A DNA stretch of 64,000 nt from Phycisphaerae bacterium (GTDB lineage Bacteria > Planctomycetota > Phycisphaerae > Phycisphaerales > SM1A02). The stretch lies in NCBI GenBank assembly GCA_016845245.1, contig JAERSY010000067.1, positions 1 through 64,000 on the forward strand, given 5' to 3'. Under the pieces are notes generated by a model. That model ran no database searches, had not been told where the DNA came from, and worked only from the letters and a program-made list of their open reading frames with translations. Shown piece after piece: positions 1-64,000 of the stretch (position 1 is its first letter; the number at the start of each line of letters is the position of its first letter). The position numbers and the translations under genes were made by a program.

Positions 1-1446
1 CACATAGGGAAATTGGTCGAGGGGCTTCCGCCAAATGCTTTAGAAGCTGAAGGCAGTCTACTTGGCTCTATTTTGATTGACCCATCTGTCCTCAATGATG
101 TTCAACTCATCATTCAGGGTGCAGACGATTTCTTCAAGAAGGCCAATGGCCTGATCTTTGAAGCAATGGTTGAGCTCTACAACAAGAGTTCGACGGTGGA
201 TTTAGTTCAATTACAGCAATTGGTCTCAGATCGAAATCTCCTTGAAGCAGTTGGTGGCGTTGAATATCTCCTTGAAGTGGCGCATGCAGTACCTAGTGCA
301 GCAAGCGCGTCGCATTATGCTCGGCTTGTCAAGGATAAATCTGTCGTTCGCCAGCTCATTGCAGCTGCGGGAAACATCCTTCAGGACGCATACACAAAAC
401 CGGAAGACCCGCAAGAAATCTTGAACGATGCTGAAAGCAGCATCTTCTCAATTGCTCAACAATCTGAGCAGCGTCACGCTGAGACACTTGAACAACTTCT
501 GCGTGATGCGATTTTCCGTCTTGAAGCTGATGAAGGTCGTTCGATTACTGGCGTGTCAACGGGCTATCCAAATCTTGATGAGATTACGAGCGGTTTGCAA
601 AATGGCGAAATGATTATTGTTGCGGCAAGACCTTCAATGGGTAAGACTGCCCTAGCATTGAACATTGCGGAAAACATGGTCAGCCAAGGCACGCCAGTTG
701 CAGTGTTTAGTCTTGAGATGAGTCGGGAACAATTGACGCAACGTCTTCTCAGTTCTCGCTCTCGGGTTTCGGGTCATAAGATTAGGCGGAACATGTTAAG
801 TAACAGTGACATGGATGCCATCATCAGTGCAGCAGATGAATTGATGAAGGTTCCGCTCTTTATTGATGATACGCCCGGCTTATCGATTATGCAGTTAAGA
901 GCGAAGGCAAGACGGCTCAAGCAGAAACATGATATTGGTGTGATTTTCATTGACTACCTTCAACTCATGACCAGTGGTCGCAGGGCTGAGTCTCGTCAAC
1001 AAGAAGTCAGCGAAATCAGTCGAGGCGTCAAAGCTCTTGCGCGTGAGCTCAATGTTCCAGTGGTCTGTCTCAGTCAGTTAAACCGTGCGGCAGAACAAAG
1101 GGAAGGTCACAGACCAAGAATGAGCGACTTGAGAGAGTCTGGTTCAATCGAACAAGATGCAGACGTTGTTGCAATGCTCCATCGCGAGGCCTATTACCAC
1201 CTTAATGATGAAGCGTGGAAAGCGGACAATCCAGACAAGGAATCGCTCGCGGAACTCATCATCGCTAAGCAACGAAACGGTCCGACCGCAACAGTCAAAC
1301 TCACATGGGATAACGCATGCACTCGGTTCTACGATTGGACAAATTCTGAAGAACCGCAGGGCTCAACCTTCGCAGCAGTTGTGCCACCGAGTTCACAAGA
1401 CAATCCTTTTAGTAGTGATGATGACTTTAGCGATCTTGTGCTTTAA
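1..1446 (+). CDS. dnaB: Replicative DNA helicase DnaB, 5' truncated by the window edge
   Basis: Hexameric 5'-3' helicase that unwinds DNA at the replication fork. The frame is open from base 1 and enters the conserved N-terminal helical domain at once (PPNALEAEGSLLG), so the true start lies just outside the window; the TTG at 13 is an internal possibility only. Counting from that TTG, the RecA-like domain starts near residue 185, Walker A is ARPSMGKT near 205-212, Walker B is IFIDYLQL and the arginine-finger region is ISRGVKALARELNVPV. The acidic C-terminal tail ends in an SSDDDFSDL-type sequence. It converges with the exchanger gene, with only 3 bases between stops and no visible terminator. 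Family assignment is secure. Confidence 0.96.
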   Translation, partial: HIGKLVEGLPPNALEAEGSLLGSILIDPSVLNDVQLIIQGADDFFKKANGLIFEAMVELYNKSSTVDLVQLQQLVSDRNLLEAVGGVEYLLEVAHAVPSAASASHYARLVKDKSVVRQLIAAAGNILQDAYTKPEDPQEILNDAESSIFSIAQQSEQRHAETLEQLLRDAIFRLEADEGRSITGVSTGYPNLDEITSGLQNGEMIIVAARPSMGKTALALNIAENMVSQGTPVAVFSLEMSREQLTQRLLSSRSRVSGHKIRRNMLSNSDMDAIISAADELMKVPLFIDDTPGLSIMQLRAKARRLKQKHDIGVIFIDYLQLMTSGRRAESRQQEVSEISRGVKALARELNVPVVCLSQLNRAAEQREGHRPRMSDLRESGSIEQDADVVAMLHREAYYHLNDEAWKADNPDKESLAELIIAKQRNGPTATVKLTWDNACTRFYDWTNSEEPQGSTFAAVVPPSSQDNPFSSDDDFSDLVL

Positions 1447-1449
1447 GTA

Positions 1450-2427
1450 CTACGCAGATTTCCAAATCACTAAGGCGATAAGAAATGCAGCGTAAAGCGA
1501 TAGCAAGACGCCGCCTTCAATTGGCTTGATTTTTTCATCAGTCGTAAACTTCCACGCGATGAGTGTGATTGCACACATCGCAATGAGATAAACGCCAATA
1601 TCCGATGGCATGGAGATTGAGCCAAAGAAGAGTGAGATGGGCAATACAAAAAGCATATTAAAGAGGTTGGACCCAACAACATTGCCGACAGCTAAGTCAG
1701 GGTGACCTTTCCTTGCGGCGATGACTGTTGTGACGACCTCTGGCAAACTCGTTGCAATCGCTACAATGGTGACGCCAATGACCATTTGAGATATGCCAAG
1801 GTTTGTTGCAGCGGTGACTGCTCCAATTTCTGTGAGCTTGCCGCCAAGCCCTAGCAGCAACAAGCCGCCAACAAGCATGATGCAACCAACGCCAAATGGC
1901 AGCGTCTTGCCCTCGGTCAGTTCTTTCGCTTCTTCAGCGATGATTGATTTACCTGACTTTCCTTGCTTGAACCAATGCCACATCGCAATGCAAAACATGC
2001 CGAGGAATAAGAATCCCCATGCTGTAGTTAGCTCAGTCACATAATACGCCACGCCTGAAACGATGGCCGTTGCGCCAATGAGTATCGGAAACTCCGTTCG
2101 GACGACTTGTCCAGTCACTGGAAGTTTACAAATGATTGCACCAATGCCAAGCACGAGTCCAAGGTTCGCAATGTTTGAACCAAAGATGTTGCCAATGGCA
2201 AGCTCGCCATTTCCATTCATGACTGCAATGACATTTAGCGCAAGTTCCGGCGCGCTCGTGCTGAATGCAACAATGGTCAATCCAATCATGAGCAAGCTGA
2301 TGCCCATGTGTTTCGCAATTGCCACTCCACCTTCAACGAGCCAGTTACCACCAAAAATGAGCAGTAAAACTCCGACAAGGAGGGATAAAATGAACCAATC
2401 TTCAGCAAATGTCGTGAATGTAACCAT
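1450..2427 (-). CDS. Na+/Ca2+ exchanger family (CaCA, YrbG-like) membrane protein
   Basis: Inner-membrane antiporter of the CaCA superfamily, expected to exchange Ca2+ for Na+ or H+. The 325-residue protein is almost all hydrophobic helices and has the inverted repeat that defines the family: alpha-1 with STSAPE (56-61) and GNIFGSNIANLG (79-90), and alpha-2 with ATSLPE (225-230) and GNVVGSNLFN (248-257). Both acidic ion-binding residues, in APE and LPE, are present. A central loop near residues 155-175 is soluble and charged. A TACAAT box at 2442-2447 (read on the minus strand) lies only 14 bases before the ATG, which would give a very short leader. The gene is divergent from the ECF sigma factor gene and probably monocistronic. 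The transported ion is inferred from the family. Confidence 0.9.
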   Translation of the reverse strand: MVTFTTFAEDWFILSLLVGVLLLIFGGNWLVEGGVAIAKHMGISLLMIGLTIVAFSTSAPELALNVIAVMNGNGELAIGNIFGSNIANLGLVLGIGAIICKLPVTGQVVRTEFPILIGATAIVSGVAYYVTELTTAWGFLFLGMFCIAMWHWFKQGKSGKSIIAEEAKELTEGKTLPFGVGCIMLVGGLLLLGLGGKLTEIGAVTAATNLGISQMVIGVTIVAIATSLPEVVTTVIAARKGHPDLAVGNVVGSNLFNMLFVLPISLFFGSISMPSDIGVYLIAMCAITLIAWKFTTDEKIKPIEGGVLLSLYAAFLIALVIWKSA

Positions 2428-2539
2428 CGTTTAGCGAAGTATTGTACGGTTCTTCATAAAAGTTAGACCCTTTACCCGATGCAATCTGTTAGGTTTTATA
2501 ACGTTAACCATCTCATCATGGGAGCAAGGCAAAGACTCA

Positions 2540-3133
2540 ATGTCTATTGAACTAACCAAAGAGCAACTCCAAGAACTGCTTGCACAAGCTGGGAATGGCG
2601 ATGAGTTTGCATGGAAGCAAATCGTTGATGCGTACGCGTTCAGGGTTTTTGCCCTCATTCGCTCGAAATGCATGAATGAAGATTTAGCAGAAGAGATTAC
2701 GCAATCGACATTTTGCACAGTTGCAGAAAAATTGGGTGGTTATACCGAAAGTGGAAAGTTCGAGCCATGGCTCTTCCGAATTGCTATGAATAGACTTCGT
2801 GATGAGATGCGGCGTCGAAAACGGCACGCAGTTCCAATGGAAAATGAAATGATTGGCATTTTGACCAAGGGAACCACTGATCCGGAGTCTGATAATAGTG
2901 ATGATGACATCGCCTTAAAACGGCTAAGAGAAGCAGTTCGAATGCTCCCAAGTTCTGACCAAGACATTATTCACATGCGTCATTCGGCTGGAATGAGCTA
3001 TAAACAGATTGCCAGTGCTCTAGATGAGCCACTAGGGACTGTTTTAGCGAGGCAACATCGGGCGCTAAAGAAACTTAGAAGTTTGATGGAAAGTGGGCTT
3101 GAACAAGAAAAAGGGGCAATCGAATCGAGTTAG
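2540..3133 (+). CDS. ECF-family RNA polymerase sigma factor
   Basis: Alternative sigma factor of 197 residues. Region 2 spans about residues 10-95 (AEEITQSTFCTVAEKL, then FEPWLFRIAMNRLRDEMRRRKR, typical of ECF factors) and region 4 about 125-180, with a helix-turn-helix SYKQIASALDEPLGTVLARQHRA. The linker is short and acidic and there is no region 1.1. The next gene, 20 bases downstream, encodes a single-pass membrane protein, the usual arrangement for a sigma/anti-sigma pair. The ATG at 2540 was chosen because an earlier ATG at 2518 is out of frame. Target promoters cannot be read from the sequence; autoregulation is likely but not shown. Confidence 0.9.
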   Translation: MSIELTKEQLQELLAQAGNGDEFAWKQIVDAYAFRVFALIRSKCMNEDLAEEITQSTFCTVAEKLGGYTESGKFEPWLFRIAMNRLRDEMRRRKRHAVPMENEMIGILTKGTTDPESDNSDDDIALKRLREAVRMLPSSDQDIIHMRHSAGMSYKQIASALDEPLGTVLARQHRALKKLRSLMESGLEQEKGAIESS

Positions 3134-3153
3134 GTTCGTTTGAAAGGAATCAC

Positions 3154-3750
3154 ATGAAGTACGAAGATTGTCATCAGAACCCAAACGATTGGACTCCAGA
3201 AGAACGCATGCTCGATGCATCGCTCTCTGAAGCCATGCAATCATCCCGTCCTCAGGGGCTCGAAGCTTCAGTGTTTAGTGCTTCACGATTACACCTTCGT
3301 TCAGACGAGTCTACGAGTGAGTTAACAAGTGATGAAGCGCTAGAGTCATTGCTTGAGCGAGCGTACGCACGACATATCGATGACCAAATTTCCGAACGCG
3401 TCTTCAACGCGTCGGTTTCTTCTTTACCATCCGCGCAGCGCGATGTCATTGCAACAATCGGCACATCATCGAAGTGGCGTCAACTTGCAGCAGCAGCTTG
3501 CTTATTACTCACAACTGTTGTCGCAATTCGTTTTGGTATGGTTGACAGAGTGCAACCATCCACTCCAGAAGCGAGTTTTGAATCAATTGCATTTGAGGAT
3601 GATGGCGGATACTTACTTGATGAGTTACATCTCGAAGATTATTCACTCTATTCAGACTCTCAAGAACTTGCGTACGCAGATGTTGCGAGCAGTTTTAACA
3701 GCTTACGTGAAGACATTATGTTATGGCAATCAGGATTACTCACTGAATAA
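3154..3750 (+). CDS. Probable membrane anti-sigma factor partner of the ECF sigma factor
   Basis: A 198-residue protein with a soluble N-terminal half (about 1-108), one transmembrane helix at about 111-127 (LAAAACLLLTTVVAIRFG) and an acidic outer domain of about 70 residues. No zinc-binding HxxxCxxC motif of the classical anti-sigma domain is visible, so the role rests on topology and on position directly after a sigma factor gene. The RBS GAAAGGAAT precedes the ATG at good spacing. The periplasmic part is rich in Asp, Glu, Ser and Leu and could be a sensor or binding surface. It could instead be another envelope protein co-expressed with the sigma factor. Confidence 0.55.
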   Translation: MKYEDCHQNPNDWTPEERMLDASLSEAMQSSRPQGLEASVFSASRLHLRSDESTSELTSDEALESLLERAYARHIDDQISERVFNASVSSLPSAQRDVIATIGTSSKWRQLAAAACLLLTTVVAIRFGMVDRVQPSTPEASFESIAFEDDGGYLLDELHLEDYSLYSDSQELAYADVASSFNSLREDIMLWQSGLLTE

Positions 3751-3774
3751 CGTGAGGGCGAAGGAGAAATCCAT

Positions 3775-4485
3775 ATGAGTATCATTGCTACAGTTTGCGG
3801 ATTGGGACTTATGCTTGCAAGTTCTCAACAACCACCCCAACTTGTTTGTTGTTCACCATTCCAAGTACACCATTTGTTGTATGTCCCTCCTCCAATTGAA
3901 TTCCATGTTCGAGTTGGTAAGAATCAGCACCAGCCCGAACCTATGCGAATGCAACGAATGAGGGATTTCCGTGGCGGACTTTTTGAAGAGGAAGTGCTGT
4001 CACCGGAATATTGTGAGCACGTGATGGTCATCGCAGAGGAAATTGACCCAGCGATTGCGGCGTACCTTAAAAGTATGTGTAGCGAAGATCCAGAGGGATT
4101 TGAGCGCGTCATTCGTAGGCAAGGAAGGCGGCTCGCATCTCTCATGCACCTAAAGGAAGTTGACCCCGAACTTTATGACATTCGACTTTCGGGATTAAAA
4201 ACTGACGCAGAAATCATTCGGGTGACCCAAGCGATGCAACTTGCAGGACCTGAAGACCCGCAACTCCAAGCAAACGCTGCAGAATTGCGAGCATTGATTG
4301 GCGCACGCATCAAAAATGCAACGCTTGCTAAAGAACATGACATTGTGCGGCTTCAACAAAAAATTGAACGATTGCAAGAAGAGATTGCGGAAACTGAAAA
4401 TCAGTTCGATGCTCTTGTTGAAAAGAGATTTAATCAGCTGTTTGATGTCGTTCAAAATACAAAACCAGCTCCAAAAGAGGAGTGA
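3775..4485 (+). CDS. Exported protein of unknown function with C-terminal coiled coil
   Basis: The 236-residue product is not recognised. It opens with a short hydrophobic stretch (residues 2-18) that looks like a signal peptide or anchor, followed by a Pro-rich segment and a helical, charged body. Residues about 185-225 have a regular heptad-like pattern (IVRLQQKIERLQEEIAETENQF) that predicts a coiled coil. A strong AAGGAG ribosome binding site precedes the ATG. It is third in the row after the sigma factor and its membrane partner, 24 bases downstream, so it is probably in the same operon and may be an envelope component sensed or regulated by that pair. The function is not known. Confidence 0.6.
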   Translation: MSIIATVCGLGLMLASSQQPPQLVCCSPFQVHHLLYVPPPIEFHVRVGKNQHQPEPMRMQRMRDFRGGLFEEEVLSPEYCEHVMVIAEEIDPAIAAYLKSMCSEDPEGFERVIRRQGRRLASLMHLKEVDPELYDIRLSGLKTDAEIIRVTQAMQLAGPEDPQLQANAAELRALIGARIKNATLAKEHDIVRLQQKIERLQEEIAETENQFDALVEKRFNQLFDVVQNTKPAPKEE

Positions 4486-4503
4486 ACTTTTTATGATGCG
4501 TAT

Positions 4504-5418
4504 ATGAATCGCACAACACTCACTCAAAAAGGCATCGTTTCGATGCTTTTTTTTGTTTTGATCGTGTTGTTTATCATTGGAGTGTTGTGGGCGTCCCATG
4601 ACGATGGCGCTGGGAGGCGTTTCGAACAAACCAATTTTGAGGCATCGCTCATTGCGCCTACATGGCTTGGCGGTGAATCAACGGAAACCTTCGTGTTTGG
4701 CACAGACCAACTCGGTCGAGACTTGTTTGCACGGTGCATTGTTGGAGGGGCGATGAGTTTAGGTGTGGGTTTGTTTGCAGCACTCATCGCAGTGTGCGTA
4801 GGAACAATCTGGGGGACGATTGCTGGCATCAAGGGGGGTTCTTGTGACGCAGCGATGATGCGAGTCGTCGACATTTTGTATGGTCTGCCATCAATCATGC
4901 TCGTCGTACTCATTTCTGTGGCGGCGTCTACGCTAGTGACTCAATCAACGGATTCATTTGTGTCTGAAGAAGTTGTGAATGTTGTTGCGTTGTTTACAGC
5001 AATTGGTGTTGTGAGCTGGCTCACTGTGTCACGAGTCATCCGCGGTCAAGTGAAGAGCGTGATGCATCGGCCCTCGCTTCAAGCATGTCGAGTCATTGGT
5101 GTGCCACCAATTCGAACGTTTACGCATCACATTTTCCCTGCAATTCTCGGGCCAATAATTGTATATGCGACGCTCACGATTCCAGCAGCTATGCTCTCTG
5201 AAGCGTTTCTCAGTTTTCTTGGTATTGGAATTCGGGAACCGCTCCCAAGTTGGGGGAATCTTGCCTCAGACGGTTTAAGTCAGTTGAATCCTGTTCACTC
5301 ACGGTGGTGGCTACTCTTTTGGCCTTGTCTCTGTATCGCTTCGACACTGTTGGTGATGAATTGGCTTGGCAACAAACTCCGCGTTCGTTTAGACCCCACA
5401 CTACGGATGTCAACATGA
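4504..5418 (+). CDS. ABC transporter permease, DppC/OppC family
   Basis: Inner-membrane permease of the dipeptide/oligopeptide/nickel uptake class, 304 residues. An N-terminal transmembrane helix (about 11-31) and a short periplasmic segment ending in FGTDQLGRDLFAR (a DppC signature) come before five more helices. The cytoplasmic EAA-like loop reads QACRVIGVPPIRTFTHHIFP, followed by AFLSFLGIGIREPLPSWGNL, also typical of DppC. It overlaps the ATPase gene by an ATGA junction. No DppB partner, second ATPase or substrate-binding protein is nearby, so the pair must work with components encoded elsewhere or use an unusual composition. A mini-ORF, ATG ATG CGT ATA TGA at 4493-4507, overlaps the start codon and carries the better-placed AGGAG. 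Confidence 0.88.
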   Translation: MNRTTLTQKGIVSMLFFVLIVLFIIGVLWASHDDGAGRRFEQTNFEASLIAPTWLGGESTETFVFGTDQLGRDLFARCIVGGAMSLGVGLFAALIAVCVGTIWGTIAGIKGGSCDAAMMRVVDILYGLPSIMLVVLISVAASTLVTQSTDSFVSEEVVNVVALFTAIGVVSWLTVSRVIRGQVKSVMHRPSLQACRVIGVPPIRTFTHHIFPAILGPIIVYATLTIPAAMLSEAFLSFLGIGIREPLPSWGNLASDGLSQLNPVHSRWWLLFWPCLCIASTLLVMNWLGNKLRVRLDPTLRMST

Positions 5419-6230
5419 GTGCTGCATTGCTAACCGTCAACAATCTATCGATTGACATCAATCGAACGTCGCTCGTCAATGACGTATCGTTTGCAATTCA
5501 GAAGAAACAAACGCTCGGTGTTGTTGGTGAGTCAGGGTCAGGAAAGAGTTTGACAGCTCTTTCGCTCATCGGGTTACTTCCAAAAGGGGCGTATGTCCAA
5601 GGAAGTATCTGCCTTGAGGGGAACGAGATTGCAAACGCTTCACCAAAGATGATGCAAACGATTCGGGGCAATCGAATCGCAATGATTTTCCAAGAACCGA
5701 TGAGTTCCCTAAACCCTGTGTTTACAGTTGGGCATCAACTTGAAGAAACGCTTCGTGCGCATTCGAGGGTCTCAAAAAAAACGACAAGAGCGCGATCATT
5801 AGAAGCATTACAAAGCGTGGGGATGAGTGAAGACAAATTCAGGGTGTATCCCCACGAGTGCTCTGGTGGCATGCAACAACGCATCATGATTGCGATGGCA
5901 TTGTTGTGTGAGCCCGAACTGCTCATTGCAGACGAACCAACCACCGCACTCGACGCAACGACTTCTAAGGAGGTCTTAAACTTACTCCGCACGCTGATTG
6001 AAGAGCGGGGAATGAGCATGCTCTTTATCTCGCACGATATGCGTAGTGTTGCATCAATCGCAGACGAGATCTGTGTCATGTGGAACGGCGAAATCGTTGA
6101 AAGCGGCCAAACAAGTAAGGTGCTCAACGACCCGACGCACAAGTACACCAAAGGGCTACTTGCGTGCAAACCCGCCTTGAACAAGAAATTACGCAGGTTG
6201 CCAACGCTCGAAGAAACAATGCGTTCATAA
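5415..6230 (+). CDS. ABC transporter ATPase, DppD/OppD family
   Basis: ATP-hydrolysing subunit of a peptide-type importer. The ATG at 5415 overlaps the permease stop (ATGA) and begins directly at the ABC domain; the open frame further upstream is shadow sequence. With this start the protein has 271 residues: Walker A GESGSGKS at 38-45, signature SGGMQQR from 150, Walker B LLIADEPTT with D173 and E174, and the switch histidine in SHDMRS. The C-terminal THKYTKGLLAC segment is characteristic of oligopeptide ATPases, but the iron-sulfur-type extension of full-length OppD/OppF is short. The second ATPase usual in this family is absent from the window. It is followed by an AT-rich inverted repeat at about 6233-6254. 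Confidence 0.9.
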   Translation: MSAALLTVNNLSIDINRTSLVNDVSFAIQKKQTLGVVGESGSGKSLTALSLIGLLPKGAYVQGSICLEGNEIANASPKMMQTIRGNRIAMIFQEPMSSLNPVFTVGHQLEETLRAHSRVSKKTTRARSLEALQSVGMSEDKFRVYPHECSGGMQQRIMIAMALLCEPELLIADEPTTALDATTSKEVLNLLRTLIEERGMSMLFISHDMRSVASIADEICVMWNGEIVESGQTSKVLNDPTHKYTKGLLACKPALNKKLRRLPTLEETMRS

Positions 6231-6428
6231 TTGAATAAATCTCGTTTTTTATTCGTTGAACTGAAAGTTACACGCCTTCGTATGGATTATGTAGGTAGAA
6301 CCATCGCGGTGGGTAAGCATTGGGCTGCTTCTCTTCTTCTCAATCCTTGACCCCTAATCCTTCCCACTTGCTTTGCGTTCTAGGGGGTGCTGACTTGGAT
6401 GGTCAGTGAACTTTGGCAGGAGCCCAAA
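6231..6428. other. 198-base spacer
   Basis: Contains an AT-rich inverted repeat GAATAAA/TTTATTC (6233-6254), probably a weak terminator for the ABC genes, and then no recognisable promoter for the small gene at 6429 beyond TTGAAC at 6256-6261. Confidence 0.4.
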
Positions 6429-6836
6429 ATGGTCAGAATCGAAAAGCAAACGTACGACTACGCAGTAGAACAACTTCATCAATCGAGAACATCTCAGGCG
6501 AGAAAGCGCGTCTGGGATTTTATCAATGCTGAACCATCACTCTTCTTTGTTCAGTGTGGCAGTGGTTCGAGCGTCGTTCCTTGGATTATGTTCGAAGAAG
6601 ATAACCCCTTGGCAATGGTTTTCACTTCATGGGAACGAGCACAACAAGCGGCGTCATCTTGCATTGAACAACAACACGAAATCAGAGTCGTCGGTCTTCC
6701 GACGGACGCTGCGTCGATGTACATCAACGCGATTGCTGCGCAAGGCGTTTCTCACGTTTGTTTCAATCATGGTCCGCAGCGGTTTGATGCCGAAATGGAT
6801 GAGGTCTTGCTTGTTGTCGGTTCAATGTCGAGGTAA
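6429..6836 (+). CDS. Small soluble protein, weakly SseB-like
   Basis: A 135-residue protein of uncertain family. The ATG at 6429 is preferred over in-frame GTG 6387 and ATG 6399 because AGGAG at 6418-6422 lies six bases before it. The middle (SLFFVQCGSGSSVVPWIMFEEDN, then VFTSWERAQQAA) resembles the N-terminal part of SseB-type proteins, in which a beta-strand pair and helix read out a displayed value, and GVSHVCFNHGP near the end recalls their later strand. The similarity is by eye and could be misleading. There is no signal peptide or membrane segment. It stands alone, convergent with the response-regulator cluster, with about 11 bases between stops. Confidence 0.5.
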   Translation: MVRIEKQTYDYAVEQLHQSRTSQARKRVWDFINAEPSLFFVQCGSGSSVVPWIMFEEDNPLAMVFTSWERAQQAASSCIEQQHEIRVVGLPTDAASMYINAIAAQGVSHVCFNHGPQRFDAEMDEVLLVVGSMSR

Positions 6837-6847
6837 ATGGGTGGTAG

Positions 6848-7153
6848 TTACGGTTGTAACTCTCGCCCAGTTTCTAAATCCATCACAGACCAATCAAATT
6901 GCTTGGCAAGTCTCACGATAGGCAGCCAAGCAATTTCTTCTTCAACGATGTAGAGCATCATCTGATTGATGGGATCTTCATTTGGCGGCAACTCTAAACG
7001 AATTCCCGGCCCCCAAAGTTCGTTGCCACCCTCAACCTCTGCTCGCGTATTAAACATAGCAAGAGAAGTCACAATCTCGCCCCGACTTCCAAGCGGAAGG
7101 CGATTGCCGTCTTTGTCAGCAGTTCTTGATTGAATGACGAAGTGTTTACTCAT
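6848..7153 (-). CDS. Small hypothetical protein downstream of response regulator
   Basis: A 101-residue soluble protein that I do not recognise. The start is taken at MSKHFVIQSRT (ATG at 7151-7153), which overlaps the end of the response regulator gene by 8 bases and suggests translational coupling; the open frame continues upstream only inside the regulator gene. The sequence has alternating beta-like strands (IVTSLAMFN, GIRLELPP) and the tail IVRLAKQFDWSVMDLETGREL. No catalytic motif is visible. Being coupled to a receiver-only protein suggests a shared pathway, but nothing in the sequence tells what it does. Confidence 0.55.
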   Translation of the reverse strand: MSKHFVIQSRTADKDGNRLPLGSRGEIVTSLAMFNTRAEVEGGNELWGPGIRLELPPNEDPINQMMLYIVEEEIAWLPIVRLAKQFDWSVMDLETGRELQP

Positions 7154-7547
7154 GCGATTGGTTCGCTCTCTCTTCAAGTAAAGTAGAAACGCGATTGATG
7201 AGTCTATCAAGACTTACGGGCTTGTACAAATACTCAGATACTCCAAGTGACTTTGCGTATGCCATATGCCGTTTTCCCTCATTAGCAGTCACCATGATGA
7301 CAATGGGCGGCGTTTCCATGTTCGTCAATTCTTCAAGCACGAGGAACCCCGAACGTTTTGGAAGCATCATGTCAAGAATGACGGCATCAGGATTGACGCG
7401 TTCATTTTCCTGAACGGCCTCGGTGCCATCTTCAGCAACTGCAGTCACAGCACCTTCAGCACGCATCGCCAACTCCATCGACTCAAGGATGTCTGGGTCG
7501 TCGTCGACAATTAAAATGGTATATCCGCTTAGTCGAGCATCCATCAT
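7146..7547 (-). CDS. Single-domain response regulator (CheY-like receiver)
   Basis: A 133-residue receiver domain without an output domain. All key residues are present: acidic pair D15/D16 (with D17), phospho-acceptor D59 in VILDMMLPKRSG, T87 in MVTANE and K109 in YLYKP. The C-terminal ERANQSHE tail is short, so the protein must act by protein contacts like CheY or Spo0F. It lies 9 bases after the acyltransferase gene on the same strand and overlaps the next small gene. The nearest histidine kinase in the window is at 60609, far away; nothing shows that they are partners. Confidence 0.93.
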   Translation of the reverse strand: MMDARLSGYTILIVDDDPDILESMELAMRAEGAVTAVAEDGTEAVQENERVNPDAVILDMMLPKRSGFLVLEELTNMETPPIVIMVTANEGKRHMAYAKSLGVSEYLYKPVSLDRLINRVSTLLEERANQSHE

Positions 7548-7556
7548 TGGAACATC

Positions 7557-8561
7557 TTAACACTCGATGAGGCGCGTTAGGTCTTGATCAGTGAGCCAAG
7601 GCAGTGATTCAAGTTGAGAAATGACTTTTTTTGGCATCGGCTTACCCTTTTCTTCATATGCTGGCCGGCTCTTCCACCGCCGATGAAGCCATAGATATTG
7701 TTCAGGGGCATTGCGAATCATTTGCTCGATGGCGTGGTTGTATCGTGCGGTGATGTAATACAAGGGGTCATCATGCGATTCCCACTCCTCGGGCGTGATG
7801 TAGTCAGTTGATGTGACCTCATATTGAAACTGTCCGCCGATTCTGCGGGCATGAACAGCAGCAATTGGGATGTTGTATCGCATTGCAAGGAGACCAATCG
7901 ATTTGTACGTAGACGCGAGGCGACCAAAGAATGGAACGAACATGCCTCTGTGTCCTGCGTTTTGATCGGCGATAAAGCCCACATTTTTGTTTTGCGAAAT
8001 CAATTCTTGAAGAATTGGGACGCCGCCCCATTTCGTGACAATTTGAAGTCCATACCGCTGCCTAATGTTGAGCACCCAATCATTGATAAGCGGATTATCG
8101 AGCGGCCTTGCAAGTGCTGCAATTGGATACCCAAGCACCGAGAGGGCGTAGCCAAGTAACTCCCAGTTCCCGCAGTGGCCTGTGATAAAAATGGTCGGCT
8201 GTTTGTTCACAAGCCGTTCAGTCACGTGCTCAAGACCCTTAAACGTGACGTATGAATCAATCGTTGACGGGGTCACGAGTGACGGCATTTTTACTGCTTC
8301 AGCGGTGAACAACTGAAACATGTGTCCCATCGATTGTTTTGCAAGCGATTGAACTTGTTTTTCTGAGTACTCTGGAAAACTAAGGCGGATGTTGTTCGTC
8401 GCACGTTTTCGGTGTTTGTGGTCCAACATATACATCAAGTCGCCAATGCACTTCCCCGAATGCATATTGAATGACATTGGCAGACAATCAATCACAGACG
8501 CAAAGGCACGCAGTGGTAAATACTGTGACCATTGAACAAGGGCAGATTGGTTACGTGCCAT
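7557..8561 (-). CDS. Lipid A acyltransferase family (LpxL/HtrB-like)
   Basis: Membrane-associated acyltransferase that would transfer a secondary acyl chain to a lipid A precursor or a related lipid. The 334-residue protein carries the LABLAT-family HX4E catalytic motif, H129 C G N W E134 in ITGHCGNWELLGY, and the later FIADQNAGHRGMFVPFFGR block that shapes the acyl pocket. The N-terminus is only weakly hydrophobic, so the usual single anchor helix is not obvious. LpxI, encoded at 27435, supports a lipid A pathway in this organism. The gene is followed by the receiver-domain gene at 9 bases and preceded by the coiled-coil protein gene at 33 bases, probably in one operon. The acyl acceptor is inferred. 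Confidence 0.85.
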   Translation of the reverse strand: MARNQSALVQWSQYLPLRAFASVIDCLPMSFNMHSGKCIGDLMYMLDHKHRKRATNNIRLSFPEYSEKQVQSLAKQSMGHMFQLFTAEAVKMPSLVTPSTIDSYVTFKGLEHVTERLVNKQPTIFITGHCGNWELLGYALSVLGYPIAALARPLDNPLINDWVLNIRQRYGLQIVTKWGGVPILQELISQNKNVGFIADQNAGHRGMFVPFFGRLASTYKSIGLLAMRYNIPIAAVHARRIGGQFQYEVTSTDYITPEEWESHDDPLYYITARYNHAIEQMIRNAPEQYLWLHRRWKSRPAYEEKGKPMPKKVISQLESLPWLTDQDLTRLIEC

Positions 8562-8593
8562 GACCGAGGTGCCGGGGGCAGTCGTTAGTTTGT

Positions 8594-9964
8594 TTACCGT
8601 TGACCTGTAAGAATATGCAGACGATTTGCTGTGAGCACTGGAACTTGAGCAGAACGAGCTTGTTCAAGTAAGTGTTCATAATCAAGGAATGCGCGTTTTT
8701 GGCGTGCATAATCATCAAGCATTGCAGGTGTCGCACCGTGTGGTGGTTTACCAGCTGGCTCAGTTGGCGCGATGCCAAGAACTAGGAAGTCGAGGTCGCC
8801 TGGAAGTGACCCATTGTCTTCTAGAACTCTGCCACCCCAATGCCTAATCTGGTCTTGGATGAATCCATTATCTGATTCAGGAATACCATCACCATTGGCA
8901 TCAAAGTTGCCATGGATTAGGAATGTGTAGTTGTACTCTGGGTCATAAATTGCGTTCACAAGAATGTTGCTACGGACAATTGGCTGGCTTGTTGTGGAGC
9001 GTGTGATTTTTGCAGTTGAAGTTGTTTCTCCAACTTTGACGACTTCGATACTCGCTTTGCCGGCAGGGAATTCGCCATCTTGGTCGACTCTGAGTTGAGC
9101 AGGCGAATCATAGACTTCAAATGTCATGCCAAGGATGATGCGGTCGTTTGCACCACGGTCGATGAATACTTCATCGCCCGTGCTTACTTCAAGCACAGTG
9201 CCATCTACAAGTGTTGCAGGATTTACTTCACCCATTTTCCCAAGGTCAACTTTGTCACGCAATTCGTCAATTGTGCTTTGAAGTCGTGCTCTCTCAATTC
9301 TTAACTCATCAACATCACTTTCGAGTTGTTGAATACGCCCTTGGAATCCACCACGCAGTCGAGAGTCACGCGCTTCGCGAGTTGAGAAGAAGTCGTTGGC
9401 TTTCGTGTTGAGTTGAGCTGATTCGTCTTGGACATCTTGCCACTGATCTTTGACGGTTTCAACTTCTGATGCTGCAAACTCAACTTGAGAATCAAGTTGT
9501 TCTTCGAGTGACTGAATTTGTTGATTGGATTCATTCAATGCGACTAGATTCGCGTTGATTTCTTCTTGTCTCGAGTTTAACGAACGCTGAAGTTGGTCAA
9601 CTGTGATTGCGAGGGGCGTGTTGTTTCCTAAAACGGAACCAAGTTCAGTGCGGATTTCTTCAGTCGTTGAAGAAGGGTTGCCTGTAATCATTCGGTTTCG
9701 ATCTTCGACTTGGCTGTTTAAGTAACTGGTAACAGATTGGTTACTCTCTTTTGCAAGTGCAACAATCGTTTGAACGGCATCACTGCTTTGCTCACTTGAA
9801 GTTGCAAACGCATTGAGATTTGCTTCAGCAGTGTTCACCAATTCCATTTGCTCTCGATTGTTTGCATAAAACACAATGCTCAAGACCAGCAAGAATACTG
9901 TTGCGAGAACAAAAACAACCAAAGATACGATGACACCAGTTCCGGCGCCGCTACGAATAGCCAT
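8594..9964 (-). CDS. Membrane-anchored coiled-coil protein with BRCT-like C-terminal segment
   Basis: A 456-residue protein of unknown function. One transmembrane helix (about 10-33) is followed by a long helical, Gln/Glu/Ser-rich region to about residue 245 that predicts a coiled coil. Residues about 255-300 (VDGTVLEVSTGDEVFIDRGANDR) look like a small beta-barrel of the kind found at the end of some envelope assembly proteins. The last third includes FIQDQIRHWGGRV and DLDFLVLG, which match the shape of a BRCT fold (helix, GG, beta, then D-LV-G). The bulk is expected outside the cytoplasm. It is the first gene of the run leading to LpxL and the response regulator. The domain reading is tentative. 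Confidence 0.6.
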   Translation of the reverse strand: MAIRSGAGTGVIVSLVVFVLATVFLLVLSIVFYANNREQMELVNTAEANLNAFATSSEQSSDAVQTIVALAKESNQSVTSYLNSQVEDRNRMITGNPSSTTEEIRTELGSVLGNNTPLAITVDQLQRSLNSRQEEINANLVALNESNQQIQSLEEQLDSQVEFAASEVETVKDQWQDVQDESAQLNTKANDFFSTREARDSRLRGGFQGRIQQLESDVDELRIERARLQSTIDELRDKVDLGKMGEVNPATLVDGTVLEVSTGDEVFIDRGANDRIILGMTFEVYDSPAQLRVDQDGEFPAGKASIEVVKVGETTSTAKITRSTTSQPIVRSNILVNAIYDPEYNYTFLIHGNFDANGDGIPESDNGFIQDQIRHWGGRVLEDNGSLPGDLDFLVLGIAPTEPAGKPPHGATPAMLDDYARQKRAFLDYEHLLEQARSAQVPVLTANRLHILTGQR

Positions 9965-10303
9965 AGTGGAAACTCCAAAATGCCAAATGAGGTGACAAAA
10001 ATGACCTCAAATGCGGAAAAGATATGTGGGGTAACGTCTTACCCTTAGATTCGATAAGACAGTGTCTTGATTTATGGTGGTTTCGTCAAGGTCTAAAGGG
10101 CATGGAATCGGAGATTCTTCGGGTTATCGAAAGAAAAAAAGGGTTTTAAACTCTTTAAACCATGGTCTCGCCCATGTGCTAAAAAATGGGCTTCTAGCCA
10201 ACTCTGAGCGATGTTACAATACGGTGCTTCCATGGCTTTTGCCCCCTAATATGGAAAGTATCAATAACATCCCCCTTGGATTTGAGAAGGAAAGGTATCC
10301 AAC
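9965..10303. other. 339-base divergent intergenic region
   Basis: Between the divergent coiled-coil protein and lysine aminotransferase genes there is no credible gene. It holds an inverted repeat TGAGGT/ACCTCA at 9988-9993 and 10004-10009 close to the minus-strand start, a second, GTCTTA/TAAGAC, at 10036-10041 and 10055-10060, and a TACAAT hexamer at 10215-10220 that could be the -10 box for the aminotransferase gene; no convincing -35 sits 17 bases upstream. The inverted repeats may be operators or short RNA hairpins. An AGAAGGAAAGG ribosome binding site lies just before ATG 10304. Confidence 0.6.
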
Positions 10304-11632
10304 ATGTCAGTATCCCCAAATGATGTACGTGGCACTCTCGATAAACATCAACTCGTTGATGGCTACAACCTCGTCGTTGATTTAGATCAATCACAAGGCG
10401 TATGGATTCACGATAGTGCGAATGGCAAGCAATATCTTGACGCATTTACTTGTTTTGCATCATGGCCACTTGGCTTTAATCATCCTGACATCACGAGCGA
10501 CGCTGCTTCTGCAGAATTGTTAAAAGCAGCACACAACAAAGTTGCAAACTCAGACTTGTATACAACTGAACTTGCTGAGTTCGTTGATACCTTTGGTTCC
10601 AAAGTTTCACCTGAAGGTTACAACCACCACTTCTGGGTATCAGGTGGCGCACTTGCAGTTGAAAATGCACTCAAAACAGCGTTCGACTGGAAAGCACGCA
10701 AGCTTGGTAGAACAGACTTTCACGATTGCGTGAATGACCTCGGCATCTTGCACTTTAAACAAGCATTCCATGGCCGTAGTGGCTACACAATGAGTTTGAC
10801 AAACACCCTTCCTGACAAAGTTGGATTGTTCCCAAAGTTTGATTGGCCAAGAGTTTCAAATCCATTCTGCGAGTTTGATCTTGATGGAAACATTTGTAAT
10901 GACATTGAGGCAGCTGAAGCAGCAGCTTGCGCAGAGATTGAAGCTGCGTTTGATCAATCAGGAAACAAAATTGCTGGCATCGTGCTTGAACCAATGCAAG
11001 GCGAAGGTGGTGACAACCACTTTAGACCAGAATTCTTAGCAAAACTACGACAATATGCTGACGAACGCGAAGCGCTACTCATCTTTGATGAAGTACAAAC
11101 TGGATTCTATGGTTCAGGAAAGCCATGGTTCTGGCAAACAACTGGTGTAAAGCCAGACGTTGTGTCGTTCGGTAAGAAGACGCAAACATGCGGCATTTAC
11201 GCGAACGATAGAGTCAACGAAGTTGCGGACAACGTCTTTGAAAAATCATCACGCATCAACTCAACATGGGGTGGAAACCTCGTTGACATGATTCGCTGCA
11301 AACAATTCATCAACATCATTGAACGAGATAACATTGCTGAGCATGTCACCACACTTGGCAATCATGTCATTGCGGGCTTGCGTGACATCGCTCGCTCCTC
11401 AGACGCGTTTTCAAGTGTTCGTGGTTGTGGTTCGCTTATTGCCTTTACACTTCCAACACCTGATGCAAGAGGTGAAATGCTCAACTCGCTCATGGATAAA
11501 GGTGTTATTGCACTGCCTTGTGGCACTCGCTCTGTGCGATTTAGACTTCCATTAGTGATGACGATTGAAGAAGCTGACACATTGCTTGAACGAACAGGCG
11601 AAGCAGTTCACTCACAAGCTGCAACGGCATAA
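10304..11632 (+). CDS. lat: L-lysine 6-aminotransferase
   Basis: PLP-dependent class III aminotransferase that removes the epsilon-amino group of lysine with 2-oxoglutarate as acceptor, giving 2-aminoadipate semialdehyde. The 442-residue protein has the Lat-type N-terminus (VDLDQSQGVWIHDSANGKQYLDAFTCFAS in pieces), the cofactor-site motif LIFDEVQTGF and the Schiff-base lysine in FGKKTQTCG (K291 or K292). The FGKKTQ-CG context separates Lat from ornithine and GABA aminotransferases. A strong AAGGAAAGG lies before the ATG. The FIST gene starts three bases after the stop, so the two are almost certainly co-expressed. The product could feed lysine breakdown or the making of an osmolyte; the window does not decide. 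Confidence 0.9.
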   Translation: MSVSPNDVRGTLDKHQLVDGYNLVVDLDQSQGVWIHDSANGKQYLDAFTCFASWPLGFNHPDITSDAASAELLKAAHNKVANSDLYTTELAEFVDTFGSKVSPEGYNHHFWVSGGALAVENALKTAFDWKARKLGRTDFHDCVNDLGILHFKQAFHGRSGYTMSLTNTLPDKVGLFPKFDWPRVSNPFCEFDLDGNICNDIEAAEAAACAEIEAAFDQSGNKIAGIVLEPMQGEGGDNHFRPEFLAKLRQYADEREALLIFDEVQTGFYGSGKPWFWQTTGVKPDVVSFGKKTQTCGIYANDRVNEVADNVFEKSSRINSTWGGNLVDMIRCKQFINIIERDNIAEHVTTLGNHVIAGLRDIARSSDAFSSVRGCGSLIAFTLPTPDARGEMLNSLMDKGVIALPCGTRSVRFRLPLVMTIEEADTLLERTGEAVHSQAATA

Positions 11633-11635
11633 CTT

Positions 11636-12805
11636 GTGCGTAGCTCTGCTGCAATCAGTGAACACTTAGATACACGAACTGCAGCCATTGAAGTTGCGGG
11701 CTTGCTTGAGCTTGCAATGGAAGGGCATGTTGACCTCGTGTTTGTGTATGGAAGTTTTCATCACCGCGAATCGTTTGAAGAAGCTGTCGCTGACATTAAA
11801 CGCACACTCAATCCAAGTGCGATTATTGGCATGACAGTTGAATCAGCTGTCGGTTGCGATTTAGAACTTGAAGGTGTTGCGGGTTTGTCAGCGCTTGCGA
11901 TGCAACTTCCTGGCATCACACTTAGGCCTTGGACGACAACGCCGAGTAAGCCGGTTCCAATATCAAAACCGGAACGCATTCCAGAATGGATAGGGTTACA
12001 GGAAAACACGAAAGCGGTCTTTTTCTTTGCTGACCCATTCTCAACGCCGATTACGCGTTTGCTTCCATCACTTGTGAACGCTGCGGGCTCATCCAATGAG
12101 ATTCCAATCATCGGCGGCATGGCGTCAGGCGCATCCCAGAAAGGGTTCAACCGCCTCATCTTGAACGACGAACTCATCACCGGTGGTGGAATTGGATTAA
12201 CGGTGTCCGGTGATATCAACATTGATTGCATCGTCAGTCAAGGTTGCAGACCAATTGGCGAACCCTATGTCATTACGAATATCAAAGACAACGTCATTCT
12301 CGAACTTGGCGGAAAGCCGGCGCTTGAAGTGTTGCGAGGACTTGCAAAATCAATCGATGCAGATGAGCGAGAGTTGTTCAAACAAGGCATTCTGCTCGGC
12401 GGTGTGATTGATGAACAAAAACGTCATTTTGGTCGTGGCGATTTTCTCGTTCGCTCAATCCTTGGTCTTGATAACAAACGGAAGGGCATCGCTGCAGGAG
12501 AGTTTTATCGTTTGGGGAAAACAGTTCAGTTTCATGTGCGAGATGCGCAGACTGCTGTTGAAGATTTACAACTTCTTCTAGATGCGCAGGAACTTGAAGA
12601 TCAACCATTTGCAGGATTACTGGTGACTTGCAACGGCAGGGGTAAGAATCTCTTTTTCGAGGAGGATTGTGATTTAACAATCATCAGAGAGCGTATCGGT
12701 GAAGTCCCAATTGCGGGTTTCTTTGCTGCTGGAGAGATTGGACCAATCGGCAACGAGTCATTTCTCCATGGGCACACGTCTTGTTTAACGCTCTTTAGAG
12801 GTTGA
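11636..12805 (+). CDS. FIST N/C domain sensory protein
   Basis: A 389-residue soluble protein with the two-part FIST architecture: FIST_N at about 25-220 (LVFVYGSFHHRESFEEAV, then IIGMTVESAVGCDLELEGVAGLSALAM and IPIIGGMASGASQKG) and FIST_C at about 225-375 (FAGLLVTCNGRGKNLFFEEDCD, then IAGFFAAGEIGPIG and FLHGHTSCLTLF). FIST proteins are thought to bind small ligands, with amino acids proposed. The start is a GTG at 11636, three bases after the lat stop, with no clear ribosome binding site of its own, which points to translational coupling. No output domain is fused. Coupling to a lysine-degrading enzyme hints that the ligand may be lysine or a derivative; this is inference. Confidence 0.85.
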   Translation: MRSSAAISEHLDTRTAAIEVAGLLELAMEGHVDLVFVYGSFHHRESFEEAVADIKRTLNPSAIIGMTVESAVGCDLELEGVAGLSALAMQLPGITLRPWTTTPSKPVPISKPERIPEWIGLQENTKAVFFFADPFSTPITRLLPSLVNAAGSSNEIPIIGGMASGASQKGFNRLILNDELITGGGIGLTVSGDINIDCIVSQGCRPIGEPYVITNIKDNVILELGGKPALEVLRGLAKSIDADERELFKQGILLGGVIDEQKRHFGRGDFLVRSILGLDNKRKGIAAGEFYRLGKTVQFHVRDAQTAVEDLQLLLDAQELEDQPFAGLLVTCNGRGKNLFFEEDCDLTIIRERIGEVPIAGFFAAGEIGPIGNESFLHGHTSCLTLFRG

Positions 12806-12808
12806 CGA

Positions 12809-13405
12809 TTACTGAATGGAATCGAGTTTGACAAGATCGCCTTCTTTGACAAACTCAATTCGTTTAAATTGAAAATCCCCAAGCATGTTTGGTGTGAAAT
12901 ACATCACGATCCGATTTCCTTCTTGATGCACAAGGGTGTCACCAAACGTCCGGCTTTGCATCATTTTGCGCATCGTCTTTGCAATTTCCAATCGGTTGGT
13001 ATCAAAGTACGTTTCAAAGTAAGAAAGTTCTTCATCAACGGATTTGAAATATCGCTGGGCACTTGTGCTTAAAATTTGACCATACAAAACGTGCCAATTC
13101 CTGTCGCGTAAACATACGAGTGCTTGTGAGAGCACTTGTTCTGGGAGAACTGCACGTAAAGTCACTTCGCCTGTTAACTCATCTTTCTCTTCTAACTCGA
13201 TAGACGTCAAATATTCTTGCACGGCTCTTGAGTTTGTTCCGCCAAGTGTGGAGTACACGACTTTGGTGTTGTCGTCCTGCGTTGAATTCTTTGGCAATTC
13301 TTTGCCCATCGCAAGATGCCATGCTGGTACATGGCGATACTCAACCGTTTCGGTTTGACAACCGATAAAGCCAACAGCAACCATAAGCAGCAACATAAAA
13401 CGCAT
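12809..13405 (-). CDS. Lipoprotein of unknown function
   Basis: A 198-residue protein with a type II signal peptide: a short hydrophobic stretch and lipobox FIGC with the lipidated cysteine at 16. The mature part is mixed alpha/beta without a known motif; residues about 95-150 (LCLRDRNWHVLYGQILSTSAQRYF in pieces) are helical, and the end GNRIVMYFTPNMLGDFQFKRIEFV reads as beta strands. Its ATG shares one base with the stop of the beta-propeller gene (TAATG), so the two are translationally coupled and probably work in the same envelope process. It converges with the FIST gene at 3 bases. Confidence 0.65.
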   Translation of the reverse strand: MRFMLLLMVAVGFIGCQTETVEYRHVPAWHLAMGKELPKNSTQDDNTKVVYSTLGGTNSRAVQEYLTSIELEEKDELTGEVTLRAVLPEQVLSQALVCLRDRNWHVLYGQILSTSAQRYFKSVDEELSYFETYFDTNRLEIAKTMRKMMQSRTFGDTLVHQEGNRIVMYFTPNMLGDFQFKRIEFVKEGDLVKLDSIQ

Positions 13406-14520
13406 TACTTTGAGTCATCCTTTTTTGCCCAATCCCAGTTGTTAAACGTAAAGGGCGCGACCCAGAGTTGGCTCGTGTCGGTTCCCCGTTTACTCGTCCA
13501 CATAAGCCAAGTCCCATCTTTGTTAAACACGGGAAGACCATCGAATGCAGGCGTGTGCGTCACACGTTGGTGTGGCGCATCATCGCCCTCCTTGAGTTGA
13601 TGCAGGTTCGTCACATCAACCATGTAGACCTCGTAGTTGTAGTGCCCCATTTCACTTGTGGCATACAACAACGCTTTTCCAGAAGGGTGCCAGAAGGGAC
13701 CCCAATTCACATGTTGGTTGGCAGTAACGGCGTGTTCCTTTGCAACTCCGATAATCGTTCCATGTTCGTCAAACTTCAAATCAGAAACGTACAGTTGGAG
13801 TAAATCATTTGTATCTCGGTCTGAACGGTACGTGATGCGCTTGCCATCAGGCGAAAAGAAGGGACCGCCGTCATAGCCGGGCGCACTGACAAGGTGCGTT
13901 GTGATGTTTCGCTTCAAATCTTTGACATAGATGTCGCCATCGCCATCTTCAAGCGAACAATAAAGGACGTGCCGTCCATCAGGACTCCAAGACCCTTCAG
14001 CGATGTAATGTGCATTGTCTTCAATGAGCATTGTTTGTTTCGTTGGCTCAGAGAGATTACATTCGACAATATTCATTTCAGGCGGAAATGCCCATCTGTA
14101 ATCGCCACTGTCTCGCTGATAGCCGGGGACTTGCTCATCTGTTCGCTTTGTCGTTGTTGTGGCAAAGAGCACACTGTCTTGTTTTGATGGATGAAACCAA
14201 CCACATGTGTTGGCAGAGCCCTCATTGCTAATTCTGACAATGTTTTCCAGCCCCGAAATTGCGCCTTTTGCATCAAAGGTTAAATCAGCGACGTACATGC
14301 TGTAATCATCTGCGACTGTTTCGCCCTCTGCTGGATGTTCGATTGCTTGGAAGATGATTCGTTTTGTCTGTGGGTCAAAATACGACTCACCAGCTTTCAC
14401 AAACTTCGATGAAGATGTGAGCATGACAGGGGGGCCAAAAAACTTTGCTTCTCTGTCAGAGGGCGTACTCTGTAACAAAACCATTGAACTTAAGGTGAGT
14501 GCGATACAATGTAAAAACAT
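13405..14520 (-). CDS. WD40-like (PD40/TolB-type) beta-propeller exported protein
   Basis: A 371-residue protein starting with a signal-peptide-like segment (about 1-18) and continuing as repeated beta-propeller blades of the PD40 type: GSWSPDGRHVLYCS, GGPFFSPDGKRITYRSDRD, WGPFWHPSGKALLYAT and LPVFNKDGTWLMWTSKRG each show the SPDG-like turn followed by a strand. Such proteins act in the periplasm or outside the cell as binding scaffolds, TolB being the best-known case. No peptidase domain follows the propeller. It is translationally coupled to the downstream lipoprotein gene. Its start lies 11 bases from the divergent pseudouridine synthase start, so the promoters must overlap coding sequence; TTGCGT-N17-TATTCA is a possible minus-strand promoter. 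Confidence 0.8.
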   Translation of the reverse strand: MFLHCIALTLSSMVLLQSTPSDREAKFFGPPVMLTSSSKFVKAGESYFDPQTKRIIFQAIEHPAEGETVADDYSMYVADLTFDAKGAISGLENIVRISNEGSANTCGWFHPSKQDSVLFATTTTKRTDEQVPGYQRDSGDYRWAFPPEMNIVECNLSEPTKQTMLIEDNAHYIAEGSWSPDGRHVLYCSLEDGDGDIYVKDLKRNITTHLVSAPGYDGGPFFSPDGKRITYRSDRDTNDLLQLYVSDLKFDEHGTIIGVAKEHAVTANQHVNWGPFWHPSGKALLYATSEMGHYNYEVYMVDVTNLHQLKEGDDAPHQRVTHTPAFDGLPVFNKDGTWLMWTSKRGTDTSQLWVAPFTFNNWDWAKKDDSK

Positions 14521-14531
14521 AGGGTTAGTCC

Positions 14532-15200
14532 TTGAATACTAGAACAACACATCATACGCAACCAGAGCATTTGCCGCATGAAATTCCTGTGCTCTACCAT
14601 GATGATTATCTTGTCGCATTCGATAAGCCATCAGGACTGTTAAGTGTCAAAGGAATTGGCGTTGATAAGATTGATTGCTTACAAGTTCGGGCTGCATCTG
14701 CAATCGAAGGCGCTCGTATTGTGCACCGTCTTGATATGGATACGTCAGGCGTTATTGTGCTTGCTAGAGATGCGGATACTCACAGAGAACTCAGCAGGCA
14801 GTTTCAAGACAGGGAAGTGCAAAAGGCGTACATTGCAGTTGTTGGCGGATTGGTTCAAGAAGACAGCGGTTCAATTGACATCCCCATACGAAAAGACCTT
14901 GAAAATCCGCCCAAACAATGTGTTGACTATGAACAAGGGAAGCCATCGCTCACTCATTTCGAAGTGATTGACCGCTCGTCAAATACGACAAGGTTGTTGC
15001 TCAAGCCGGTCACTGGGCGTTCGCACCAACTCCGGATTCATCTCAGGGAACGGGGACACCCAATTCTTGGAGATAATTTGTACGCGCCAAAGGCATTGCG
15101 AGATGCCGCGGACCGGCTTCAGCTTCATGCGAAGACACTGACGATTACGCATCCTGCAACAGAAGACAGGCGAACGTTTGAATCAGAATGTCCGTTTTGA
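14532..15200 (+). CDS. RluA-family pseudouridine synthase
   Basis: Isomerises uridine to pseudouridine in rRNA or tRNA. The 222-residue protein has the RluA-family core: VAFDKPSGLLSVKG near the N-terminus, catalytic HRLDMDTSGVIVLA with the essential aspartate in RLD, KAYIAVVGG, and GRSHQLRIHLRERGHPILGDNLY near the end. There is no S4 domain, as in RluA itself or TruC. The start is a TTG at 14532 with AGGG eight bases upstream; no ATG or GTG lies between it and the conserved domain. It ends shortly before a strong bidirectional terminator. Which RNA position is modified cannot be told. Confidence 0.88.
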   Translation: MNTRTTHHTQPEHLPHEIPVLYHDDYLVAFDKPSGLLSVKGIGVDKIDCLQVRAASAIEGARIVHRLDMDTSGVIVLARDADTHRELSRQFQDREVQKAYIAVVGGLVQEDSGSIDIPIRKDLENPPKQCVDYEQGKPSLTHFEVIDRSSNTTRLLLKPVTGRSHQLRIHLRERGHPILGDNLYAPKALRDAADRLQLHAKTLTITHPATEDRRTFESECPF

Positions 15201-15210
15201 TTGACACAAA

Positions 15211-15239
15211 AAAAGGCACGGACTGTTGTCCGTGCCTTT
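15211..15239. terminator. Bidirectional intrinsic terminator between rluA-like gene and clpC
   Basis: A near-perfect hairpin with arms AAAAGGCACGGAC and GTCCGTGCCTTT and loop TGTT. Read on the minus strand it is followed by seven T, a strong terminator for clpC just after its stop. On the plus strand the T-run is shorter (CCTTTG), so it also serves the pseudouridine synthase gene but more weakly. Confidence 0.88.
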
Positions 15240-15245
15240 GTAGTG

Positions 15246-17768
15246 TTAACTCACGCCTGCAGATTCGGGCTCTGGCTCCTGTTTATCTTCACTCGTTGGA
15301 GTAAAGAAGAGGTGGTCATCGCCTTCCTTGTGGGTGACTTCAAGGTGGTCACCTTCGTTGTAATCACCGCTTAAGAGTGATTCTGCAAGTGGATCTTCAA
15401 TGAATGTTCCGAGCGCTCTACGCAATGGACGAGCACCGAAGTCTGGGTTGTAACCCTTCTCAATGAGGAAGTCCTTCGCATCTTGGTCAAGCGCCATCGA
15501 CATGCCTTTTGCTTTCAATCGCGAAACGATTTTTGCAAGTTCAATGTCAATGATGGAATACAAGTCATCTTTGGTCAGTGGTCTAAAGACGATGACATCA
15601 TCAAGTCGGTTAATGAATTCTGGTCTGAAGAACTTTTCTGTTTCACTGAGAAGTTGTTTCTTTAACTTGTCATAGTCTGCAACTTCTTCACGCTTGCCGA
15701 AGCCGAATGATTGGCCGCCCTTAATGAGGTCAGCACCAATGTTTGACGTCAAGATCACGACAGTGTTTCTGAAGTCGACATGACGACCGAATGAGTCAGT
15801 TAAACGGCCTTCTTCCATGATTTGAAGCAACATATTGAAGACATCGCCATGCGCTTTTTCAACTTCATCAAAAAGGACAACAGAGTATGGTTTACGACGG
15901 ACTTTTTCAGTCAACTGGCCGCCTTCTTCATAGCCAACGTAACCGGGAGGGGCGCCAACCAATCGTGAGACGGTGTGCTTCTCCATGTACTCTGACATAT
16001 CGAGATAGACCAGTGAATCTGAATCGCCGAACATGAACTCAGCAAGTGCTTTTGCAAGCAATGTTTTACCAACACCTGTTGGCCCAAGGAACAAGAATGA
16101 GCCCATTGGTCTGTTTGGATCTTTCAATCCAGAACGCGACTTGCGGATTGCTTTTGCGACTTGTGTAATTGCCTCATGTTGGCTGATGACTGTTTGGTGA
16201 AGTTCATCTTCAAGTTGCAACAATCGTTGTGATTCTGCTTCTTCGAGTCGAGTGAGTGGAACACCAGTCATGCTTGAAACAACAGCTGCAATTGCATCTT
16301 CATCAACAACACTGTTGACTTCGTTCATTTGCTCGCGCCATTCCTTCTGTGCGTCGTCTTTCTTCGCACGCAACTTTTCAGCTTCATCACGAAGTGATGC
16401 TGCTGCTTCATAATCAGCATTCTTAACGGCATCATCTTTCTTAACTTTAAGAAGTTCAAGTTGCTCTTCTATGTCAGCCATTGAAGGGGGCTTTGTCATT
16501 GATTGAAGTCGAACTCGAGCGCCTGCCTCGTCAATCACGTCGATTGATTTATCTGGCTGAACGCGTTCTGAGATGTAGCGGTTTGAAAGTTCTACCGCTG
16601 CTTTGACAGCATCGTCAGTAATTTTGACGCGGTGATGCTGTTCATAACGCTCACGAAGTCCTTTGAGGATTTCGATTGTGTCTTCATAGTTTGGTGGTTC
16701 AACAACGATGGACTGGAACCTTCGTTCGAGTGCATTGTCTTTTTCGATGTATTTACGATACTCATCGAATGTTGTTGCGCCGATGCATTGAATCTCACCG
16801 CGTGAAAGAGCTGGCTTCAACACGTTTGATGCATCAATCGCACCTTCTGCGCCACCAGCACCAACGAGTGTGTGCAATTCATCGATGAAGAGCAAAATGT
16901 TCTTTGCTCGTCTTACTTCATTCATGACAGCTTTGATTCGTTCTTCGAACTGTCCGCGATACTTCGTGCCTGCGACCATCATCGCAAGGTCTAGAACGAC
17001 GACGCGTCTGTCATGTAGAAGATCTGGGACTTCGTTTGCAATAATGCGTTGTGCAAGTCCTTCAATAATCGCTGTCTTACCAACGCCTGCTTCGCCTAGA
17101 AGCACAGGGTTGTTCTTTGTACGGCGGCAAAGAATTTGAACGAGGCGTTCAATCTCATTGTGTCTGCCGATGACGGGATCAAGTTCATTTTTCTTTGCAA
17201 GCTCAGTTAAGTCGCGACCAAAGCTATCGAGCGCGGGGGTCTTACTCTTGCCGCGCCTAGGTGATGGGCTTGGTGCTTCACCTGATGATGGCTCCATGTC
17301 TTCTTCTTCGATATCGTCAGCTTGACCAACGCCAGCGCCAAGAAGGTTCAATACTTCTTCTCTGACATCTTCAAGTTTCAAATCAAGATTCATGAGGACT
17401 TGAGCAGCAACGCCATCTTGTTCGCGAAGCAAACCGAGAAGGAGGTGTTCAGTGCCAACGTAGTTGTGGTTTAATGAACGAGCTTCTTCGATTGCGTATT
17501 CAATCACTTTCTTCGCTCGTGGTGTTTGAGGAAGTTTCCCCATAGTGACCATATCAGGACCACTCTTGACGAGTTTTTCTACTTCAAGACGAACCTTGCG
17601 AAGGTCAATCTCAAGGTGCTTTAACACATTCGCACCAACACCTGAGCCCTCTTTGACAAGTCCTAGAAGGATGTGTTCTGTCCCGATGTATTCATGGTTA
17701 AAGCGTTGTGCCTCTTGGTTTGCAAGAGCCATGACTTTTCGAGCGCGATCTGTGAGTCGTTCAAACAT
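15246..17768 (-). CDS. clpC: ATP-dependent Clp protease ATP-binding subunit ClpC
   Basis: AAA+ unfoldase that feeds substrates to ClpP. The 840-residue protein shows the full ClpC order: two Clp-N repeats (about 1-145), an acidic linker, AAA domain 1 with Walker A GEAGVGKT, a UVR-type middle domain with coiled coil (about 415-475, [28 protein letters not shown] in pieces), AAA domain 2 with Walker A GPTGVGKT and the [22 protein letters not shown] block, and the C-terminal D2-small domain. The UVR motif and medium-length middle domain separate ClpC from ClpA and ClpB. The ribosome binding site GGCGGAG lies directly after a GC-rich hairpin (17783-17798), and a perfect palindrome (17813-17829) sits near the likely transcription start. 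No clpP, ctsR or mcs genes are nearby. Confidence 0.96.
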
Positions 17769-17782
17769 AATTCAATTCTCCG

Positions 17783-17834
17783 CCCGCATCAACGCGGGAG
17801 TGTCTTCCATAAGGTACACATACTGTACCCCTTT
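17783..17834 (-). promoter_or_regulatory. clpC leader hairpin, palindrome and TATA-like box
   Basis: On the minus strand, a TATAAA hexamer at about 17829-17834 is followed by GGTACA-CATAC-TGTACC, a perfect 6-5-6 palindrome with half-sites at 17813-17818 and 17824-17829, where a repressor would block initiation. Closer to the gene, CCCGC-N6-GCGGG (17783-17798) would form a hairpin abutting the Shine-Dalgarno. Neither the CtsR direct repeat nor the HrcA CIRCE element is present. A -35 could be TTGCAC, but its spacing is short. Confidence 0.45.
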
Positions 17835-17983
17835 ATATATATAACAATCGGTGCAATTGGCGTTCCATTTAAAGAGTTCTCAACTTTTTTAAAAAAGGTC
17901 AGATAACCCCAGTTTTCGCCATTTTTGACCCGTCAAGCAAACTCATTTGACAATGATACATCCCTTGAATGCCAAAGTGGCGG

Positions 17984-18661
17984 TTATTCAATCACGCCTC
18001 TTCTCAGATGCACAGTTTCAGTGCCTTGGCTTGCGATTGAAGGGTCATGTGTGACCATCACGATTGCGAGTCCATCCTGATGAAGTTCCTTGAGTACCCC
18101 AAGGATTTCACTGCCAGTTTCTTCGTCGAGATTTCCTGTTGGCTCATCTGCGAGCAAGACACTTGGCTCATTGACGAGGGCTCTTGCAATCGCTGTTCGT
18201 TGTCGTTCGCCGCCTGATAACTCGCGGGGCTTGTGGTGCAATCTGTGTCCGAGCCCAAACTCTTTCAAAAGCACTTCCGCACGTTCTAACCCATCCTCAT
18301 TGACTTGCCCAATCATTGCTGGCAAGCAAGCGTTCTCTAACACAGTGAGTTCGGGCAGTAAATGGTAAAACTGAAAGACGAAGCCAATGTCATTGTTTCG
18401 GTAATCGTTGATTGCGCGTTGAGATTGTTCCCAGACCGATTGTCCGCGGTACAACACCTGGCCGCTGTTTTCATCTGGTCTGTCGAGTCCGCCAAGAAGG
18501 TGGAGTAGTGTTGATTTTCCAGAGCCACTTGAGCCCAATATTGAGACCCAAGCGCCTTCTGCGACATCAATCGATGCGCCATGCAAAACAGGCACCGTCG
18601 TCTTGCCTAAGACGTACGTCTTTCTCAAGTCCTGACCTTGTAACAACAATGAATCACTCAT
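17984..18661 (-). CDS. lolD: Lipoprotein-release ABC ATPase LolD
   Basis: Cytoplasmic ATPase that powers extraction of lipoproteins from the inner membrane by the LolCDE complex. The 225-residue protein is a compact ABC domain of the LolD/MacB subfamily: Walker A GSSGSGKS, the FQFYHLLPELTVLEN Q-loop motif typical of LolD, signature LSGGERQRTAIARAL and Walker B LLADEPTGNLD. It overlaps the permease gene by 8 bases on the same strand, so the two are co-translated. The many lipoproteins in this window would be its cargo. Confidence 0.92.
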   Translation of the reverse strand: MSDSLLLQGQDLRKTYVLGKTTVPVLHGASIDVAEGAWVSILGSSGSGKSTLLHLLGGLDRPDENSGQVLYRGQSVWEQSQRAINDYRNNDIGFVFQFYHLLPELTVLENACLPAMIGQVNEDGLERAEVLLKEFGLGHRLHHKPRELSGGERQRTAIARALVNEPSVLLADEPTGNLDEETGSEILGVLKELHQDGLAIVMVTHDPSIASQGTETVHLRRGVIE

Positions 18662-20459
18662 GTCTTAGCGCCTTCACTGGGTCAATGTCAGCTGCCTTCG
18701 CAGATGGTATTGCCGCTCCAATAAGACAGAACACGACTGCGCCAATGCTCGTGATGATTGCGGCATTCCAATCGACGTCATTTGGAATATGTGAGAAGTA
18801 ATAGACCGAAGCATCCCAGATGACGAGGCCGCCCATGGCTCTGATGTTGAACACAACAAAAGCAATGCTTGCAAAGAGAATTGCGCCAAGTGACCCAAGG
18901 ACAATGGGAAGGAAATCGCCATTACGACTCCGTTTAAACATCCACGCAATGGTGAGGCAACCAAGGATGATTGCACCAATTGCAATGGCGATGGGTGGGT
19001 TGCCAAGCGCTTCATGGATTGCGTTGATGTTGGTTGTAATGAGCCAACCAAGCAGTGAGCCAAGCAGCGCGCCAGTGACGCCGATGACGAGTGCAAACTG
19101 AAGAAACACCCAAACCACACTCAATCTCGATGCCCCAATCGAACGGAGGATGCCGATGTCTTTGGTTTTCTCAAAGACGATGGACCAGAAGATTGAGAGT
19201 ATCAGTGCAGCAACGACAAGATAGATGATTGAAAAAAGCGTTCTCATGAGCTCACGTTCTTTTTCAACGGGACCGGTGAAACTTCGTTGTTGATCTTCCC
19301 ATGTTTGAATGACAAGACCCGGATCGCCAAGCGGAGGGGGCATGACAAACGTGCCAATTGGCATTTCATCGTAGAACTTTAGATAACTTGACTGAACAAT
19401 GGCTCTCAAGTCATCTGCATTCACGCCTTCAACTCCCCGAACCAAGACGCTGGTGACTTTTGCAGGGTCAACGCCAACAGTTTCTGTGGGGTCATCTTCA
19501 TCGACGATTTCTGCTTCATCAAGGTGGAGCAATTGCTGCGCAACGTGGAGTGGAACGAAAATTCTGGTGTCATCAATAATGTAGACGCCGGACATGAATT
19601 CATTTGCGAAGGGCATCACAATTGATTCTGGTTCAATGATGCCGCCTTGCGCGTCGATTGGCAACATTGTGAGCGTGCCTGTATAGCGAGGAAGCCACCA
19701 ATAATCATTGCGAATGACTTGGTATGAGCCATCATCCTGCCGCTCATTCCCTTCAGAAACATGCAAACCCGAAACGATTGCTGGCTTGCCATCGCGTTCA
19801 AGTGAAAGACCTTGTGCGTGAACTTCACCTTCATTTGTTAATCTTGGGTCAAGCGATAGAATGTATTCCCAGTCTTCGGTTTGCAATGTGTCTTCAAGCG
19901 TTTGAGCGAGCCCAACTGATTCAAAATTCATTGAACGCGCTGCAGCGTTGACGTGTTCAATCACAAATGCTTTTGTGTCATCATCAAGCCGCGATAAAAC
20001 CGCTTCCTCATGTTTTTGAATGGCATCAATGAGGAGCCAGTCACGTTGATTCTCTGAAACTGACTTCCACTGTAATGAATCAGCAAACTTGGTGACTTCA
20101 GCAAAAGAATGCGGTTCGATGCCCCAGACTTGGACGGTTTCACTTTGCTTTGCATCGCGGTCCGGGTAGGGCATCCGAAGGAGCCCCCAACCATCAACAA
20201 TTGGAGTCACAGCTTCAACAGATTCATGCTGTTCAATGGTGTCCATTAATCTGTCGTAATGCGGAATGCCAGACAATCCATACGTGACTACCACATCACC
20301 CATGAGTGTTCGTCCGGACGATTGCACCATGTTTAAGAAGCCGGTCATCACTGAGACCACGACGATGACGAGCGCAACACATAAAGCAACTGCCGCAACC
20401 GCAATCGTCGGGATGAATCTACTTGTCAGATACCGAATTGTGAGTCTGCTTTGATACAC
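18654..20459 (-). CDS. lolE: LolC/LolE-type lipoprotein-release permease
   Basis: Integral membrane partner of LolD. The 601-residue protein begins LTIRYLTSRFIPTIAVAAVAL, the signature LolC/E N-terminal helix (about 14-44), has a large periplasmic domain (about 45-395), then three helices with the FtsX pattern (EKTKDIGILRSIGASRLSVVWVFL in pieces). The last stretch (about 490-560) adds further hydrophobic segments, and the protein is longer than the usual 400-415 residues of LolC or LolE: the periplasmic domain is enlarged and there are about 80 extra residues between the second and last helices. The start is GTG at 20459. Only one permease gene is present, as in genomes with a LolF-type homodimer. 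Confidence 0.88.
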   Translation of the reverse strand: MYQSRLTIRYLTSRFIPTIAVAAVALCVALVIVVVSVMTGFLNMVQSSGRTLMGDVVVTYGLSGIPHYDRLMDTIEQHESVEAVTPIVDGWGLLRMPYPDRDAKQSETVQVWGIEPHSFAEVTKFADSLQWKSVSENQRDWLLIDAIQKHEEAVLSRLDDDTKAFVIEHVNAAARSMNFESVGLAQTLEDTLQTEDWEYILSLDPRLTNEGEVHAQGLSLERDGKPAIVSGLHVSEGNERQDDGSYQVIRNDYWWLPRYTGTLTMLPIDAQGGIIEPESIVMPFANEFMSGVYIIDDTRIFVPLHVAQQLLHLDEAEIVDEDDPTETVGVDPAKVTSVLVRGVEGVNADDLRAIVQSSYLKFYDEMPIGTFVMPPPLGDPGLVIQTWEDQQRSFTGPVEKERELMRTLFSIIYLVVAALILSIFWSIVFEKTKDIGILRSIGASRLSVVWVFLQFALVIGVTGALLGSLLGWLITTNINAIHEALGNPPIAIAIGAIILGCLTIAWMFKRSRNGDFLPIVLGSLGAILFASIAFVVFNIRAMGGLVIWDASVYYFSHIPNDVDWNAAIITSIGAVVFCLIGAAIPSAKAADIDPVKALRHE

Positions 20460-20578
20460 AGCGTGTGCATCGTACTCATTTCATCACTCTTCCGTATTGA
20501 TGCTCGTGTAAAAACAAACATGGTGGATTCACACTGTCAATCAGTGAACAAAATCATAACCGAGTACCATACGACGAC

Positions 20579-21763
20579 ATGTCACTCTTGGACATCACTG
20601 CACAGATTCTAGGCATTATTGTTGCGAGCACCGTTATCTTCTGGATTGGTTTCGTCATCCGCATCGTGCGCATGACGAAGGGAAAACCCACAATCAGAGA
20701 GGGACTTTCGCTTGAGGTCGATGGCGATTCACTTGTCAGTCTGATTATTCCTGCACACAATGAAGAACGCGTGATTGACCGTTGCGCAGAGGCGCTTCGG
20801 AACCAGTCATATCAGCATCTCGAAATCATCTTTGTACTCGATCGATGCACAGATTCAACATTTGACATTCTTTCAAGACATGCGAATGAAGATGACCGGA
20901 TTACCATCATTGAAAATGATTCATGTCCCGATGATTGGGCTGGAAAATGCAACGCGGCTCGACTCGGTAGCGAGTCAGCACATGGTGACTGGCTTTTGTT
21001 TACTGATGCAGACACGAAGTTTGATCAAGACCTTGTCCGTTGCGCGATTGCTTCAGCGGTGAAACGTGGCGCGTCGCTTCTGAGTTTGTTGAGTTCACTG
21101 ACAACAGAGAACTTTTTTGAAAAGATTGTTCAGCCAGTTGCGAGCACATTTCTTGTCCGTTTGTATCCAGTCGATCGAGTGAATCGAAAAGAGAACCCGC
21201 GACCATTTGCAAATGGCCAATTCCTTTTGTTTAAGCGTGACGCTTATGAATCCATTCGAGGTCATCACGCAGTTCATGAAGCGCTTCTTGAGGATATCGC
21301 ATTTGCGAGGGCTATTCACAATGATGGAAACAGAGTCCAGATTCTGTTTGCAGATGGAATGTTGTCAGTCTCAATGTATGCGAACTATCAGGCATTTAAA
21401 GAGGGTTGGAAACGCATTTACATTGAAGCGTGTCATCGCAATGTCAAGAGACTCAAAGAAAGCGCGATGATCTCACTTGTGATGAACGTCGTGTTGCCGC
21501 TTGCTGCTATTGCGGGCATATTCATTGGTCAGGCGCATTCACCAGTCTTGTTATGGACTTCAATCGCATCACTCGTGTTGTACTTCGTTAATGTTGGGTG
21601 GCTTTATAAGTTGAATCATGCGTCACCATTACTTCTCTTCTTTGCGCCCTTTGGCGGAATTGCAGTAGCAGGCATTTTGTTTGGTGCAGCGCACATGCTT
21701 ACACATCGCATCCCAATCAAATGGGGCGGTCGGTCATACATTTTGGAACCCACAAACAAATGA
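20579..21763 (+). CDS. Membrane glycosyltransferase family 2 (HpnB-like)
   Basis: GT-A fold glycosyltransferase, 394 residues. A membrane helix at about 7-28 is followed by the catalytic domain: SLIIPAHNEERVI (nucleotide-sugar binding), VLDRCTD at 86-92 and the metal-binding TDADT at 142-146. Acceptor-side ALLEDIAFAR, with its catalytic aspartate, comes next. Two or three C-terminal helices (about 300-380) anchor the protein. The overall plan, with N- and C-terminal helices around a GT2 domain, matches HpnB-type enzymes associated with hopanoid or carotenoid glycosylation. It overlaps surE by ATGA. The sugar and acceptor are not known. Confidence 0.82.
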   Translation: MSLLDITAQILGIIVASTVIFWIGFVIRIVRMTKGKPTIREGLSLEVDGDSLVSLIIPAHNEERVIDRCAEALRNQSYQHLEIIFVLDRCTDSTFDILSRHANEDDRITIIENDSCPDDWAGKCNAARLGSESAHGDWLLFTDADTKFDQDLVRCAIASAVKRGASLLSLLSSLTTENFFEKIVQPVASTFLVRLYPVDRVNRKENPRPFANGQFLLFKRDAYESIRGHHAVHEALLEDIAFARAIHNDGNRVQILFADGMLSVSMYANYQAFKEGWKRIYIEACHRNVKRLKESAMISLVMNVVLPLAAIAGIFIGQAHSPVLLWTSIASLVLYFVNVGWLYKLNHASPLLLFFAPFGGIAVAGILFGAAHMLTHRIPIKWGGRSYILEPTNK

Positions 21764-22551
21764 ACATCTTGCTTACAAATGACGATGGCATTCGAGCCCC
21801 CGGCATCATCGCACTTCATGATGCGCTTGCTGGACTTGGCACCATCGATGTCTTTGCGCCAGAAACTGTGCAGTCTGCAATGAGCCATGGGATTACCTAC
21901 ACAAAGCCCATCATGGTTCAAACACTCGACGTCACGCCGACAATGAGCGGTGTATCCATCGATGGAAGGCCTGCAGACTGCGTAAAACTTGCATTGCGTT
22001 CGCTCTGGGAAGAAAAGTATGGCGAGGGTTCAAGACCTGACTTAACAATCAGTGGCATGAATAGCGGTGCAAATGTTGGCATCAATGTCATTTATTCTGG
22101 CACTGTCGCGGCTGCAATAGAGTCAGCATTTTTAGGTGTTCCAGCAATTGCAGTTAGTTTGTACATCGGGAACAGAGACACCATTTGTTACGAGCGAGCA
22201 GCATCGTTTGCTAGAAGCGCCATCGACCGTATTCTTGAGCATGAAATCAAGCCCCATGAAGTGGTCAACCTCAACATCCCAATCTGTGAATCGGATGACA
22301 TGCCATTGCCTGACATCAAAGTTGTCAACATGAACACTGCAGGGGACTTGGGCACGTATGACAAGCGGCTGTCTCCTGATGGAAAAACATACTACTGGGC
22401 AGCAGGAAGCGGAATGGAATTCGCCCACACGACAGAAGGCAGTGACGTTGAAGCGCTCAAAGAAGGAAAGATGACGGTCACACCACTTTCGTTCGATTTA
22501 ACGGATGAGTCCCGTACATGCTATTGGAAAGATGCACTTCAACTTACCTAG
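21760..22551 (+). CDS. surE: 5'-nucleotidase SurE
   Basis: Metal-dependent nucleoside monophosphate phosphatase. The ATG at 21760 overlaps the preceding stop (ATGA) and starts exactly at the family N-terminus, MNILLTNDDG with metal ligands D8 and D9; a longer open frame upstream is shadow of the glycosyltransferase gene. Further motifs are GRPADCVKLAL, ISGMNSGANVGINVIYSGTVAAA (in pieces, with the ligand asparagine in SGMN) and VVNLNIP. At 263 residues it has the usual size. It converges with the tonB-like gene with an 8-base overlap of coding ends. Confidence 0.94.
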   Translation: MNILLTNDDGIRAPGIIALHDALAGLGTIDVFAPETVQSAMSHGITYTKPIMVQTLDVTPTMSGVSIDGRPADCVKLALRSLWEEKYGEGSRPDLTISGMNSGANVGINVIYSGTVAAAIESAFLGVPAIAVSLYIGNRDTICYERAASFARSAIDRILEHEIKPHEVVNLNIPICESDDMPLPDIKVVNMNTAGDLGTYDKRLSPDGKTYYWAAGSGMEFAHTTEGSDVEALKEGKMTVTPLSFDLTDESRTCYWKDALQLT

Positions 22552-23389
22552 CAAAGGTTAAGTGCACAACGATTTTAAAGACGTCATCTTCGCCCATGGC
22601 ATCGATGTGCTCCCCACTCGCCCTCCAGCGATACAAACTCGAAATCAGCGTGCGGTCAATTGATGGGCTGCCTGTGCCAATGAGCAGAACGACATCGCTT
22701 GGTTTTCCATCGCGGTCGATGTGGAGTTCGACGAGTAAGTCGCTCGGTGAGTTCGACACCATCTGCTGAGATGTGAACGATGGTTTTCTTGGCTTAAGGA
22801 CGACGCCTTCTCCAGCAATCGGTTTTCCAGATTTCCAAAGCTCCTTGTTGACTCTCACAATTGAAGTCGGAATGGAGTCGCTGTCACTTTCAACGCCATC
22901 GTCAATGTCATCTTCTTCAATAACCACTTCAACTGTTGCTTCACTGACTTCAACGACAGGGGTATCAGATGGCGGTAAATCTCGCGTTGGAATGGATATG
23001 TGCAACTCGCCAATGGCTTGCAGGAGTTGCTCAGTCATCGATTCGACTGGAACTTGAATGTCTTGAAGTAGTTCCTGTATGGAATGTGTTGGCGCCGGCT
23101 TTTGTTTTGTTGTGGTTGTTGCGGCCTGTTCTACAATTGATTCTTGTGCGCGATGGAGTTCATACTCTTTATAACCAATCCAAGTGAGCGTTGAGGATTT
23201 TGACTCATCGATACCAAGACGTTCTTCGACATCCCTGTCTGGTGTTTCGATGTGTGTTGACTTTGTTTGTTCGCCTGTTGCGGTAAGAGGTTGATGTGCG
23301 AATATTGCAGGCACTAGAATGATGTGAATCAATAGCGAGAGTCCAAGGGCGATGAAGATGGTGACGCGTTCACGGTTCATCAGATTCAA
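22544..23389 (-). CDS. TonB-like energy-transducing protein
   Basis: A 281-residue protein with one N-terminal transmembrane helix (about 10-30), a long polar Thr/Ser/Glu-rich periplasmic spacer (about 32-190) and a TonB C-terminal-like domain at the end (LLVELHIDRDGKPSDVVLLIGTGSPSIDRTLISSLYRWR in pieces). The helix lacks the exact SHLS pattern of classical TonB, but a histidine occurs in it (LLIHIIL). The gene overlaps exbD by 20 bases. TonB and ExbD are encoded here without ExbB, which must be elsewhere. The role in driving outer-membrane receptors is inferred from the family; a Tol-type role is also possible. Confidence 0.75.
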   Translation of the reverse strand: MNLMNRERVTIFIALGLSLLIHIILVPAIFAHQPLTATGEQTKSTHIETPDRDVEERLGIDESKSSTLTWIGYKEYELHRAQESIVEQAATTTTKQKPAPTHSIQELLQDIQVPVESMTEQLLQAIGELHISIPTRDLPPSDTPVVEVSEATVEVVIEEDDIDDGVESDSDSIPTSIVRVNKELWKSGKPIAGEGVVLKPRKPSFTSQQMVSNSPSDLLVELHIDRDGKPSDVVLLIGTGSPSIDRTLISSLYRWRASGEHIDAMGEDDVFKIVVHLTFAR

Positions 23390-23807
23390 TCACTTCCTTA
23401 GGATTCCCAACGAGAAAAATCTCAAGTCCATCCGCCCTTAGCTGGTCCCACACACTGGTCAAAATTGGTCCTCGGTCTAAGACGGCCTCTCCATCTTCAA
23501 CGACGAGGTAGATGACTGCATTTGGTTGGCGACTTTTCTCAACTTCGATGGCCTCACTCAACCCTTCGACGAGCACTGCCTCTTGCCCAACATACACGTG
23601 GCCATCAACACCAAGTGTGATTGAGATTGAGGGCTTCGGATCAGCAGGGGTGCTTGAAAAATACGTTTCAAGTGGGACAGGCAAAATCTCTGCTCGAACC
23701 ATCAGGACCATTGCGTAAATGAAGAATGTTAAGAGCAAGAAAACGACATCAATGAGTGGCATGAGTTCCACTCGCACATCATGCGTTGATCTTCGTATGG
23801 AACGCAT
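23370..23807 (-). CDS. exbD: ExbD/TolR-family biopolymer transport protein
   Basis: Proton-channel partner of ExbB or TolQ. The 145-residue protein has the diagnostic sequence ELMPLIDVVFLLLTFF in its single helix, with the proton-relaying aspartate at residue 20, and a small periplasmic domain ending in DQLRADGLEIFLVGNP. It shares one base with the STAS gene upstream and overlaps the tonB-like gene downstream by 20 bases, so translation of the three is tightly linked. ExbD and TolR cannot be told apart from sequence alone; the adjacent TonB-like gene favours ExbD. Confidence 0.88.
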   Translation of the reverse strand: MRSIRRSTHDVRVELMPLIDVVFLLLTFFIYAMVLMVRAEILPVPLETYFSSTPADPKPSISITLGVDGHVYVGQEAVLVEGLSEAIEVEKSRQPNAVIYLVVEDGEAVLDRGPILTSVWDQLRADGLEIFLVGNPKEVIESDEP

Positions 23808-24142
23808 TATTGCCCTATGAGGAGCAATGCTGTCGTTGTGTCTTCAATGAATTCAAATACTTGGTCAAGTCCTGTTGCGAGCATGGTTGACCAAATCGAA
23901 TCTGAGATGTTACAAACGACCATTCGCTTGCCTCTCGCTTGGAGGTGTTTTTTAATTTCAACAAGTGCGCCGAGGTTTGAAGAATTCAGTTTGGTGACTT
24001 GCTGCAAATCAATGATGACGTTGAAATCAACAGCTTCTTCTCCACGCAGTTTGCCTAGAAGCGCATCTGTGTCTTCTGAAAAGTCGGGCTCATTACACAG
24101 CTCAAGAATTAGAATCTCGTCAGACCACTGATTAAACGTCAT
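23807..24142 (-). CDS. STAS-domain protein (anti-sigma factor antagonist-like)
   Basis: A stand-alone STAS domain of 111 residues. The core reads FNVIIDLQQVTKLNSSNLGALVEIKKHLQ, in which S55 (with S54 before it) occupies the position phosphorylated in SpoIIAA; the usual preceding aspartate is replaced by asparagine (N53). The later strand RMVVCNISDSIWSTMLATGLDQVFEFI completes the fold. It starts 33 bases after gyrA and ends at the exbD start. No serine kinase or phosphatase gene is near. It may control an alternative sigma pathway, or act in membrane organisation like MlaB; the sequence does not decide. Confidence 0.82.
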   Translation of the reverse strand: MTFNQWSDEILILELCNEPDFSEDTDALLGKLRGEEAVDFNVIIDLQQVTKLNSSNLGALVEIKKHLQARGKRMVVCNISDSIWSTMLATGLDQVFEFIEDTTTALLLIGQ

Positions 24143-24174
24143 GCCTTCAGGATACTCGATTATGGTTCTGGGTG

Positions 24175-26787
24175 TTATTCAGTTGTTGTATTTTCTAGTT
24201 CGGCAGACTCGTCCATGCCTTCAACTTTCGCTGCAGCAATGAGCCGGTCGCCATCTTTCAAATTCACAACGCGAACGCCCTTCGTATTTCGACCGATTGT
24301 GCTGATGTCGCTCGCCGAAATACGGACAAGCATGCCATTTGCAGTGATGAACATCAAACTATCGTTATCACGAACGGCGCGAATGTCTGCGACTCGTCCA
24401 TTGCGATCGTCAGTCTTGATATCTCTTCGGCCTTTACCGCCTCTTGATTGTGCTCGAGTTGAGCCGTCTGAGCTGTGGACAAGGTAATCAATCATTGGCG
24501 TTCGTTTGCCATATCCATTTTCAGTCATGGTTAAGAGGTCAGCATCATCCTCAGCGAGCACCATGCCAACGACGAAATCGCCATCAGCAAGCGAGATGCC
24601 GCGAACACCAGCAGCGGTTCTGCCCATGAGTCGAGCGTCATTCTCATCGAATCGAATCGACATGCCATCTGCTGTAGCAATCAGAAGGTGGTGGGTGCCA
24701 TTTGTTTTAATGACGTCAACAAGTGCGTCATCATCATTGAGTTTAATCGCCCTAATGCCTGCCTTGTTTACGTTTCGATATTCTGAAACTTGCGTTCGTT
24801 TCACGCGACCATTTGAGGTTGCAAATACAAGGCAATCATCGCAATTTTCAAACTCATGAATGTTTCTAAAGGTGATGATGCCTTCACCATCTTTGAGATT
24901 GAGCAAGTTGACGATTGCTCGTCCACGGCTTGTGCGCGTCGCTTCAGGAATCTGGTACACCTTGATTTTGAAGACGCGGCCAGTGTCTGTAAAGCAGAGC
25001 AGGTCATCATGTGTTGATGCAACGAAGATGTGCTCAATAAAGTCATCATCCTTCGTTTCGCCGCCTTTAATACCACGACCTCCACGTCCCTGTTCTTTGA
25101 ACGTGTCGATTGGTAATCGCTTGACATATCCTTGGTGGGAGATTGTGACGCAAACATCATGTTCAGGAATGAGCGCGCCAAGATCTAAATCTTCTTCTTC
25201 GCCTTCGCCAAATGCAGTTAAGCGTTTTGATGTGTATTTTGATTTGAGTTCTTCACAGTCATCTCGGATGATGCCCAAAATTCGCTCTTCACTTCCAAGA
25301 ATTGCTTCGTACTCATCAATCTTCTCAAGTAACTCGCCGTATTCACTTGTGAGTTTTTCGATCTCAAGTCCAACAAGTTGAATGAGACGAAGCGCGCCAA
25401 TGGCATCTGCTTGAAGTTTAGAGAGTGAAACGCCATCTTTCGCAGCGTCAATGAGACGTTTCGCAATGTACTTTGCGTATTCGTGATTGCTTGGAATACA
25501 AAACTCGCGAGCCATGAGTTTTTCAATCGCTTCTTCGCGAGTTCGGCATGCTCTGATGAGTGCAATCACTTCATCAATATCACACACAGCGTAAATCAAA
25601 CCTTCAAGTCGATGCGCCGCACGCTTTGCTTCTTTAAGCAGGTGTTCTGTTCTTCGTCGAATGACATCGCGTCGATGGTCAACAAAGCAGTCAATCATTC
25701 CCCTTAAGCTCAGTGTCTTTGGTCTTCCGTTGACAAGTGCAATGTTGATGACTGATACAGTTGATTGAAGCGGTGTGTATTTATAGAGTTGTCGTTCAAC
25801 AACTTCAGGATCTGCACCACGCTTCAGATAGACAACGATGCGAGTTCGCCACTTTTTGCCCGAGAAGTTTTTAATGTCTGCAATGTCTGGAATGCGGCCG
25901 TTCTTCGCTGCATCCACAATCTTCTCAATGAGATTGTTTTGAACGATTTGATATGGAATCTCATCGATGACGATGGCTTCTCTTTTTCCAATCGTTTCAT
26001 GGTGGACCTTGCCGCGAACTTTTAGTTTTCCGCGACCTGAAGCGTATGCTTCATAAATGCCTTGTTTTCCGACAACAATGCCGCCTGTTGGGAAATCAGG
26101 TCCTGGCAAAATCTCTAAGAGCTCATTGAACTCAATTTCTGGCCTGTCAATCGTTGCGATGATGGCATCGCAGACTTCGCCAACGTTATGTGGCGGGATT
26201 GAACAAGACATGCCAACAGCAATACCACTTGAGCCATTGACGAGAAGGTTTGGAAACTTGCCCGGTAGAACCGTCGGTTCATTTCTTGTTTCGTCATAGT
26301 TCGGCTTGAAGTCAACAGTGTCAAGCTTAATGTCATCAAGCATTGCAACTGCAGCATGCGTCATGCGCGCTTCGGTGTAACGCATCGCAGCAGGCGGGTC
26401 ACCATCAATTGAACCAAAGTTACCTTGCTTGTCTACAAGCGTGACTCTCGTCTTCCAATCTTGCCCCATGTTGACGAGGGTTGGATAAATGACCGATTCG
26501 CCGTGCGGGTGATAGTTGCCAGAAGTATCGCCAGCAATTTTTGCACACTTACGATGCTTTCGACCGGGCGACAAATTCAAGTCATGCATTGCAACAAGAA
26601 TGCGTCGTTGTGACGGCTTTAATCCATCACGAACATCGGGCAGGGCGCGGTCCATGATTGTTGACATTGCGTACGTGAGATAACTGTCATGTAACTCGCG
26701 TTCAATCAGTTGGTCAACAACTGCGCCAATGTTGTTTGGCGCGTTATTTTCCGCTTCGTTTTGTGGTTGTTCTTGTTCTTCGCTCAT
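24175..26787 (-). CDS. gyrA: DNA gyrase subunit A
   Basis: Breakage-reunion subunit of gyrase, 870 residues. The catalytic tyrosine is Y137 in [10 protein letters not shown]. The quinolone-determining region reads [12 protein letters not shown], keeping the serine equivalent to E. coli S83 (here S98) but with proline where E. coli has D87. The C-terminal beta-pinwheel is complete, and its first blade carries the GyrA box QSRGGKG, which separates it from ParC. The acidic tail is short. gyrB is not in the window. The gene lies in the middle of the long minus-strand run between tlyA-like and STAS genes, 49 bases after the former. Confidence 0.96.
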
Positions 26788-26836
26788 GCCGGTTTGGTAG
26801 CGTTGTATTGTACCTCACAAGCAGCAGATTCGCATC

Positions 26837-27433
26837 TCAAATGACGTTTTGAGAGGGTCTTAGAAGCAGTAAAATTTCACTATTTCCAGCCCCTTTTTTG
26901 CTCGATTTTTTGCCCTTTATTGGCGATGTCGTTTCACCCAAAATGTCGAGCCCTAACGCAGTACATGTTGTGCGAATTCTGACCATCACACGCTCGACTG
27001 TTTCGGGCGAAATTCCTTCTCCAACCTGTTCAATCTTCTTCTCTTCTTCACTGAGTTCATAATGTGGTTTCACAAGTGAGATGATGGTGCCATCGCCAAT
27101 CCAACGCTGTGCAGCGGGAAGGGCTACGCATTGTTTGGTCCAACCCAAATCAACAACAACAAGGTCAACTTGCTCGGGTGGCTCAATATGCAGGGCGTTT
27201 GTTCTTTCCAGTGTCGTGACTCGCTCATCACTCCGAAGTTTCCATGCAAAGGTACCATACCCAGTGTCTACGGCGTAAAGACGTGCCGCGCCACGTTGCA
27301 ATAGACAGTCTGAGAATCCACCGATGTTACATCCAAGATCGGCGCACGCAAGTCCGCTTACATCGACGTTAAATGTGTCAAGTGCATGTTCTAGTTTGAG
27401 TCCTGCACGCGATACGTAAGGTGAAGAAGTCAC
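26837..27433 (-). CDS. TlyA-like 2'-O-methyltransferase lacking the S4 domain
   Basis: A 198-residue RrmJ/FtsJ-fold methyltransferase closest in pattern to the catalytic half of TlyA: YVSRAGLKLEHALDTF at the start, SAM-binding DLGCNIGGFSDCLLQRGA (32-49), then AVDTGYGTFAWKLR and VERTNAL-type segments, VDLVVVDLGWT and LVKPHYEL. TlyA proteins normally carry an N-terminal S4 RNA-binding domain of about 60 residues, which is absent, so RNA recognition must differ. A Lys-rich segment near the end (IKGKKSSKKGAG) might contact RNA. It starts one base after the lpxI stop. Confidence 0.82.
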   Translation of the reverse strand: MTSSPYVSRAGLKLEHALDTFNVDVSGLACADLGCNIGGFSDCLLQRGAARLYAVDTGYGTFAWKLRSDERVTTLERTNALHIEPPEQVDLVVVDLGWTKQCVALPAAQRWIGDGTIISLVKPHYELSEEEKKIEQVGEGISPETVERVMVRIRTTCTALGLDILGETTSPIKGKKSSKKGAGNSEILLLLRPSQNVI

Positions 27434-27434
27434 C

Positions 27435-28277
27435 TTAATTCGCTACACCTACAAGGGAGATGTTTGCGTTGTTCGCAGCATCAATGACTTCGGGTGCATC
27501 AAGCAAGATGACCCTGCCTGTGCCAACTGCAATGCAACCGCACCCAGCAGCAGCGCACTGCTGAATCGTTTCGACGCCAATTGAGGGCACATCTGCACGC
27601 ATGTCGTGGTCATCCGCTGCAGTTTTAATGAGCGTCCAACCCTTCTTTTTGCATAGTTCGCCCGCTCGTTGAATGAGCGAGGCGGTGCCTTCAATGGCTT
27701 CAACTGCAATGACATCACCTTCACGAACAGCCATCGATTGGCCAATGTGCAGTCCTGCTGTTTGCGTCAATAACGGCCAACCAAACGCGATGTCATTCTG
27801 CTGTCGTTCGCTTGGTTGCACACTTCCGAGTGTGTTGTGACCAGCAAGGTGCTCTTGAATATGCGTTGTGGAATCGATGAGTGTCACTCCTGAGCGATGA
27901 AGTTCGTCAGCAATCGCTGATAAGACTGTCGCGTCACGTCGGTCGTGACGCAGGGTTTTGTACCAGAGTAACAGACCCTTGGTATCTGGCATGATTCTAA
28001 AGAGTCTAAGCGGGTCATGCATCACTTGCTTGCCAACACCGCCAACCATGATTGCGTCCTCGACGTGCCATTTTTTAAGTTGTTTGACCCAAGAACCAAT
28101 TCTTGCAAGACCAACTTTCTTGAATGTATCACACTCTTCTGGAAGTTCAGGTCGGTATTGCTTGCTGAGCCCAACACAGCACACCTTGTATCCAGCGGTT
28201 CGTGCGCCTCTGGCAACAAGAATGGGAAGAATCCCATTCCCTGCAATCATCCCAATGATTGGTTGCTGGTTTGACAT
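27435..28277 (-). CDS. lpxI: UDP-2,3-diacylglucosamine pyrophosphatase LpxI
   Basis: Hydrolyses UDP-2,3-diacylglucosamine to lipid X in lipid A synthesis, the functional substitute for LpxH. With the ATG at 28277 the protein has 280 residues, the family's usual length, and begins IGMIAGNGILPILVARGARTAGY. Further family marks are VGGVGKQ, DATVLSAIADELHRSGV, VAVEAIEGTASLIQRAG (in pieces), KTAADDHDMRADVPSIGVETIQ with its conserved acidic residues, and AAGCGCIAVGTGRVILLD. The start is not certain: an ATG at 28295 is also in frame, and the ribosome binding site is weak. Together with the LpxL-like gene it shows that this organism makes lipid A. Confidence 0.9.
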   Translation of the reverse strand: MSNQQPIIGMIAGNGILPILVARGARTAGYKVCCVGLSKQYRPELPEECDTFKKVGLARIGSWVKQLKKWHVEDAIMVGGVGKQVMHDPLRLFRIMPDTKGLLLWYKTLRHDRRDATVLSAIADELHRSGVTLIDSTTHIQEHLAGHNTLGSVQPSERQQNDIAFGWPLLTQTAGLHIGQSMAVREGDVIAVEAIEGTASLIQRAGELCKKKGWTLIKTAADDHDMRADVPSIGVETIQQCAAAGCGCIAVGTGRVILLDAPEVIDAANNANISLVGVAN

Positions 28278-28284
28278 ACCAGTA

Positions 28285-28884
28285 TTATCGAGCATCTCGC
28301 GAAGAATGCATTGGCAATATTTCTTCTGGTTTTGGTTGATGAACATCTTGTGATTGAAAGTACTCGAATAAATTTTCAACCGAGGTGTCAATGTGCAATA
28401 GTGACCTTAGTGCGGGACGCATAAAACCACGCTCAATGCCATGGTCAAGCATGGCGATGAGTGGGTCGAAATACCCTTCGATGTTGAGAATGCCAATGGG
28501 TTTTGCGTGGTCATGAATCTGTCTGCCAACAAGAACTTCAAAAAACTCTTCGTACGTCCCAATGCCGCCGGGCAACATGAGAAATCCATCACCTTTTTGG
28601 ATCATCATTGTCCGGCGCTCTTGCATCGTCTTGACAACAATAAGTTCATCGCAATCATTGTTGGCTTGTTCAAGTTCGACAAACTTTTCAGTAATCACGC
28701 CGTGAACACGCGCGCCATGTTTGGCAGCAGTCCGAGCCACTGTGCCCATGAGTCCAATTGAACCGCCACCATACACGAGCGAGTAATGACGCTCAGCAAT
28801 GTGCTTGCCAACACACACTGCCGCATCATGAAAGACGCTGTCTAGTGACGTGGATGACCCGCAATACACCGTTAATGCATTCAC
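28285..28884 (-). CDS. LOG family protein (nucleotide 5'-monophosphate phosphoribohydrolase-like)
   Basis: A 199-residue member of the lysine-decarboxylase-like/LOG family. The binding motif is complete: YGGGSIGLMG at 38-47, and PGGIGTYEEFFE starting at 105. LOG proteins cleave the N-glycosidic bond of nucleoside monophosphates, releasing ribose 5-phosphate; plant and some bacterial members activate cytokinins, others work on AMP or pyrimidine nucleotides. It overlaps dsbD by ATGA and is followed by lpxI after 7 bases. The old label lysine decarboxylase should not be used. The substrate is unknown. Confidence 0.88.
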   Translation of the reverse strand: MNALTVYCGSSTSLDSVFHDAAVCVGKHIAERHYSLVYGGGSIGLMGTVARTAAKHGARVHGVITEKFVELEQANNDCDELIVVKTMQERRTMMIQKGDGFLMLPGGIGTYEEFFEVLVGRQIHDHAKPIGILNIEGYFDPLIAMLDHGIERGFMRPALRSLLHIDTSVENLFEYFQSQDVHQPKPEEILPMHSSRDAR

Positions 28885-30821
28885 TGCGATTCCTTAGCAC
28901 TTTCTACGGCATTCAAAATTTGATCAACGGTATAAAAATCACCGCGGAACACTTCTTCGCCATTTCCGTCATTGATAATGAGTAGTGGGATTCGCAAGCC
29001 ATCGACATCATTGAGGAATTGATTGCCGATTTCGTTGTTGCCAGTTATATCAACTTTAATTGGTGTGACGCCGTCCTCTTCGAACATCTCAACAATCGCT
29101 TGTTGGTTCAACACAGTGTTTTCTAAAAATTTGCAATTCAAACACCATTCGGCAGTGAATTCGATGACGGTAATGTTGTTCTGTTCGATTTCTTCTTCGA
29201 GAACAGCGGGGGTGTAATACTTCCAGTCAATCGGCCCTTTGTCAGTTAACTGGAATCCAGTTGCAATCGATGCAACGGCGAGAACCGCGCCAATCGCTCC
29301 AAAGATGAACTTCGGCATGTTTCTTTTTGCAATCTTCAATGTGCGAATTGCGAGCCAAACACCAGCGATTGCAACACACAACACAACTGCCCAAAGATAG
29401 AGGCGGGATGGCGGTGCGCCTTCTTGTTGGAGTATGCCGCTCAGACCAACGCCAACAAAGTACGTTGCGGCAGCGAGCATGAGCAAGCCCATGACTTGTT
29501 TGATGAGTTCGCTTGCTTCTCCTGCGCGTGGCATCTTCTCAACAAGTTTGGGGAATGCTGCCAAAACCAAGTAGGGGATAGCCATGCCAAATCCAATTGC
29601 ACCAAACACAGTCAAGGTGAGCCATTGATCTTGTTTTGCTGCCCAAGCAGCAGCAGCGCCCATAAAAGGTGCGGTGCACGGAGTCGAAAGCACGGCTGTC
29701 ATAATGCCGAACAAAAATGAACCGAGTGCAGAGTCATGCTTCGGGTTGACTTTATAGACAGCATTTGGAAGGCGTATCGTAAACAAGCCGCCCATGCCAA
29801 TTGCCATAATGCCAATAAAGAGCCCTAGACAAATCGTAAACGAGGGATACTGGAACAACTGATTGATTGCCGAGAACGAACTGATTCCAGCAATTGCAAA
29901 ACCAATGGCGAGCCACAAGAACATGACTCCGAACATCATCCAGAATCCAAGAATGAGTGTTTTCGCGCGGCTACCCGCACTTGCACTTAGTCCCATGATT
30001 TTGATTGGTATCACCGGAAGAACGCACGGCGTAAGGTTGAGGAGAAATCCTCCACCCATTGCGACAATGAGTAAAAGCAGCAAACCGCCCGTGCCACGAG
30101 TGTTGATTGAAAACTGTAATCCAAAGGCGTCAAACGGAACGATGTGTTTTGTGGTTCCAGTTTCGCCAGCATGAATTCTCGCAAAGACTGAACTGTCGAA
30201 CGCATCAAAAGTATCGCCTGCGTGTGCTGCTTCATTTGTTAACTCACTTGGATCAACAATCTGTAGTTCAACCGAGACGCCTTCATAATCGTCCCACCTG
30301 TTTCCATCACCCGGTTTGGGCGTGGGTCTTAAACAACTTGAATCGTCACACACCTGAAAGATTGGCTTGATGTTGATGGAGACTGTGCCAAGCGCCGCAT
30401 CGGGTCCAATCGTAATTGGAACAAAGATGATTGCTTTGTCTTCATAGACATCGTAGTCAACAGGGGAACTGCCAAATCCAACATTGACCGTATGCGGTCT
30501 TGGCCATTGGATGAAGTGCTCATGAACACTCAGTGTTGAGCCCTCAAGATGCTCAATGACAAGGTCTGTCGCGATGTAATCTTTCGCATTCCCGAGTTCT
30601 TTTGGAATGACTGGCGAATGGGTGTGGGCATGGAAGCCATGTTCGTGATCGAGAGTCACAGCGAGAACGACATCAGCACCTTGAGCGACATGAGACTGGC
30701 TCAATTGCGCTGAAACGGTGACCTTATCTCTCGAATCATGGAATTTGCCAGGTTGACCAAAAAGGTCATTTGGCAAAAACAGCGATAGAAGGACTAAAAA
30801 TAGCGTTTTAAGGGGTAGCAT
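28881..30821 (-). CDS. dsbD: Thiol:disulfide interchange protein DsbD
   Basis: Carries reducing power from cytoplasmic thioredoxin across the inner membrane. The 646-residue protein shows all three parts: a signal peptide and periplasmic alpha domain with the cysteine pair in CDDSSC, a transmembrane core with LNLTPCVLPVIPIKIMG and STPCTAPFMGAA each providing a redox cysteine, and a C-terminal thioredoxin-like domain with CLNC at 560-563. A consensus TATAAT (30829-30834, minus strand) lies only 7 bases before the ATG, with no ribosome binding site, so the mRNA is probably leaderless. It is the first gene of the long minus-strand run. Confidence 0.93.
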   Translation of the reverse strand: MLPLKTLFLVLLSLFLPNDLFGQPGKFHDSRDKVTVSAQLSQSHVAQGADVVLAVTLDHEHGFHAHTHSPVIPKELGNAKDYIATDLVIEHLEGSTLSVHEHFIQWPRPHTVNVGFGSSPVDYDVYEDKAIIFVPITIGPDAALGTVSINIKPIFQVCDDSSCLRPTPKPGDGNRWDDYEGVSVELQIVDPSELTNEAAHAGDTFDAFDSSVFARIHAGETGTTKHIVPFDAFGLQFSINTRGTGGLLLLLIVAMGGGFLLNLTPCVLPVIPIKIMGLSASAGSRAKTLILGFWMMFGVMFLWLAIGFAIAGISSFSAINQLFQYPSFTICLGLFIGIMAIGMGGLFTIRLPNAVYKVNPKHDSALGSFLFGIMTAVLSTPCTAPFMGAAAAWAAKQDQWLTLTVFGAIGFGMAIPYLVLAAFPKLVEKMPRAGEASELIKQVMGLLMLAAATYFVGVGLSGILQQEGAPPSRLYLWAVVLCVAIAGVWLAIRTLKIAKRNMPKFIFGAIGAVLAVASIATGFQLTDKGPIDWKYYTPAVLEEEIEQNNITVIEFTAEWCLNCKFLENTVLNQQAIVEMFEEDGVTPIKVDITGNNEIGNQFLNDVDGLRIPLLIINDGNGEEVFRGDFYTVDQILNAVESAKESQ

Positions 30822-30828
30822 TCCGTTA

Positions 30829-30834
30829 ATTATA
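30829..30834 (-). promoter_or_regulatory. Consensus -10 box of dsbD, giving a leaderless start
   Basis: TATAAT on the minus strand with 7 bases between its end and the dsbD ATG. Transcription normally begins about 7 bases after the -10 box, which places +1 at or next to the A of the start codon. The -35 position (ACTCAC-like) is poor. Confidence 0.5.
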
Positions 30835-30856
30835 GAGGGTAGTTGACGTCAGTGAG

Positions 30857-30885
30857 TTGCGTTTTATTGCCAGTACGCATACCCT
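30857..30885 (+). promoter_or_regulatory. Candidate promoter for the nusA leader RNA
   Basis: TTGCGT (30857-30862) and TACCCT (30880-30885) are spaced by 17 bases and sit upstream of the structured leader. Transcription would start near 30892, just before a hairpin with arms GGTAGCAA and TTGCTGCC (30898-30918). The -10 match is moderate, so confidence is limited. Confidence 0.35.
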
Positions 30886-30947
30886 GTACCGTTTACCGGT
30901 AGCAAATCGGTTGCTGCCATCTGTTTCACTGTGAAAGGAGTGATGTA

Positions 30948-30992
30948 ATGATCCAAAAAGGATCTTTACAACAAGTCAGCCATGACTGCTAA
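30948..30992 (+). CDS. Possible 14-codon leader peptide in the nusA leader
   Basis: ATG at 30948 opens a 14-codon frame, MIQKGSLQQVSHDC, ending TAA. It has a strong AGGAG Shine-Dalgarno (30936-30940) seven bases upstream, better than that of most genes here. Directly before it a start-stop pair, ATG TAA (30943-30948), overlaps its ATG. The peptide's first codons lie in one hairpin and its last codons and stop in the next (30982-31002), so ribosome movement would change folding. No amino acid is strongly over-represented apart from three Gln. Confidence 0.45.
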   Translation: MIQKGSLQQVSHDC

Positions 30993-31117
30993 TCGCAGTC
31001 ATCCCGTGGCCACGTGCCTCTGCGTTGGGCTTGAATGCCTTGGAGGCAATGGCGTGATCTGAGTCATTTGTATGAGGATCGATTGTGTCGTATGACACCC
31101 GTCAGTTACCTGACCAC

Positions 31118-31143
31118 GGGACCGCTTGTCGGCCCCTTTTTTT
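31118..31143 (+). terminator. Intrinsic terminator inside the nusA leader
   Basis: Arms GGGACCG and CGGCCCC (one A-C mismatch) with loop CTTGT are followed by seven T (31137-31143). It stands 60 bases before the nusA ATG and would stop transcription unless the GGG of its 5' arm is held in helix P1. Confidence 0.8.
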
Positions 31144-31202
31144 ATTCCAATAGACAATTCAACATTCAAACAATTAAACAACTACAGAGATAGGAAGAAC
31201 AC

Positions 31203-32645
31203 ATGAACCAAGAAACAATCAGACTCATCGATTCAATTGCAAAACAGCGAAAGATTGACAAAGCTGTCATCATCGCAGACCTCGAACAAGCAATGGTGAG
31301 TGCTGCACGCAAGCACTTCAACTCGCTTGATACGGAAGAGTTTTCATGCAACATGGACGCGCTTACGGGCGAAATTTGCATCTGGCGCCACTTAGACGAA
31401 GGCGCTGTTGAAGTTCCACTTGAAGAATTGGGCAGAATTCCAGCACAAACTGCAAAACAAGTCATGATTCAACGGTTCAGAGAAGATGAACGGTCAGGCA
31501 TTTTTGATGAATACATCGATAAAGCTGGCGAGTTAGTCACTGGAACATGCAGTCGCTATGAAGGCGGTTCACTCATCGTCCAACTCGACAAGGGTGGTCG
31601 CGTTGAGGGCTTTATGCCACGAAGCGAGCAGATTCCTGGAGAACAATTCCGAGCAGGTGACAGAGTTCGTTGTTACATCATCGATGTTCGTGACACAGGC
31701 AGTCAAATCAAAATCGTTCTTTCTCGAAGTCACCACGACTTTATTCGCCGTCTATTCGAAGCGGAAGTCCCAGAAGTCCAAGAGCACGTCATCGAGATTC
31801 ACGCAATGTCTCGTGAGCCCGGCTTTAGAACGAAGATTGCAGTCACCTCAAATGACTCCAAAGTAGACCCAGTTGGCGCATGCGTTGGCGTCCGCGGTTC
31901 CCGCATTCGCAACATTGTTGAGGAACTTGGTGGCGAGAAAATCGACATCGTTCGTTGGAATGAATCAAGTCAAGTGCTCATCTCAAATGCACTGAAACCA
32001 GCAGAAGTCGACGATGTGAGTTTATGTTTTGAACTTGGCCGCGCAACAATTATCGTTCGTGATGACCAATTGTCACTTGCGATTGGTCGTCGAGGTCAAA
32101 ACGTTCGACTCGCTGCTCGATTAACGGGCTGGGACATTGACATTTTGACACCAGAGGAATACCAAAAAGGATTGGAAATCTTGTGGGATGCGTTGAAACC
32201 AGTTGATGGCGTCGAAGAAGAGATGCTCGACCGCATGGCAGCAATGGGCATCATCAGCATTTTCGACGTTGAAGAGATTGGTCGAAACGTTCTTGAAGAA
32301 GACCTTGAGATTCCAAAACAAGTTGCTGACAGAATCATCAACCAAGCGATTGAGCGGTCCAAAGAAGTGACTGAGCAACAAGAAGCTGCAAAACTTGCTG
32401 AAGAAGCATTGCGAGCAGAAGAAGAAGCAGCAGCAGATGCAGTTCTTGCAGCAGCAACTGATGAAGACAGTGAAGCAGCAGCGGATTCGATTCTGAGTTT
32501 TGATGATGACGCTGAAGCAGAGCCAGCGGTTGCTGAAACTAAAACAGAAGAAGCCCCAGTGGTAGAAGAAGTTCAAGAGAGTGTCGAAGAAGTTTCAACT
32601 GCAGATGAAGAAGAAGCTGAAGCAGCAACAACGGAACAGGAATAA
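31203..32645 (+). CDS. nusA: Transcription termination/antitermination factor NusA
   Basis: RNA-polymerase-binding elongation factor, 480 residues. The N-terminal domain (about 1-105) is followed by an S1 domain (about 108-175, GELVTGTCSRYEGGSLIVQL), KH1 with VGVRGSRIRNIVEELGGEKIDI near 225-245 and KH2 with LAIGRRGQNVRLAARLTGWDIDI near 290-312. After residue 360 comes a helix-hairpin-helix-like segment and then a long acidic Glu/Ala/Val tail (about 395-480) of low complexity. It is the first gene of the run to 37887. rimP, usually directly upstream, is missing. NusA is known to act on paused polymerase at hairpins, so control through a terminating leader could be autogenous. Confidence 0.96.
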   Translation: MNQETIRLIDSIAKQRKIDKAVIIADLEQAMVSAARKHFNSLDTEEFSCNMDALTGEICIWRHLDEGAVEVPLEELGRIPAQTAKQVMIQRFREDERSGIFDEYIDKAGELVTGTCSRYEGGSLIVQLDKGGRVEGFMPRSEQIPGEQFRAGDRVRCYIIDVRDTGSQIKIVLSRSHHDFIRRLFEAEVPEVQEHVIEIHAMSREPGFRTKIAVTSNDSKVDPVGACVGVRGSRIRNIVEELGGEKIDIVRWNESSQVLISNALKPAEVDDVSLCFELGRATIIVRDDQLSLAIGRRGQNVRLAARLTGWDIDILTPEEYQKGLEILWDALKPVDGVEEEMLDRMAAMGIISIFDVEEIGRNVLEEDLEIPKQVADRIINQAIERSKEVTEQQEAAKLAEEALRAEEEAAADAVLAAATDEDSEAAADSILSFDDDAEAEPAVAETKTEEAPVVEEVQESVEEVSTADEEEAEAATTEQE

Positions 32646-32676
32646 CCCTTAACCAACTATTGATCGGAGCACATAC

Positions 32677-35208
32677 GTGGCAAAGAAAACATCGACAACT
32701 CGAGTCCACCAATTAGCCAAGAAACTTGGCGTTGGTTCTAAGGATATCGTTGCGAAATGTCAAAGTGAAGGGATTCCAGACATCACAAATCACATGTCTG
32801 CTGTATCTGCGGGATTGGCAGCAACAATTAGTGAGTGGTTTAGTGAAAGCACAGGTCAATCTTCAGCAATTGAAACAGCAGAGAAAGTCAACATCGCTGC
32901 AGTAAAAGCCAAAGCAAAGAAGAAGACCAAGAAGAAGACAACGAAGAAGGTGGGTGGCACGAAATCTCCAGCCAAGACGGAAGGCGACTCGGAGACCGAA
33001 GCTGTGAAGCCAGTTGGTCGAAAAATGGATACGCCAACTAAAGCAAAGATGGCTGGTCCTCGCGTCATTCGTATCGAAGAGCCAGAACCAGAGCCGCAAC
33101 CGCGTAGACCTCGCCAAGCGCCAACTGGTCCAGCAGCTCAAATGGGCGGCGGTGTTCGAATGCCCGAACAAATGCCACCTCAAGAAGATGGTGGAAGGGG
33201 TTCGCGACGAAACAAACGTCGAACGAACACGAAACAAACAGAGCGTGGCTCGCGTCAATCCCAACAACAGGACGACCGAAACAATTCAAACTGGAGAAAA
33301 CAAGACCTTCTTGAACGTGAAAACCGTTTAAGAAGAAGTGGTGGATTCTTCAGGCAAGCTCGTCGAGACAGTCAAAAGCGTTCAGATAAACCAGCAGTCC
33401 GTGCAAAAACACTTGCGCAGACTGGCGGCAAAGTCGCGATCTCTGAACCAATCTTTATCAAAGAGCTTTCCGCGGTCACAGGAATCAAAGCAGCAGAGAT
33501 TTTGAAGAAACTCATGCTTGATGGCGAAATGAAAACCGTCAACGATTCTCTTGAAACTGAAACAGCGGTCGAAATGATGATGGAGTTCGGGATTGAACTT
33601 GAAGTGGTTGAAGCAAAAACAGCTGAAGATGTGATTGCAGAATCATTCTCAAGTAGAGAAATCCAAAATGAACAATCACGTTCGCCTGTTGTCACAATTC
33701 TCGGCCACGTTGACCACGGTAAAACATCATTGCTCGATACGATTCGAAGTGCAAATGTTGCAGACGGTGAAGCAGGCGGTATTACGCAGGCAACAAGTGC
33801 ATTTAGAGTGCCTGTTGTTGCAGGCGAAACTGAACGCCTCGTCACGTTTATTGACACGCCCGGCCACGAAGCATTTACAGAAATGCGTGCTCGAGGTGCA
33901 AAAGTAACTGACGTTGTGGTTCTTGTGATTGCAGCAGATGACGGCGTGATGCCACAAACCATTGAATCAATCAACCACGCAAAAGCAGCGGGCGTGCCAA
34001 TCGTTATTGCATTAAACAAGATTGACAAACAACAAGCGACGGATGAAAACATCCAGCGTATTCTTGGTCAACTTGCAGAACACGAGTTAAACCCTGTTGA
34101 TTGGGGCGGTGATATTGAAGTCATCAGAACAAGTGCGATTGAAAAAATTGGCATCCAAGATTTGTTAGAAGTGCTTGATTATCAAGCTGAACTTCTTGAA
34201 TTGAAAGCTGATTTTGAAGGTCCTGCAGAAGGCACAATCATTGAAGCGCATGTTGCAGAAGGTCGCGGGCCAGTTGCAAACATCCTTGTGCAACAAGGTC
34301 GCCTCAAGAAGGGCGACTTCATCGTCGCTGGTCGAGGGTATGGCCGCGTTCGTGCGTTAATGAATGAAAACGGTGAGCAAGCTGAAGAGGGCTTGCCATC
34401 AACGCCGCTCCAAGTACTCGGACTTTCTGAAGTTCCTGATGCTGGCGATAAGTTTTACATTGTGAAATCACTCAAAGAAGCGGAGAATGCAGCTAAAGAA
34501 CGAGTGCAACAACTCAGACAAGCTGAACTGTCGAGAGAAAAGGTCACGCTTGATAACATCTTTGACCAAATGAAGATTGCAGATCAGCGTGAATTGCCAG
34601 TCATTGTTAAAGGTGACGTGCAGGGCTCGATTGAAACGCTACGCTCGACGATTGGAAAAATTGGCAACGATGAAGCCGTGATTGCGATTAAGCACTCAGG
34701 TGTTGGCGGAATCAACGAATCTGATGTAAACCTTGCAGAGGCAAGCGGTGCAATCATCGTTGGCTTTAATGTCACAAGTACTGCGAAAGCAAGACAAGCC
34801 GCCGAGCAAAAAGGCGTTGAGATTCGATATTACGATGTCATCTACGATTTAACAGATGACCTTACAAAAGCACTTGAGGGTCTTCTTGATCCAGAGATTA
34901 AACTTGAAGTGCTTGGTCATGCTGAAGTCAGAGATGTCTTTAGAATTTCGAAAGTCGGCATGATTGCAGGTTGCTATGTGACTGACGGAACAATTGAACG
35001 TCATCAGCAAATTCGTGTGACTCGAGACGGCATTGTGATTGAAGCAGATCGACGCCTCGACCAACTCAAACGATTTAAAGACGACGCGAAGGAAGTCCGT
35101 TCAGGCCAAGAGTGTGGTATGAACATTGACGGTTACTCAGATATCAAGGTTGGCGATGTCATCGAGTGTTACAAATCACTGGAGGTCAAGCGGTCGCTTG
35201 AAGGATAA
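32677..35208 (+). CDS. infB: Translation initiation factor IF-2
   Basis: GTPase that brings initiator tRNA to the 30S subunit. The 843-residue protein starts at GTG 32677 behind GGAG. The IF2-N domain (about 8-60) is followed by a Lys-rich and Arg/Gln-rich disordered region (about 75-245), a second IF2-N-like element (about 255-315), and the G domain with GHVDHGKT (near 343-350), DTPGHEAF (near 393) and NKID (near 447). Domains II to IV complete the protein, with [18 protein letters not shown] marking domain III. Spacing to nusA is 31 bases and to rbfA 2 bases. Confidence 0.97.
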
Positions 35209-35210
35209 AC

Positions 35211-35594
35211 ATGACTCAGCGAACTGACCAAATCAGTACAACTCTACAAAGGGCAATTCAAAAAGTGTTGTCTAAGGGTCTTGCTGACCCACGTGTAAAG
35301 GGACTCATCACTGTGACAAGAGTTGATGTCGCACCTGATCTCACCCAAGCGACTGTGTATTGTTCGGTAACGCCGCATAAACACAGTCAAATTTCAATGA
35401 AGGGTGTTGAATCGGCAGCGACATGGATTCGAAGGCAAGTGTCTGACAATGTTCGATTCAGAAAAATGCCGGCCTTCACATTTAAGTTAGATGAACAATT
35501 GCTAAAGCAACAGGAAGTGTTATCAAGCATTGCTGAAGCAAGAGAAGAAGATGAGCGAAGAGCAAAATCAAATAATCAAAGGACAGAAGAGTGA
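35211..35594 (+). CDS. rbfA: Ribosome-binding factor A
   Basis: Assists late 30S maturation at the 16S 5' end. The 127-residue protein has the RbfA KH-type fold pattern: RTDQISTTLQRAIQKVLSKGLADPRVKGLITVTRVDVAPDLTQATVYCSV in pieces, then WIRRQVSDNVRFRKMPAFTFKLDEQL. It starts 2 bases after infB and its TGA overlaps the next gene's GTG. Position in the nusA-infB cluster is standard. The charged tail (EAREEDERRAKSNNQRTEE) is likely disordered. Confidence 0.93.
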   Translation: MTQRTDQISTTLQRAIQKVLSKGLADPRVKGLITVTRVDVAPDLTQATVYCSVTPHKHSQISMKGVESAATWIRRQVSDNVRFRKMPAFTFKLDEQLLKQQEVLSSIAEAREEDERRAKSNNQRTEE

Positions 35595-36478
35595 AAGACG
35601 CAACTGTATTTGCAAAAAAATTCAAAACATTCAAGAAGAAGTTGCCAACGGTCACAGTCATTGCAAATGACTATGGCGTGATCGGTGAAGTAATTTACTC
35701 TCACCTTGTCTGGAACGCATCAGAGAAAGACGCAACAGCAGCGTTTAAACGACTTGTTGCAGCATCGGTTGATTTAAATGATTTGCGTGTCAATATGATT
35801 GATGAATCAATTGAACGCATTGGTGTTGAATACCCCTTCGTTCGAGAAAGAGCGAGGCGGATGCATGCAGTGTTGAATGCAATCTATAACCGCGAGCACG
35901 GGATGCATGTTGAAAGTTTAGAAGGTGCAGGCAAGCGTGAGATTCGAGAGTATTTTGAAACGCTCAAAGGAGTTACGCCGTTCGTCTGTCACCGCGTGAT
36001 TTCAATTTGTTTCAACGTCGCCGCAGTTCCTGTTGATGAGCGAACGCTTGCAATCCTTAAGGTCAATAGCGTTGTTCATGAAACCACAACAATTGAAGAT
36101 GCAGCATCGTGGCTTGCTCGCCAAGTGAAAGCTGATGAGGTTGTTGATTTCCATGGCGGATTGCAATCGTGGGTAGAAACCCAGCCAACGCCTAAAGAAG
36201 AGCCCGAGCCGAAGAAGCCAGCTAAGAAAAAGACGGCTAAGAAAGCAAAGAAAAAAGCTGAGCCGAAAAAGAAAGTCGCTAAGAAAAAGAGTGCTTCTAA
36301 GAAAACAGTGACGAAGAAAAAAGTAGCGAAAAAGAAGGTCGCCAAAAAGGCGGTAAAGAAAACGGCTGCTAAAAAGAAAACTGCCAAGAAGACAGCAAAG
36401 AAGGTAGCGAAGAAAACCGCAAAGAAAACAGCAAAGAAAACCGCTAAGAAAAAGGCGACTAAGAAGAAAAAGAAATGA
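35591..36478 (+). CDS. HhH-GPD/endonuclease III-like protein with histone-H1-like Lys/Ala tail
   Basis: The first 195 residues show the layout of the endonuclease III helical fold: two helices, a segment LEGAGKREIREYFETLKGVTPFVCHRVISICFNVAAVPVDERTLAIL (in pieces) where the hairpin and catalytic aspartate would be, then VNSVVHETTTIEDAASWLARQV. The aspartate after PV is kept, but the catalytic lysine position is not obvious, and the four iron-sulfur cysteines are missing, so activity is doubtful. Residues about 200-295 are almost only Lys, Ala, Thr and Val, in PKKPAKKKTAKK-type repeats like histone H1 or bacterial Hc1 tails, which bind DNA or RNA non-specifically. It starts at GTG 35591, overlapping rbfA by 4 bases, and overlaps the TPR gene. 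Confidence 0.6.
   Translation: MKDATVFAKKFKTFKKKLPTVTVIANDYGVIGEVIYSHLVWNASEKDATAAFKRLVAASVDLNDLRVNMIDESIERIGVEYPFVRERARRMHAVLNAIYNREHGMHVESLEGAGKREIREYFETLKGVTPFVCHRVISICFNVAAVPVDERTLAILKVNSVVHETTTIEDAASWLARQVKADEVVDFHGGLQSWVETQPTPKEEPEPKKPAKKKTAKKAKKKAEPKKKVAKKKSASKKTVTKKKVAKKKVAKKAVKKTAAKKKTAKKTAKKVAKKTAKKTAKKTAKKKATKKKKK
36199..36475 (+). repeat. Low-complexity coding repeat (AAG/AAA-GCx units)
   Basis: The 3' third of the gene is an imperfect tandem of units coding K-K-x and A-K-K, dominated by AAG, AAA, GCT, GCA, GCG and ACT codons. Codon choice varies between copies, which suggests an old repeat kept by selection on the protein, not a recent slippage product. Confidence 0.7.
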
Positions 36479-37887
36479 ACTTAGGGCTTTGCGCATTCTT
36501 AACGATCATTGTCAGCGGGCCGCTGGAGGCGCAATCGCACGATGAGTTTCGGGAGATGTTGTCAACCGTCGCAGGGCAGCGACTTGAATCACCTGCTCAA
36601 TACACAGTCAAAGAATCTGCAAAGTCATACATTGAAGGGCGACATCTTGCTGCCCAAGATCAACATGGCGTCGCCATTGCACACTTTAGAAGGGCAGCAG
36701 AACTCCACCCCCAAGCATCAGCGCCGTGGATTGGAATGGCGATTTCACTTGCGGCAATGGGTAAGCAGCCAGCAGCAATGGCTGCGTGGCACGAAGTATT
36801 GCTACGCGATCCAAACAACAGTCAAGGCCTCTTGATTGTTGGGCTCGATGAAGCAAGACGTGACAATCATGAAGTTGCAGTGAAGCTCCTATCAAGAAGT
36901 TGGCTCGACCACGAAGTTTTACCAGAAGAATCCTTACTCAGATTTGCAGCACTTCGCTCAAGTGCACAACAGTTATCCCTAAATGAGTTAACTGATGAGA
37001 TGAATGCGTATGAGTCGACGCTTGTCGACAATGCGTTTGGTTCACTCGTTCAAAAAGGTGCTGGCGAAATGTGGCGCAGCGTCATTCAACAACTCGTTGA
37101 TGTGAATGCCTACGCAATTGCACTTGATTTAGCGAGACAAGGTGCATTGTCATCATCAAATCAACTCAAAGGGTTTTTGCTCACGGCATTGCCTGTGATT
37201 GAAGCCGCTGCACAGGGCGATGGTCAAGTGACCATAAAGACCTACAACGAGTCAATCGAATCTAATGGCTTGCCACTTGGACCAAAATGGTATGAGCCAG
37301 TGTCGCTCGCAGAGGGCTATTCGATGGCTGCGCAATCGATGTCGATGATTGGAAATCGAAAAGGCACGATAAACTTATACAAAGCTTCGATGTCGCTAGA
37401 TAGTGATGTTGCGCTTGTGCTAAACAACTTGGCTTGGGCGTTGTTAAACAGTGATGGACCAACCGACGAAGTCGGAAACTTAAGTTTAAAAGCGTTTGAG
37501 TTAGATTCAGAAGCGTCTTACATCCTTGATACGCTTGGTTGGTACTACTTCCAGCTCGGGGAAATCGAAGAAGCACTCGACTTTCTTGTTCGCGCGCTGC
37601 GAACTTCTACGCAACCGAGCCCTGAACTTTATGAACACATGGGTGACGCATACTGGCAATCAGGTCAACAAGAACCCGCCATTCGCGCGTGGAGCCATGG
37701 GCTTGCAATCATGCATTCAGACGGTTTTAAAAGAAACATCATTGAAGGATTCGCAACCTTAAACTATTCCGTTTGGGGCATCGCGGTTGCATCGCCTGAA
37801 AAATTGTATGATTTAGAAATGGGCGGCGTGTATGAGCGACTGACTGATAAGTTGTCAAAAGCACGGCAAACTCATTCGACTGAGTGA
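36475..37887 (+). CDS. Exported TPR-repeat protein
   Basis: A 470-residue protein with an apparent signal peptide (about 1-20, LCAFLTIIVSGPLEA) and tetratricopeptide repeats at about 60-135 (AIAHFRRAAELHPQASAPWIGMAISLAAMGKQPAAMAAWHEVLLRDPNN in pieces) and 290-420 (LVLNNLAWALLNSD, ILDTLGWYYFQLGEIEEALDFLVRAL, HMGDAYWQSGQQEPAIRAWSHGL). Such proteins are scaffolds for complexes in the periplasm or envelope. Its ATG overlaps the preceding stop (ATGA), so it is co-translated with the Lys-rich DNA-binding protein although the two would act in different compartments. Confidence 0.75.
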   Translation: MNLGLCAFLTIIVSGPLEAQSHDEFREMLSTVAGQRLESPAQYTVKESAKSYIEGRHLAAQDQHGVAIAHFRRAAELHPQASAPWIGMAISLAAMGKQPAAMAAWHEVLLRDPNNSQGLLIVGLDEARRDNHEVAVKLLSRSWLDHEVLPEESLLRFAALRSSAQQLSLNELTDEMNAYESTLVDNAFGSLVQKGAGEMWRSVIQQLVDVNAYAIALDLARQGALSSSNQLKGFLLTALPVIEAAAQGDGQVTIKTYNESIESNGLPLGPKWYEPVSLAEGYSMAAQSMSMIGNRKGTINLYKASMSLDSDVALVLNNLAWALLNSDGPTDEVGNLSLKAFELDSEASYILDTLGWYYFQLGEIEEALDFLVRALRTSTQPSPELYEHMGDAYWQSGQQEPAIRAWSHGLAIMHSDGFKRNIIEGFATLNYSVWGIAVASPEKLYDLEMGGVYERLTDKLSKARQTHSTE

Positions 37888-37910
37888 ATTAAGAAACGGA
37901 GCACCTCATC

Positions 37911-38654
37911 ATGGCTGGCCATAGTAAATGGGCAAACATCAAACATCGCAAGGCACGACAAGACGCAGTCAAAGGTAAGGCGTGGTCGAAGTGCAGCCGC
38001 GCAATCATGGTTGCAGTGAAAAATGGGGGACCAGATCCTGAAACAAATCTCACGCTTCGGTATGCCATTGAAGACGCGAAGTCTGTCAACATGGCGAAAG
38101 ACACCATTGAAAAAGCCATCAAAAAAGCAAGCGGGGAAGGGAACGATGGCGTGACCTACGAAGAGATTCGTTACGAGGGCTATGGCCCAGCAGGCGTCGC
38201 AATCATCGTTGATGTCTTAACCGACAACGTGAATCGAACGGCACCTGAAATGCGCAAGCTCTTCGAAAAGGGCAACGGCAACCTAGCGAAACCGGGCGCA
38301 GTTGCATTCGGATTTTCGAGTTCGGGCATCATTTTGATTGAAAACGAACACACAACTGAGGATGACCTCATGGAAATTGCACTTGATGCAGGCGCAAATG
38401 ACATTGCATCAAGTGAAGGCGGATTTGAAGTCACGTGTGACCCCACAGATTTTCTAGCAGTGAAACAAGCAATTGAAAGTGCAGGGATTGCAATGGTCTC
38501 ATCTGAAGTCACGATGGTGCCTTCGACAACTGTCGATTGTGATGTTGATACGGGCGGAAAAGTGTTGCGACTCATTGAATCGCTTGAAGATCATGATGAT
38601 GTTCAGAAGGTCTATTCAAACGCTGAGATTCCTGAAGAGGCAATGGAAGCATGA
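37911..38654 (+). CDS. YebC/PmpR-family translational/transcriptional regulator
   Basis: A 247-residue protein with the invariant family start MAGHSKWANIKHRKARQDAVKGKAWSK (in pieces), then YEGYGPAGVAIIVDVLTDNVNRTAPEMRK (in pieces) and the LAKPGAVAFGFSSSGII segment. YebC proteins were first described as DNA-binding regulators; recent work on the family points to helping ribosomes through proline-rich stretches. The ribosome binding site is ACGGAGCAC. The stop overlaps the next lipoprotein gene (ATGA). Confidence 0.92.
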   Translation: MAGHSKWANIKHRKARQDAVKGKAWSKCSRAIMVAVKNGGPDPETNLTLRYAIEDAKSVNMAKDTIEKAIKKASGEGNDGVTYEEIRYEGYGPAGVAIIVDVLTDNVNRTAPEMRKLFEKGNGNLAKPGAVAFGFSSSGIILIENEHTTEDDLMEIALDAGANDIASSEGGFEVTCDPTDFLAVKQAIESAGIAMVSSEVTMVPSTTVDCDVDTGGKVLRLIESLEDHDDVQKVYSNAEIPEEAMEA

Positions 38655-39070
38655 GAACGCTTTGCTTGTTGCTGGCATGTTTACTGTTAAGTGGTTGTAG
38701 CACGCCCACTCGAACGTGGGACGGTCATGCGCCTGATGAAGTCTGGACAGCAATGATTGCGGTTGCACAAGCACCAGAGTATGAATCAGATAATCCTCGA
38801 AAGAGGTGGCACGTGTTTGAAAATGATGTCGTTGTGAACAATGAAACTGGTGAGATTCAGATTCATAGAATGTTACGCCGTTCAATAAAGTTGCCGATGC
38901 AGCCAGTTCAGCGTGATGACCGATCCATGATTTTCCAAATCTCACTCAAAAACGAAATCCCACCAACAACAGAGTTCAAAGAACTCAGTACTCAACTGGT
39001 GCCTGTCAGAACCCTTGATGAAGCAGAGCGCTACTTCAATCAAGTCCATGAACTTTTAAACATGGAATAA
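38651..39070 (+). CDS. Small lipoprotein of unknown function
   Basis: A 139-residue protein with a classical lipobox, LLLSGC, lipidated cysteine at 16. The mature part starts with a short STPTRTWDG linker and has beta-rich segments (RWHVFENDVVVNNETGEIQIHRML in pieces) and a C-terminal helix (DEAERYFNQVHELL). No known domain is recognised. It is coupled to yebC by a 4-base overlap, which is unusual for an envelope protein, and is followed by a bidirectional terminator. Confidence 0.7.
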   Translation: MRTLCLLLACLLLSGCSTPTRTWDGHAPDEVWTAMIAVAQAPEYESDNPRKRWHVFENDVVVNNETGEIQIHRMLRRSIKLPMQPVQRDDRSMIFQISLKNEIPPTTEFKELSTQLVPVRTLDEAERYFNQVHELLNME

Positions 39071-39088
39071 CCTTACATATGCATTAAA

Positions 39089-39112
39089 AAAGGGCGCTCA
39101 AGAGCGTCCTTT
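39089..39112. terminator. Bidirectional intrinsic terminator
   Basis: Arms AAAGGGCGCTC and GAGCGTCCTTT around a two-base loop (one G-T pair), flanked by A-runs on the left and TTTG on the right. It ends the yebC-lipoprotein transcript on the plus strand and the xer recombinase transcript, whose stop is at 39128, on the minus strand. Confidence 0.75.
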
Positions 39113-39127
39113 GTTAGGTCGTGTTTC

Positions 39128-40141
39128 TTAACTCGCTTCAGCGCGAGGATGCGCATCATCGTACGATTCTCGCATTCGCTTTGTTGTCAGGTGCGTGTAG
39201 ACCTGTGTTGTTGAAAGCGATTGATGCCCGAGCAATTCTTGTACGCTCCTAAGATCCGCACCATTGTCAAGAAGATGCGTTGCAAAACTATGTCGCAGCG
39301 TGTGCGGGCTGATTGATGGATCAAGCCCAACTTGCTCGAGGTACTTGCTAACTTTTCTGCGTACTGAACGAGTCGAGAGTCTCGTGTTGTGTTTGTTGAT
39401 GAAGAGCGGGTCTTCGCTGTCGTTTGGAATATTGTTCACACGAAGTGTGTCGGTGTAGTGCGACAGGGCAGTCATCGCGTGCGTGCCGAGTGGAACGATG
39501 CGTTCCTTTCGTCCTTTGCCGCGAATGATGATTGCATGACCTGTTTCATCAATATCACCAAAGTTGATGCCGACAAGTTCGCTCACACGAATGCCTGTTG
39601 AGTAAAGCGTTTCTAAGATTGCTCGGTCTCTAGACCCCAGTAGCGTTTTGTCGTTTGGTGCTGAGAGAAGTTTTTCAACTTGTTCAACGTCAATTGCTTT
39701 TGGAAGTCGTTTTTTCTGTCTTGGCGTACGAATGAGCGTCATCGGATTTGTTTCAATCACGCCGTTTCGTTCGAGCCATTTGTAAAAACTTCTTAGGGTT
39801 GCAATTTTTCGAGCCATCGTAGCAGGGGAGTAACTTGACTCTGCGAGATACGCCAAGAAGCTTCTGAGATACTCAGTGTCAGCGTTGACGAGATGTTCTG
39901 TGATTGTTTCTGGTCCAACATGACCAGCAATCTCTTTTTCGCCTTGAGCAAATCGTTGCCACGCTGAAGTTTCAGACGGAATATCAAGCGTTAGGTTTTG
40001 TTCTTCAGTAATCCATACGAGATATTGCCGAAGGTCGACGCCGTAGCAACGACCCGTGTATGCGCTAAACGCTCGCTCTTCAAGGAGATACTCAAGGAAG
40101 GTTGTGATGATTGGTACGTTCTGTTCTATGTTTTTATGCAT
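39128..40141 (-). CDS. xerC: Tyrosine recombinase, XerC/XerD family
   Basis: Site-specific recombinase that resolves chromosome dimers at dif. The 337-residue protein has the N-terminal SAM-like core-binding domain (FLEYLLEERAFSAYT near 14-28, ATLRSFYKWLERNG) and the catalytic domain with R in LYSTGIRVSEL, K in RGKGRKERIVPLG, H280-x-x-R283 in HTLRHSF, H306 in LLGHQS and nucleophile Y315 in TTQVYTHL. All six catalytic positions are present. The N-terminal domain is longer than in E. coli XerC because of an insertion near residues 55-80. XerC and XerD cannot be told apart here. The small gene at 40159 is 17 bases upstream. Confidence 0.88.
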   Translation of the reverse strand: MHKNIEQNVPIITTFLEYLLEERAFSAYTGRCYGVDLRQYLVWITEEQNLTLDIPSETSAWQRFAQGEKEIAGHVGPETITEHLVNADTEYLRSFLAYLAESSYSPATMARKIATLRSFYKWLERNGVIETNPMTLIRTPRQKKRLPKAIDVEQVEKLLSAPNDKTLLGSRDRAILETLYSTGIRVSELVGINFGDIDETGHAIIIRGKGRKERIVPLGTHAMTALSHYTDTLRVNNIPNDSEDPLFINKHNTRLSTRSVRRKVSKYLEQVGLDPSISPHTLRHSFATHLLDNGADLRSVQELLGHQSLSTTQVYTHLTTKRMRESYDDAHPRAEAS

Positions 40142-40158
40142 TGCTTATTCCACTGTGC

Positions 40159-40383
40159 TCATGCGGCTTTTGTTGACATTTTTGACATCTCATGACAAAC
40201 CATTGCAGCGTCAAACCAATCAAAATCGGTATCAACTGATTGTGCAATTTCAGTAATGACTTGCACAGTCCCCAGTTCTTCGCCATCATTCCATTCAAAC
40301 CGCCATTGATGCTCGCCCTTGACGAATACAACACGGTGTGGCTTGGCTTCTTGTTTGTCTGACATAGGAGAGTTCTCGGTCAT
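40159..40383 (-). CDS. Small hypothetical protein upstream of xer gene
   Basis: A 74-residue product from the ATG at 40383 (an alternative ATG at 40365 is in frame; AGG lies nine bases before the first). The core KPHRVVFVKGEHQWRFEWNDGEE and DFDWFDAAMVCHEM has a compact alpha/beta look with several Trp and Phe. No motif is recognised and there is no signal peptide. Co-direction with, and 17-base spacing to, the recombinase gene suggest co-transcription. Confidence 0.5.
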   Translation of the reverse strand: MTENSPMSDKQEAKPHRVVFVKGEHQWRFEWNDGEELGTVQVITEIAQSVDTDFDWFDAAMVCHEMSKMSTKAA

Positions 40384-40755
40384 TAAATAACGCCTATTGA
40401 ATAAATTTCGCACTTTTTGTTTAAATATCGGTCTATCGTTTGGTCTAAAAATTGAATCGTGCATTCGTCATGTATACAACAGCAACAACGCTGCTTTAGT
40501 CGCGTGTCGTTCAACTCGTCGTCCACTGAGTCGACCGCTTATGGTTGGCGTGGGAATCATTGGGTTCCACCCAATGTGTTATCTCGATACCTTCCTTATC
40601 GGACGAATTCAGGGATTGGCTTGAACGAGCCATCGACAATCAGAAAATCGCCCATAGGGTCAAAACTTTTCAACAATTGCTCCCGATAACTTGCCCTTTC
40701 TTTTGAACAATACCCTTCAAGGCGCTCTCAGATTGGGTAGAATGTGTCGTTTCTC
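40384..40755. other. 372-base intergenic region before tRNA-Lys
   Basis: No convincing gene. It contains a perfect hairpin CATTGGGT-TCC-ACCCAATG (40558-40576) without a T-run, a weaker one TGGCT/AGCCA near 40616-40632, and the tRNA promoter at its right end. A short RNA in this space cannot be excluded, but nothing in the sequence identifies one. Confidence 0.5.
40716..40743 (+). promoter_or_regulatory. Promoter of tRNA-Lys and the SNF2/SWIM genes
   Basis: TTCAAG (40716-40721) and TAGAAT (40738-40743) are spaced 16 bases; the predicted transcription start near 40750 is about 6 bases before the mature tRNA 5' end. The -10 is good and the -35 is moderate. Confidence 0.5.
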
Positions 40756-40828
40756 GGTCGCGTAGCTCAGTTGGCAGAGCACCTGACTTTTAATCAGGCG
40801 GTCTTGGGTTCGAGTCCCAACGCGATCA
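40756..40828 (+). tRNA. tRNA-Lys (anticodon UUU)
   Basis: A 73-base cloverleaf: acceptor GGTCGCG with CGCGATC (one G-U), D-arm GCTC-AGTTGGCA-GAGC, anticodon arm CCTGA-CTTTTAA-TCAGG with anticodon TTT at 40789-40791, and T-arm TTGGG-TTCGAGT-CCCAA. The discriminator is A and CCA is not encoded. The helicase gene starts 20 bases after its 3' end, so it is likely the first element of a mixed tRNA-mRNA transcript. Confidence 0.96.
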
Positions 40829-40848
40829 TTCATGTACACGGAGGTTCA

Positions 40849-43800
40849 ATGTTCGTAATTCATGCCAACTGGACGGCTGGCAATCTTCATGTGTGGGGTG
40901 AATCTCTTGAGACCTTTTCAGGATTAACGACAAGGGGCAGTGAAGAGACAACGAACGGTCAAGCGGTCGCAGTTGCTAAGGAATTGGAACTCCATCCCTT
41001 TGCGCTTGATGGTTTACAACTTCTAGAGTCGTTGAAATCAGCAGGCATCAATTGTGACGCTGAAACGTCGTCATTCAATCTCAGTTTGCCGCACGACTTA
41101 CTTGGTCCTTGGCCAAGCGACCGCCTTGTCAGTATTGTCGGAGATTACGAACCAAAAACAGACCCTCATCTTGGGGAGTTTAAGGTTCCGAGTTTAAAAG
41201 TTTCGCCAGCTGTGGCAACTCGGCTTCTTGAACAACTCATCAACCATGAGAATGACGAACTTTTTGAGTGCGGTTCATCAGTTCGGTTCTGGACGAGCGC
41301 ATCTCGATTATCTAGAGATTTGCTTATCGACCAACGATTCGTCCCAACACTCATGCAAGTTGACCGGAAACATCTTTCTGCAAAGTGGACGCCATGGCTC
41401 CATGACGAAGAAGTTGTGAACAGGTTTGGCTTATTGCTTCAATCAATGCCGCCGATTGCAAGAGCTACTGATGTCAATGGAAGAGCACTCCTTGAAGCAG
41501 CAGTGGAAGACATGGCAGACGGTCTTGTACGAGAAATCTTAATCAGTGATGACTTTATTGATGCAGTTGAAGATTGGGATGAAACCAGCGATGCACATGT
41601 TGCATGGTTAGGGGCACTTCTAGCATCACAGTATGACGTTGCAGGAAAGCCAGACCGATTGCTTGGCATCTTCACTGACGCGCGTAGGTGGCTTGGCCGC
41701 CTCTATGACATCGGTGATGACCTCTCATGGCGCCTCATGCTTGATTTGCATGAGCCCGAAGAGGACAACGTGTGGAAACTCAATTTTGGTTTGCGCTCAG
41801 CAGAAGATGCAACACGTGAAGTGACAGCTGAAGATGTGTGGAATGGCACGGTTGGTGATGGGGGACAGGGTGACCATTTGCCTGATTTGATTCTCACGGA
41901 AATTGACAGGGCATCAACGCTCTATCCAAAACTAGAGAAAGCGCTTGCTGAGCAAGCACCGACCCACATCGAACTTTCAAGTGCAGAAGCGCACTTGTTC
42001 CTTGTTGAATACATGCCACTTCTTGAAGAGTCGGGCTTTATTGTGAACGCGCCTTCGTGGTGGGGCAGTGAGCAAAGCACTCTTTCAGCGACGTTGCACA
42101 TTGATTCCCCTTCGCTTGAGTCAGTACTCAGTGAACGGCCGGAGGGAAACATTTCATCCTCAGCAATGCTTGGGCTGAATGCCATTGTTGAATGTCAATG
42201 GAAAGTTTCAATTGGTGGACACCTTCTCACTCGAGAAGAGTTTGAGGAGTTGTTGAAACAAAAACAACCACTTGTCAAAGTGAATGGACAATGGGTACAC
42301 CTTCAAAAGGGCGCAATCGAAGAAGCGAAGAAGTTGTTTGCTGATGGTGATGTCACCAACATGCAACTTGTCGAAGCCCTTCGACTCGCACAAGGTGATG
42401 GTGACTCGCTTAAGACGCTCACCATTGGCGGCATGACTGCAACTGGCTGGGTGAAGGAGCTTATTGAGTCAACCACTGACAGCGAATCGCTTCCTGATAT
42501 TGCGCAGCCACCTAACTTTGAGGGGCAACTCCGTCCATATCAGTTAACGGGTCTTCGCTGGCTCGCGTTCCTCTCGAAGTTCGGCATTGGTTCATGTTTA
42601 GCAGACGACATGGGTCTGGGTAAAACAATCCAGCTTATTGCACTGATGCAACATGAGCGACTCGAAACACCACACGTCATTGGACCGACGCTACTTGTAG
42701 TGCCGACATCGGTGGTTGGCAACTGGGTCAGAGAGATTGACAAATTCGCTCCAGAGTTAACCGTTCACGTACATCATGGCGCAGAGCGTCCTCTTGGAGA
42801 TGAGTTTGCTGCAATTGTTGCAGAAACAGATGTTGTCATCACGACGTACGGCCTTGTTCACCGAGATCGTGAAACGCTAAACAAAGTGTCGTGGTACCGA
42901 GTTGCACTCGATGAAGCGCAGTACATCAAGAACCCCCCAACGAAACAAGCGCAAGCAATTCGGGCATTGCAGGCGTGGCACCGCGTTGCACTTACCGGTA
43001 CGCCAGTTGAGAACCGGCTTGTTGAGTTGTGGTCAATCATGGAGTTCCTAAACCCCGGTTACCTTGGGCCTGCAGCAACATTTAAGCGAACGGTGGCAAG
43101 ACCGATTGAGCAGCGACGAGACCCTCGTAAGACAGAGCAACTTCGAAACATGATTCAACCATTTGTGTTGCGTCGATTGAAGACAGATGCAACCGTAATC
43201 GATGACTTGCCCGATTGCGTTCAAACGAAAGAGTATGCAAACCTGACAAAAGAACAAGCAGGTATGTATGAACAAGTTGTGAACAGAATGATGAGTGAGG
43301 TTGAACGCTCTGAAGGTATCCAGCGTCGCGGGCTTGTCCTTTCGACACTTGTAAAACTCAAACAGATTTGTAACCACCCAGCGCACTACACTCAAGCAGG
43401 TCACCAAGATGGCATTTCTCAAAAAGATTCGGGTGCACTTGGCCTGCAGTCATCACGTTCAGGCAAAGCATCTCGGTTGATGTCACTGCTTGAAGAAGTC
43501 ATTGCAACTGGCGAAAAAGCACTCGTTTTCACGCAGTTCAGAGAAATGGGACGCTTGCTTTCAGCAATGATTCAGCATGACCTTGACTGCGAAACGCTGT
43601 TCTTACATGGTGGCACGCCGCCGAAACGAAGGCAGCAGTTTATTGACCGCTTCCAATCCGATGAGGGCAATGTCCCCGTCTTTATTCTGTCACTCAAGGC
43701 AGGTGGTGTTGGTCTCAACTTGACGGCTGCAAACCATGTGTTTCACTTTGACAGATGGTGGAATCCTGCGATTGAAAATCAAGCAACAGACAGGGCGTTT

Positions 43801-44007
43801 AGAATTGGACAACAACGAACGGTCCAAGTGCATAAATTTGTATGCACAGGAACACTTGAAGAACGCATCGACCAAATGATTGAACAAAAAATGGAGCTCG
43901 CGGAGAACATTGTTGGTTCAGGCGAGAACTGGATTTCAGACTTATCAGTAGGACAACTGCGTGAGATGCTCGTACTCAGAGAGTCTGCAATGGAGAGTGA
44001 TGCATGA
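40849..44007 (+). CDS. SNF2-family helicase/ATPase
   Basis: Swi2/Snf2-type DNA translocase of 1052 residues. The ATG at 40849 is used because GGAGG lies five bases upstream; an open frame reaching back through the tRNA is not coding. The first 480 residues form the bacterial SNF2-associated N-terminal region, without catalytic motifs. The ATPase core follows: LADDMGLGKTIQLIAL with its lysine near residue 592, DEAQ at about 688, LTGTPVENRL, then the helicase C-terminal lobe with LVFTQFREMGRLL, LHGGTPPKRRQ, LSLKAGGVGLNLTAANHVFHFDRWWNPA and QATDRAFRIGQ. It overlaps the SWIM gene by ATGA. Bacterial members act in transcription recycling or DNA repair; the exact job is unknown. Confidence 0.93.
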   Translation: MFVIHANWTAGNLHVWGESLETFSGLTTRGSEETTNGQAVAVAKELELHPFALDGLQLLESLKSAGINCDAETSSFNLSLPHDLLGPWPSDRLVSIVGDYEPKTDPHLGEFKVPSLKVSPAVATRLLEQLINHENDELFECGSSVRFWTSASRLSRDLLIDQRFVPTLMQVDRKHLSAKWTPWLHDEEVVNRFGLLLQSMPPIARATDVNGRALLEAAVEDMADGLVREILISDDFIDAVEDWDETSDAHVAWLGALLASQYDVAGKPDRLLGIFTDARRWLGRLYDIGDDLSWRLMLDLHEPEEDNVWKLNFGLRSAEDATREVTAEDVWNGTVGDGGQGDHLPDLILTEIDRASTLYPKLEKALAEQAPTHIELSSAEAHLFLVEYMPLLEESGFIVNAPSWWGSEQSTLSATLHIDSPSLESVLSERPEGNISSSAMLGLNAIVECQWKVSIGGHLLTREEFEELLKQKQPLVKVNGQWVHLQKGAIEEAKKLFADGDVTNMQLVEALRLAQGDGDSLKTLTIGGMTATGWVKELIESTTDSESLPDIAQPPNFEGQLRPYQLTGLRWLAFLSKFGIGSCLADDMGLGKTIQLIALMQHERLETPHVIGPTLLVVPTSVVGNWVREIDKFAPELTVHVHHGAERPLGDEFAAIVAETDVVITTYGLVHRDRETLNKVSWYRVALDEAQYIKNPPTKQAQAIRALQAWHRVALTGTPVENRLVELWSIMEFLNPGYLGPAATFKRTVARPIEQRRDPRKTEQLRNMIQPFVLRRLKTDATVIDDLPDCVQTKEYANLTKEQAGMYEQVVNRMMSEVERSEGIQRRGLVLSTLVKLKQICNHPAHYTQAGHQDGISQKDSGALGLQSSRSGKASRLMSLLEEVIATGEKALVFTQFREMGRLLSAMIQHDLDCETLFLHGGTPPKRRQQFIDRFQSDEGNVPVFILSLKAGGVGLNLTAANHVFHFDRWWNPAIENQATDRAFRIGQQRTVQVHKFVCTGTLEERIDQMIEQKMELAENIVGSGENWISDLSVGQLREMLVLRESAMESDA

Positions 44008-44843
44008 AACCAGTGATTCCTCCAAAGAAGGGCAAAGCAAACATGAAACTGAAGACCGCAATGGAAGACCTGCGGCTTCATGCGCCTGCATCATGGGTGA
44101 TTGAATCCATTGACGCAAACTTTTCGCCCGACCGAATGGTTGCGGGCCTCACGTACGCGATGGATGGACAAATTAGAACACTCAAGCTCAGCGAAGGCGA
44201 AATCGCTGCGAGTGTGCAGTGCACCGAAGAGAAGCCATACAAGTTAACAATCAAAGTCCCAGTCTTAACAAGTGATGGCTGGATGAAAGTTGCGAAACTG
44301 ATGGCAGTTGAGGCGAGGATGGCAGCTCGGCTCTCAGCGGGGCGCATCCCACCAACCCTTGCAGCGATGCTCAGAGAATGTAAACAGTCGCCATTTATTG
44401 GCGACATTGAATCGACGTGTACTTGCAAGGACAAGAAGCCGTGTAAACATGCAGCAGCAGCACTTTTCTTAACTGCTGAGCGTTTGCTTGCAATGCCACT
44501 TCGCTACTTTGAGATGCGTGGTACTGACAAAGAAGACTTGCTCATGAAACTTCGCCAAGCCCGAACGCTTGATGCAAAAGGGCAAGCAAAGGCGCACGCG
44601 AGTATTCGCGAAGATGAACTGCCAGAGCTAGCACCGTTTGATTCATGCCTTGAAGATTTTTGGCGAATGCCGAAGTCTCCAAAGGAAGCAGACAGGGCAC
44701 CGATGCCACCACACCTGCCGCATACATTGCTTCGCCGGCTCGGCATTTCACCAATGGACGCAAAATTCCCCATGGTTGGGCTCTTAGAGACGATTTACGA
44801 TGAGGTTTCGCGTATTGCACGCGAGCAACGTCGGGATTCTTGA
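44004..44843 (+). CDS. SWIM zinc-finger protein, partner of the SNF2 protein
   Basis: A 279-residue protein with the SWIM motif CTCKDKKPCKH (CxCx5-6CxH) near residues 138-149. It is preceded by a domain with IESIDANFSPDRMVAGLTYAMDG and followed by a helical part. SWIM proteins and SNF2 helicases are often encoded side by side in bacteria, and the pair is thought to bind nucleic acid together. Here they share an ATGA junction. There is no signal peptide, and the protein should be cytoplasmic. No enzymatic domain is visible. Confidence 0.88.
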   Translation: MKPVIPPKKGKANMKLKTAMEDLRLHAPASWVIESIDANFSPDRMVAGLTYAMDGQIRTLKLSEGEIAASVQCTEEKPYKLTIKVPVLTSDGWMKVAKLMAVEARMAARLSAGRIPPTLAAMLRECKQSPFIGDIESTCTCKDKKPCKHAAAALFLTAERLLAMPLRYFEMRGTDKEDLLMKLRQARTLDAKGQAKAHASIREDELPELAPFDSCLEDFWRMPKSPKEADRAPMPPHLPHTLLRRLGISPMDAKFPMVGLLETIYDEVSRIAREQRRDS

Positions 44844-44994
44844 AAGAAATTCAACTGAGTTGACTTGTCATCTCTGCACAGGGTATGTGCAGTTATTGGA
44901 CGCAAAATAATTCCAACTTCGACAAAAGTCCCCCTCTGTGGCAGTCGATAGGTTTTTACCCCCAGAGAGTATTGGGGGATTTGAGGTACACACC

Positions 44995-45252
44995 ATGAAT
45001 AACAGTCATCACGCATCTGAACACGTACGACCAATGCTTGCAGCAATGGCACGCTCTATTGAAGCTGCTCGTGCAAAACGCAGTAAGCCACAACAACACT
45101 CATGGCAGGGATCGTCGGAGGGGACGACCCCTGAGTTACCTCAGTTTAAAATTGGAAATCCGCTCGCTGATAATGGCAAAGCGAAAGCAAAACCAAAATC
45201 TGCTGCGAGCTCATTTTTCAGAGATCGAGATTCCTACCGAAAGGCCGGTTAA
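44995..45252 (+). CDS. Small basic hypothetical protein
   Basis: An 85-residue, Lys/Ala/Ser/Gln-rich, probably largely disordered product. The ATG at 44995 is chosen for GAGG eight bases upstream; open frame before it begins only at a GTG within a hairpin region (CCCCCA/TGGGGG near 44960-44980). The N-terminal MNNSHHASEHVRPMLAAMARSIEAARAKRSK could form one amphipathic helix. It ends before a perfect 14-bp terminator, which supports its being a real transcription unit. Function unknown. Confidence 0.45.
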   Translation: MNNSHHASEHVRPMLAAMARSIEAARAKRSKPQQHSWQGSSEGTTPELPQFKIGNPLADNGKAKAKPKSAASSFFRDRDSYRKAG

Positions 45253-45298
45253 TCCAGAGGGAAGAATCTCAGTGTATTTTGATCCATCCTGACAAAAG

Positions 45299-45330
45299 AA
45301 AAGAGCACTTCATTTGAAGTGCTCTTTTCT
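45299..45330. terminator. Perfect bidirectional terminator
   Basis: A 14-bp perfect stem, GAAAAGAGCACTTC with GAAGTGCTCTTTTC, loop ATTT, followed by TTTTTG on the plus strand and by TTTTG on the minus strand. It ends the small basic gene and the rpsP-trmD-rplS operon, whose last stop is at 45349. Confidence 0.92.
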
Positions 45331-45348
45331 TTTTGTATTGTCCAACAC

Positions 45349-45723
45349 TTACGCGTTATTAAGACCACGTCGTTGGTCACGGAGTCGTCGTGATTTACCA
45401 ACTCTGTCTCGTAAGTAATATAGTTTTGCTCTTCGCGCATCACCTCGGCGAACAACTTCGATTTTTGCAATTCGTGGAGAGTGAAGCGGGAAGATTCGCT
45501 CAACACCTTCATTTGCGACGATGCGTCTTACGGTAATTGTTTCGTTGACGCCACGGTTGTTTCTGCTGATGTACACACCTTGGAAAACCTGCACGCGTTC
45601 TTTGTCGCCTTCGACAATGGTGTAGTGCACGTTGATGGTGTCACCAATCGTGAAGTTTGGAAAGAATCCTTCTTCACGAAGTTGACCTTGAGTAACTGAT
45701 TCGATGAGTTGTTGCGTACCCAT
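45349..45723 (-). CDS. rplS: 50S ribosomal protein L19
   Basis: A 124-residue bL19. The conserved stretches are present: LREEGFFPNFTIGDTINVHYTI, GDKERVQVFQGVYISRNNRGVNETITVRRI (in pieces), GVERIFPLHSPRIAKIEVVRRGDARRAKLYYLRDR (in pieces). The last residues RRLRDQRRGLNNA are normal. The gene follows trmD by 67 bases, a spacer with a strong hairpin before the AAGGAG site. Confidence 0.97.
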   Translation of the reverse strand: MGTQQLIESVTQGQLREEGFFPNFTIGDTINVHYTIVEGDKERVQVFQGVYISRNNRGVNETITVRRIVANEGVERIFPLHSPRIAKIEVVRRGDARRAKLYYLRDRVGKSRRLRDQRRGLNNA

Positions 45724-45748
45724 GTGGTACTCCTTTTCCTACTCTGTC

Positions 45749-45770
45749 TGAAGCAACCGGGGTTGCTTCA
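45749..45770 (-). promoter_or_regulatory. Perfect hairpin in the trmD-rplS spacer
   Basis: TGAAGCAACC and GGTTGCTTCA form a 9-10 bp stem with a tiny loop, about 20 bases upstream of the rplS ribosome binding site. On the minus strand it has no following T-run, so it is not a terminator. It may be a translational control or processing site; L19 leaders with control hairpins are known in Firmicutes. Confidence 0.4.
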
Positions 45771-45790
45771 GGTGTGACTTGAGACGTTGC

Positions 45791-46507
45791 TCAGGGGTCA
45801 ACTTCCTCATTGTTGAGCAAGTCAGGGCGACGCACCTCTGTGCGTTGTCGTGATTGCTCTTGTCGCCAAGCGTCCACAGCGTCGTGGTCTCCGCTTAACA
45901 ATATTTCTGGCACTTCCATTTCATTCCAAACACGAGGACGTGTGTAGTGCGGGCAATCGAGCACACGGTTTCCGTCTGCATCCCGCTGTGAAAAGGAATC
46001 CTCGGCAGCAGAGTCTGCATGCCCAAGAACGCCAGGGAGAAGCCGAACAACTGCATCAACAAGAAGCAGTGCGGGGAGTTCTCCACCACTGAGCACATAA
46101 TCACCTGTACTCAGTTCGAGGGGTTCGAGCAGTTCAATCACACGCTCATCAATACCCTCGTAGTGACCTGCAATCAGAAGTAAATGTTTCTGTTTTGCAA
46201 GTGCCTCAACTCTTTCTTGCGTGAGCGGTTCACCTTGCGGCGTAAAGTGCACACGCTGAGTTGGAATATCCGATTGTCGTTCAACCGCTTTGACTGCGTC
46301 ATAGAGCGGTTGGCACATCATGACCATCCCTGGTCCACCACCAAACGGTCTGTCATCGACCTTTCGGTGTTTATTGTCAGCCCAATCTCGGATGTCGAAA
46401 GTGTTAATCTCAACATGCCCTGCATCTCGTGCACGTTTGACAATACTCGTTTCAAGGGTTGCTTCAAGCATCTCAGGAAACAATGTCAAAATGTCGATCC
46501 GCATCAT
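45791..46507 (-). CDS. trmD: tRNA (guanine-N1)-methyltransferase TrmD
   Basis: SPOUT-class enzyme that methylates G37 of tRNAs reading CUN, CCN and CGG. The 238-residue protein shows MRIDILTLFPEML, DDRPFGGGPGMVM with substrate-binding residues, LLIAGHYEGIDERV and LSTGDYVLSGGELPALLLVDAV (in pieces), which form the trefoil knot. It lies between rpsP (30 bases) and rplS. rimM, normally between rpsP and trmD, is absent. Confidence 0.97.
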   Translation of the reverse strand: MMRIDILTLFPEMLEATLETSIVKRARDAGHVEINTFDIRDWADNKHRKVDDRPFGGGPGMVMMCQPLYDAVKAVERQSDIPTQRVHFTPQGEPLTQERVEALAKQKHLLLIAGHYEGIDERVIELLEPLELSTGDYVLSGGELPALLLVDAVVRLLPGVLGHADSAAEDSFSQRDADGNRVLDCPHYTRPRVWNEMEVPEILLSGDHDAVDAWRQEQSRQRTEVRRPDLLNNEEVDP

Positions 46508-46537
46508 TGGACCAAAACGACTGATTCAGTCGCTCCC

Positions 46538-46804
46538 TTACCCGAGTTTTTTCCCAGGCGTTGGGTCAATGTCTGCTCGCTTGAGCAAACTTGCAACCGT
46601 ACTCGATGGCTGCGCACCAACACTGAGCCAGTAATCGATTCGGTCTGGCTTAAAGTTAAGTTGTTTATCTTCTGGAGCAATTGGGTCGTACCAACCAAGT
46701 TCTTCGATGACTCTGCCATCTCTTGGTGCACGCTTATCCATTGCATTTAACCTGTAAAACGGGCGATGTCGTCGACCCATTCTCTTTAATCGCAATACAA
46801 CCAT
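46538..46804 (-). CDS. rpsP: 30S ribosomal protein S16
   Basis: An 88-residue bS16 with the family start MVVLRLKRMGRRHRPFYRLNAMD and ELGWYDP, then DRIDYWLSVGAQPSSTV. AGGAG (46809-46813 on the minus strand) precedes the ATG. The leader is about 130 bases long from the predicted promoter at 46940-46967. It is the first gene of rpsP-trmD-rplS. Confidence 0.96.
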   Translation of the reverse strand: MVVLRLKRMGRRHRPFYRLNAMDKRAPRDGRVIEELGWYDPIAPEDKQLNFKPDRIDYWLSVGAQPSSTVASLLKRADIDPTPGKKLG

Positions 46805-46939
46805 TGTTGCACTCCTTTGTAAGGCCTTGCTCGTGCTGAAGTACGAATACTTGAGTCACTGCGTTCCGTTGAACTCTTCTGAAGACCATCTTCTAGAGCT
46901 GTGCGGAGACGCTTCGCAAAGCGACCATGCGAACGGAGT

Positions 46940-46967
46940 ATTGTATCAAACTCAAGCCAATCCGCAA
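46940..46967 (-). promoter_or_regulatory. Promoter of rpsP-trmD-rplS
   Basis: On the minus strand, TTGCGG (46962-46967) and TACAAT (46940-46945) are spaced 16 bases, directly after the end of the site-2 protease gene. The leader contains CGCTT-CGCA-AAGCG near 46909-46922 and no other clear structure. Confidence 0.55.
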
Positions 46968-46970
46968 AGA

Positions 46971-47624
46971 TTACGATTGAAACAGGGTGTACAAGATGCC
47001 TACATATGCTCCTGCGACCTTATGAGCAAGCATAAACGCAAAAGAAGCCGCATTTGTCCAGATCAGGAAGAGCAAAAACATAAGCCCAGCAAGACCCGCT
47101 TGGGGGTGGCTGTACCACCGCGCGACTGTGTTAGAGAGATTTGAAAGAATCGTGGAGCCGTCTAATGGCGGAATCGGAAGGAGATTGAACGCAAAGAGAA
47201 CGAGGTTCAAGAAACCGCCTGTGAAGAGGAAAATCGTGAGGTCAGTTTGTTCACCTTCAAGATCAATAACAAACGCAAGAATGGTCAGCGTGATGAACGC
47301 GATGAGAAGATTCATGAGTGGACCCGCTGCAGAAACAAGAATGCGTCCCCACTTTCGATGTCTAAAGCGGTAGGGGTTGATCGGCATGAGCCCCCACGCA
47401 ATGCCGAGTAGTAAAAAGACGACGATGGATGGAACGCCCATGTGCACGATAGGGTTTGCGGTCATGTGCCCAGTTGTAATGGGCGTATCGTCACCCTCAT
47501 AAATCGCAGCCCAGCCATGTGCAAGTTCGTGCAGGGTGATTGATGCAATGACCCAAAAAATCCACGAGACAAGTTCAGTGCCTTGACCGCTCTGCCATAA
47601 ATCATGAACCCACCAACCAGTCAA
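46971..47624 (-). CDS. Site-2 protease-like M50 metalloprotease
   Basis: Intramembrane zinc protease family, 217 residues. The zinc-binding HELAH is at 32-36 in the first helix, and the third ligand lies in NLLPIPPLDG at 147-156. About five to six hydrophobic helices fill the rest; there is no PDZ or CBS domain, which puts it in the small YwhC/FtsH-associated-like group. It overlaps the upstream thioredoxin-like lipoprotein gene by 4 bases. The substrate is unknown; an anti-sigma protein such as that encoded at 48609 is possible but not shown. Confidence 0.85.
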   Translation of the reverse strand: MTGWWVHDLWQSGQGTELVSWIFWVIASITLHELAHGWAAIYEGDDTPITTGHMTANPIVHMGVPSIVVFLLLGIAWGLMPINPYRFRHRKWGRILVSAAGPLMNLLIAFITLTILAFVIDLEGEQTDLTIFLFTGGFLNLVLFAFNLLPIPPLDGSTILSNLSNTVARWYSHPQAGLAGLMFLLFLIWTNAASFAFMLAHKVAGAYVGILYTLFQS

Positions 47625-47974
47625 TTCGCTTCAGTCACTTTCTGTTCAATGTCATGCACGCTAGGTAATCCATGCGACCAGTTTCTACACGAAATGGATT
47701 TGGATGCACTTGGCGCGACGTCAAACAAATCCTTTCCACCAATGAGAATTGTCGGCGCGCCCCAACCAAGTAATGGGTCGCCATCTTCAAGTTGTGTTAA
47801 ATCAACTCGTTCAACCGTTGCATCAGGGCATGCCTCAATGAGCCGGTCGTAGAGTAGTGGCGTATTTGGACATCCATCGAAATACAAGAACTGCATGGGT
47901 TCTGTGACTGGCTTTGACGATTGGCAACACATGAGAAAGAGCGGAAGTATAAGTTGTAGCGATTGCGGACGCAT
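47621..47974 (-). CDS. Lipoprotein or exported protein with thioredoxin-like fold
   Basis: A 117-residue product from the ATG at 47974 (a start at 48001 is in frame but would lie in the divergent promoter). The N-terminus SLQLILPLFLMCC looks like a lipoprotein signal, though the lipobox is imperfect. The remainder resembles a small thioredoxin-like domain: MQFLYFDGCPNTPLLYDRL with cysteine at the first active-site position and no second one, TVERVDLTQLEDGDPLLGWGAPTILIGGKDLF with cis-proline-like APT. A further cysteine (SCRNW) lies near the end. A role in redox or metal handling is inferred. Confidence 0.6.
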   Translation of the reverse strand: MRPQSLQLILPLFLMCCQSSKPVTEPMQFLYFDGCPNTPLLYDRLIEACPDATVERVDLTQLEDGDPLLGWGAPTILIGGKDLFDVAPSASKSISCRNWSHGLPSVHDIEQKVTEAN

Positions 47975-47991
47975 GGCATATAGCGTAGTCT
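47963..47991 (+). promoter_or_regulatory. Promoter of the second ECF sigma factor, leaderless type
   Basis: TTGCGG (47963-47968), 17 bases, then TAGTCT (47986-47991); the ATG at 48001 follows 9 bases later and no Shine-Dalgarno is present. The transcript would begin at or within two or three bases of the start codon. Confidence 0.45.
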
Positions 47992-48000
47992 GTTGACACA

Positions 48001-48606
48001 ATGAGTGGTCAAGAACCTGAAATTCGGACAGACGAAGAACTTTTGGTTGCTCATTTGGATGGCGATGGGAGCGCTTTCCCCGAGTTAATGGACCGTTACA
48101 AGAATGAACTACTCCATTTCCTCATCAGATTTGTTGGCTCGAAAGCGGCTGCTGAAGACGTTTTTCAGGAAACTTTTCTCCAAATTCACATCTCTGGAGC
48201 GACTTTTGACCCAAAAAGACGATTTAAACCGTGGTTATTTACAATTGCAGCGAACAAAGGACGGGATTGGCATCGTAAACACTCAAAGCGAACAGTGATG
48301 TCACTGTCGCAGGAAATTGGTGGAGGCGAAGGTGAAACAGCACGCTTCGTAGATTTAATGGAAAGCGATACGGAGTTGCCAGATGCAGATTTACTTCAAA
48401 GCGAACAAATCGAAGACGTTCGTAAAGCAGTTGATGAACTCCCAACGCATTTGCGGGAGATTCTGTTGTTGAACTACTTCCAACAAATGAGTTACGTTCA
48501 AATTTCAGATTCTCTTGAAATTCCACTTGGCACTGTAAAAAGTAGATTGCATGCTGCGGTGGCGGCATTTCGAAATGCGTGGCAGAGTTCACAGGAAGAG
48601 CAGTAA
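48001..48606 (+). CDS. ECF-family RNA polymerase sigma factor
   Basis: A 201-residue sigma factor. Region 2: DELLVAHLDGDGSAFPELMDRY type sequence (about 12-30), AAAEDVFQETFLQI, RRFKPWLFTIAANKGRDWHRK. Region 4: LPTHLREILLLNYFQQMSYVQISDSLEIPLGTVKSRLHAAVAAFR (in pieces) with the helix-turn-helix at about 165-185. It is followed after 2 bases by a membrane protein gene, forming the second sigma/membrane-protein pair of the window. It is divergent from the thioredoxin-like lipoprotein gene. Target genes are unknown. Confidence 0.92.
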   Translation: MSGQEPEIRTDEELLVAHLDGDGSAFPELMDRYKNELLHFLIRFVGSKAAAEDVFQETFLQIHISGATFDPKRRFKPWLFTIAANKGRDWHRKHSKRTVMSLSQEIGGGEGETARFVDLMESDTELPDADLLQSEQIEDVRKAVDELPTHLREILLLNYFQQMSYVQISDSLEIPLGTVKSRLHAAVAAFRNAWQSSQEEQ

Positions 48607-48608
48607 CG

Positions 48609-49493
48609 ATGACAGAACAGTTTGAACACCTAGGACTTTCAGATGAAGACGCAGCAATGGTTGATCGCCTTGCAGATGTTGGATTTGAACTTGAAGCTTT
48701 AGGCGAACTTTCTGACGACGAACGAACACGTGCAACAAACATCTTGAAAACGCTTGGTTTATTACACGCTTATCCTGTTGAAGACGCTTCCGACACACTC
48801 ATCGACGCAACGCTTGCTCGCATCAATCAGTATGACGCGAAGCAAGCAGACCGCATGACCATTACAACCAATGAAATTGAACCGCTCACAGGCGGATTTA
48901 GAATTCGCATTCCAGATTTTGTAAGTGTCGCGGCAGTCCTTTTGATTGTCGCGTCTGTGTTTATCATGGTTGGGCGAAATGCAAGGGCACGTTCAATTAG
49001 CAATCAATGCGCGCAAAACATGGCAATGGTCGGGCAGGGCCTCTTTAACTTTGCACAAGACCACAATGGTGCCATGCCAACTGAAGAAGCGTCTAATCTC
49101 GCTTCCATGTTTAGCGGTTTTATGCCGCACAGAACCGACGAAGACGCTCTTGTGAATCTTGGCTACTGCGACCAAAATCACCTCAATTGTCCCGGCCATG
49201 GCGGCGAAGAAAGCGGTTTTAGTTATCAAACCCAATCGAAAGAACTCTGGGATGGACTACAAAAACGAGGTCGAGTCATCATTCTCTTGAGTGACCGAAA
49301 CCCGATTCTCGACAAACTCATTGCAGGCCAGCAGTGTGACCCATTGACGCCATCTCAGAACCACGGCTCTCTTGGCCAGAATCAATTACAGGATGATGGC
49401 TCAACAAGGCAGGGGCCACCCGTTGTGGGTGAAGACCGAATCTGGATTCTAGACGGTTATAACAGCTCAATAGACATCTTTTTAACCCATTAA
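48609..49493 (+). CDS. Membrane protein with pilin-like outer domain, probable anti-sigma partner
   Basis: A 294-residue protein from the ATG at 48609, with GAAGAGCAG upstream. The N-terminal 100 residues are cytoplasmic and acidic, one helix spans about 104-121 (FVSVAAVLLIVASVFIMV), and the segment after it, ARSISNQCAQNMAMVGQGLFNFAQDHNGAMP, matches the post-helix region of type II prepilin-like (DUF1559-type) planctomycete proteins. No prepilin peptidase site precedes the helix because the helix is internal. Gene order suggests that it restrains the sigma factor, with the outer part as sensor. This is inference; no zinc-finger motif is present. Confidence 0.55.
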   Translation: MTEQFEHLGLSDEDAAMVDRLADVGFELEALGELSDDERTRATNILKTLGLLHAYPVEDASDTLIDATLARINQYDAKQADRMTITTNEIEPLTGGFRIRIPDFVSVAAVLLIVASVFIMVGRNARARSISNQCAQNMAMVGQGLFNFAQDHNGAMPTEEASNLASMFSGFMPHRTDEDALVNLGYCDQNHLNCPGHGGEESGFSYQTQSKELWDGLQKRGRVIILLSDRNPILDKLIAGQQCDPLTPSQNHGSLGQNQLQDDGSTRQGPPVVGEDRIWILDGYNSSIDIFLTH

Positions 49494-49520
49494 TCCCATT
49501 GATAGGACGATATGGTGTTG

Positions 49521-49549
49521 TTTCCATCGATAGTGAATTCTGCTACACT
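49521..49549 (+). promoter_or_regulatory. Promoter of rpmI-rplT
   Basis: TTTCCA (49521-49526) and TACACT (49544-49549) are separated by 17 bases; the start site would be near 49556, about 18 bases before the rpmI ATG, with GGAG in between. A promoter here explains rpmI expression without an upstream infC gene. Confidence 0.5.
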
Positions 49550-49573
49550 ACGTGGCTCGAATTGGAGATTTGT

Positions 49574-49783
49574 ATGTCAAAGTTGAAATCACATAAAGGT
49601 TTGCTGAAACGAATTCGCATCACTGCAAAAGGCAAGGTGAAGGTTCGGCGTGCATTTGGAGGTCACCTCCGCAGTCACAAGTCTGGCAAACTCATGCGTT
49701 CATATCGTGAGCCGAACTATGTTGGTAAGGCAGACATTAAACGCATTGGTGCGATGTTAAACGAACGATTGACTTCAAACTAA
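49574..49783 (+). CDS. rpmI: 50S ribosomal protein L35
   Basis: A 69-residue bL35 starting at ATG 49574 (MSKLKSHKGLLKRIRITAKGKVKVRRA in pieces), with GGAG nine bases upstream. The open frame before it is not coding. The family HKGxxKR and HLRSHKS elements are present. infC, the usual first gene of this operon, is absent. rplT follows after 80 bases. Confidence 0.93.
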   Translation: MSKLKSHKGLLKRIRITAKGKVKVRRAFGGHLRSHKSGKLMRSYREPNYVGKADIKRIGAMLNERLTSN

Positions 49784-49801
49784 TTTGAACACACGACTGT
49801 T

Positions 49802-49843
49802 TGGCGGGCTGAAGCGTTAAGCACTCAGCTTAACCCCCGACCA
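49802..49843 (+). promoter_or_regulatory. Two-part hairpin in the rpmI-rplT spacer, possible L20 control site
   Basis: An inner perfect stem, GTTAAGC-ACTCA-GCTTAAC (49816-49834), sits within an outer stem TGGCGGG (49802-49808) with CCCG-A-CCA (49836-49843). It lies just before the AAAGGAGG site of rplT. L20 represses its own operon through RNA structures in other bacteria, which makes this a plausible operator; it is not shown here. Confidence 0.45.
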
Positions 49844-49863
49844 GATGACAAAGGAGGCAACAC

Positions 49864-50235
49864 ATGCCACGCGTACGAAAAGGTGCTGCTAGAAACAAAG
49901 CACGTAAACGAATTCTCCGCGAAGCTCGCGGATACTGGGGAACTAAAAGTAGACATAAACAACAGGCGAAAGTCGCGCTCACCCGCGCAGGCCAATTCGC
50001 ATACCGTGATCGCCGCGCTCGTCGTCGTGACTTTAGACGCATTTGGATTACGCGGATTACTGCAGCATGCAGAATGCGTGGTACACGGTACAGCAGGTTC
50101 ATGAATGGCCTTAAGAATGCAGGCATTCTTCTCAACAGAAAGATGCTTAGCCAAATGGCAATTGAAGATCCTCAAGCGTTTGACAAACTTGTCACACTTG
50201 CAGAACAGAAAACCACTGCGCAAGCAAGCAAGTGA
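49864..50235 (+). CDS. rplT: 50S ribosomal protein L20
   Basis: A 123-residue bL20: [26 protein letters not shown] at the start (in pieces), then [24 protein letters not shown] and [31 protein letters not shown] strong AAAGGAGG lies upstream. Its TGA overlaps the GTG of the methyltransferase gene, an unusual coupling of a ribosomal protein to an enzyme that may modify lipids or RNA. Confidence 0.97.
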
Positions 50236-50846
50236 TTCGCTTCGTCTCTCAAGCAATCAAGAACTATCACGCGACGGGTGCAATCGCACCTTCGTCGCGT
50301 TTTCTTGCGCGGGAGATGGTTGCATCAATCCCAAAAGGCGATAACAGACGAGTCTTAGAAGTTGGTTGCGGCACGGGGGCATTCACCAAAGCGATTTTGA
50401 AAAAGCTTCAAGAGGGCGATGAGTTTCACATTGTCGAAATGAACGATGCATTTTGTGAAGATGTTGAGAAAAACTTACTTGGACCATTTCGTTCGGAAAA
50501 TCCAGATGTTAGTGTGACTTTGCATCATGCACTCATCGAAGATGCACCAATCGAAGGCGTGTTTGATGCCATCATCTGTGGGCTTCCCTTTAACAATTTT
50601 CCGCTTCCGCTTGTTGAATCAATTTTTGGAAGCATGTTTACGTTGCTGAAAGAGGGCGGTGAACTTTCCTATTTTGAGTATCTTGGAATGCGTTCATTGA
50701 AGTATGTCTTTGGTACGCCAACGCTTCGCAAAGCAACCGAAGAGCGTACCGCAGACATTAATGCTCGAATGCGCGAACATCAAGGCAGTGAAGAACGCGT
50801 TTGGTGTAACTTGCCACCGAGCCGCGTCGTACGATTACGAAAATGA
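50232..50846 (+). CDS. SAM-dependent methyltransferase (phospholipid N-methyltransferase-like)
   Basis: A 204-residue class I methyltransferase starting at GTG 50232. The SAM motif is [11 protein letters not shown] at 41-51, with an acidic end of strand 2 in HIVEMND, and motif [14 protein letters not shown] near 115-125. The ending [12 protein letters not shown] and the N-terminal [15 protein letters not shown] resemble PmtA-type phosphatidylethanolamine N-methyltransferases and related KsgA-fold proteins. Which of these, lipid or RNA, is the substrate is not certain, though NLPF-like GLPF also occurs in rRNA dimethyltransferases. It is coupled to rplT and to the acetyltransferase gene (ATGA). 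Confidence 0.72.
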
Positions 50847-51301
50847 AACCAATCGTCGTGACAGCTGAAGATTGTTATGCACTTCGCTCAACTGTCCTTC
50901 GCCCAAATCAACCCAAAGCAAACTGGACCTTTGACACTGACAGCGATGCGCGGTCGTTACACATGGCACTTCAAGATGATTCGAGTGACATCGTTGCGGT
51001 CGTCAGCATTCTTCCAGAAAAGCACGAATCATGTGATGGGTGCCAGTGGCGTCTTCGCTCGATGGCAGTTCGCGAAGAACTACAAGGGCGCGGCCTTGGC
51101 GGGCAATTGATTTCAGCGGTGCTTGCAAAACTTGATGGGGGCGTGTGGTGTACTGCGAGAAAAAACGTCGAGGGATTCTACAAAACGTATGGTTTTACTG
51201 TCGTAGGCGACGAGTTTACGATGAATAACATGCCCCACGTTCGAATGATGCGACTCTTTACCCCTTCGCAGAACGACGCCGTTGAAGTTCAGCATCAATA
51301 A
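50843..51301 (+). CDS. GNAT-family N-acetyltransferase
   Basis: A 152-residue acetyltransferase with the GNAT core: WRLRSMAVREELQGRGLGGQLISAVLAKL, in which the acetyl-CoA-binding R-G-x-G of motif A is exact (RGLGG), then WCTARKNVEGFYKTYGFTVVGDEFTM, motif B. The N-terminus includes LRSTVLRPNQPKANWTFDTD typical of small proteins in this group. The substrate is unknown. Its last 44 bases overlap the 3' end of prfB on the other strand. Confidence 0.85.
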   Translation: MKPIVVTAEDCYALRSTVLRPNQPKANWTFDTDSDARSLHMALQDDSSDIVAVVSILPEKHESCDGCQWRLRSMAVREELQGRGLGGQLISAVLAKLDGGVWCTARKNVEGFYKTYGFTVVGDEFTMNNMPHVRMMRLFTPSQNDAVEVQHQ

Positions 51302-52365
51302 AGCCATCAAGCGCGCCATCTAACACACTTTGGGGGTTTCCTACTTCATGATTCGTTCGGTGATCTTTAACGCGGTTGTCATAGAAAACGTAACTGCGAA
51401 TTTGTGAACCCCACCCTTGGTCCACTTTCCCGCCTGTCGCTTGATCGAGTTCAGCTTGCCGTCGTTCTTCTTCTAATTGATCGAGCTTTGCTTGAAGAAT
51501 ACGCATCGCCTGTTTTCGGTTTTGGAGTTGTGCCTTGTGCGTAGAGCTCACGACCATGAGTCCCGTTGGCTTATGCACAATACGAACTGCTGATGCGACC
51601 TTGTTCACATTTTGGCCGCCCGGGCCTGATGAGCGTGCAAATGTCGTAAACTCAATGTCCTTGTCATCAATCTCGACATCCTTCTCATCAAACTCTGGAA
51701 TCACATCAACGGTTGCAAAACTTGTTTGTCGTTTGCCTTGAGCATTAAACGGACTCACGCGTGCAAGGCGGTGCGTCCCTCGCTCACAAGACATATATCC
51801 ATACGCCATTGGACCCTTGATGTGATACGTGACTTCAGAGATGCCGACTTCAGTGCCGTGCGTCATTGACACTTCTTCGATTTTGAATTCTTTATGTTCC
51901 CAGAAATTTTTGTACATGCGATCGAGCATGGAAGCCCAATCATCCGCTTCAGTGCCACCATCTCTCGATTGAATCGACACGAAGCAGTTGCGGTGGTCGT
52001 GCTTCCCATTGAGAAGAGATTGCGTTTCAACCTTATCCATTCGTTTTTGAAGTTTGAAGAGCTGTTCATCGACCTCTTGGAGCAGGTCATCGTCACCTGC
52101 CTCTTTGGCAAGTTCGTAACCGACTTGAGCGTCATCAAAATCAGTGATGACGTTTTCTAAGTCCTCAGTCTGAGCTTTGAGTACCTTGTACTCATCGATG
52201 ACTTTTTGGGCAGCACTCTGATTTTCCCAGAAATCAGCGGCATTCATTTGCTCTTGGAGCGCGTCTCTATGACTGACTTTCGTATCAAAGTCAAAGAGAG
52301 TCGCGGATGGTTAAAATCCGCGCCTCTAAGTCGTCAATAATTGGTTGATGCGCTTCAAAATGCAT
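51258..52365 (-). CDS. prfB: Peptide chain release factor 2, with programmed +1 frameshift
   Basis: Releases peptides at UGA and UAA. The gene is read in two frames. Codons 1-24 run from ATG 52365 (MHFEAHQPIIDDLEARILTI.., then RDSL) to an in-frame TGA at 52293-52291. The slip site CTT TGA C lets the ribosome skip T 52293 and continue at GAC (52292) as DFDTKVSHRDALQEQ and on to 51258, in total 368 residues. The GGQ motif is in SSGPGGQNVNK. The usual internal AGGGGG is not seen upstream of CTT; instead a perfect 7-bp hairpin (52302-52322) ends eight bases before the TGA. A TACTAT box eight bases before the ATG and no ribosome binding site suggest a leaderless mRNA. Confidence 0.94.
52291..52322 (-). 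promoter_or_regulatory. prfB frameshift signal with upstream hairpin
   Basis: Minus strand: CGCGGAT-TTTAACC-ATCCGCG (52322-52302), then ACTCT, then CTTTGAC (52296-52290). CTT-TGA-C is the classical RF2 slip site. The hairpin takes the place where other bacteria have a Shine-Dalgarno-like stimulator. Confidence 0.75.
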
Positions 52366-52394
52366 GCTTGGGCATAGTAACAGAGAAGGGGTTA

Positions 52395-53651
52395 ATGTAC
52401 CCTACGCAGATGTCAACAACTGCGAATCTTTCGACTATGAAACTCTCATCACGAGCCACTTCAATTCCGCCTTCAATCACCCTCGCCATCAGTGCGAAGG
52501 TGAAAGAAATGAAAGCAAATGGCGAGGAAGTGTTTGCCTTTGGTGCAGGTGAGCCAGACTTTGCAACACCAACCCCAATCTCTGAAGCAGCGATTGCATC
52601 GCTGCAGGGTGGCGCTACGCATTACATGCCATCGAAGGGAACGCCTGAAGCAAGAGAAGCCATCGCAAAGAAATTGCGCGATGAAAATAACATCAAGTGC
52701 ACCGAAGCGCACATCTCTATCAATGCAGGCGCAAAAATGTCAATCAACCTTGCGCTCATGGCAATCATTAACCCAAACAAGGGTGAAGAAGTCATTGTGC
52801 CGACACCAGCATGGGTGAGTTACAAACCGATGATTGAACTCGCAGGCGGTGTAATGGTCGACGTGCCATCAAGTGTTGAAAGTGATTTTAAATGCACGCC
52901 GGAAGCACTAGAAGCGGCAATCACAGAGCAAACGAAAGCGATTCTCATCAACTCCCCAAGTAACCCCTGCGGGACGATGTACTCACCTGAAGAAACGCGC
53001 GCAATTGCTGCGATGCTTGAAAAGTATCCTGACGTATACATCATCAGTGATGAGATTTACGAACGACTCATTTACACAGACATTGAGCATTTGTCATTCG
53101 GCGCAATTCCTGAAATTGCTGACCGAGTGATAACGATTAATGGATTATCAAAAGCATTTGCGATGACTGGGTGGCGCATTGGGTATACCTGCGCGCCGGG
53201 AAATGATGGCGCAGTTGCAAAGGCGATGAACACGCTTCAAAGCCAAATCAATACTTCAATTACGAGTTTTACTTTTGCTTCGATTCCAGTTGCACTTGGG
53301 CTTACTGATGAAGTTGAGTCAATGCGAAAGGTGTTCGCAACACGCGCATCCTTAATGCACGATCTCATCAGCAAGTGGCCACATGTGGAGTGCCCCAAGC
53401 CGACAGGTGCGTTTTATGCATTTCCAAAGGTGTCACACTATTACGGCAAGACATCGCCCGCGGGAACGGAGATCACAGATGCGGTGTCATTTGCAACTGC
53501 GCTCCTTGAGGAAGCAAGCGTCGCGGTTGTGCCAGGCACAGACTTTGGTGGGTGCGGCGATGAACATGTCCGCCTATCATTTGCGTGCAGTGAAGCAAAC
53601 ATCACAGAAGGCGTGAATAGAGCCGGCGAGTGGTTATCGAAGTTTGAATAA
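52395..53651 (+). CDS. Aspartate aminotransferase (class I/II, subgroup Ib)
   Basis: PLP enzyme converting aspartate and 2-oxoglutarate to oxaloacetate and glutamate, possibly also acting on prephenate. The family start is MKLSSRATSIPPSITLAISAKVKE (in pieces) at 52437; the ATG at 52395 has GAAGGGG upstream and adds 14 residues, so the true start may be either. Motifs: GAGEPDFATP, NSPSNPCGT with the substrate-site asparagine, SDEIYERLIY, and Schiff-base lysine in NGLSKAFAMTGWRIGY, K253 from 52395. The C-terminal arginine lies in VRLSFACSE. The product is 418 residues from the first start. It is divergent from prfB with a 29-base gap. Confidence 0.88.
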   Translation: MYPTQMSTTANLSTMKLSSRATSIPPSITLAISAKVKEMKANGEEVFAFGAGEPDFATPTPISEAAIASLQGGATHYMPSKGTPEAREAIAKKLRDENNIKCTEAHISINAGAKMSINLALMAIINPNKGEEVIVPTPAWVSYKPMIELAGGVMVDVPSSVESDFKCTPEALEAAITEQTKAILINSPSNPCGTMYSPEETRAIAAMLEKYPDVYIISDEIYERLIYTDIEHLSFGAIPEIADRVITINGLSKAFAMTGWRIGYTCAPGNDGAVAKAMNTLQSQINTSITSFTFASIPVALGLTDEVESMRKVFATRASLMHDLISKWPHVECPKPTGAFYAFPKVSHYYGKTSPAGTEITDAVSFATALLEEASVAVVPGTDFGGCGDEHVRLSFACSEANITEGVNRAGEWLSKFE

Positions 53652-53765
53652 TCACTGTTCTTTGGGGCTTTAAGGACGGTTTTACAATTTTCCAGAAAAT
53701 GTTGTGGTCGATTGTCATGGTAGTGGCATATGATTGAATAACACTACATTTCTTGGAGGAATAAC

Positions 53766-55517
53766 ATGTTTAACAATTTGCAAGGGTTGCGGGCTAGAGT
53801 GAGTGCTGTGGCGTGTTTCTTTGGTGTTTTGCTTTTTCCAAACAGTTCTATTGGTTTTCCAACGATCGAAGAACTCCAGATGATTGATTCAGGAGATGCC
53901 ACGAGCGAGCCAGTTGCAGAAGCATATTTTGGTGGCTCTTTAACATTGAAAGACGGTCATTTGATTGTTGGGGCACCAATGCATGTGTACACACCAGAAG
54001 GTCAAAAATTTTTGTTCCCCTTTGGTTCAGCATTTACATTTGACCACCAAGAAGGATGTTGGGTTAAAGACCCCTCAAACTGTTGGCACATCGATGAAGA
54101 GTTATATGAAGATGGAGGCCCAGTTGAAGATTTTGGGGATTACTCAAACTATGCAATGTGGAGGTATGGATTATCAACAGATGTTCACAGCAATTACCTT
54201 ATCGTTGGCGCTCCTTGGAGGGGGTACATCCTTGAGGAAGTCCTTTATGAAAGAATGGGAGTCGTCCATGTTTATCAAAAAGTAAACTCTCATTGGCAGC
54301 AAGTTGGTGCAGTTAGAGCAATCAGTAAAGATTCTAACTTAAGGTATGGGCGGGGAGTAGCTGTAACTGATAACGAACTATTAGTAGGCGCCCCACATTC
54401 GGATGAAGCAAGTGATATACGGGGTCGTGTGCATATCTACGATTTAGAAGAATATGTTAATGATCCAGATCCGTACATGGATCCAGGTCAAATCCTGTTT
54501 GCACCTACTGAGTCAGGCGAGGTGATGACAGACGGTTTTGGTGAGTGTATCGCAATTGATGAACATACACATACGCTCATGGCAATAGGCGCACCCATTG
54601 ATGAGTTGCCAAAAGATGCAGATAATGGTTTTGAGTTTGACGATGGTGCGGTACATATTTACCGATTTGTTAATGATCAATGGGTGTTTGACGCATCGTT
54701 GTTTCCCTTTACTGATGATGGAGTAAGAGGGGAGTTTGGCAAATCGGTTGCATGTTCTATTGATGAGTACGGTGTGCAGCGAGTCGTCGTTGGTGAACCT
54801 TCGCATTGCCAAGAATCGGATGGGATCGGGTATTGTGATGAACCAGAAAAGGGAAAAGTGCACATCTATAGATATGATTTTGTAGATGAAGAGTGGATTA
54901 AAGAAGCAGTACTGTATTCCCCTATTACCTCTGAAGACGCAGATGATTACTTTGGCTATTCAGTTGCTATTCAAGGTTATGATGTAATTATTGGATCGCC
55001 AAGAATTGGCGAAGGGCTATTAGGCGCTGCATTTAGAGTGTCTTATTCAAGCTGCTCTGGTTGGGAGTTTAAAGAACAGCTTGTAGCAAGTGACGCAAAT
55101 CAAAGTAAACTCTTTGGGCAATCTGTAGCAATCGAAAATGAGTGGGTTGTCATTGGGGCAAGTCAAACTGATTTACATACAGATGTTCAATATGATCATC
55201 ATGGTGCCGCATATACATTTCGGGTAACACCTACTGAAGTCCAAGAGTGCCAAGGAGATATCAATGAAGATGGAGTCATCAACGAAGCAGATTTGTTGCT
55301 CGTAGTATCAATATTGAATGATCCAAGCCAGTATTCACTGCATGCTGATTTCGATTGCAACAATGTAGTTGACGCGCAAGATTTGAGCGACTTAATACTC
55401 AATTGGGGCTACTGTAGTAACTATCAATCTCTTGAAGTAAATGCAAATGCGTGCACTACTTCCTTCTTAGAAGGTGAGATTGACGTGTACACTTTTATAG
55501 AATGTGTTGGAGAATAG
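53766..55517 (+). CDS. Secreted FG-GAP beta-propeller protein with C-terminal dockerin-like domain
   Basis: A 583-residue exported protein. A signal peptide (about 1-30, SAVACFFGVLLFPNSSIGF) is followed by about seven FG-GAP-type repeats, each with a G-x-[SA]-hydrophobic start and a VGAP-like end: LIVGAPMHVY, LIVGAPWRGY, LLVGAPHSDE, MAIGAPIDE, VVVGEPSH, VIIGSPRIGE, VVIGASQTD. They would fold as an integrin-like propeller. The end has two calcium-loop-like segments, GDINEDGVINEADLL and ADFDCNNVVDAQDLSDLIL, as in dockerin-type domains of planctomycete secreted proteins. GAGGAATAAC precedes the ATG. It is visibly more AT-rich than its neighbours. The role may be surface binding. Confidence 0.8.
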   Translation: MFNNLQGLRARVSAVACFFGVLLFPNSSIGFPTIEELQMIDSGDATSEPVAEAYFGGSLTLKDGHLIVGAPMHVYTPEGQKFLFPFGSAFTFDHQEGCWVKDPSNCWHIDEELYEDGGPVEDFGDYSNYAMWRYGLSTDVHSNYLIVGAPWRGYILEEVLYERMGVVHVYQKVNSHWQQVGAVRAISKDSNLRYGRGVAVTDNELLVGAPHSDEASDIRGRVHIYDLEEYVNDPDPYMDPGQILFAPTESGEVMTDGFGECIAIDEHTHTLMAIGAPIDELPKDADNGFEFDDGAVHIYRFVNDQWVFDASLFPFTDDGVRGEFGKSVACSIDEYGVQRVVVGEPSHCQESDGIGYCDEPEKGKVHIYRYDFVDEEWIKEAVLYSPITSEDADDYFGYSVAIQGYDVIIGSPRIGEGLLGAAFRVSYSSCSGWEFKEQLVASDANQSKLFGQSVAIENEWVVIGASQTDLHTDVQYDHHGAAYTFRVTPTEVQECQGDINEDGVINEADLLLVVSILNDPSQYSLHADFDCNNVVDAQDLSDLILNWGYCSNYQSLEVNANACTTSFLEGEIDVYTFIECVGE

Positions 55518-55518
55518 G

Positions 55519-56307
55519 ATGATTCGAAGTATATGGATACTTTTACTCTTTACTAGTTATTGGAGTGATGAAAGTTCTGCAAGTGGAATCATCGAGTACC
55601 GAATCTCAGGCCAAGTCGATGAAAGTACAGTTTATGAGTATCAGAAACACATTTGGGGCTTCATGCCTACTATTGGAGAACCATTCGACATCGTCTTCTT
55701 TATCGATGCAGATGCTGAACCAATAATTTTGGACGATAATAGTGCACAATTTGATGCCATTTCTTACATTGAGGTGCAGTTTAGCAAGAATGCAATTGTT
55801 CCAAAATATGACCACTTGATTTTATATACACCGCTTGCTGTTACTGTGATAAACGACGCAGATTGGAACGGTTATATCCAGGACATTTTTAGATTTGGGG
55901 GCTTATTCAAAATCCACCCTCACAACAGCACTGAATGGACTCATCAGTATGAGTATTTCATGTTCATAAGTTATCCTGCCCAATTCCTGTGGTTTCCGCA
56001 TGACACTGTTGATTCTGCTTCTCTGCCGCGTTCATTACCTACCAACGCATTTCACCATTCTTTTTCCGTGAAGATTGATAGTAACGTAGGTTACTTTGGT
56101 AAAGTTGTATCTCACTCTGCTAGATACTCTGCGATATACCATTTTGATCCATGTGATGTCAATGAAGACTACGGTGTAGACTTACAAGACGCAGTCCAAA
56201 TCATCGAAGCATGGGGACCTTGTGATGACTGTTGTGAAGACATCAGCCAAAACGGGATGGTGGATGTGGAAGATTTGCTGAGAGTGATAACAGAGATTGA
56301 ACCCTGA
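55519..56307 (+). CDS. Secreted protein with C-terminal dockerin-like calcium loops
   Basis: A 262-residue protein from ATG 55519, which has GGAG seven bases upstream and follows the previous stop by one base. The signal peptide is about residues 1-21 (IRSIWILLLFTSYWSDESSA). The middle 180 residues form an unrecognised, beta-rich, aromatic-rich domain (IIEYRISGQVDESTVYEYQ, FDIVFFIDADAEPII, FFGKVVSHSARYSAIYHF type sequence). The end DVNEDYGVDLQDAVQIIEAWG and DISQNGMVDVEDLLRVI are two EF-hand-like loops. It is an operon partner of the FG-GAP protein and shares its AT-rich base use. Confidence 0.7.
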   Translation: MIRSIWILLLFTSYWSDESSASGIIEYRISGQVDESTVYEYQKHIWGFMPTIGEPFDIVFFIDADAEPIILDDNSAQFDAISYIEVQFSKNAIVPKYDHLILYTPLAVTVINDADWNGYIQDIFRFGGLFKIHPHNSTEWTHQYEYFMFISYPAQFLWFPHDTVDSASLPRSLPTNAFHHSFSVKIDSNVGYFGKVVSHSARYSAIYHFDPCDVNEDYGVDLQDAVQIIEAWGPCDDCCEDISQNGMVDVEDLLRVITEIEP

Positions 56308-56308
56308 A

Positions 56309-57913
56309 TTACGTCACTTGAACAGCTGCGACTTTGCTGACGCCATCAAGTGAACCGAGTGACTGAAGAATATCGCCACTCGGTGATTCGCTCACCTTAA
56401 TAATCATCATCGCCATGCCTTGTTCATCGGCATTGCCAATAATCATCTCATCAATGTTGAGCTTAGCTTCACCAAGTACTTCACCAACTTTTCCAACCAT
56501 GCCCGGTTTGTTGTTATTGAAGAGTGTAATCATGTGGCCACTTGGCACCATATCAATCTGTCTGCCTTCGATGTTTGTAACTCGCGGCATGCCATCTGCA
56601 TGAACAGTCCCTTCGATGGTGTGTTCATGCTCACCCTTCGTTCGAATGGTGATTGCGTCAATCGCATCTGCAGGGCCAACGTCATGCGTTGCGTTGACGC
56701 CAAGTTCTCGGGCGATTGCACTTACGTTGATGATGGACACTGGTTCATCACAACATTGTTGAAGCAGCGCAACAAGTGCGTAACGTGCAATCGTATCGCC
56801 TTTGCCCGCAGTGGCTTTGCCACAGAGCTCAACATGCACTTCCTTCGTATTTTGAATGTTCGCAACTGTACCAAGCAGCAAAATCATGCGCGTTGCAAGT
56901 TCAACGTATGTTCGTTGACGTTGATTCAGTTCAAGATCGAGTCCACCAGCATTAACTGCGCTTTCAAGCCCTTCACCTCGAAGATATCGAAGGAGTGATG
57001 CGCACGCGTTTACTGCAACTGCTTCCTGCGCTTCAACTGTAGATGCGCCAAGGTGGGGGGTTGCTAAAACTTTTGGATGACTTCTAAATGGATGATTCTC
57101 TGCAGGTGGCTCGGAGTGATACACATCAACAGCAGCGCCTCCGCACTTTCCAGAATCGAGCGCTTCAACAAGCGCATCCTCATTGACGATGCCGCCTCTT
57201 GCAGCATTAATAACAAGAAGCCCCTCTTTTGCTTTTGCAAATTGCGCTGTTCCAAGCATGCCATCTGTTTGTTCAGTTTTTGGAACATGGAAGGACACGA
57301 TGTCAACTTGGCTGATGAGTTCATCGAAGGAATCAAGCATGCGGACGTTTCCGTCAAGGGCAGTCGCTTCTTTCATAAATGGGTCGAATCCGATGACTTC
57401 CATGCCAAATGCGATTGCACGCCGTGCCATTGCCTGCCCGATTCTGCCCATGCCAACGATGCCGAGCGTTCTGCCCGCGAGTTGCACGCCGACATATTCA
57501 GAGCGGTCCCAGCCACCATCTCTAAAGACGGCATTTGATGAGGCAACATTTCGTGCAAGTGAAATCATGAGCGCAAATGCAAGTTCAGCAGTCGTGATTG
57601 TGCTTGCTGAGGCCGAATTCATCACCGCAACACCATATTTAGTCGCAGTTTCAAGGTGAATGTTATCCACACCGACGCCAGCCCTTGCAATGCCTTTTAA
57701 CCGGCAGTTTTCATTCGTAAATGCTTGGTCAAGCACATCTTGTGGCAATTTGACTGCTGAGCGTACAATGACGCCGTCGACATCGGCAATCGCATCGACA
57801 AGCGCGTCGCCCGTAAGTCCTGTATTTTCAATGACTTCGACTTCTGGCTGTCCTTTAAGGTAGGTCGCTCCTTCAGGGGCTAACTTGTCTGCAATCAGGA
57901 TTTTTATGCTCAT
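56309..57913 (-). CDS. serA: D-3-phosphoglycerate dehydrogenase
   Basis: First step of serine synthesis. The 534-residue protein is the long form: substrate and nucleotide domains with NAD motif GMGRIG at 154-159, RAGVGVDNI, NAARGGIVNEDALVEAL with the catalytic Arg region, and active-site PHLGASTVEAQ with catalytic histidine. An intervening domain (about 320-450) precedes a C-terminal ACT domain (HMITLFNNNKPGMVGKVGEVLGEAKLNIDEM in pieces) that usually binds serine. The end IQSLGSLDGVSKVAAVQV is normal. It converges with the dockerin-like gene with 1 base between, and is divergent from rpsO. Confidence 0.95.
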   Translation of the reverse strand: MSIKILIADKLAPEGATYLKGQPEVEVIENTGLTGDALVDAIADVDGVIVRSAVKLPQDVLDQAFTNENCRLKGIARAGVGVDNIHLETATKYGVAVMNSASASTITTAELAFALMISLARNVASSNAVFRDGGWDRSEYVGVQLAGRTLGIVGMGRIGQAMARRAIAFGMEVIGFDPFMKEATALDGNVRMLDSFDELISQVDIVSFHVPKTEQTDGMLGTAQFAKAKEGLLVINAARGGIVNEDALVEALDSGKCGGAAVDVYHSEPPAENHPFRSHPKVLATPHLGASTVEAQEAVAVNACASLLRYLRGEGLESAVNAGGLDLELNQRQRTYVELATRMILLLGTVANIQNTKEVHVELCGKATAGKGDTIARYALVALLQQCCDEPVSIINVSAIARELGVNATHDVGPADAIDAITIRTKGEHEHTIEGTVHADGMPRVTNIEGRQIDMVPSGHMITLFNNNKPGMVGKVGEVLGEAKLNIDEMIIGNADEQGMAMMIIKVSESPSGDILQSLGSLDGVSKVAAVQVT

Positions 57914-58018
57914 TTTAGGGGTTTTCCGGTCTGTAATTCCAAGCAGGTTGGAGTGGTAGGATGAGTGAAAATTTGGTAAACTAGTCGATTCAATTCAAAA
58001 GAGGAAAAGAAACAAACA

Positions 58019-58267
58019 ATGACGACTGAAACAGCAGATTTTAAACGACATGAGAGCGATTGTGGTTCACCAGAAGTACAAATCGCTTCTTTAACAACGC
58101 GAATTGTTGAGTTGACTGAACATCTTAAGTCCCACAAGCATGACAACCACTCACGAAGGGGATTGATCATGATGGTTGGCAAGCGAAACCGTTTGCTTTC
58201 CTACTTGTCACGAACAAACCGCGAAGCGTATCAAATTACCATTCAAAAACTAGGATTGCGTAAGTAA
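58019..58267 (+). CDS. rpsO: 30S ribosomal protein S15
   Basis: An 82-residue uS15, a few residues shorter than the usual 89 because the first helix is trimmed. The core is complete: [50 protein letters not shown] (in pieces). GAGGA precedes the ATG with a 12-base gap. It is followed by pnp after 145 bases, the common rpsO-pnp order. The spacer contains CATAG-N7-CTATG (near 58331-58347) and may hold a processing site as in E. coli. Confidence 0.93.
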
Positions 58268-58412
58268 CCCAAGTTAAGAGCCGCGCAGTTCCGTTGCAAA
58301 CCTTTTACTGGTGGCAGTGGACAAGCCATAGTCAACGCCTATGCCTCGTCTTCTGTCGCTTGAAACACCAAGCAACTGCATCGGGACTGCCTAACACAAT
58401 AGGAGTACTTCG

Positions 58413-60605
58413 ATGAGTACCAAAATAATCGTAGAACGAGAAATCGGAAATCGCATGTTGCGATTTGAAACCGGTCAAGTTGCAAAACAAGCAAGTGGTT
58501 GCGTGATGGTGACATATGGCGACACAGTCGTGATGTGCACTGCAATGCGTGCAAACCCAAGACCAGGTCTTGACTTCTTCCCACTGCAATGTGATTACAG
58601 AGAACGCACATCCGCAGCGGGCAAATTCCCAGGTGGATTTAGAAAACGTGAAGGCGCGCCAAACGAAAAAGAAATTCTCACAATGAGATTGATGGACAGA
58701 CCAATTCGTCCACTCTTCCCCGACGGATACATTGACGAATGTCAACTTCAAGCGTGGGTCATGAGTCACGATGGCGAAAACGACGCAGACATCATTGCAT
58801 GTACTGGCGCGTCAGCTGCACTTTGTTTAACGGATTCACCTTTTGAAGGTCCAGTCGCAACAGTACGTGTTGGCCGCATCATGACTGACGATGGTGAAAC
58901 ATACGTCCTCAACCCAACGCAAACACAAATGCAGTACTCTGATTTAGACCTCGTTCTTTCAGGTCACTGTGATGGCGTAAACATGATTGAAATTGGCGCT
59001 GCTCAAGTTGATGAAGCGTGCGTCATGGGTGCAATCAAGTTTGGTTACGAAGAAGGCATTAAGCCAATTCTTGAACTCCAAAATGAACTTGCTGAAAAAG
59101 CAGGCACAACCGAAAAACGCATGGGCGAGCTTGCACTTCCAAGCGAAGAAGTAACAGCAAAAGTCGCAGAACTTGTCAAAGCAAAAATGCTTGAAGCAAG
59201 ACGAATTGGCGGTAAAGAAGAGCGAAACGAAGCAGTCAATGCACTTCGTGAAGCGATGATTGAAGAGCACTTCGCACTTCCAGCGGATGCAAACTACACC
59301 GATTACATGGCTGCAGAAAAGACGCAGCGTGAAGCAAAAGAAGCATTTAGAAAACTCGAAAAGAAATGCACACGTCAACTCATTGTTGAAGAGAGTGCTC
59401 GTGCAGATGGTCGAGACTTCAACCAAATTCGTGACTTGGAAATGGAAACTAAGATTTTCCCAAGAACGCACGGCAGTGCATTCTTCCAGCGCGGCGAAAC
59501 ACAATCACTTGTGACGTGTACGCTTGGCACAGGCAAGGATGAACAAATCGTAGATGGCCTCATGCCAGAATACGCGAAGAAGTTTTATCTTCATTACAAC
59601 TTCCCGCCATTCTGCACAGGTGAAGCAGGACGCATCATGGGACCAGGCAGGCGAGAAATCGGTCACGGTGCACTTGCTGAACGCTCACTTCTAGGCATTT
59701 TGCCAGACGTTGAAGAGTTCCCTTACACCATTCGACTTGTCAGTGACATCACAGAATCAAACGGTTCGTCATCAATGGCAAGTGTGTGCGGTGGCTGCCT
59801 TGCACTGATGGACGCTGGCGTTCCAATTCAAAGCACTTGTGCTGGAATTAGTGTTGGTCGATTCAGTAACGACGAAGGCAAAGTCATTCGCGTCATGGAC
59901 ATCATTGGTGAAGAAGACTTCTTTGGTGACATGGACTTTAAGGTGTGTGGCACGAAGACAGGCATCACTGGTGTTCAACTTGACCTTAAAGCTCGCGGAC
60001 TCTGGTTCGAAGAGCTTGAAGAGATTTTTGAAATGGCTCGTAAGGGTCGCCACGACATCATTGACCAAATGGAAGGTTGTATCCCAGCCCCACGAAGTGA
60101 GATGAGTGAGTATGCACCACGCATGATCTCAATTGCAATCGACCCAGAGAAGATTGGCAAACTCATTGGGCCAGGTGGTAAAACGATTCGTCAGATTACT
60201 GAAGACACCGGCGCAACCATCGACATTAATGACGACGGCATCGTCTTCATCAGTTCCGTCAACATGGAAGCCGCTGAATCAGCAAAAGCTGCTGTTGAAG
60301 CGATTGCTGCTGAAATCAAGGTCGGTAGCGTCTTTGAAGGCAAAGTTGTTTCAACTCGCGACTTTGGTGCATTCATCGAAATTGCTCCCGGAACAGATGG
60401 CATGTGTCATATCTCTGAACTTGCAGATGGATTCGTTGAGAAAGTTGAAAACATTTGTAAGGTTGGCGACAAAATCAAAGTGAAAGTCATCAATGTTGAT
60501 GACACAGGCAGAATTAAACTTTCTGTGAAAGCACTTCTGAAAGATGCTGAGAAAGAAAACGAAGCATCAGAAGAAAAAGCAGAAGCAGAGACTGTGGAAA
60601 ACTAA
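58413..60605 (+). CDS. pnp: Polyribonucleotide nucleotidyltransferase (PNPase)
   Basis: Phosphorolytic 3'-5' exoribonuclease. The 730-residue protein contains two RNase PH domains (about 10-225 and 320-550; FFPLQCDYRERTSAAGKFPGGF in the first and HYNFPPFCTGEAGRIMGPGRREIGHG, SDITESNGSSSMASVCGG in the second), a helical linker (about 230-310), KH with KIGKLIGPGGKTIRQITEDTGATIDI (in pieces, about 570-595) and S1 with GKVVSTRDFGAFIEIAPGTDGMCHIS (in pieces, about 645-670). An acidic tail follows. The ATG has AGGAG upstream. The kinase gene starts 3 bases after the stop. Confidence 0.97.
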   Translation: MSTKIIVEREIGNRMLRFETGQVAKQASGCVMVTYGDTVVMCTAMRANPRPGLDFFPLQCDYRERTSAAGKFPGGFRKREGAPNEKEILTMRLMDRPIRPLFPDGYIDECQLQAWVMSHDGENDADIIACTGASAALCLTDSPFEGPVATVRVGRIMTDDGETYVLNPTQTQMQYSDLDLVLSGHCDGVNMIEIGAAQVDEACVMGAIKFGYEEGIKPILELQNELAEKAGTTEKRMGELALPSEEVTAKVAELVKAKMLEARRIGGKEERNEAVNALREAMIEEHFALPADANYTDYMAAEKTQREAKEAFRKLEKKCTRQLIVEESARADGRDFNQIRDLEMETKIFPRTHGSAFFQRGETQSLVTCTLGTGKDEQIVDGLMPEYAKKFYLHYNFPPFCTGEAGRIMGPGRREIGHGALAERSLLGILPDVEEFPYTIRLVSDITESNGSSSMASVCGGCLALMDAGVPIQSTCAGISVGRFSNDEGKVIRVMDIIGEEDFFGDMDFKVCGTKTGITGVQLDLKARGLWFEELEEIFEMARKGRHDIIDQMEGCIPAPRSEMSEYAPRMISIAIDPEKIGKLIGPGGKTIRQITEDTGATIDINDDGIVFISSVNMEAAESAKAAVEAIAAEIKVGSVFEGKVVSTRDFGAFIEIAPGTDGMCHISELADGFVEKVENICKVGDKIKVKVINVDDTGRIKLSVKALLKDAEKENEASEEKAEAETVEN

Positions 60606-60608
60606 ACA

Positions 60609-61421
60609 ATGTTTTCCGGAACATGGCTATTAGCAGGCATCGCCCTTGGGGCGGTGTCTGTTTTGCCATTTGCATTGTGGCGTCATAAACGTGATGTCAA
60701 AAAGTTAGAAGATGCAATGAAGCGTGCGCAAGCTTCCGAGCGCATGGCTGAAATCGGAAACATGACGTCTGGGCTTGCGCATGAAATCAAGAATCCACTC
60801 TCAACAGTGGGATTAAACGCACAGCTTCTTGCGGAAGACATCGAACAACTCGACATTAAAAAAGAAGAATCAAGTCGCATTACAAAACGGCTTGAATCAC
60901 TGTCAAGAGAAGTTGAACGGTTAAGGGGGATTCTCGATGATTTTCTTCAGTTTGCAGGCCGGATGAAACTTGATTGCAGCGTTCAGGATTTTCGGACGAT
61001 GCTTGAAGAGCTTGAAGATTTTTATCAACCACAATGTGACATTGAGGGTGTCGTGTTCCGAATGCAGCTCCCTGAGCACGCGGTCAATGTGAACATTGAT
61101 ACGTCATTACTCAAACAAGCGATTCTAAACTTGCTCATTAACGCAACGCAGGCGATGTCAGATTCTGAAGACAAGGAACTCATGGTTCGTCTTGAAACTC
61201 AGAAGCATGAAGCACGCCTACACATCATCGATACTGGCCACGGCATTGAAAAAGCAAAAGTCGAGGAAATTTTCCACCCTTATGTATCAACAAAGCGAGG
61301 GGGAACAGGACTTGGTTTACCCACAACCCACCGCATCATTCAGGAACACGGCGGGCACATCAAAGTTGATTCAACTGTCGGCAGGGGAAGTGACTTTTTC
61401 GTGAGTTTGCCACTTGCCTAG
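60609..61421 (+). CDS. Membrane-associated sensor histidine kinase
   Basis: A 270-residue kinase with one N-terminal helix (about 5-23) and no sensor domain. The HisKA box is GLAHEIKNPLSTVGLNAQLL with phospho-histidine H58 preceded by the NtrB-like MTSG, and the HATPase domain shows N-box LLINATQAM, G1 DTGHGI, and G2 GGTGLGLPTTHRIIQEHGG. This is the NtrB/AtoS class. It starts 3 bases after pnp, with no kinase partner next to it. The receiver protein at 7146 is the only response regulator in the window, with no evidence for pairing. Confidence 0.9.
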   Translation: MFSGTWLLAGIALGAVSVLPFALWRHKRDVKKLEDAMKRAQASERMAEIGNMTSGLAHEIKNPLSTVGLNAQLLAEDIEQLDIKKEESSRITKRLESLSREVERLRGILDDFLQFAGRMKLDCSVQDFRTMLEELEDFYQPQCDIEGVVFRMQLPEHAVNVNIDTSLLKQAILNLLINATQAMSDSEDKELMVRLETQKHEARLHIIDTGHGIEKAKVEEIFHPYVSTKRGGTGLGLPTTHRIIQEHGGHIKVDSTVGRGSDFFVSLPLA

Positions 61422-61450
61422 ATGCTCTTTGCTTCTTTTGTTGCACACGC

Positions 61451-61909
61451 TTACGGGAATTCAAATCCTTCGACGCGCGGTGCAATGCGAAACTTAATGA
61501 ACCAATAATAATTGATGAGAAACGCTTCAAACGCTTCTCGTGTGTGTTGAAGATCTTTATCTAGGAAGAAGGGCTGATACTCGAATTCAGCAAGAGTGTT
61601 GTTCCAATCGAGATAGGTTTCATCGTGACGCATTGCACTGAGTGTTGCCATCCCCTCACCAGAACAAAGTTCAGTTCTTGCGCCATTTGAAAACTTCACA
61701 GTCCAAATCGAATGCTCTTTGCCATCGACACCATCATGGTGTTGTTGCAACACTTGGACTGGCTTCGTCGAACGACTAATCGGTTGATGTCGCGTGAGAT
61801 GTAAATCGTTGACAGTTGTAAATTGAAGTGAGGGATGATGCTGTTGACATGCAGTACAGAGCATTGCGATCAAAGTTAAACGCAGGATGTTGGTTCTTGT
61901 ATTCATCAA
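61451..61909 (-). CDS. Lipoprotein B' of a duplicated two-gene module
   Basis: A 152-residue lipoprotein with lipobox MLCTAC, lipidated cysteine at 21. The mature part includes KPVQVLQQ, IWTVKFSNGARTELCSGEG, YLDWNNTL and FFLDKD, which line up with KPVKVMYQ, FWEVKFSDGHRTEVPSSKG, YRDWIEL and GFFLSDE of the protein encoded at 62288. It overlaps gene A' by ATGA. No known domain is recognised. It is the last gene of four minus-strand lipoprotein units and converges with the kinase gene. Confidence 0.72.
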   Translation of the reverse strand: MMNTRTNILRLTLIAMLCTACQQHHPSLQFTTVNDLHLTRHQPISRSTKPVQVLQQHHDGVDGKEHSIWTVKFSNGARTELCSGEGMATLSAMRHDETYLDWNNTLAEFEYQPFFLDKDLQHTREAFEAFLINYYWFIKFRIAPRVEGFEFP

Positions 61910-62250
61910 TCAAACAGCATCGTCCCGCCAAGTTCGACGTAGCGATCCTTAAAGCTTTGCCACCTGTCAGTCATGCCTTCAGTTTCTGCCCACGCTTGGT
62001 CCCAGAGGGCTTCGTTCATTGAGCGGTGGTACTTTTGATCAACTTCGAAGTTTTTAATATCACGCTCTCGCATAACGACTGTGTCAAACGTAGCATCATC
62101 ATAATACACCCTGAATTGACACTCGCCATCGTCAGCTATCCAGCGTGACACATGAATGACGGAGTGAAACTCTTTTTGGTGTGTGCATGCACTTAAAACA
62201 AGAAGCAATGTGATAAATACGAGGCAATGGATTGATTTATGTATGAACAT
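61906..62250 (-). CDS. Lipoprotein A' of a duplicated two-gene module
   Basis: A 114-residue lipoprotein from ATG 62250, with signal peptide FIHKSIHCLVFITLLLVLSAC (in pieces) and lipobox VLSAC, cysteine at 22. Upstream in-frame ATG codons would give an extended N-terminus without the signal shape. The mature part FRVYYDDATFDTVVMRERDI, ending WQSFKDRYVEL, shows a weak match to the interrupted gene at 62850 (YYVQFPESKEFVSVRM, ending WEELLFRLHEHE). Its stop overlaps the start of B' (ATGA). Function unknown. Confidence 0.65.
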   Translation of the reverse strand: MFIHKSIHCLVFITLLLVLSACTHQKEFHSVIHVSRWIADDGECQFRVYYDDATFDTVVMRERDIKNFEVDQKYHRSMNEALWDQAWAETEGMTDRWQSFKDRYVELGGTMLFD

Positions 62251-62287
62251 AATGTTTACTCTAGATAGAAGGGCGATTGCATAACAG

Positions 62288-62848
62288 TTAATCAGGTTTA
62301 AATTTGTATGAGTCAGGCGAATAGAAACCACTCAATGCATCTCTTCCCTCGTGTTGAAAAAAATAATTTGAGTCATCAATAATCTCATATCCATGAAGGG
62401 TACAGTGAATACCACAAACTTTTTCAATATCAATTTTTAAGTATCTGTATAGATTCTTGAGATACCTGCATGCTCTTTCATCAGAAAGGAAGAACCCTTC
62501 AGTTGGGAGATCCCCACCGAAAAAGTTCTCTTGCAATTCAATCCAGTCTCGGTACACCATTTCATATTGTTTTTGACCAAATGCAACTTCTCCCTTAGAT
62601 GATGGCACTTCAGTTCGGTGCCCATCTGAAAATTTCACTTCCCAGAAGCCAAGGTGTTTTTGGTTAAATGATCTTCGATATTGATACATGACTTTTACTG
62701 GTTTTGCTGAAGAAGAGACTTGTGATTGGCGCAACAGGTTAAGACTTTCTTGTTTGAACATCGAGCTAGTCCGAGTTGACTGGGTACAACTTGAAGTTGA
62801 AAAGAAAATCAAGACGATGCACAGGTTTAAGGGAACTCGTCTCAACAT
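62288..62848 (-). CDS. Lipoprotein B of a duplicated two-gene module
   Basis: A 186-residue lipoprotein paralogous to that at 61451. The ATG at 62848 comes one base after the stop of the interrupted gene A (TAACATG), which supports coupling; in-frame ATGs at 62866 and 62872 would overlap it. The signal is LRRVPLNLCIVLIFFSTSSC (in pieces), lipobox TSSC, cysteine at 21. It is longer than B' at the C-terminus (LHGYEIIDDSNYFFQHEGRDALSGFYSPD in pieces). It is AT-richer than the neighbouring core genes. Function unknown. Confidence 0.68.
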   Translation of the reverse strand: MLRRVPLNLCIVLIFFSTSSCTQSTRTSSMFKQESLNLLRQSQVSSSAKPVKVMYQYRRSFNQKHLGFWEVKFSDGHRTEVPSSKGEVAFGQKQYEMVYRDWIELQENFFGGDLPTEGFFLSDERACRYLKNLYRYLKIDIEKVCGIHCTLHGYEIIDDSNYFFQHEGRDALSGFYSPDSYKFKPD

Positions 62849-62849
62849 G

Positions 62850-63233
62850 TTATTCAAACATTTCATGCTCATGAAGTCTAAACAAAAGCTCTTCCCAATA
62901 TGGGTAATATTCATAATATGTGTTGTTTTCCCCTGTGAATGCTGAATTGTCGAGCTGTTCAGCTAAAAAAACAAAATACCGTATCTCGTTCAAAGAAGCG
63001 TCCCCTACACCCATCCTAACTGAAACGAATTCCTTAGATTCAGGAAACTGTACATAGTAGTTATGCCTATTCCTAATAGTGTTGTAGGTAACAAGTGTTG
63101 GTTATTGGTCGATTCTCACATCTCCATCTAGTGGCTCACGACCTGAGCTAGTTCTATCAGCACAACCAACCAGTGCGTAAACACTAGTTAACAAAAAAGT
63201 CAATCGTTTCAATGAAAAACCCCTTGTGAGCAT
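62850..63233 (-). pseudogene. Lipoprotein gene A, interrupted by an in-frame TAA
   Basis: From ATG 63233 with AGGA six bases upstream, the frame encodes MLTRGFSLKRLTFLLTSVY and continues ALVGCADRTSSGREPLDGDVRIDQ, a lipoprotein signal with lipobox LVGC (cysteine 24), then hits TAA at 63104-63102 (codon 44). The same frame stays open after the stop for 83 more codons (PTLVTYNTIRNRHNYYVQF, FVSVRMGVGDASLNEIRYF, NTYYEYYPYWEELLFRLHEHEMFE in pieces) and ends one base before gene B. A single point change restores a 127-residue protein. The stop is TAA, so selenocysteine is excluded. Either a recent nonsense mutation or a sequence error. Confidence 0.7.
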
Positions 63234-63293
63234 ACACAATCCTACGCAGGGGATGATGTAAAGTCAAGGCAATGAATTCCCACTCTGTGTACC

Positions 63294-64000
63294 ATGCCCT
63301 GTGTGAAGCGGATTCTGATTGCCTATAACCCAGTCTCTGGTCGGGGAGAAGCGAGCAAGTTTGCAACAGCCATTGCATCTAATCTGCTGCAACAGCCATG
63401 TGATGTTGAGATGTGTCCAACACAAATTGGCGAGCCAAGCCAATGGTTTTCTCCGATGCTTCAAACGACCCCAGACGCAGTGATAGCAGTCGGCGGAGAT
63501 GGCACACTTCGCCAAATTGCAAGCCAGCTCGTAGGCACTTCGATTCCGGTGTATCACGCAGCGTCTGGCACAGAAAACCTCTTTGCAAAATCGCTCTCGC
63601 TTTCTAATGACCCTCAATGCATTGCACAAGCCGTCATGAAGGGCACTAGTAAAACCATTGATACAGCGACCGCGAATGATGCATTCATGCTTTTAATGGG
63701 CTCAGTTGGATTTGATGCCGAGGTCGTTGCTCGGCTTGCGGCTTCAAGGGGAACTTCAATTACGCACTTGTCATATGCAATGCCAATACTTAAAACGTTC
63801 GCTTCTTTTTCGCCTCCACAAATTTCTATCAATGTGAATGGTGAAACTTTAGTCGAAGCACGAACTGGCTTTGCAGTGGTTGCAAACAGTCGAGCGTATG
63901 CACGCGGGCTAAACCCAGCTCGCGATGCGCTGATTGATGACGGACTGCTTGACGTCGTTTTTTTACCGATGCGCACGCGCCTTCAATGTTTGAAATGGCT
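63294..64000 (+). CDS. Diacylglycerol/lipid kinase family protein, 3' truncated by the window edge
   Basis: The frame opens at ATG 63294 (MPCVKRILIAYNPVSGRGEA) and is still open at base 64000 after 235 codons. It begins with the DAGK catalytic domain: NPVSGRG near 12-18 and the nucleotide-binding GGDGT at 67-71, followed by ASGTENLFAKSL (normally GT-N-x-A, here GTENLFA). A later VGFDAEVVARL and DDGLLDVVFL match the second lobe. A GTG at 63303 could also be the start, and no good ribosome binding site is visible for either. The family phosphorylates diacylglycerol, sphingosine or related lipids (YegS/BmrU types); the substrate is unknown. It is divergent from the interrupted lipoprotein gene by 60 bases. 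Confidence 0.88.
   Translation, partial: MPCVKRILIAYNPVSGRGEASKFATAIASNLLQQPCDVEMCPTQIGEPSQWFSPMLQTTPDAVIAVGGDGTLRQIASQLVGTSIPVYHAASGTENLFAKSLSLSNDPQCIAQAVMKGTSKTIDTATANDAFMLLMGSVGFDAEVVARLAASRGTSITHLSYAMPILKTFASFSPPQISINVNGETLVEARTGFAVVANSRAYARGLNPARDALIDDGLLDVVFLPMRTRLQCLKW

Follow-up and report, generated by a model that had tools for sequence, protein, structure and literature searches.

The nusA–infB–rbfA operon of the window (the whole 64,000-nucleotide stretch analysed, from a Phycisphaerae bacterium) is preceded by a leader of about 250 nt that carries two short open reading frames, the second of which, ORF2, has a single codon, of variable identity, between its start and its stop. 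The conservation of the leader and of this minimal ORF is well supported by comparison with related sequences. We lean towards reading the leader as a cis-acting transcription attenuator of the operon that responds to translation initiation. How the levels of IF2 and ribosome-maturation factors are adjusted to demand in bacteria is, to our knowledge, an unsettled question, and we know of no clear general mechanism for the autoregulation of nusA–infB that has been reported since 1985. If our reading is true, a leader that gauges initiation with a one-codon “gene” would offer a simple answer, open to experiment, for one bacterial class. The leader also shows that strong selection can act on ORFs much too short for any annotation cut-off.

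The leader and its genomic context

The terminator that ends the leader is followed, in order, by nusA (31203–32645; Pfam NusA_N, S1 and KH_5), infB (IF2; 32677–35208; IF-2, GTP_EFTU and IF2_N) and rbfA (35211–35594; RBFA), all on the plus strand, as are the leader features described below. rimP is not the first gene, and a divergent DsbD-like gene is found upstream of the leader. The leader lies directly 5′ of nusA in all loci inspected and is single-copy in 13/13 genus genomes searched with a covariance model (R1), the matches of which are limited to the genus.

Just upstream of the leader is a putative promoter (TTGCGT, 17 nt, TACCCT; 30857–30885) that a generic promoter scan did not flag. 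TTGC[GT]T and a TACCCT-like −10 element are kept in 12/12 genus leaders, at a spacing of 17 nt and once of 16. Transcription is expected to start near 30891–30893, about 310 nt upstream of nusA. Inspection of the 59 nt between the terminator and the nusA start revealed no promoter-like pair, and nusA would therefore need readthrough. Comparison with relatives supports the promoter, the two ORFs with their translation signals, the terminator and the place before nusA.

An earlier note on this DNA had suggested either cis-acting control of nusA–infB by attenuation or a free small RNA, and had overlooked both the promoter and the two ORFs preceded by a Shine-Dalgarno (SD) sequence inside the structure. 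The first suggestion is supported by the single copy, the position before nusA, the promoter, a terminator that overlaps helix P1 and the lack of a matching Rfam family, while no positive evidence emerged for the second. An independent small RNA, about 250 nt long and either trans-acting or translated as a mini-mRNA, would fit with the promoter and terminator that bracket the leader; such an RNA is nevertheless very improbable given the single copy before nusA and the apparent need for readthrough across the 59-nt spacer.

Structure of the leader

Sequence and folding bore out the description of 30857–31143 as a structured leader with a competing terminator. A 271-nt stretch is more stable than all 200 of its dinucleotide shuffles (z −4.0), and 30995–31145 folded alone gives z −2.5. 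In the minimum-energy fold, helix P1 closes hairpins P2–P5. Its 5′ strand, the predicted antiterminator (T31002-CCCGTGG-31009; 31002–31009), pairs with CCACGGG-A (31114–31121), and the junction includes P4 (GTGTC/GACAC; 31085–31098) and P5 (GTCAG/CTGAC; 31101–31114). Three hairpins lie upstream, as had been claimed: a 5′ hairpin (GGTAGCAA/TTGCTGCC; 30898–30918), in place of which relatives have a hairpin-like repeat of different sequence, and hairpins H0 (30946–30969) and HA (30981–31002). The intrinsic terminator (31118–31143) consists of GGG (31118–31120), A, CCG, cttgt, CGG and CCC(C), followed by seven T (31137–31143). The GGG that ends P1 is thus the start of the terminator arm, as the earlier note had it, and because it is shared, P1 and the terminator cannot both be fully formed at once. 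This overlap, present in the window and in the genus, is supported by sequence and predicted folding.

Conservation and covariation of the stems had been proposed as a check, and the outcome is divided. The architecture recurs in same-genus relatives, each folded individually, whereas P1 shows little covariation: most of its pairs are unchanged in the alignment, compensatory changes are few, and in L003, one of the relatives, a pair is mismatched. When P1-like pairing was sought automatically across the family, no overall signal emerged (median z −0.1), a rank of ≤5 of 100 being reached in 11/76 family leaders. The terminator hairpin is found at the same place across most of the family; automatic detection overlooked or misplaced it in some leaders, among them that of the window.

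The earlier note knew of no described family of this form, and Rfam scans agree, with no family match for the window leader at E≤5 or for 20 other leaders at E≤2. A sub-threshold match to the Xanthomonas small RNA asX2 (31117–31169, minus strand) coincides with the terminator hairpin. At 23.6 bits against a gathering score of 70, and on the strand opposite to the leader, it was rejected as an identity.

The closest described element is the rimP-leader, a widespread short terminator hairpin before rimP–nusA–infB that is thought to be a feedback attenuator and in most species has no visible antiterminator (PMC2965389). Like it, the leader described here has an intrinsic terminator with a GGG/CCC stem just before the nusA–infB operon; the window's terminator is of the form GGG.../...CCC with seven T, yet has no Rfam match. 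Unlike that short hairpin, for which no ORFs are described, this leader is some 250 nt long, with a leader ORF, a minimal ORF and an antiterminator, and has nusA rather than rimP directly downstream. Autoregulation by NusA has also been inferred for E. coli metY–nusA–infB and S. agalactiae rimP–nusA (PMC4448216). The genes are the same and autoregulation there works by termination in the leader, but we know of no leader ORFs reported for these operons, and the proposed signal is NusA itself. By analogy with the rimP-leader, NusA or another operon product could bind the leader or its terminator directly, with the ORFs secondary. E. coli NusA does repress its own operon, GGGc...gCCC terminators are widespread before rimP–nusA–infB (PMC2965389), and the terminator arms across the family also contain GGG/CCC and often CCACG. 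We consider this explanation improbable, since it leaves the conservation of a start and a stop around a free codon unexplained and neither the window leader nor the 20 others matched Rfam.

The leader ORF

ORF1 (30948–30992) is a leader ORF of 14 codons, with the predicted peptide MIQKGSLQQVSHDC, and is preceded by an SD sequence, AGGAG (30936–30940), that is invariant in the genus alignment. Its frame is kept in 12/12 genus leaders; the sole indel is of 3 nt, and third positions vary most. Peptides of relatives include MILTESLQLFSSYGC and MIQGGSLHLFSRHGC. In genome G035, which lay outside the alignment and was found by the covariance model, ORF1 encodes MVQRGSLQLISSYGC and is followed by GGAGG-ctcagtc-GTG-ATT-TAG and then nusA. 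Outside the genus, SD-preceded ORFs with 12–14 codons after the start are present in 26/67 leaders, against 2.7 in shuffles, and their length peaks at 13 codons after the start.

Both ends of ORF1 are associated with hairpins. H0 (GTAA.GATCC/GGATC.TTAC) covers the start codon with 9 pairs, one of which shows a C-G/U-A exchange in 6/12 genus sequences. The stop codon (TAA, 30990–30992) is in the loop of HA, and in many relatives, read by eye, it is either within a hairpin or at the base of one. HDC, HGC or HDG is a recurrent end of the ORF1 peptide, but conservation of the C-terminal codons is confounded because the same bases form HA. A longer ORF running from HA to the ORF2 motif was rejected by hand, its frame shifting between close relatives.

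Distribution of the minimal ORF

ORF2 (GTG-ATC-TGA; 31054–31062) follows an SD sequence, GGAGG (31042–31046). An SD-preceded ORF with exactly one codon between start and stop is present in 77/96 leaders of the same family, whereas 200 shuffles gave 5.4±2.1 on average and 11 at most; such shuffles overstate independence since the leaders are related by descent. Against mere descent, the minimal ORF is found in several other families and in about 38 of the 43 family genera sampled (at least one per genus by hand tally, a few of them weak), with its start, codon, stop and length changing. Among all lengths of SD-preceded ORF counted in the family leaders, that of one codon is the clear outlier. 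A second set of leaders taken from genome contigs, whose species partly overlap those of the first, contains the one-codon ORF in 62/78 cases. The background of the pattern in the window at large is low, at 0.28 per kb.

The minimal ORF extends beyond the family. Of the 16 remaining leaders of the order, 12 have it, with one codon, where 0.2 would be expected with ATG starts. In 71 leaders from other families of the class, ORFs with 0, 1 and 2 codons between ATG and stop are found in 6, 16 and 8 cases, respectively, against an expectation of about 1.3 per length class, with longer ORFs near chance. The minimal ORF thus has one, two or three codons over much of the class Phycisphaerae, and is at chance level in 40 leaders from other planctomycete classes. 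Under the same criterion, no convincing minimal ORF was seen in the sampled leaders of class families f8, f9, f13, f17 and f21, in which nusA is present.

About one fifth of the family leaders lack a one-codon ORF by our criterion, some of them having a weak SD sequence, no codon between start and stop, or no start. Two genera, g33 and g34 (L041, L047, L058, L072, L077 and L090), have TAG or TAA at the place of ORF2, with no start codon or one immediately next to it, which looks like a minimal ORF in the course of shrinking or being lost. A pure start-stop, ATG-TAG after an SD sequence, is found in families f6, f15, f18 and f23 (L205, L206, L208, L197, L187 and L191); all six leaders use the same stop codon, TAG.

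Evidence for translation of ORF2 and its place in helix P3

When any triplet was allowed at the start position, only ATG (56), GTG (26) and TTG (11) were enriched; the fourth triplet reached 6, and CTG 3. The stop is TGA, TAG or TAA, with UGA in 71/80. The codon between start and stop is free and may specify Ile, Thr, Arg, Gly, Met, Val or other residues. We infer from these patterns that ORF2 is translated. ORF2 also lies at the 5′ foot of hairpin P3 (31055–31081), a position that would suit an untranslated structural or protein-binding RNA motif. Such a motif seems highly unlikely, as the enriched triplets are just the three start codons of bacteria, placed at the spacing expected from an SD sequence, all three stop forms occur, and the length differs between families in whole codons.

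The pairing of ORF2 within P3 is indicated by compensatory change among close relatives: ACC pairs with GGT in L080 and L115 (TTG ACC TGA ... CAGGTCGA), and ATC with GAT in L076 (TTG ATC TGA ... CAGATCGA). ORF2 nucleotides are paired only modestly more often than in shuffles (about 0.8 versus 0.6 at best), so the case for P3 rests on these compensatory cases. Because the same bases form ORF2 and a strand of P3, a ribosome on ORF2 and the folded junction would exclude each other.

A proposed mechanism

The earlier note had compared the leader to a riboswitch or a protein-sensing attenuator. The best-conserved signals are instead an SD sequence, a start and a stop around a free codon, and since these are translation signals, the likely ligand is the ribosome. 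Since ORF2 ends at once, its occupancy would reflect initiation, together with release, rather than the availability of any single amino acid or a signal from a peptide. That the operon encodes IF2 and RbfA we count in favour of an attenuator that senses initiation.

Ribosomes that load well on ORF1 (14–15 codons) and ORF2 would keep HA open, together with the part of the junction formed by P2 and P3; P1 could then not form, the 5′ arm of the terminator would be free, and transcription would stop before nusA. Where initiation is weak, for example with too little IF2, the junction would fold and P1 would take up the 5′ arm of the terminator. RNA polymerase would then read into nusA–infB–rbfA, and NusA, IF2 and RbfA would rise, the leader ORFs in this way providing feedback on all three.

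The direction of this control is suggested by folding. In equilibrium predictions with the bases under a ribosome footprint forced to be unpaired, masking at the ORF1 stop and ORF2 raised the terminator probability in 11/12 genus leaders (in L006, from 0.37 to 0.91), and we therefore favour a direction in which ribosomes on the leader ORFs promote termination. Masking ORF2 alone produced a small shift or none in several genus leaders, and for L003 termination is predicted with or without masking. The sign of control could be opposite.

The same anatomy could also serve another signal or work with another sign. Readthrough might be set by a ribosome paused on ORF1, through its nascent peptide or its stop codon, or terminating slowly on ORF2, through release-factor activity or recycling; ORF2 would then report termination or recycling instead of initiation. 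The recurrent ORF1 end with its stop at a hairpin and the predominance of UGA at ORF2 are consistent with this proposal, and two-codon minigenes show pausing and drop-off (PMC8708949). We find it rather unlikely, as the C-terminal codons of ORF1 double as HA, UAG and UAA are also used as ORF2 stops, and in the genus topology the folded junction belongs with the antiterminator. The reading we favour, an attenuator of nusA–infB–rbfA sensing initiation, may apply to the class as a whole: we see the case as evenly poised for a class-wide family of attenuators in which a conserved ORF of one to three codons acts, independently of any peptide, as a sensor of ribosome occupancy that sets transcription of the IF2/NusA/RbfA operon.

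Comparison with known leader ORFs

Two-codon regulatory mini-ORFs and the terminator before rimP–nusA–infB are already known separately. A search of open-access papers yielded no description of a conserved mini-ORF combined with a nusA–infB attenuator. A precedent for control of a downstream gene by a translated upstream ORF and alternative helices exists in trpL, mgtL and pyrL, and in toiL (PMC12121999). The window leader similarly has a short SD-preceded ORF, predicted to be translated, upstream of an intrinsic terminator, and its antiterminator and terminator helices are predicted to be alternatives. Unlike these systems, it has a second ORF whose single middle codon is free to vary, and it probably reads initiation rather than a particular codon or drug.

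The two-codon mini-ORFs of the LEE1 ler leader, the LEE4 espADB leader and axe-txe each affect one operon, at the level of translation or mRNA stability (PMC8708949). The window leader shares with them a very short ORF, of an SD sequence, a start, one codon and a stop, whose action in cis is presumed; it differs in the class-wide conservation of this ORF and in its location inside a proposed transcription attenuator of nusA–infB. Ribosome profiling of start-stop sites in E. coli and C. jejuni indicates that ribosomes initiate on ORFs of 2–3 codons (PMC11955535). Those in C. jejuni are internal, out-of-frame sites, and no conserved attenuator is described there.

Additional features of the nusA locus

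The spacer between the terminator and nusA (31144–31198 in the window, and the same spacer in relatives) contains a motif rich in A and C, similar to GACAACTCAATA and often repeated in tandem. With up to 2 mismatches, this motif is found in 36/97 family leaders, 5/16 order leaders and 12/71 other leaders of the class, against 0.8, 0 and 0.2, respectively, in shuffles, and in 0/40 leaders of other planctomycete classes. At the nusA loci of G163, G177, G104 and G002, the NusA match runs across one or two in-frame TGA codons, which may reflect alignment overrun or a matter of assembly.
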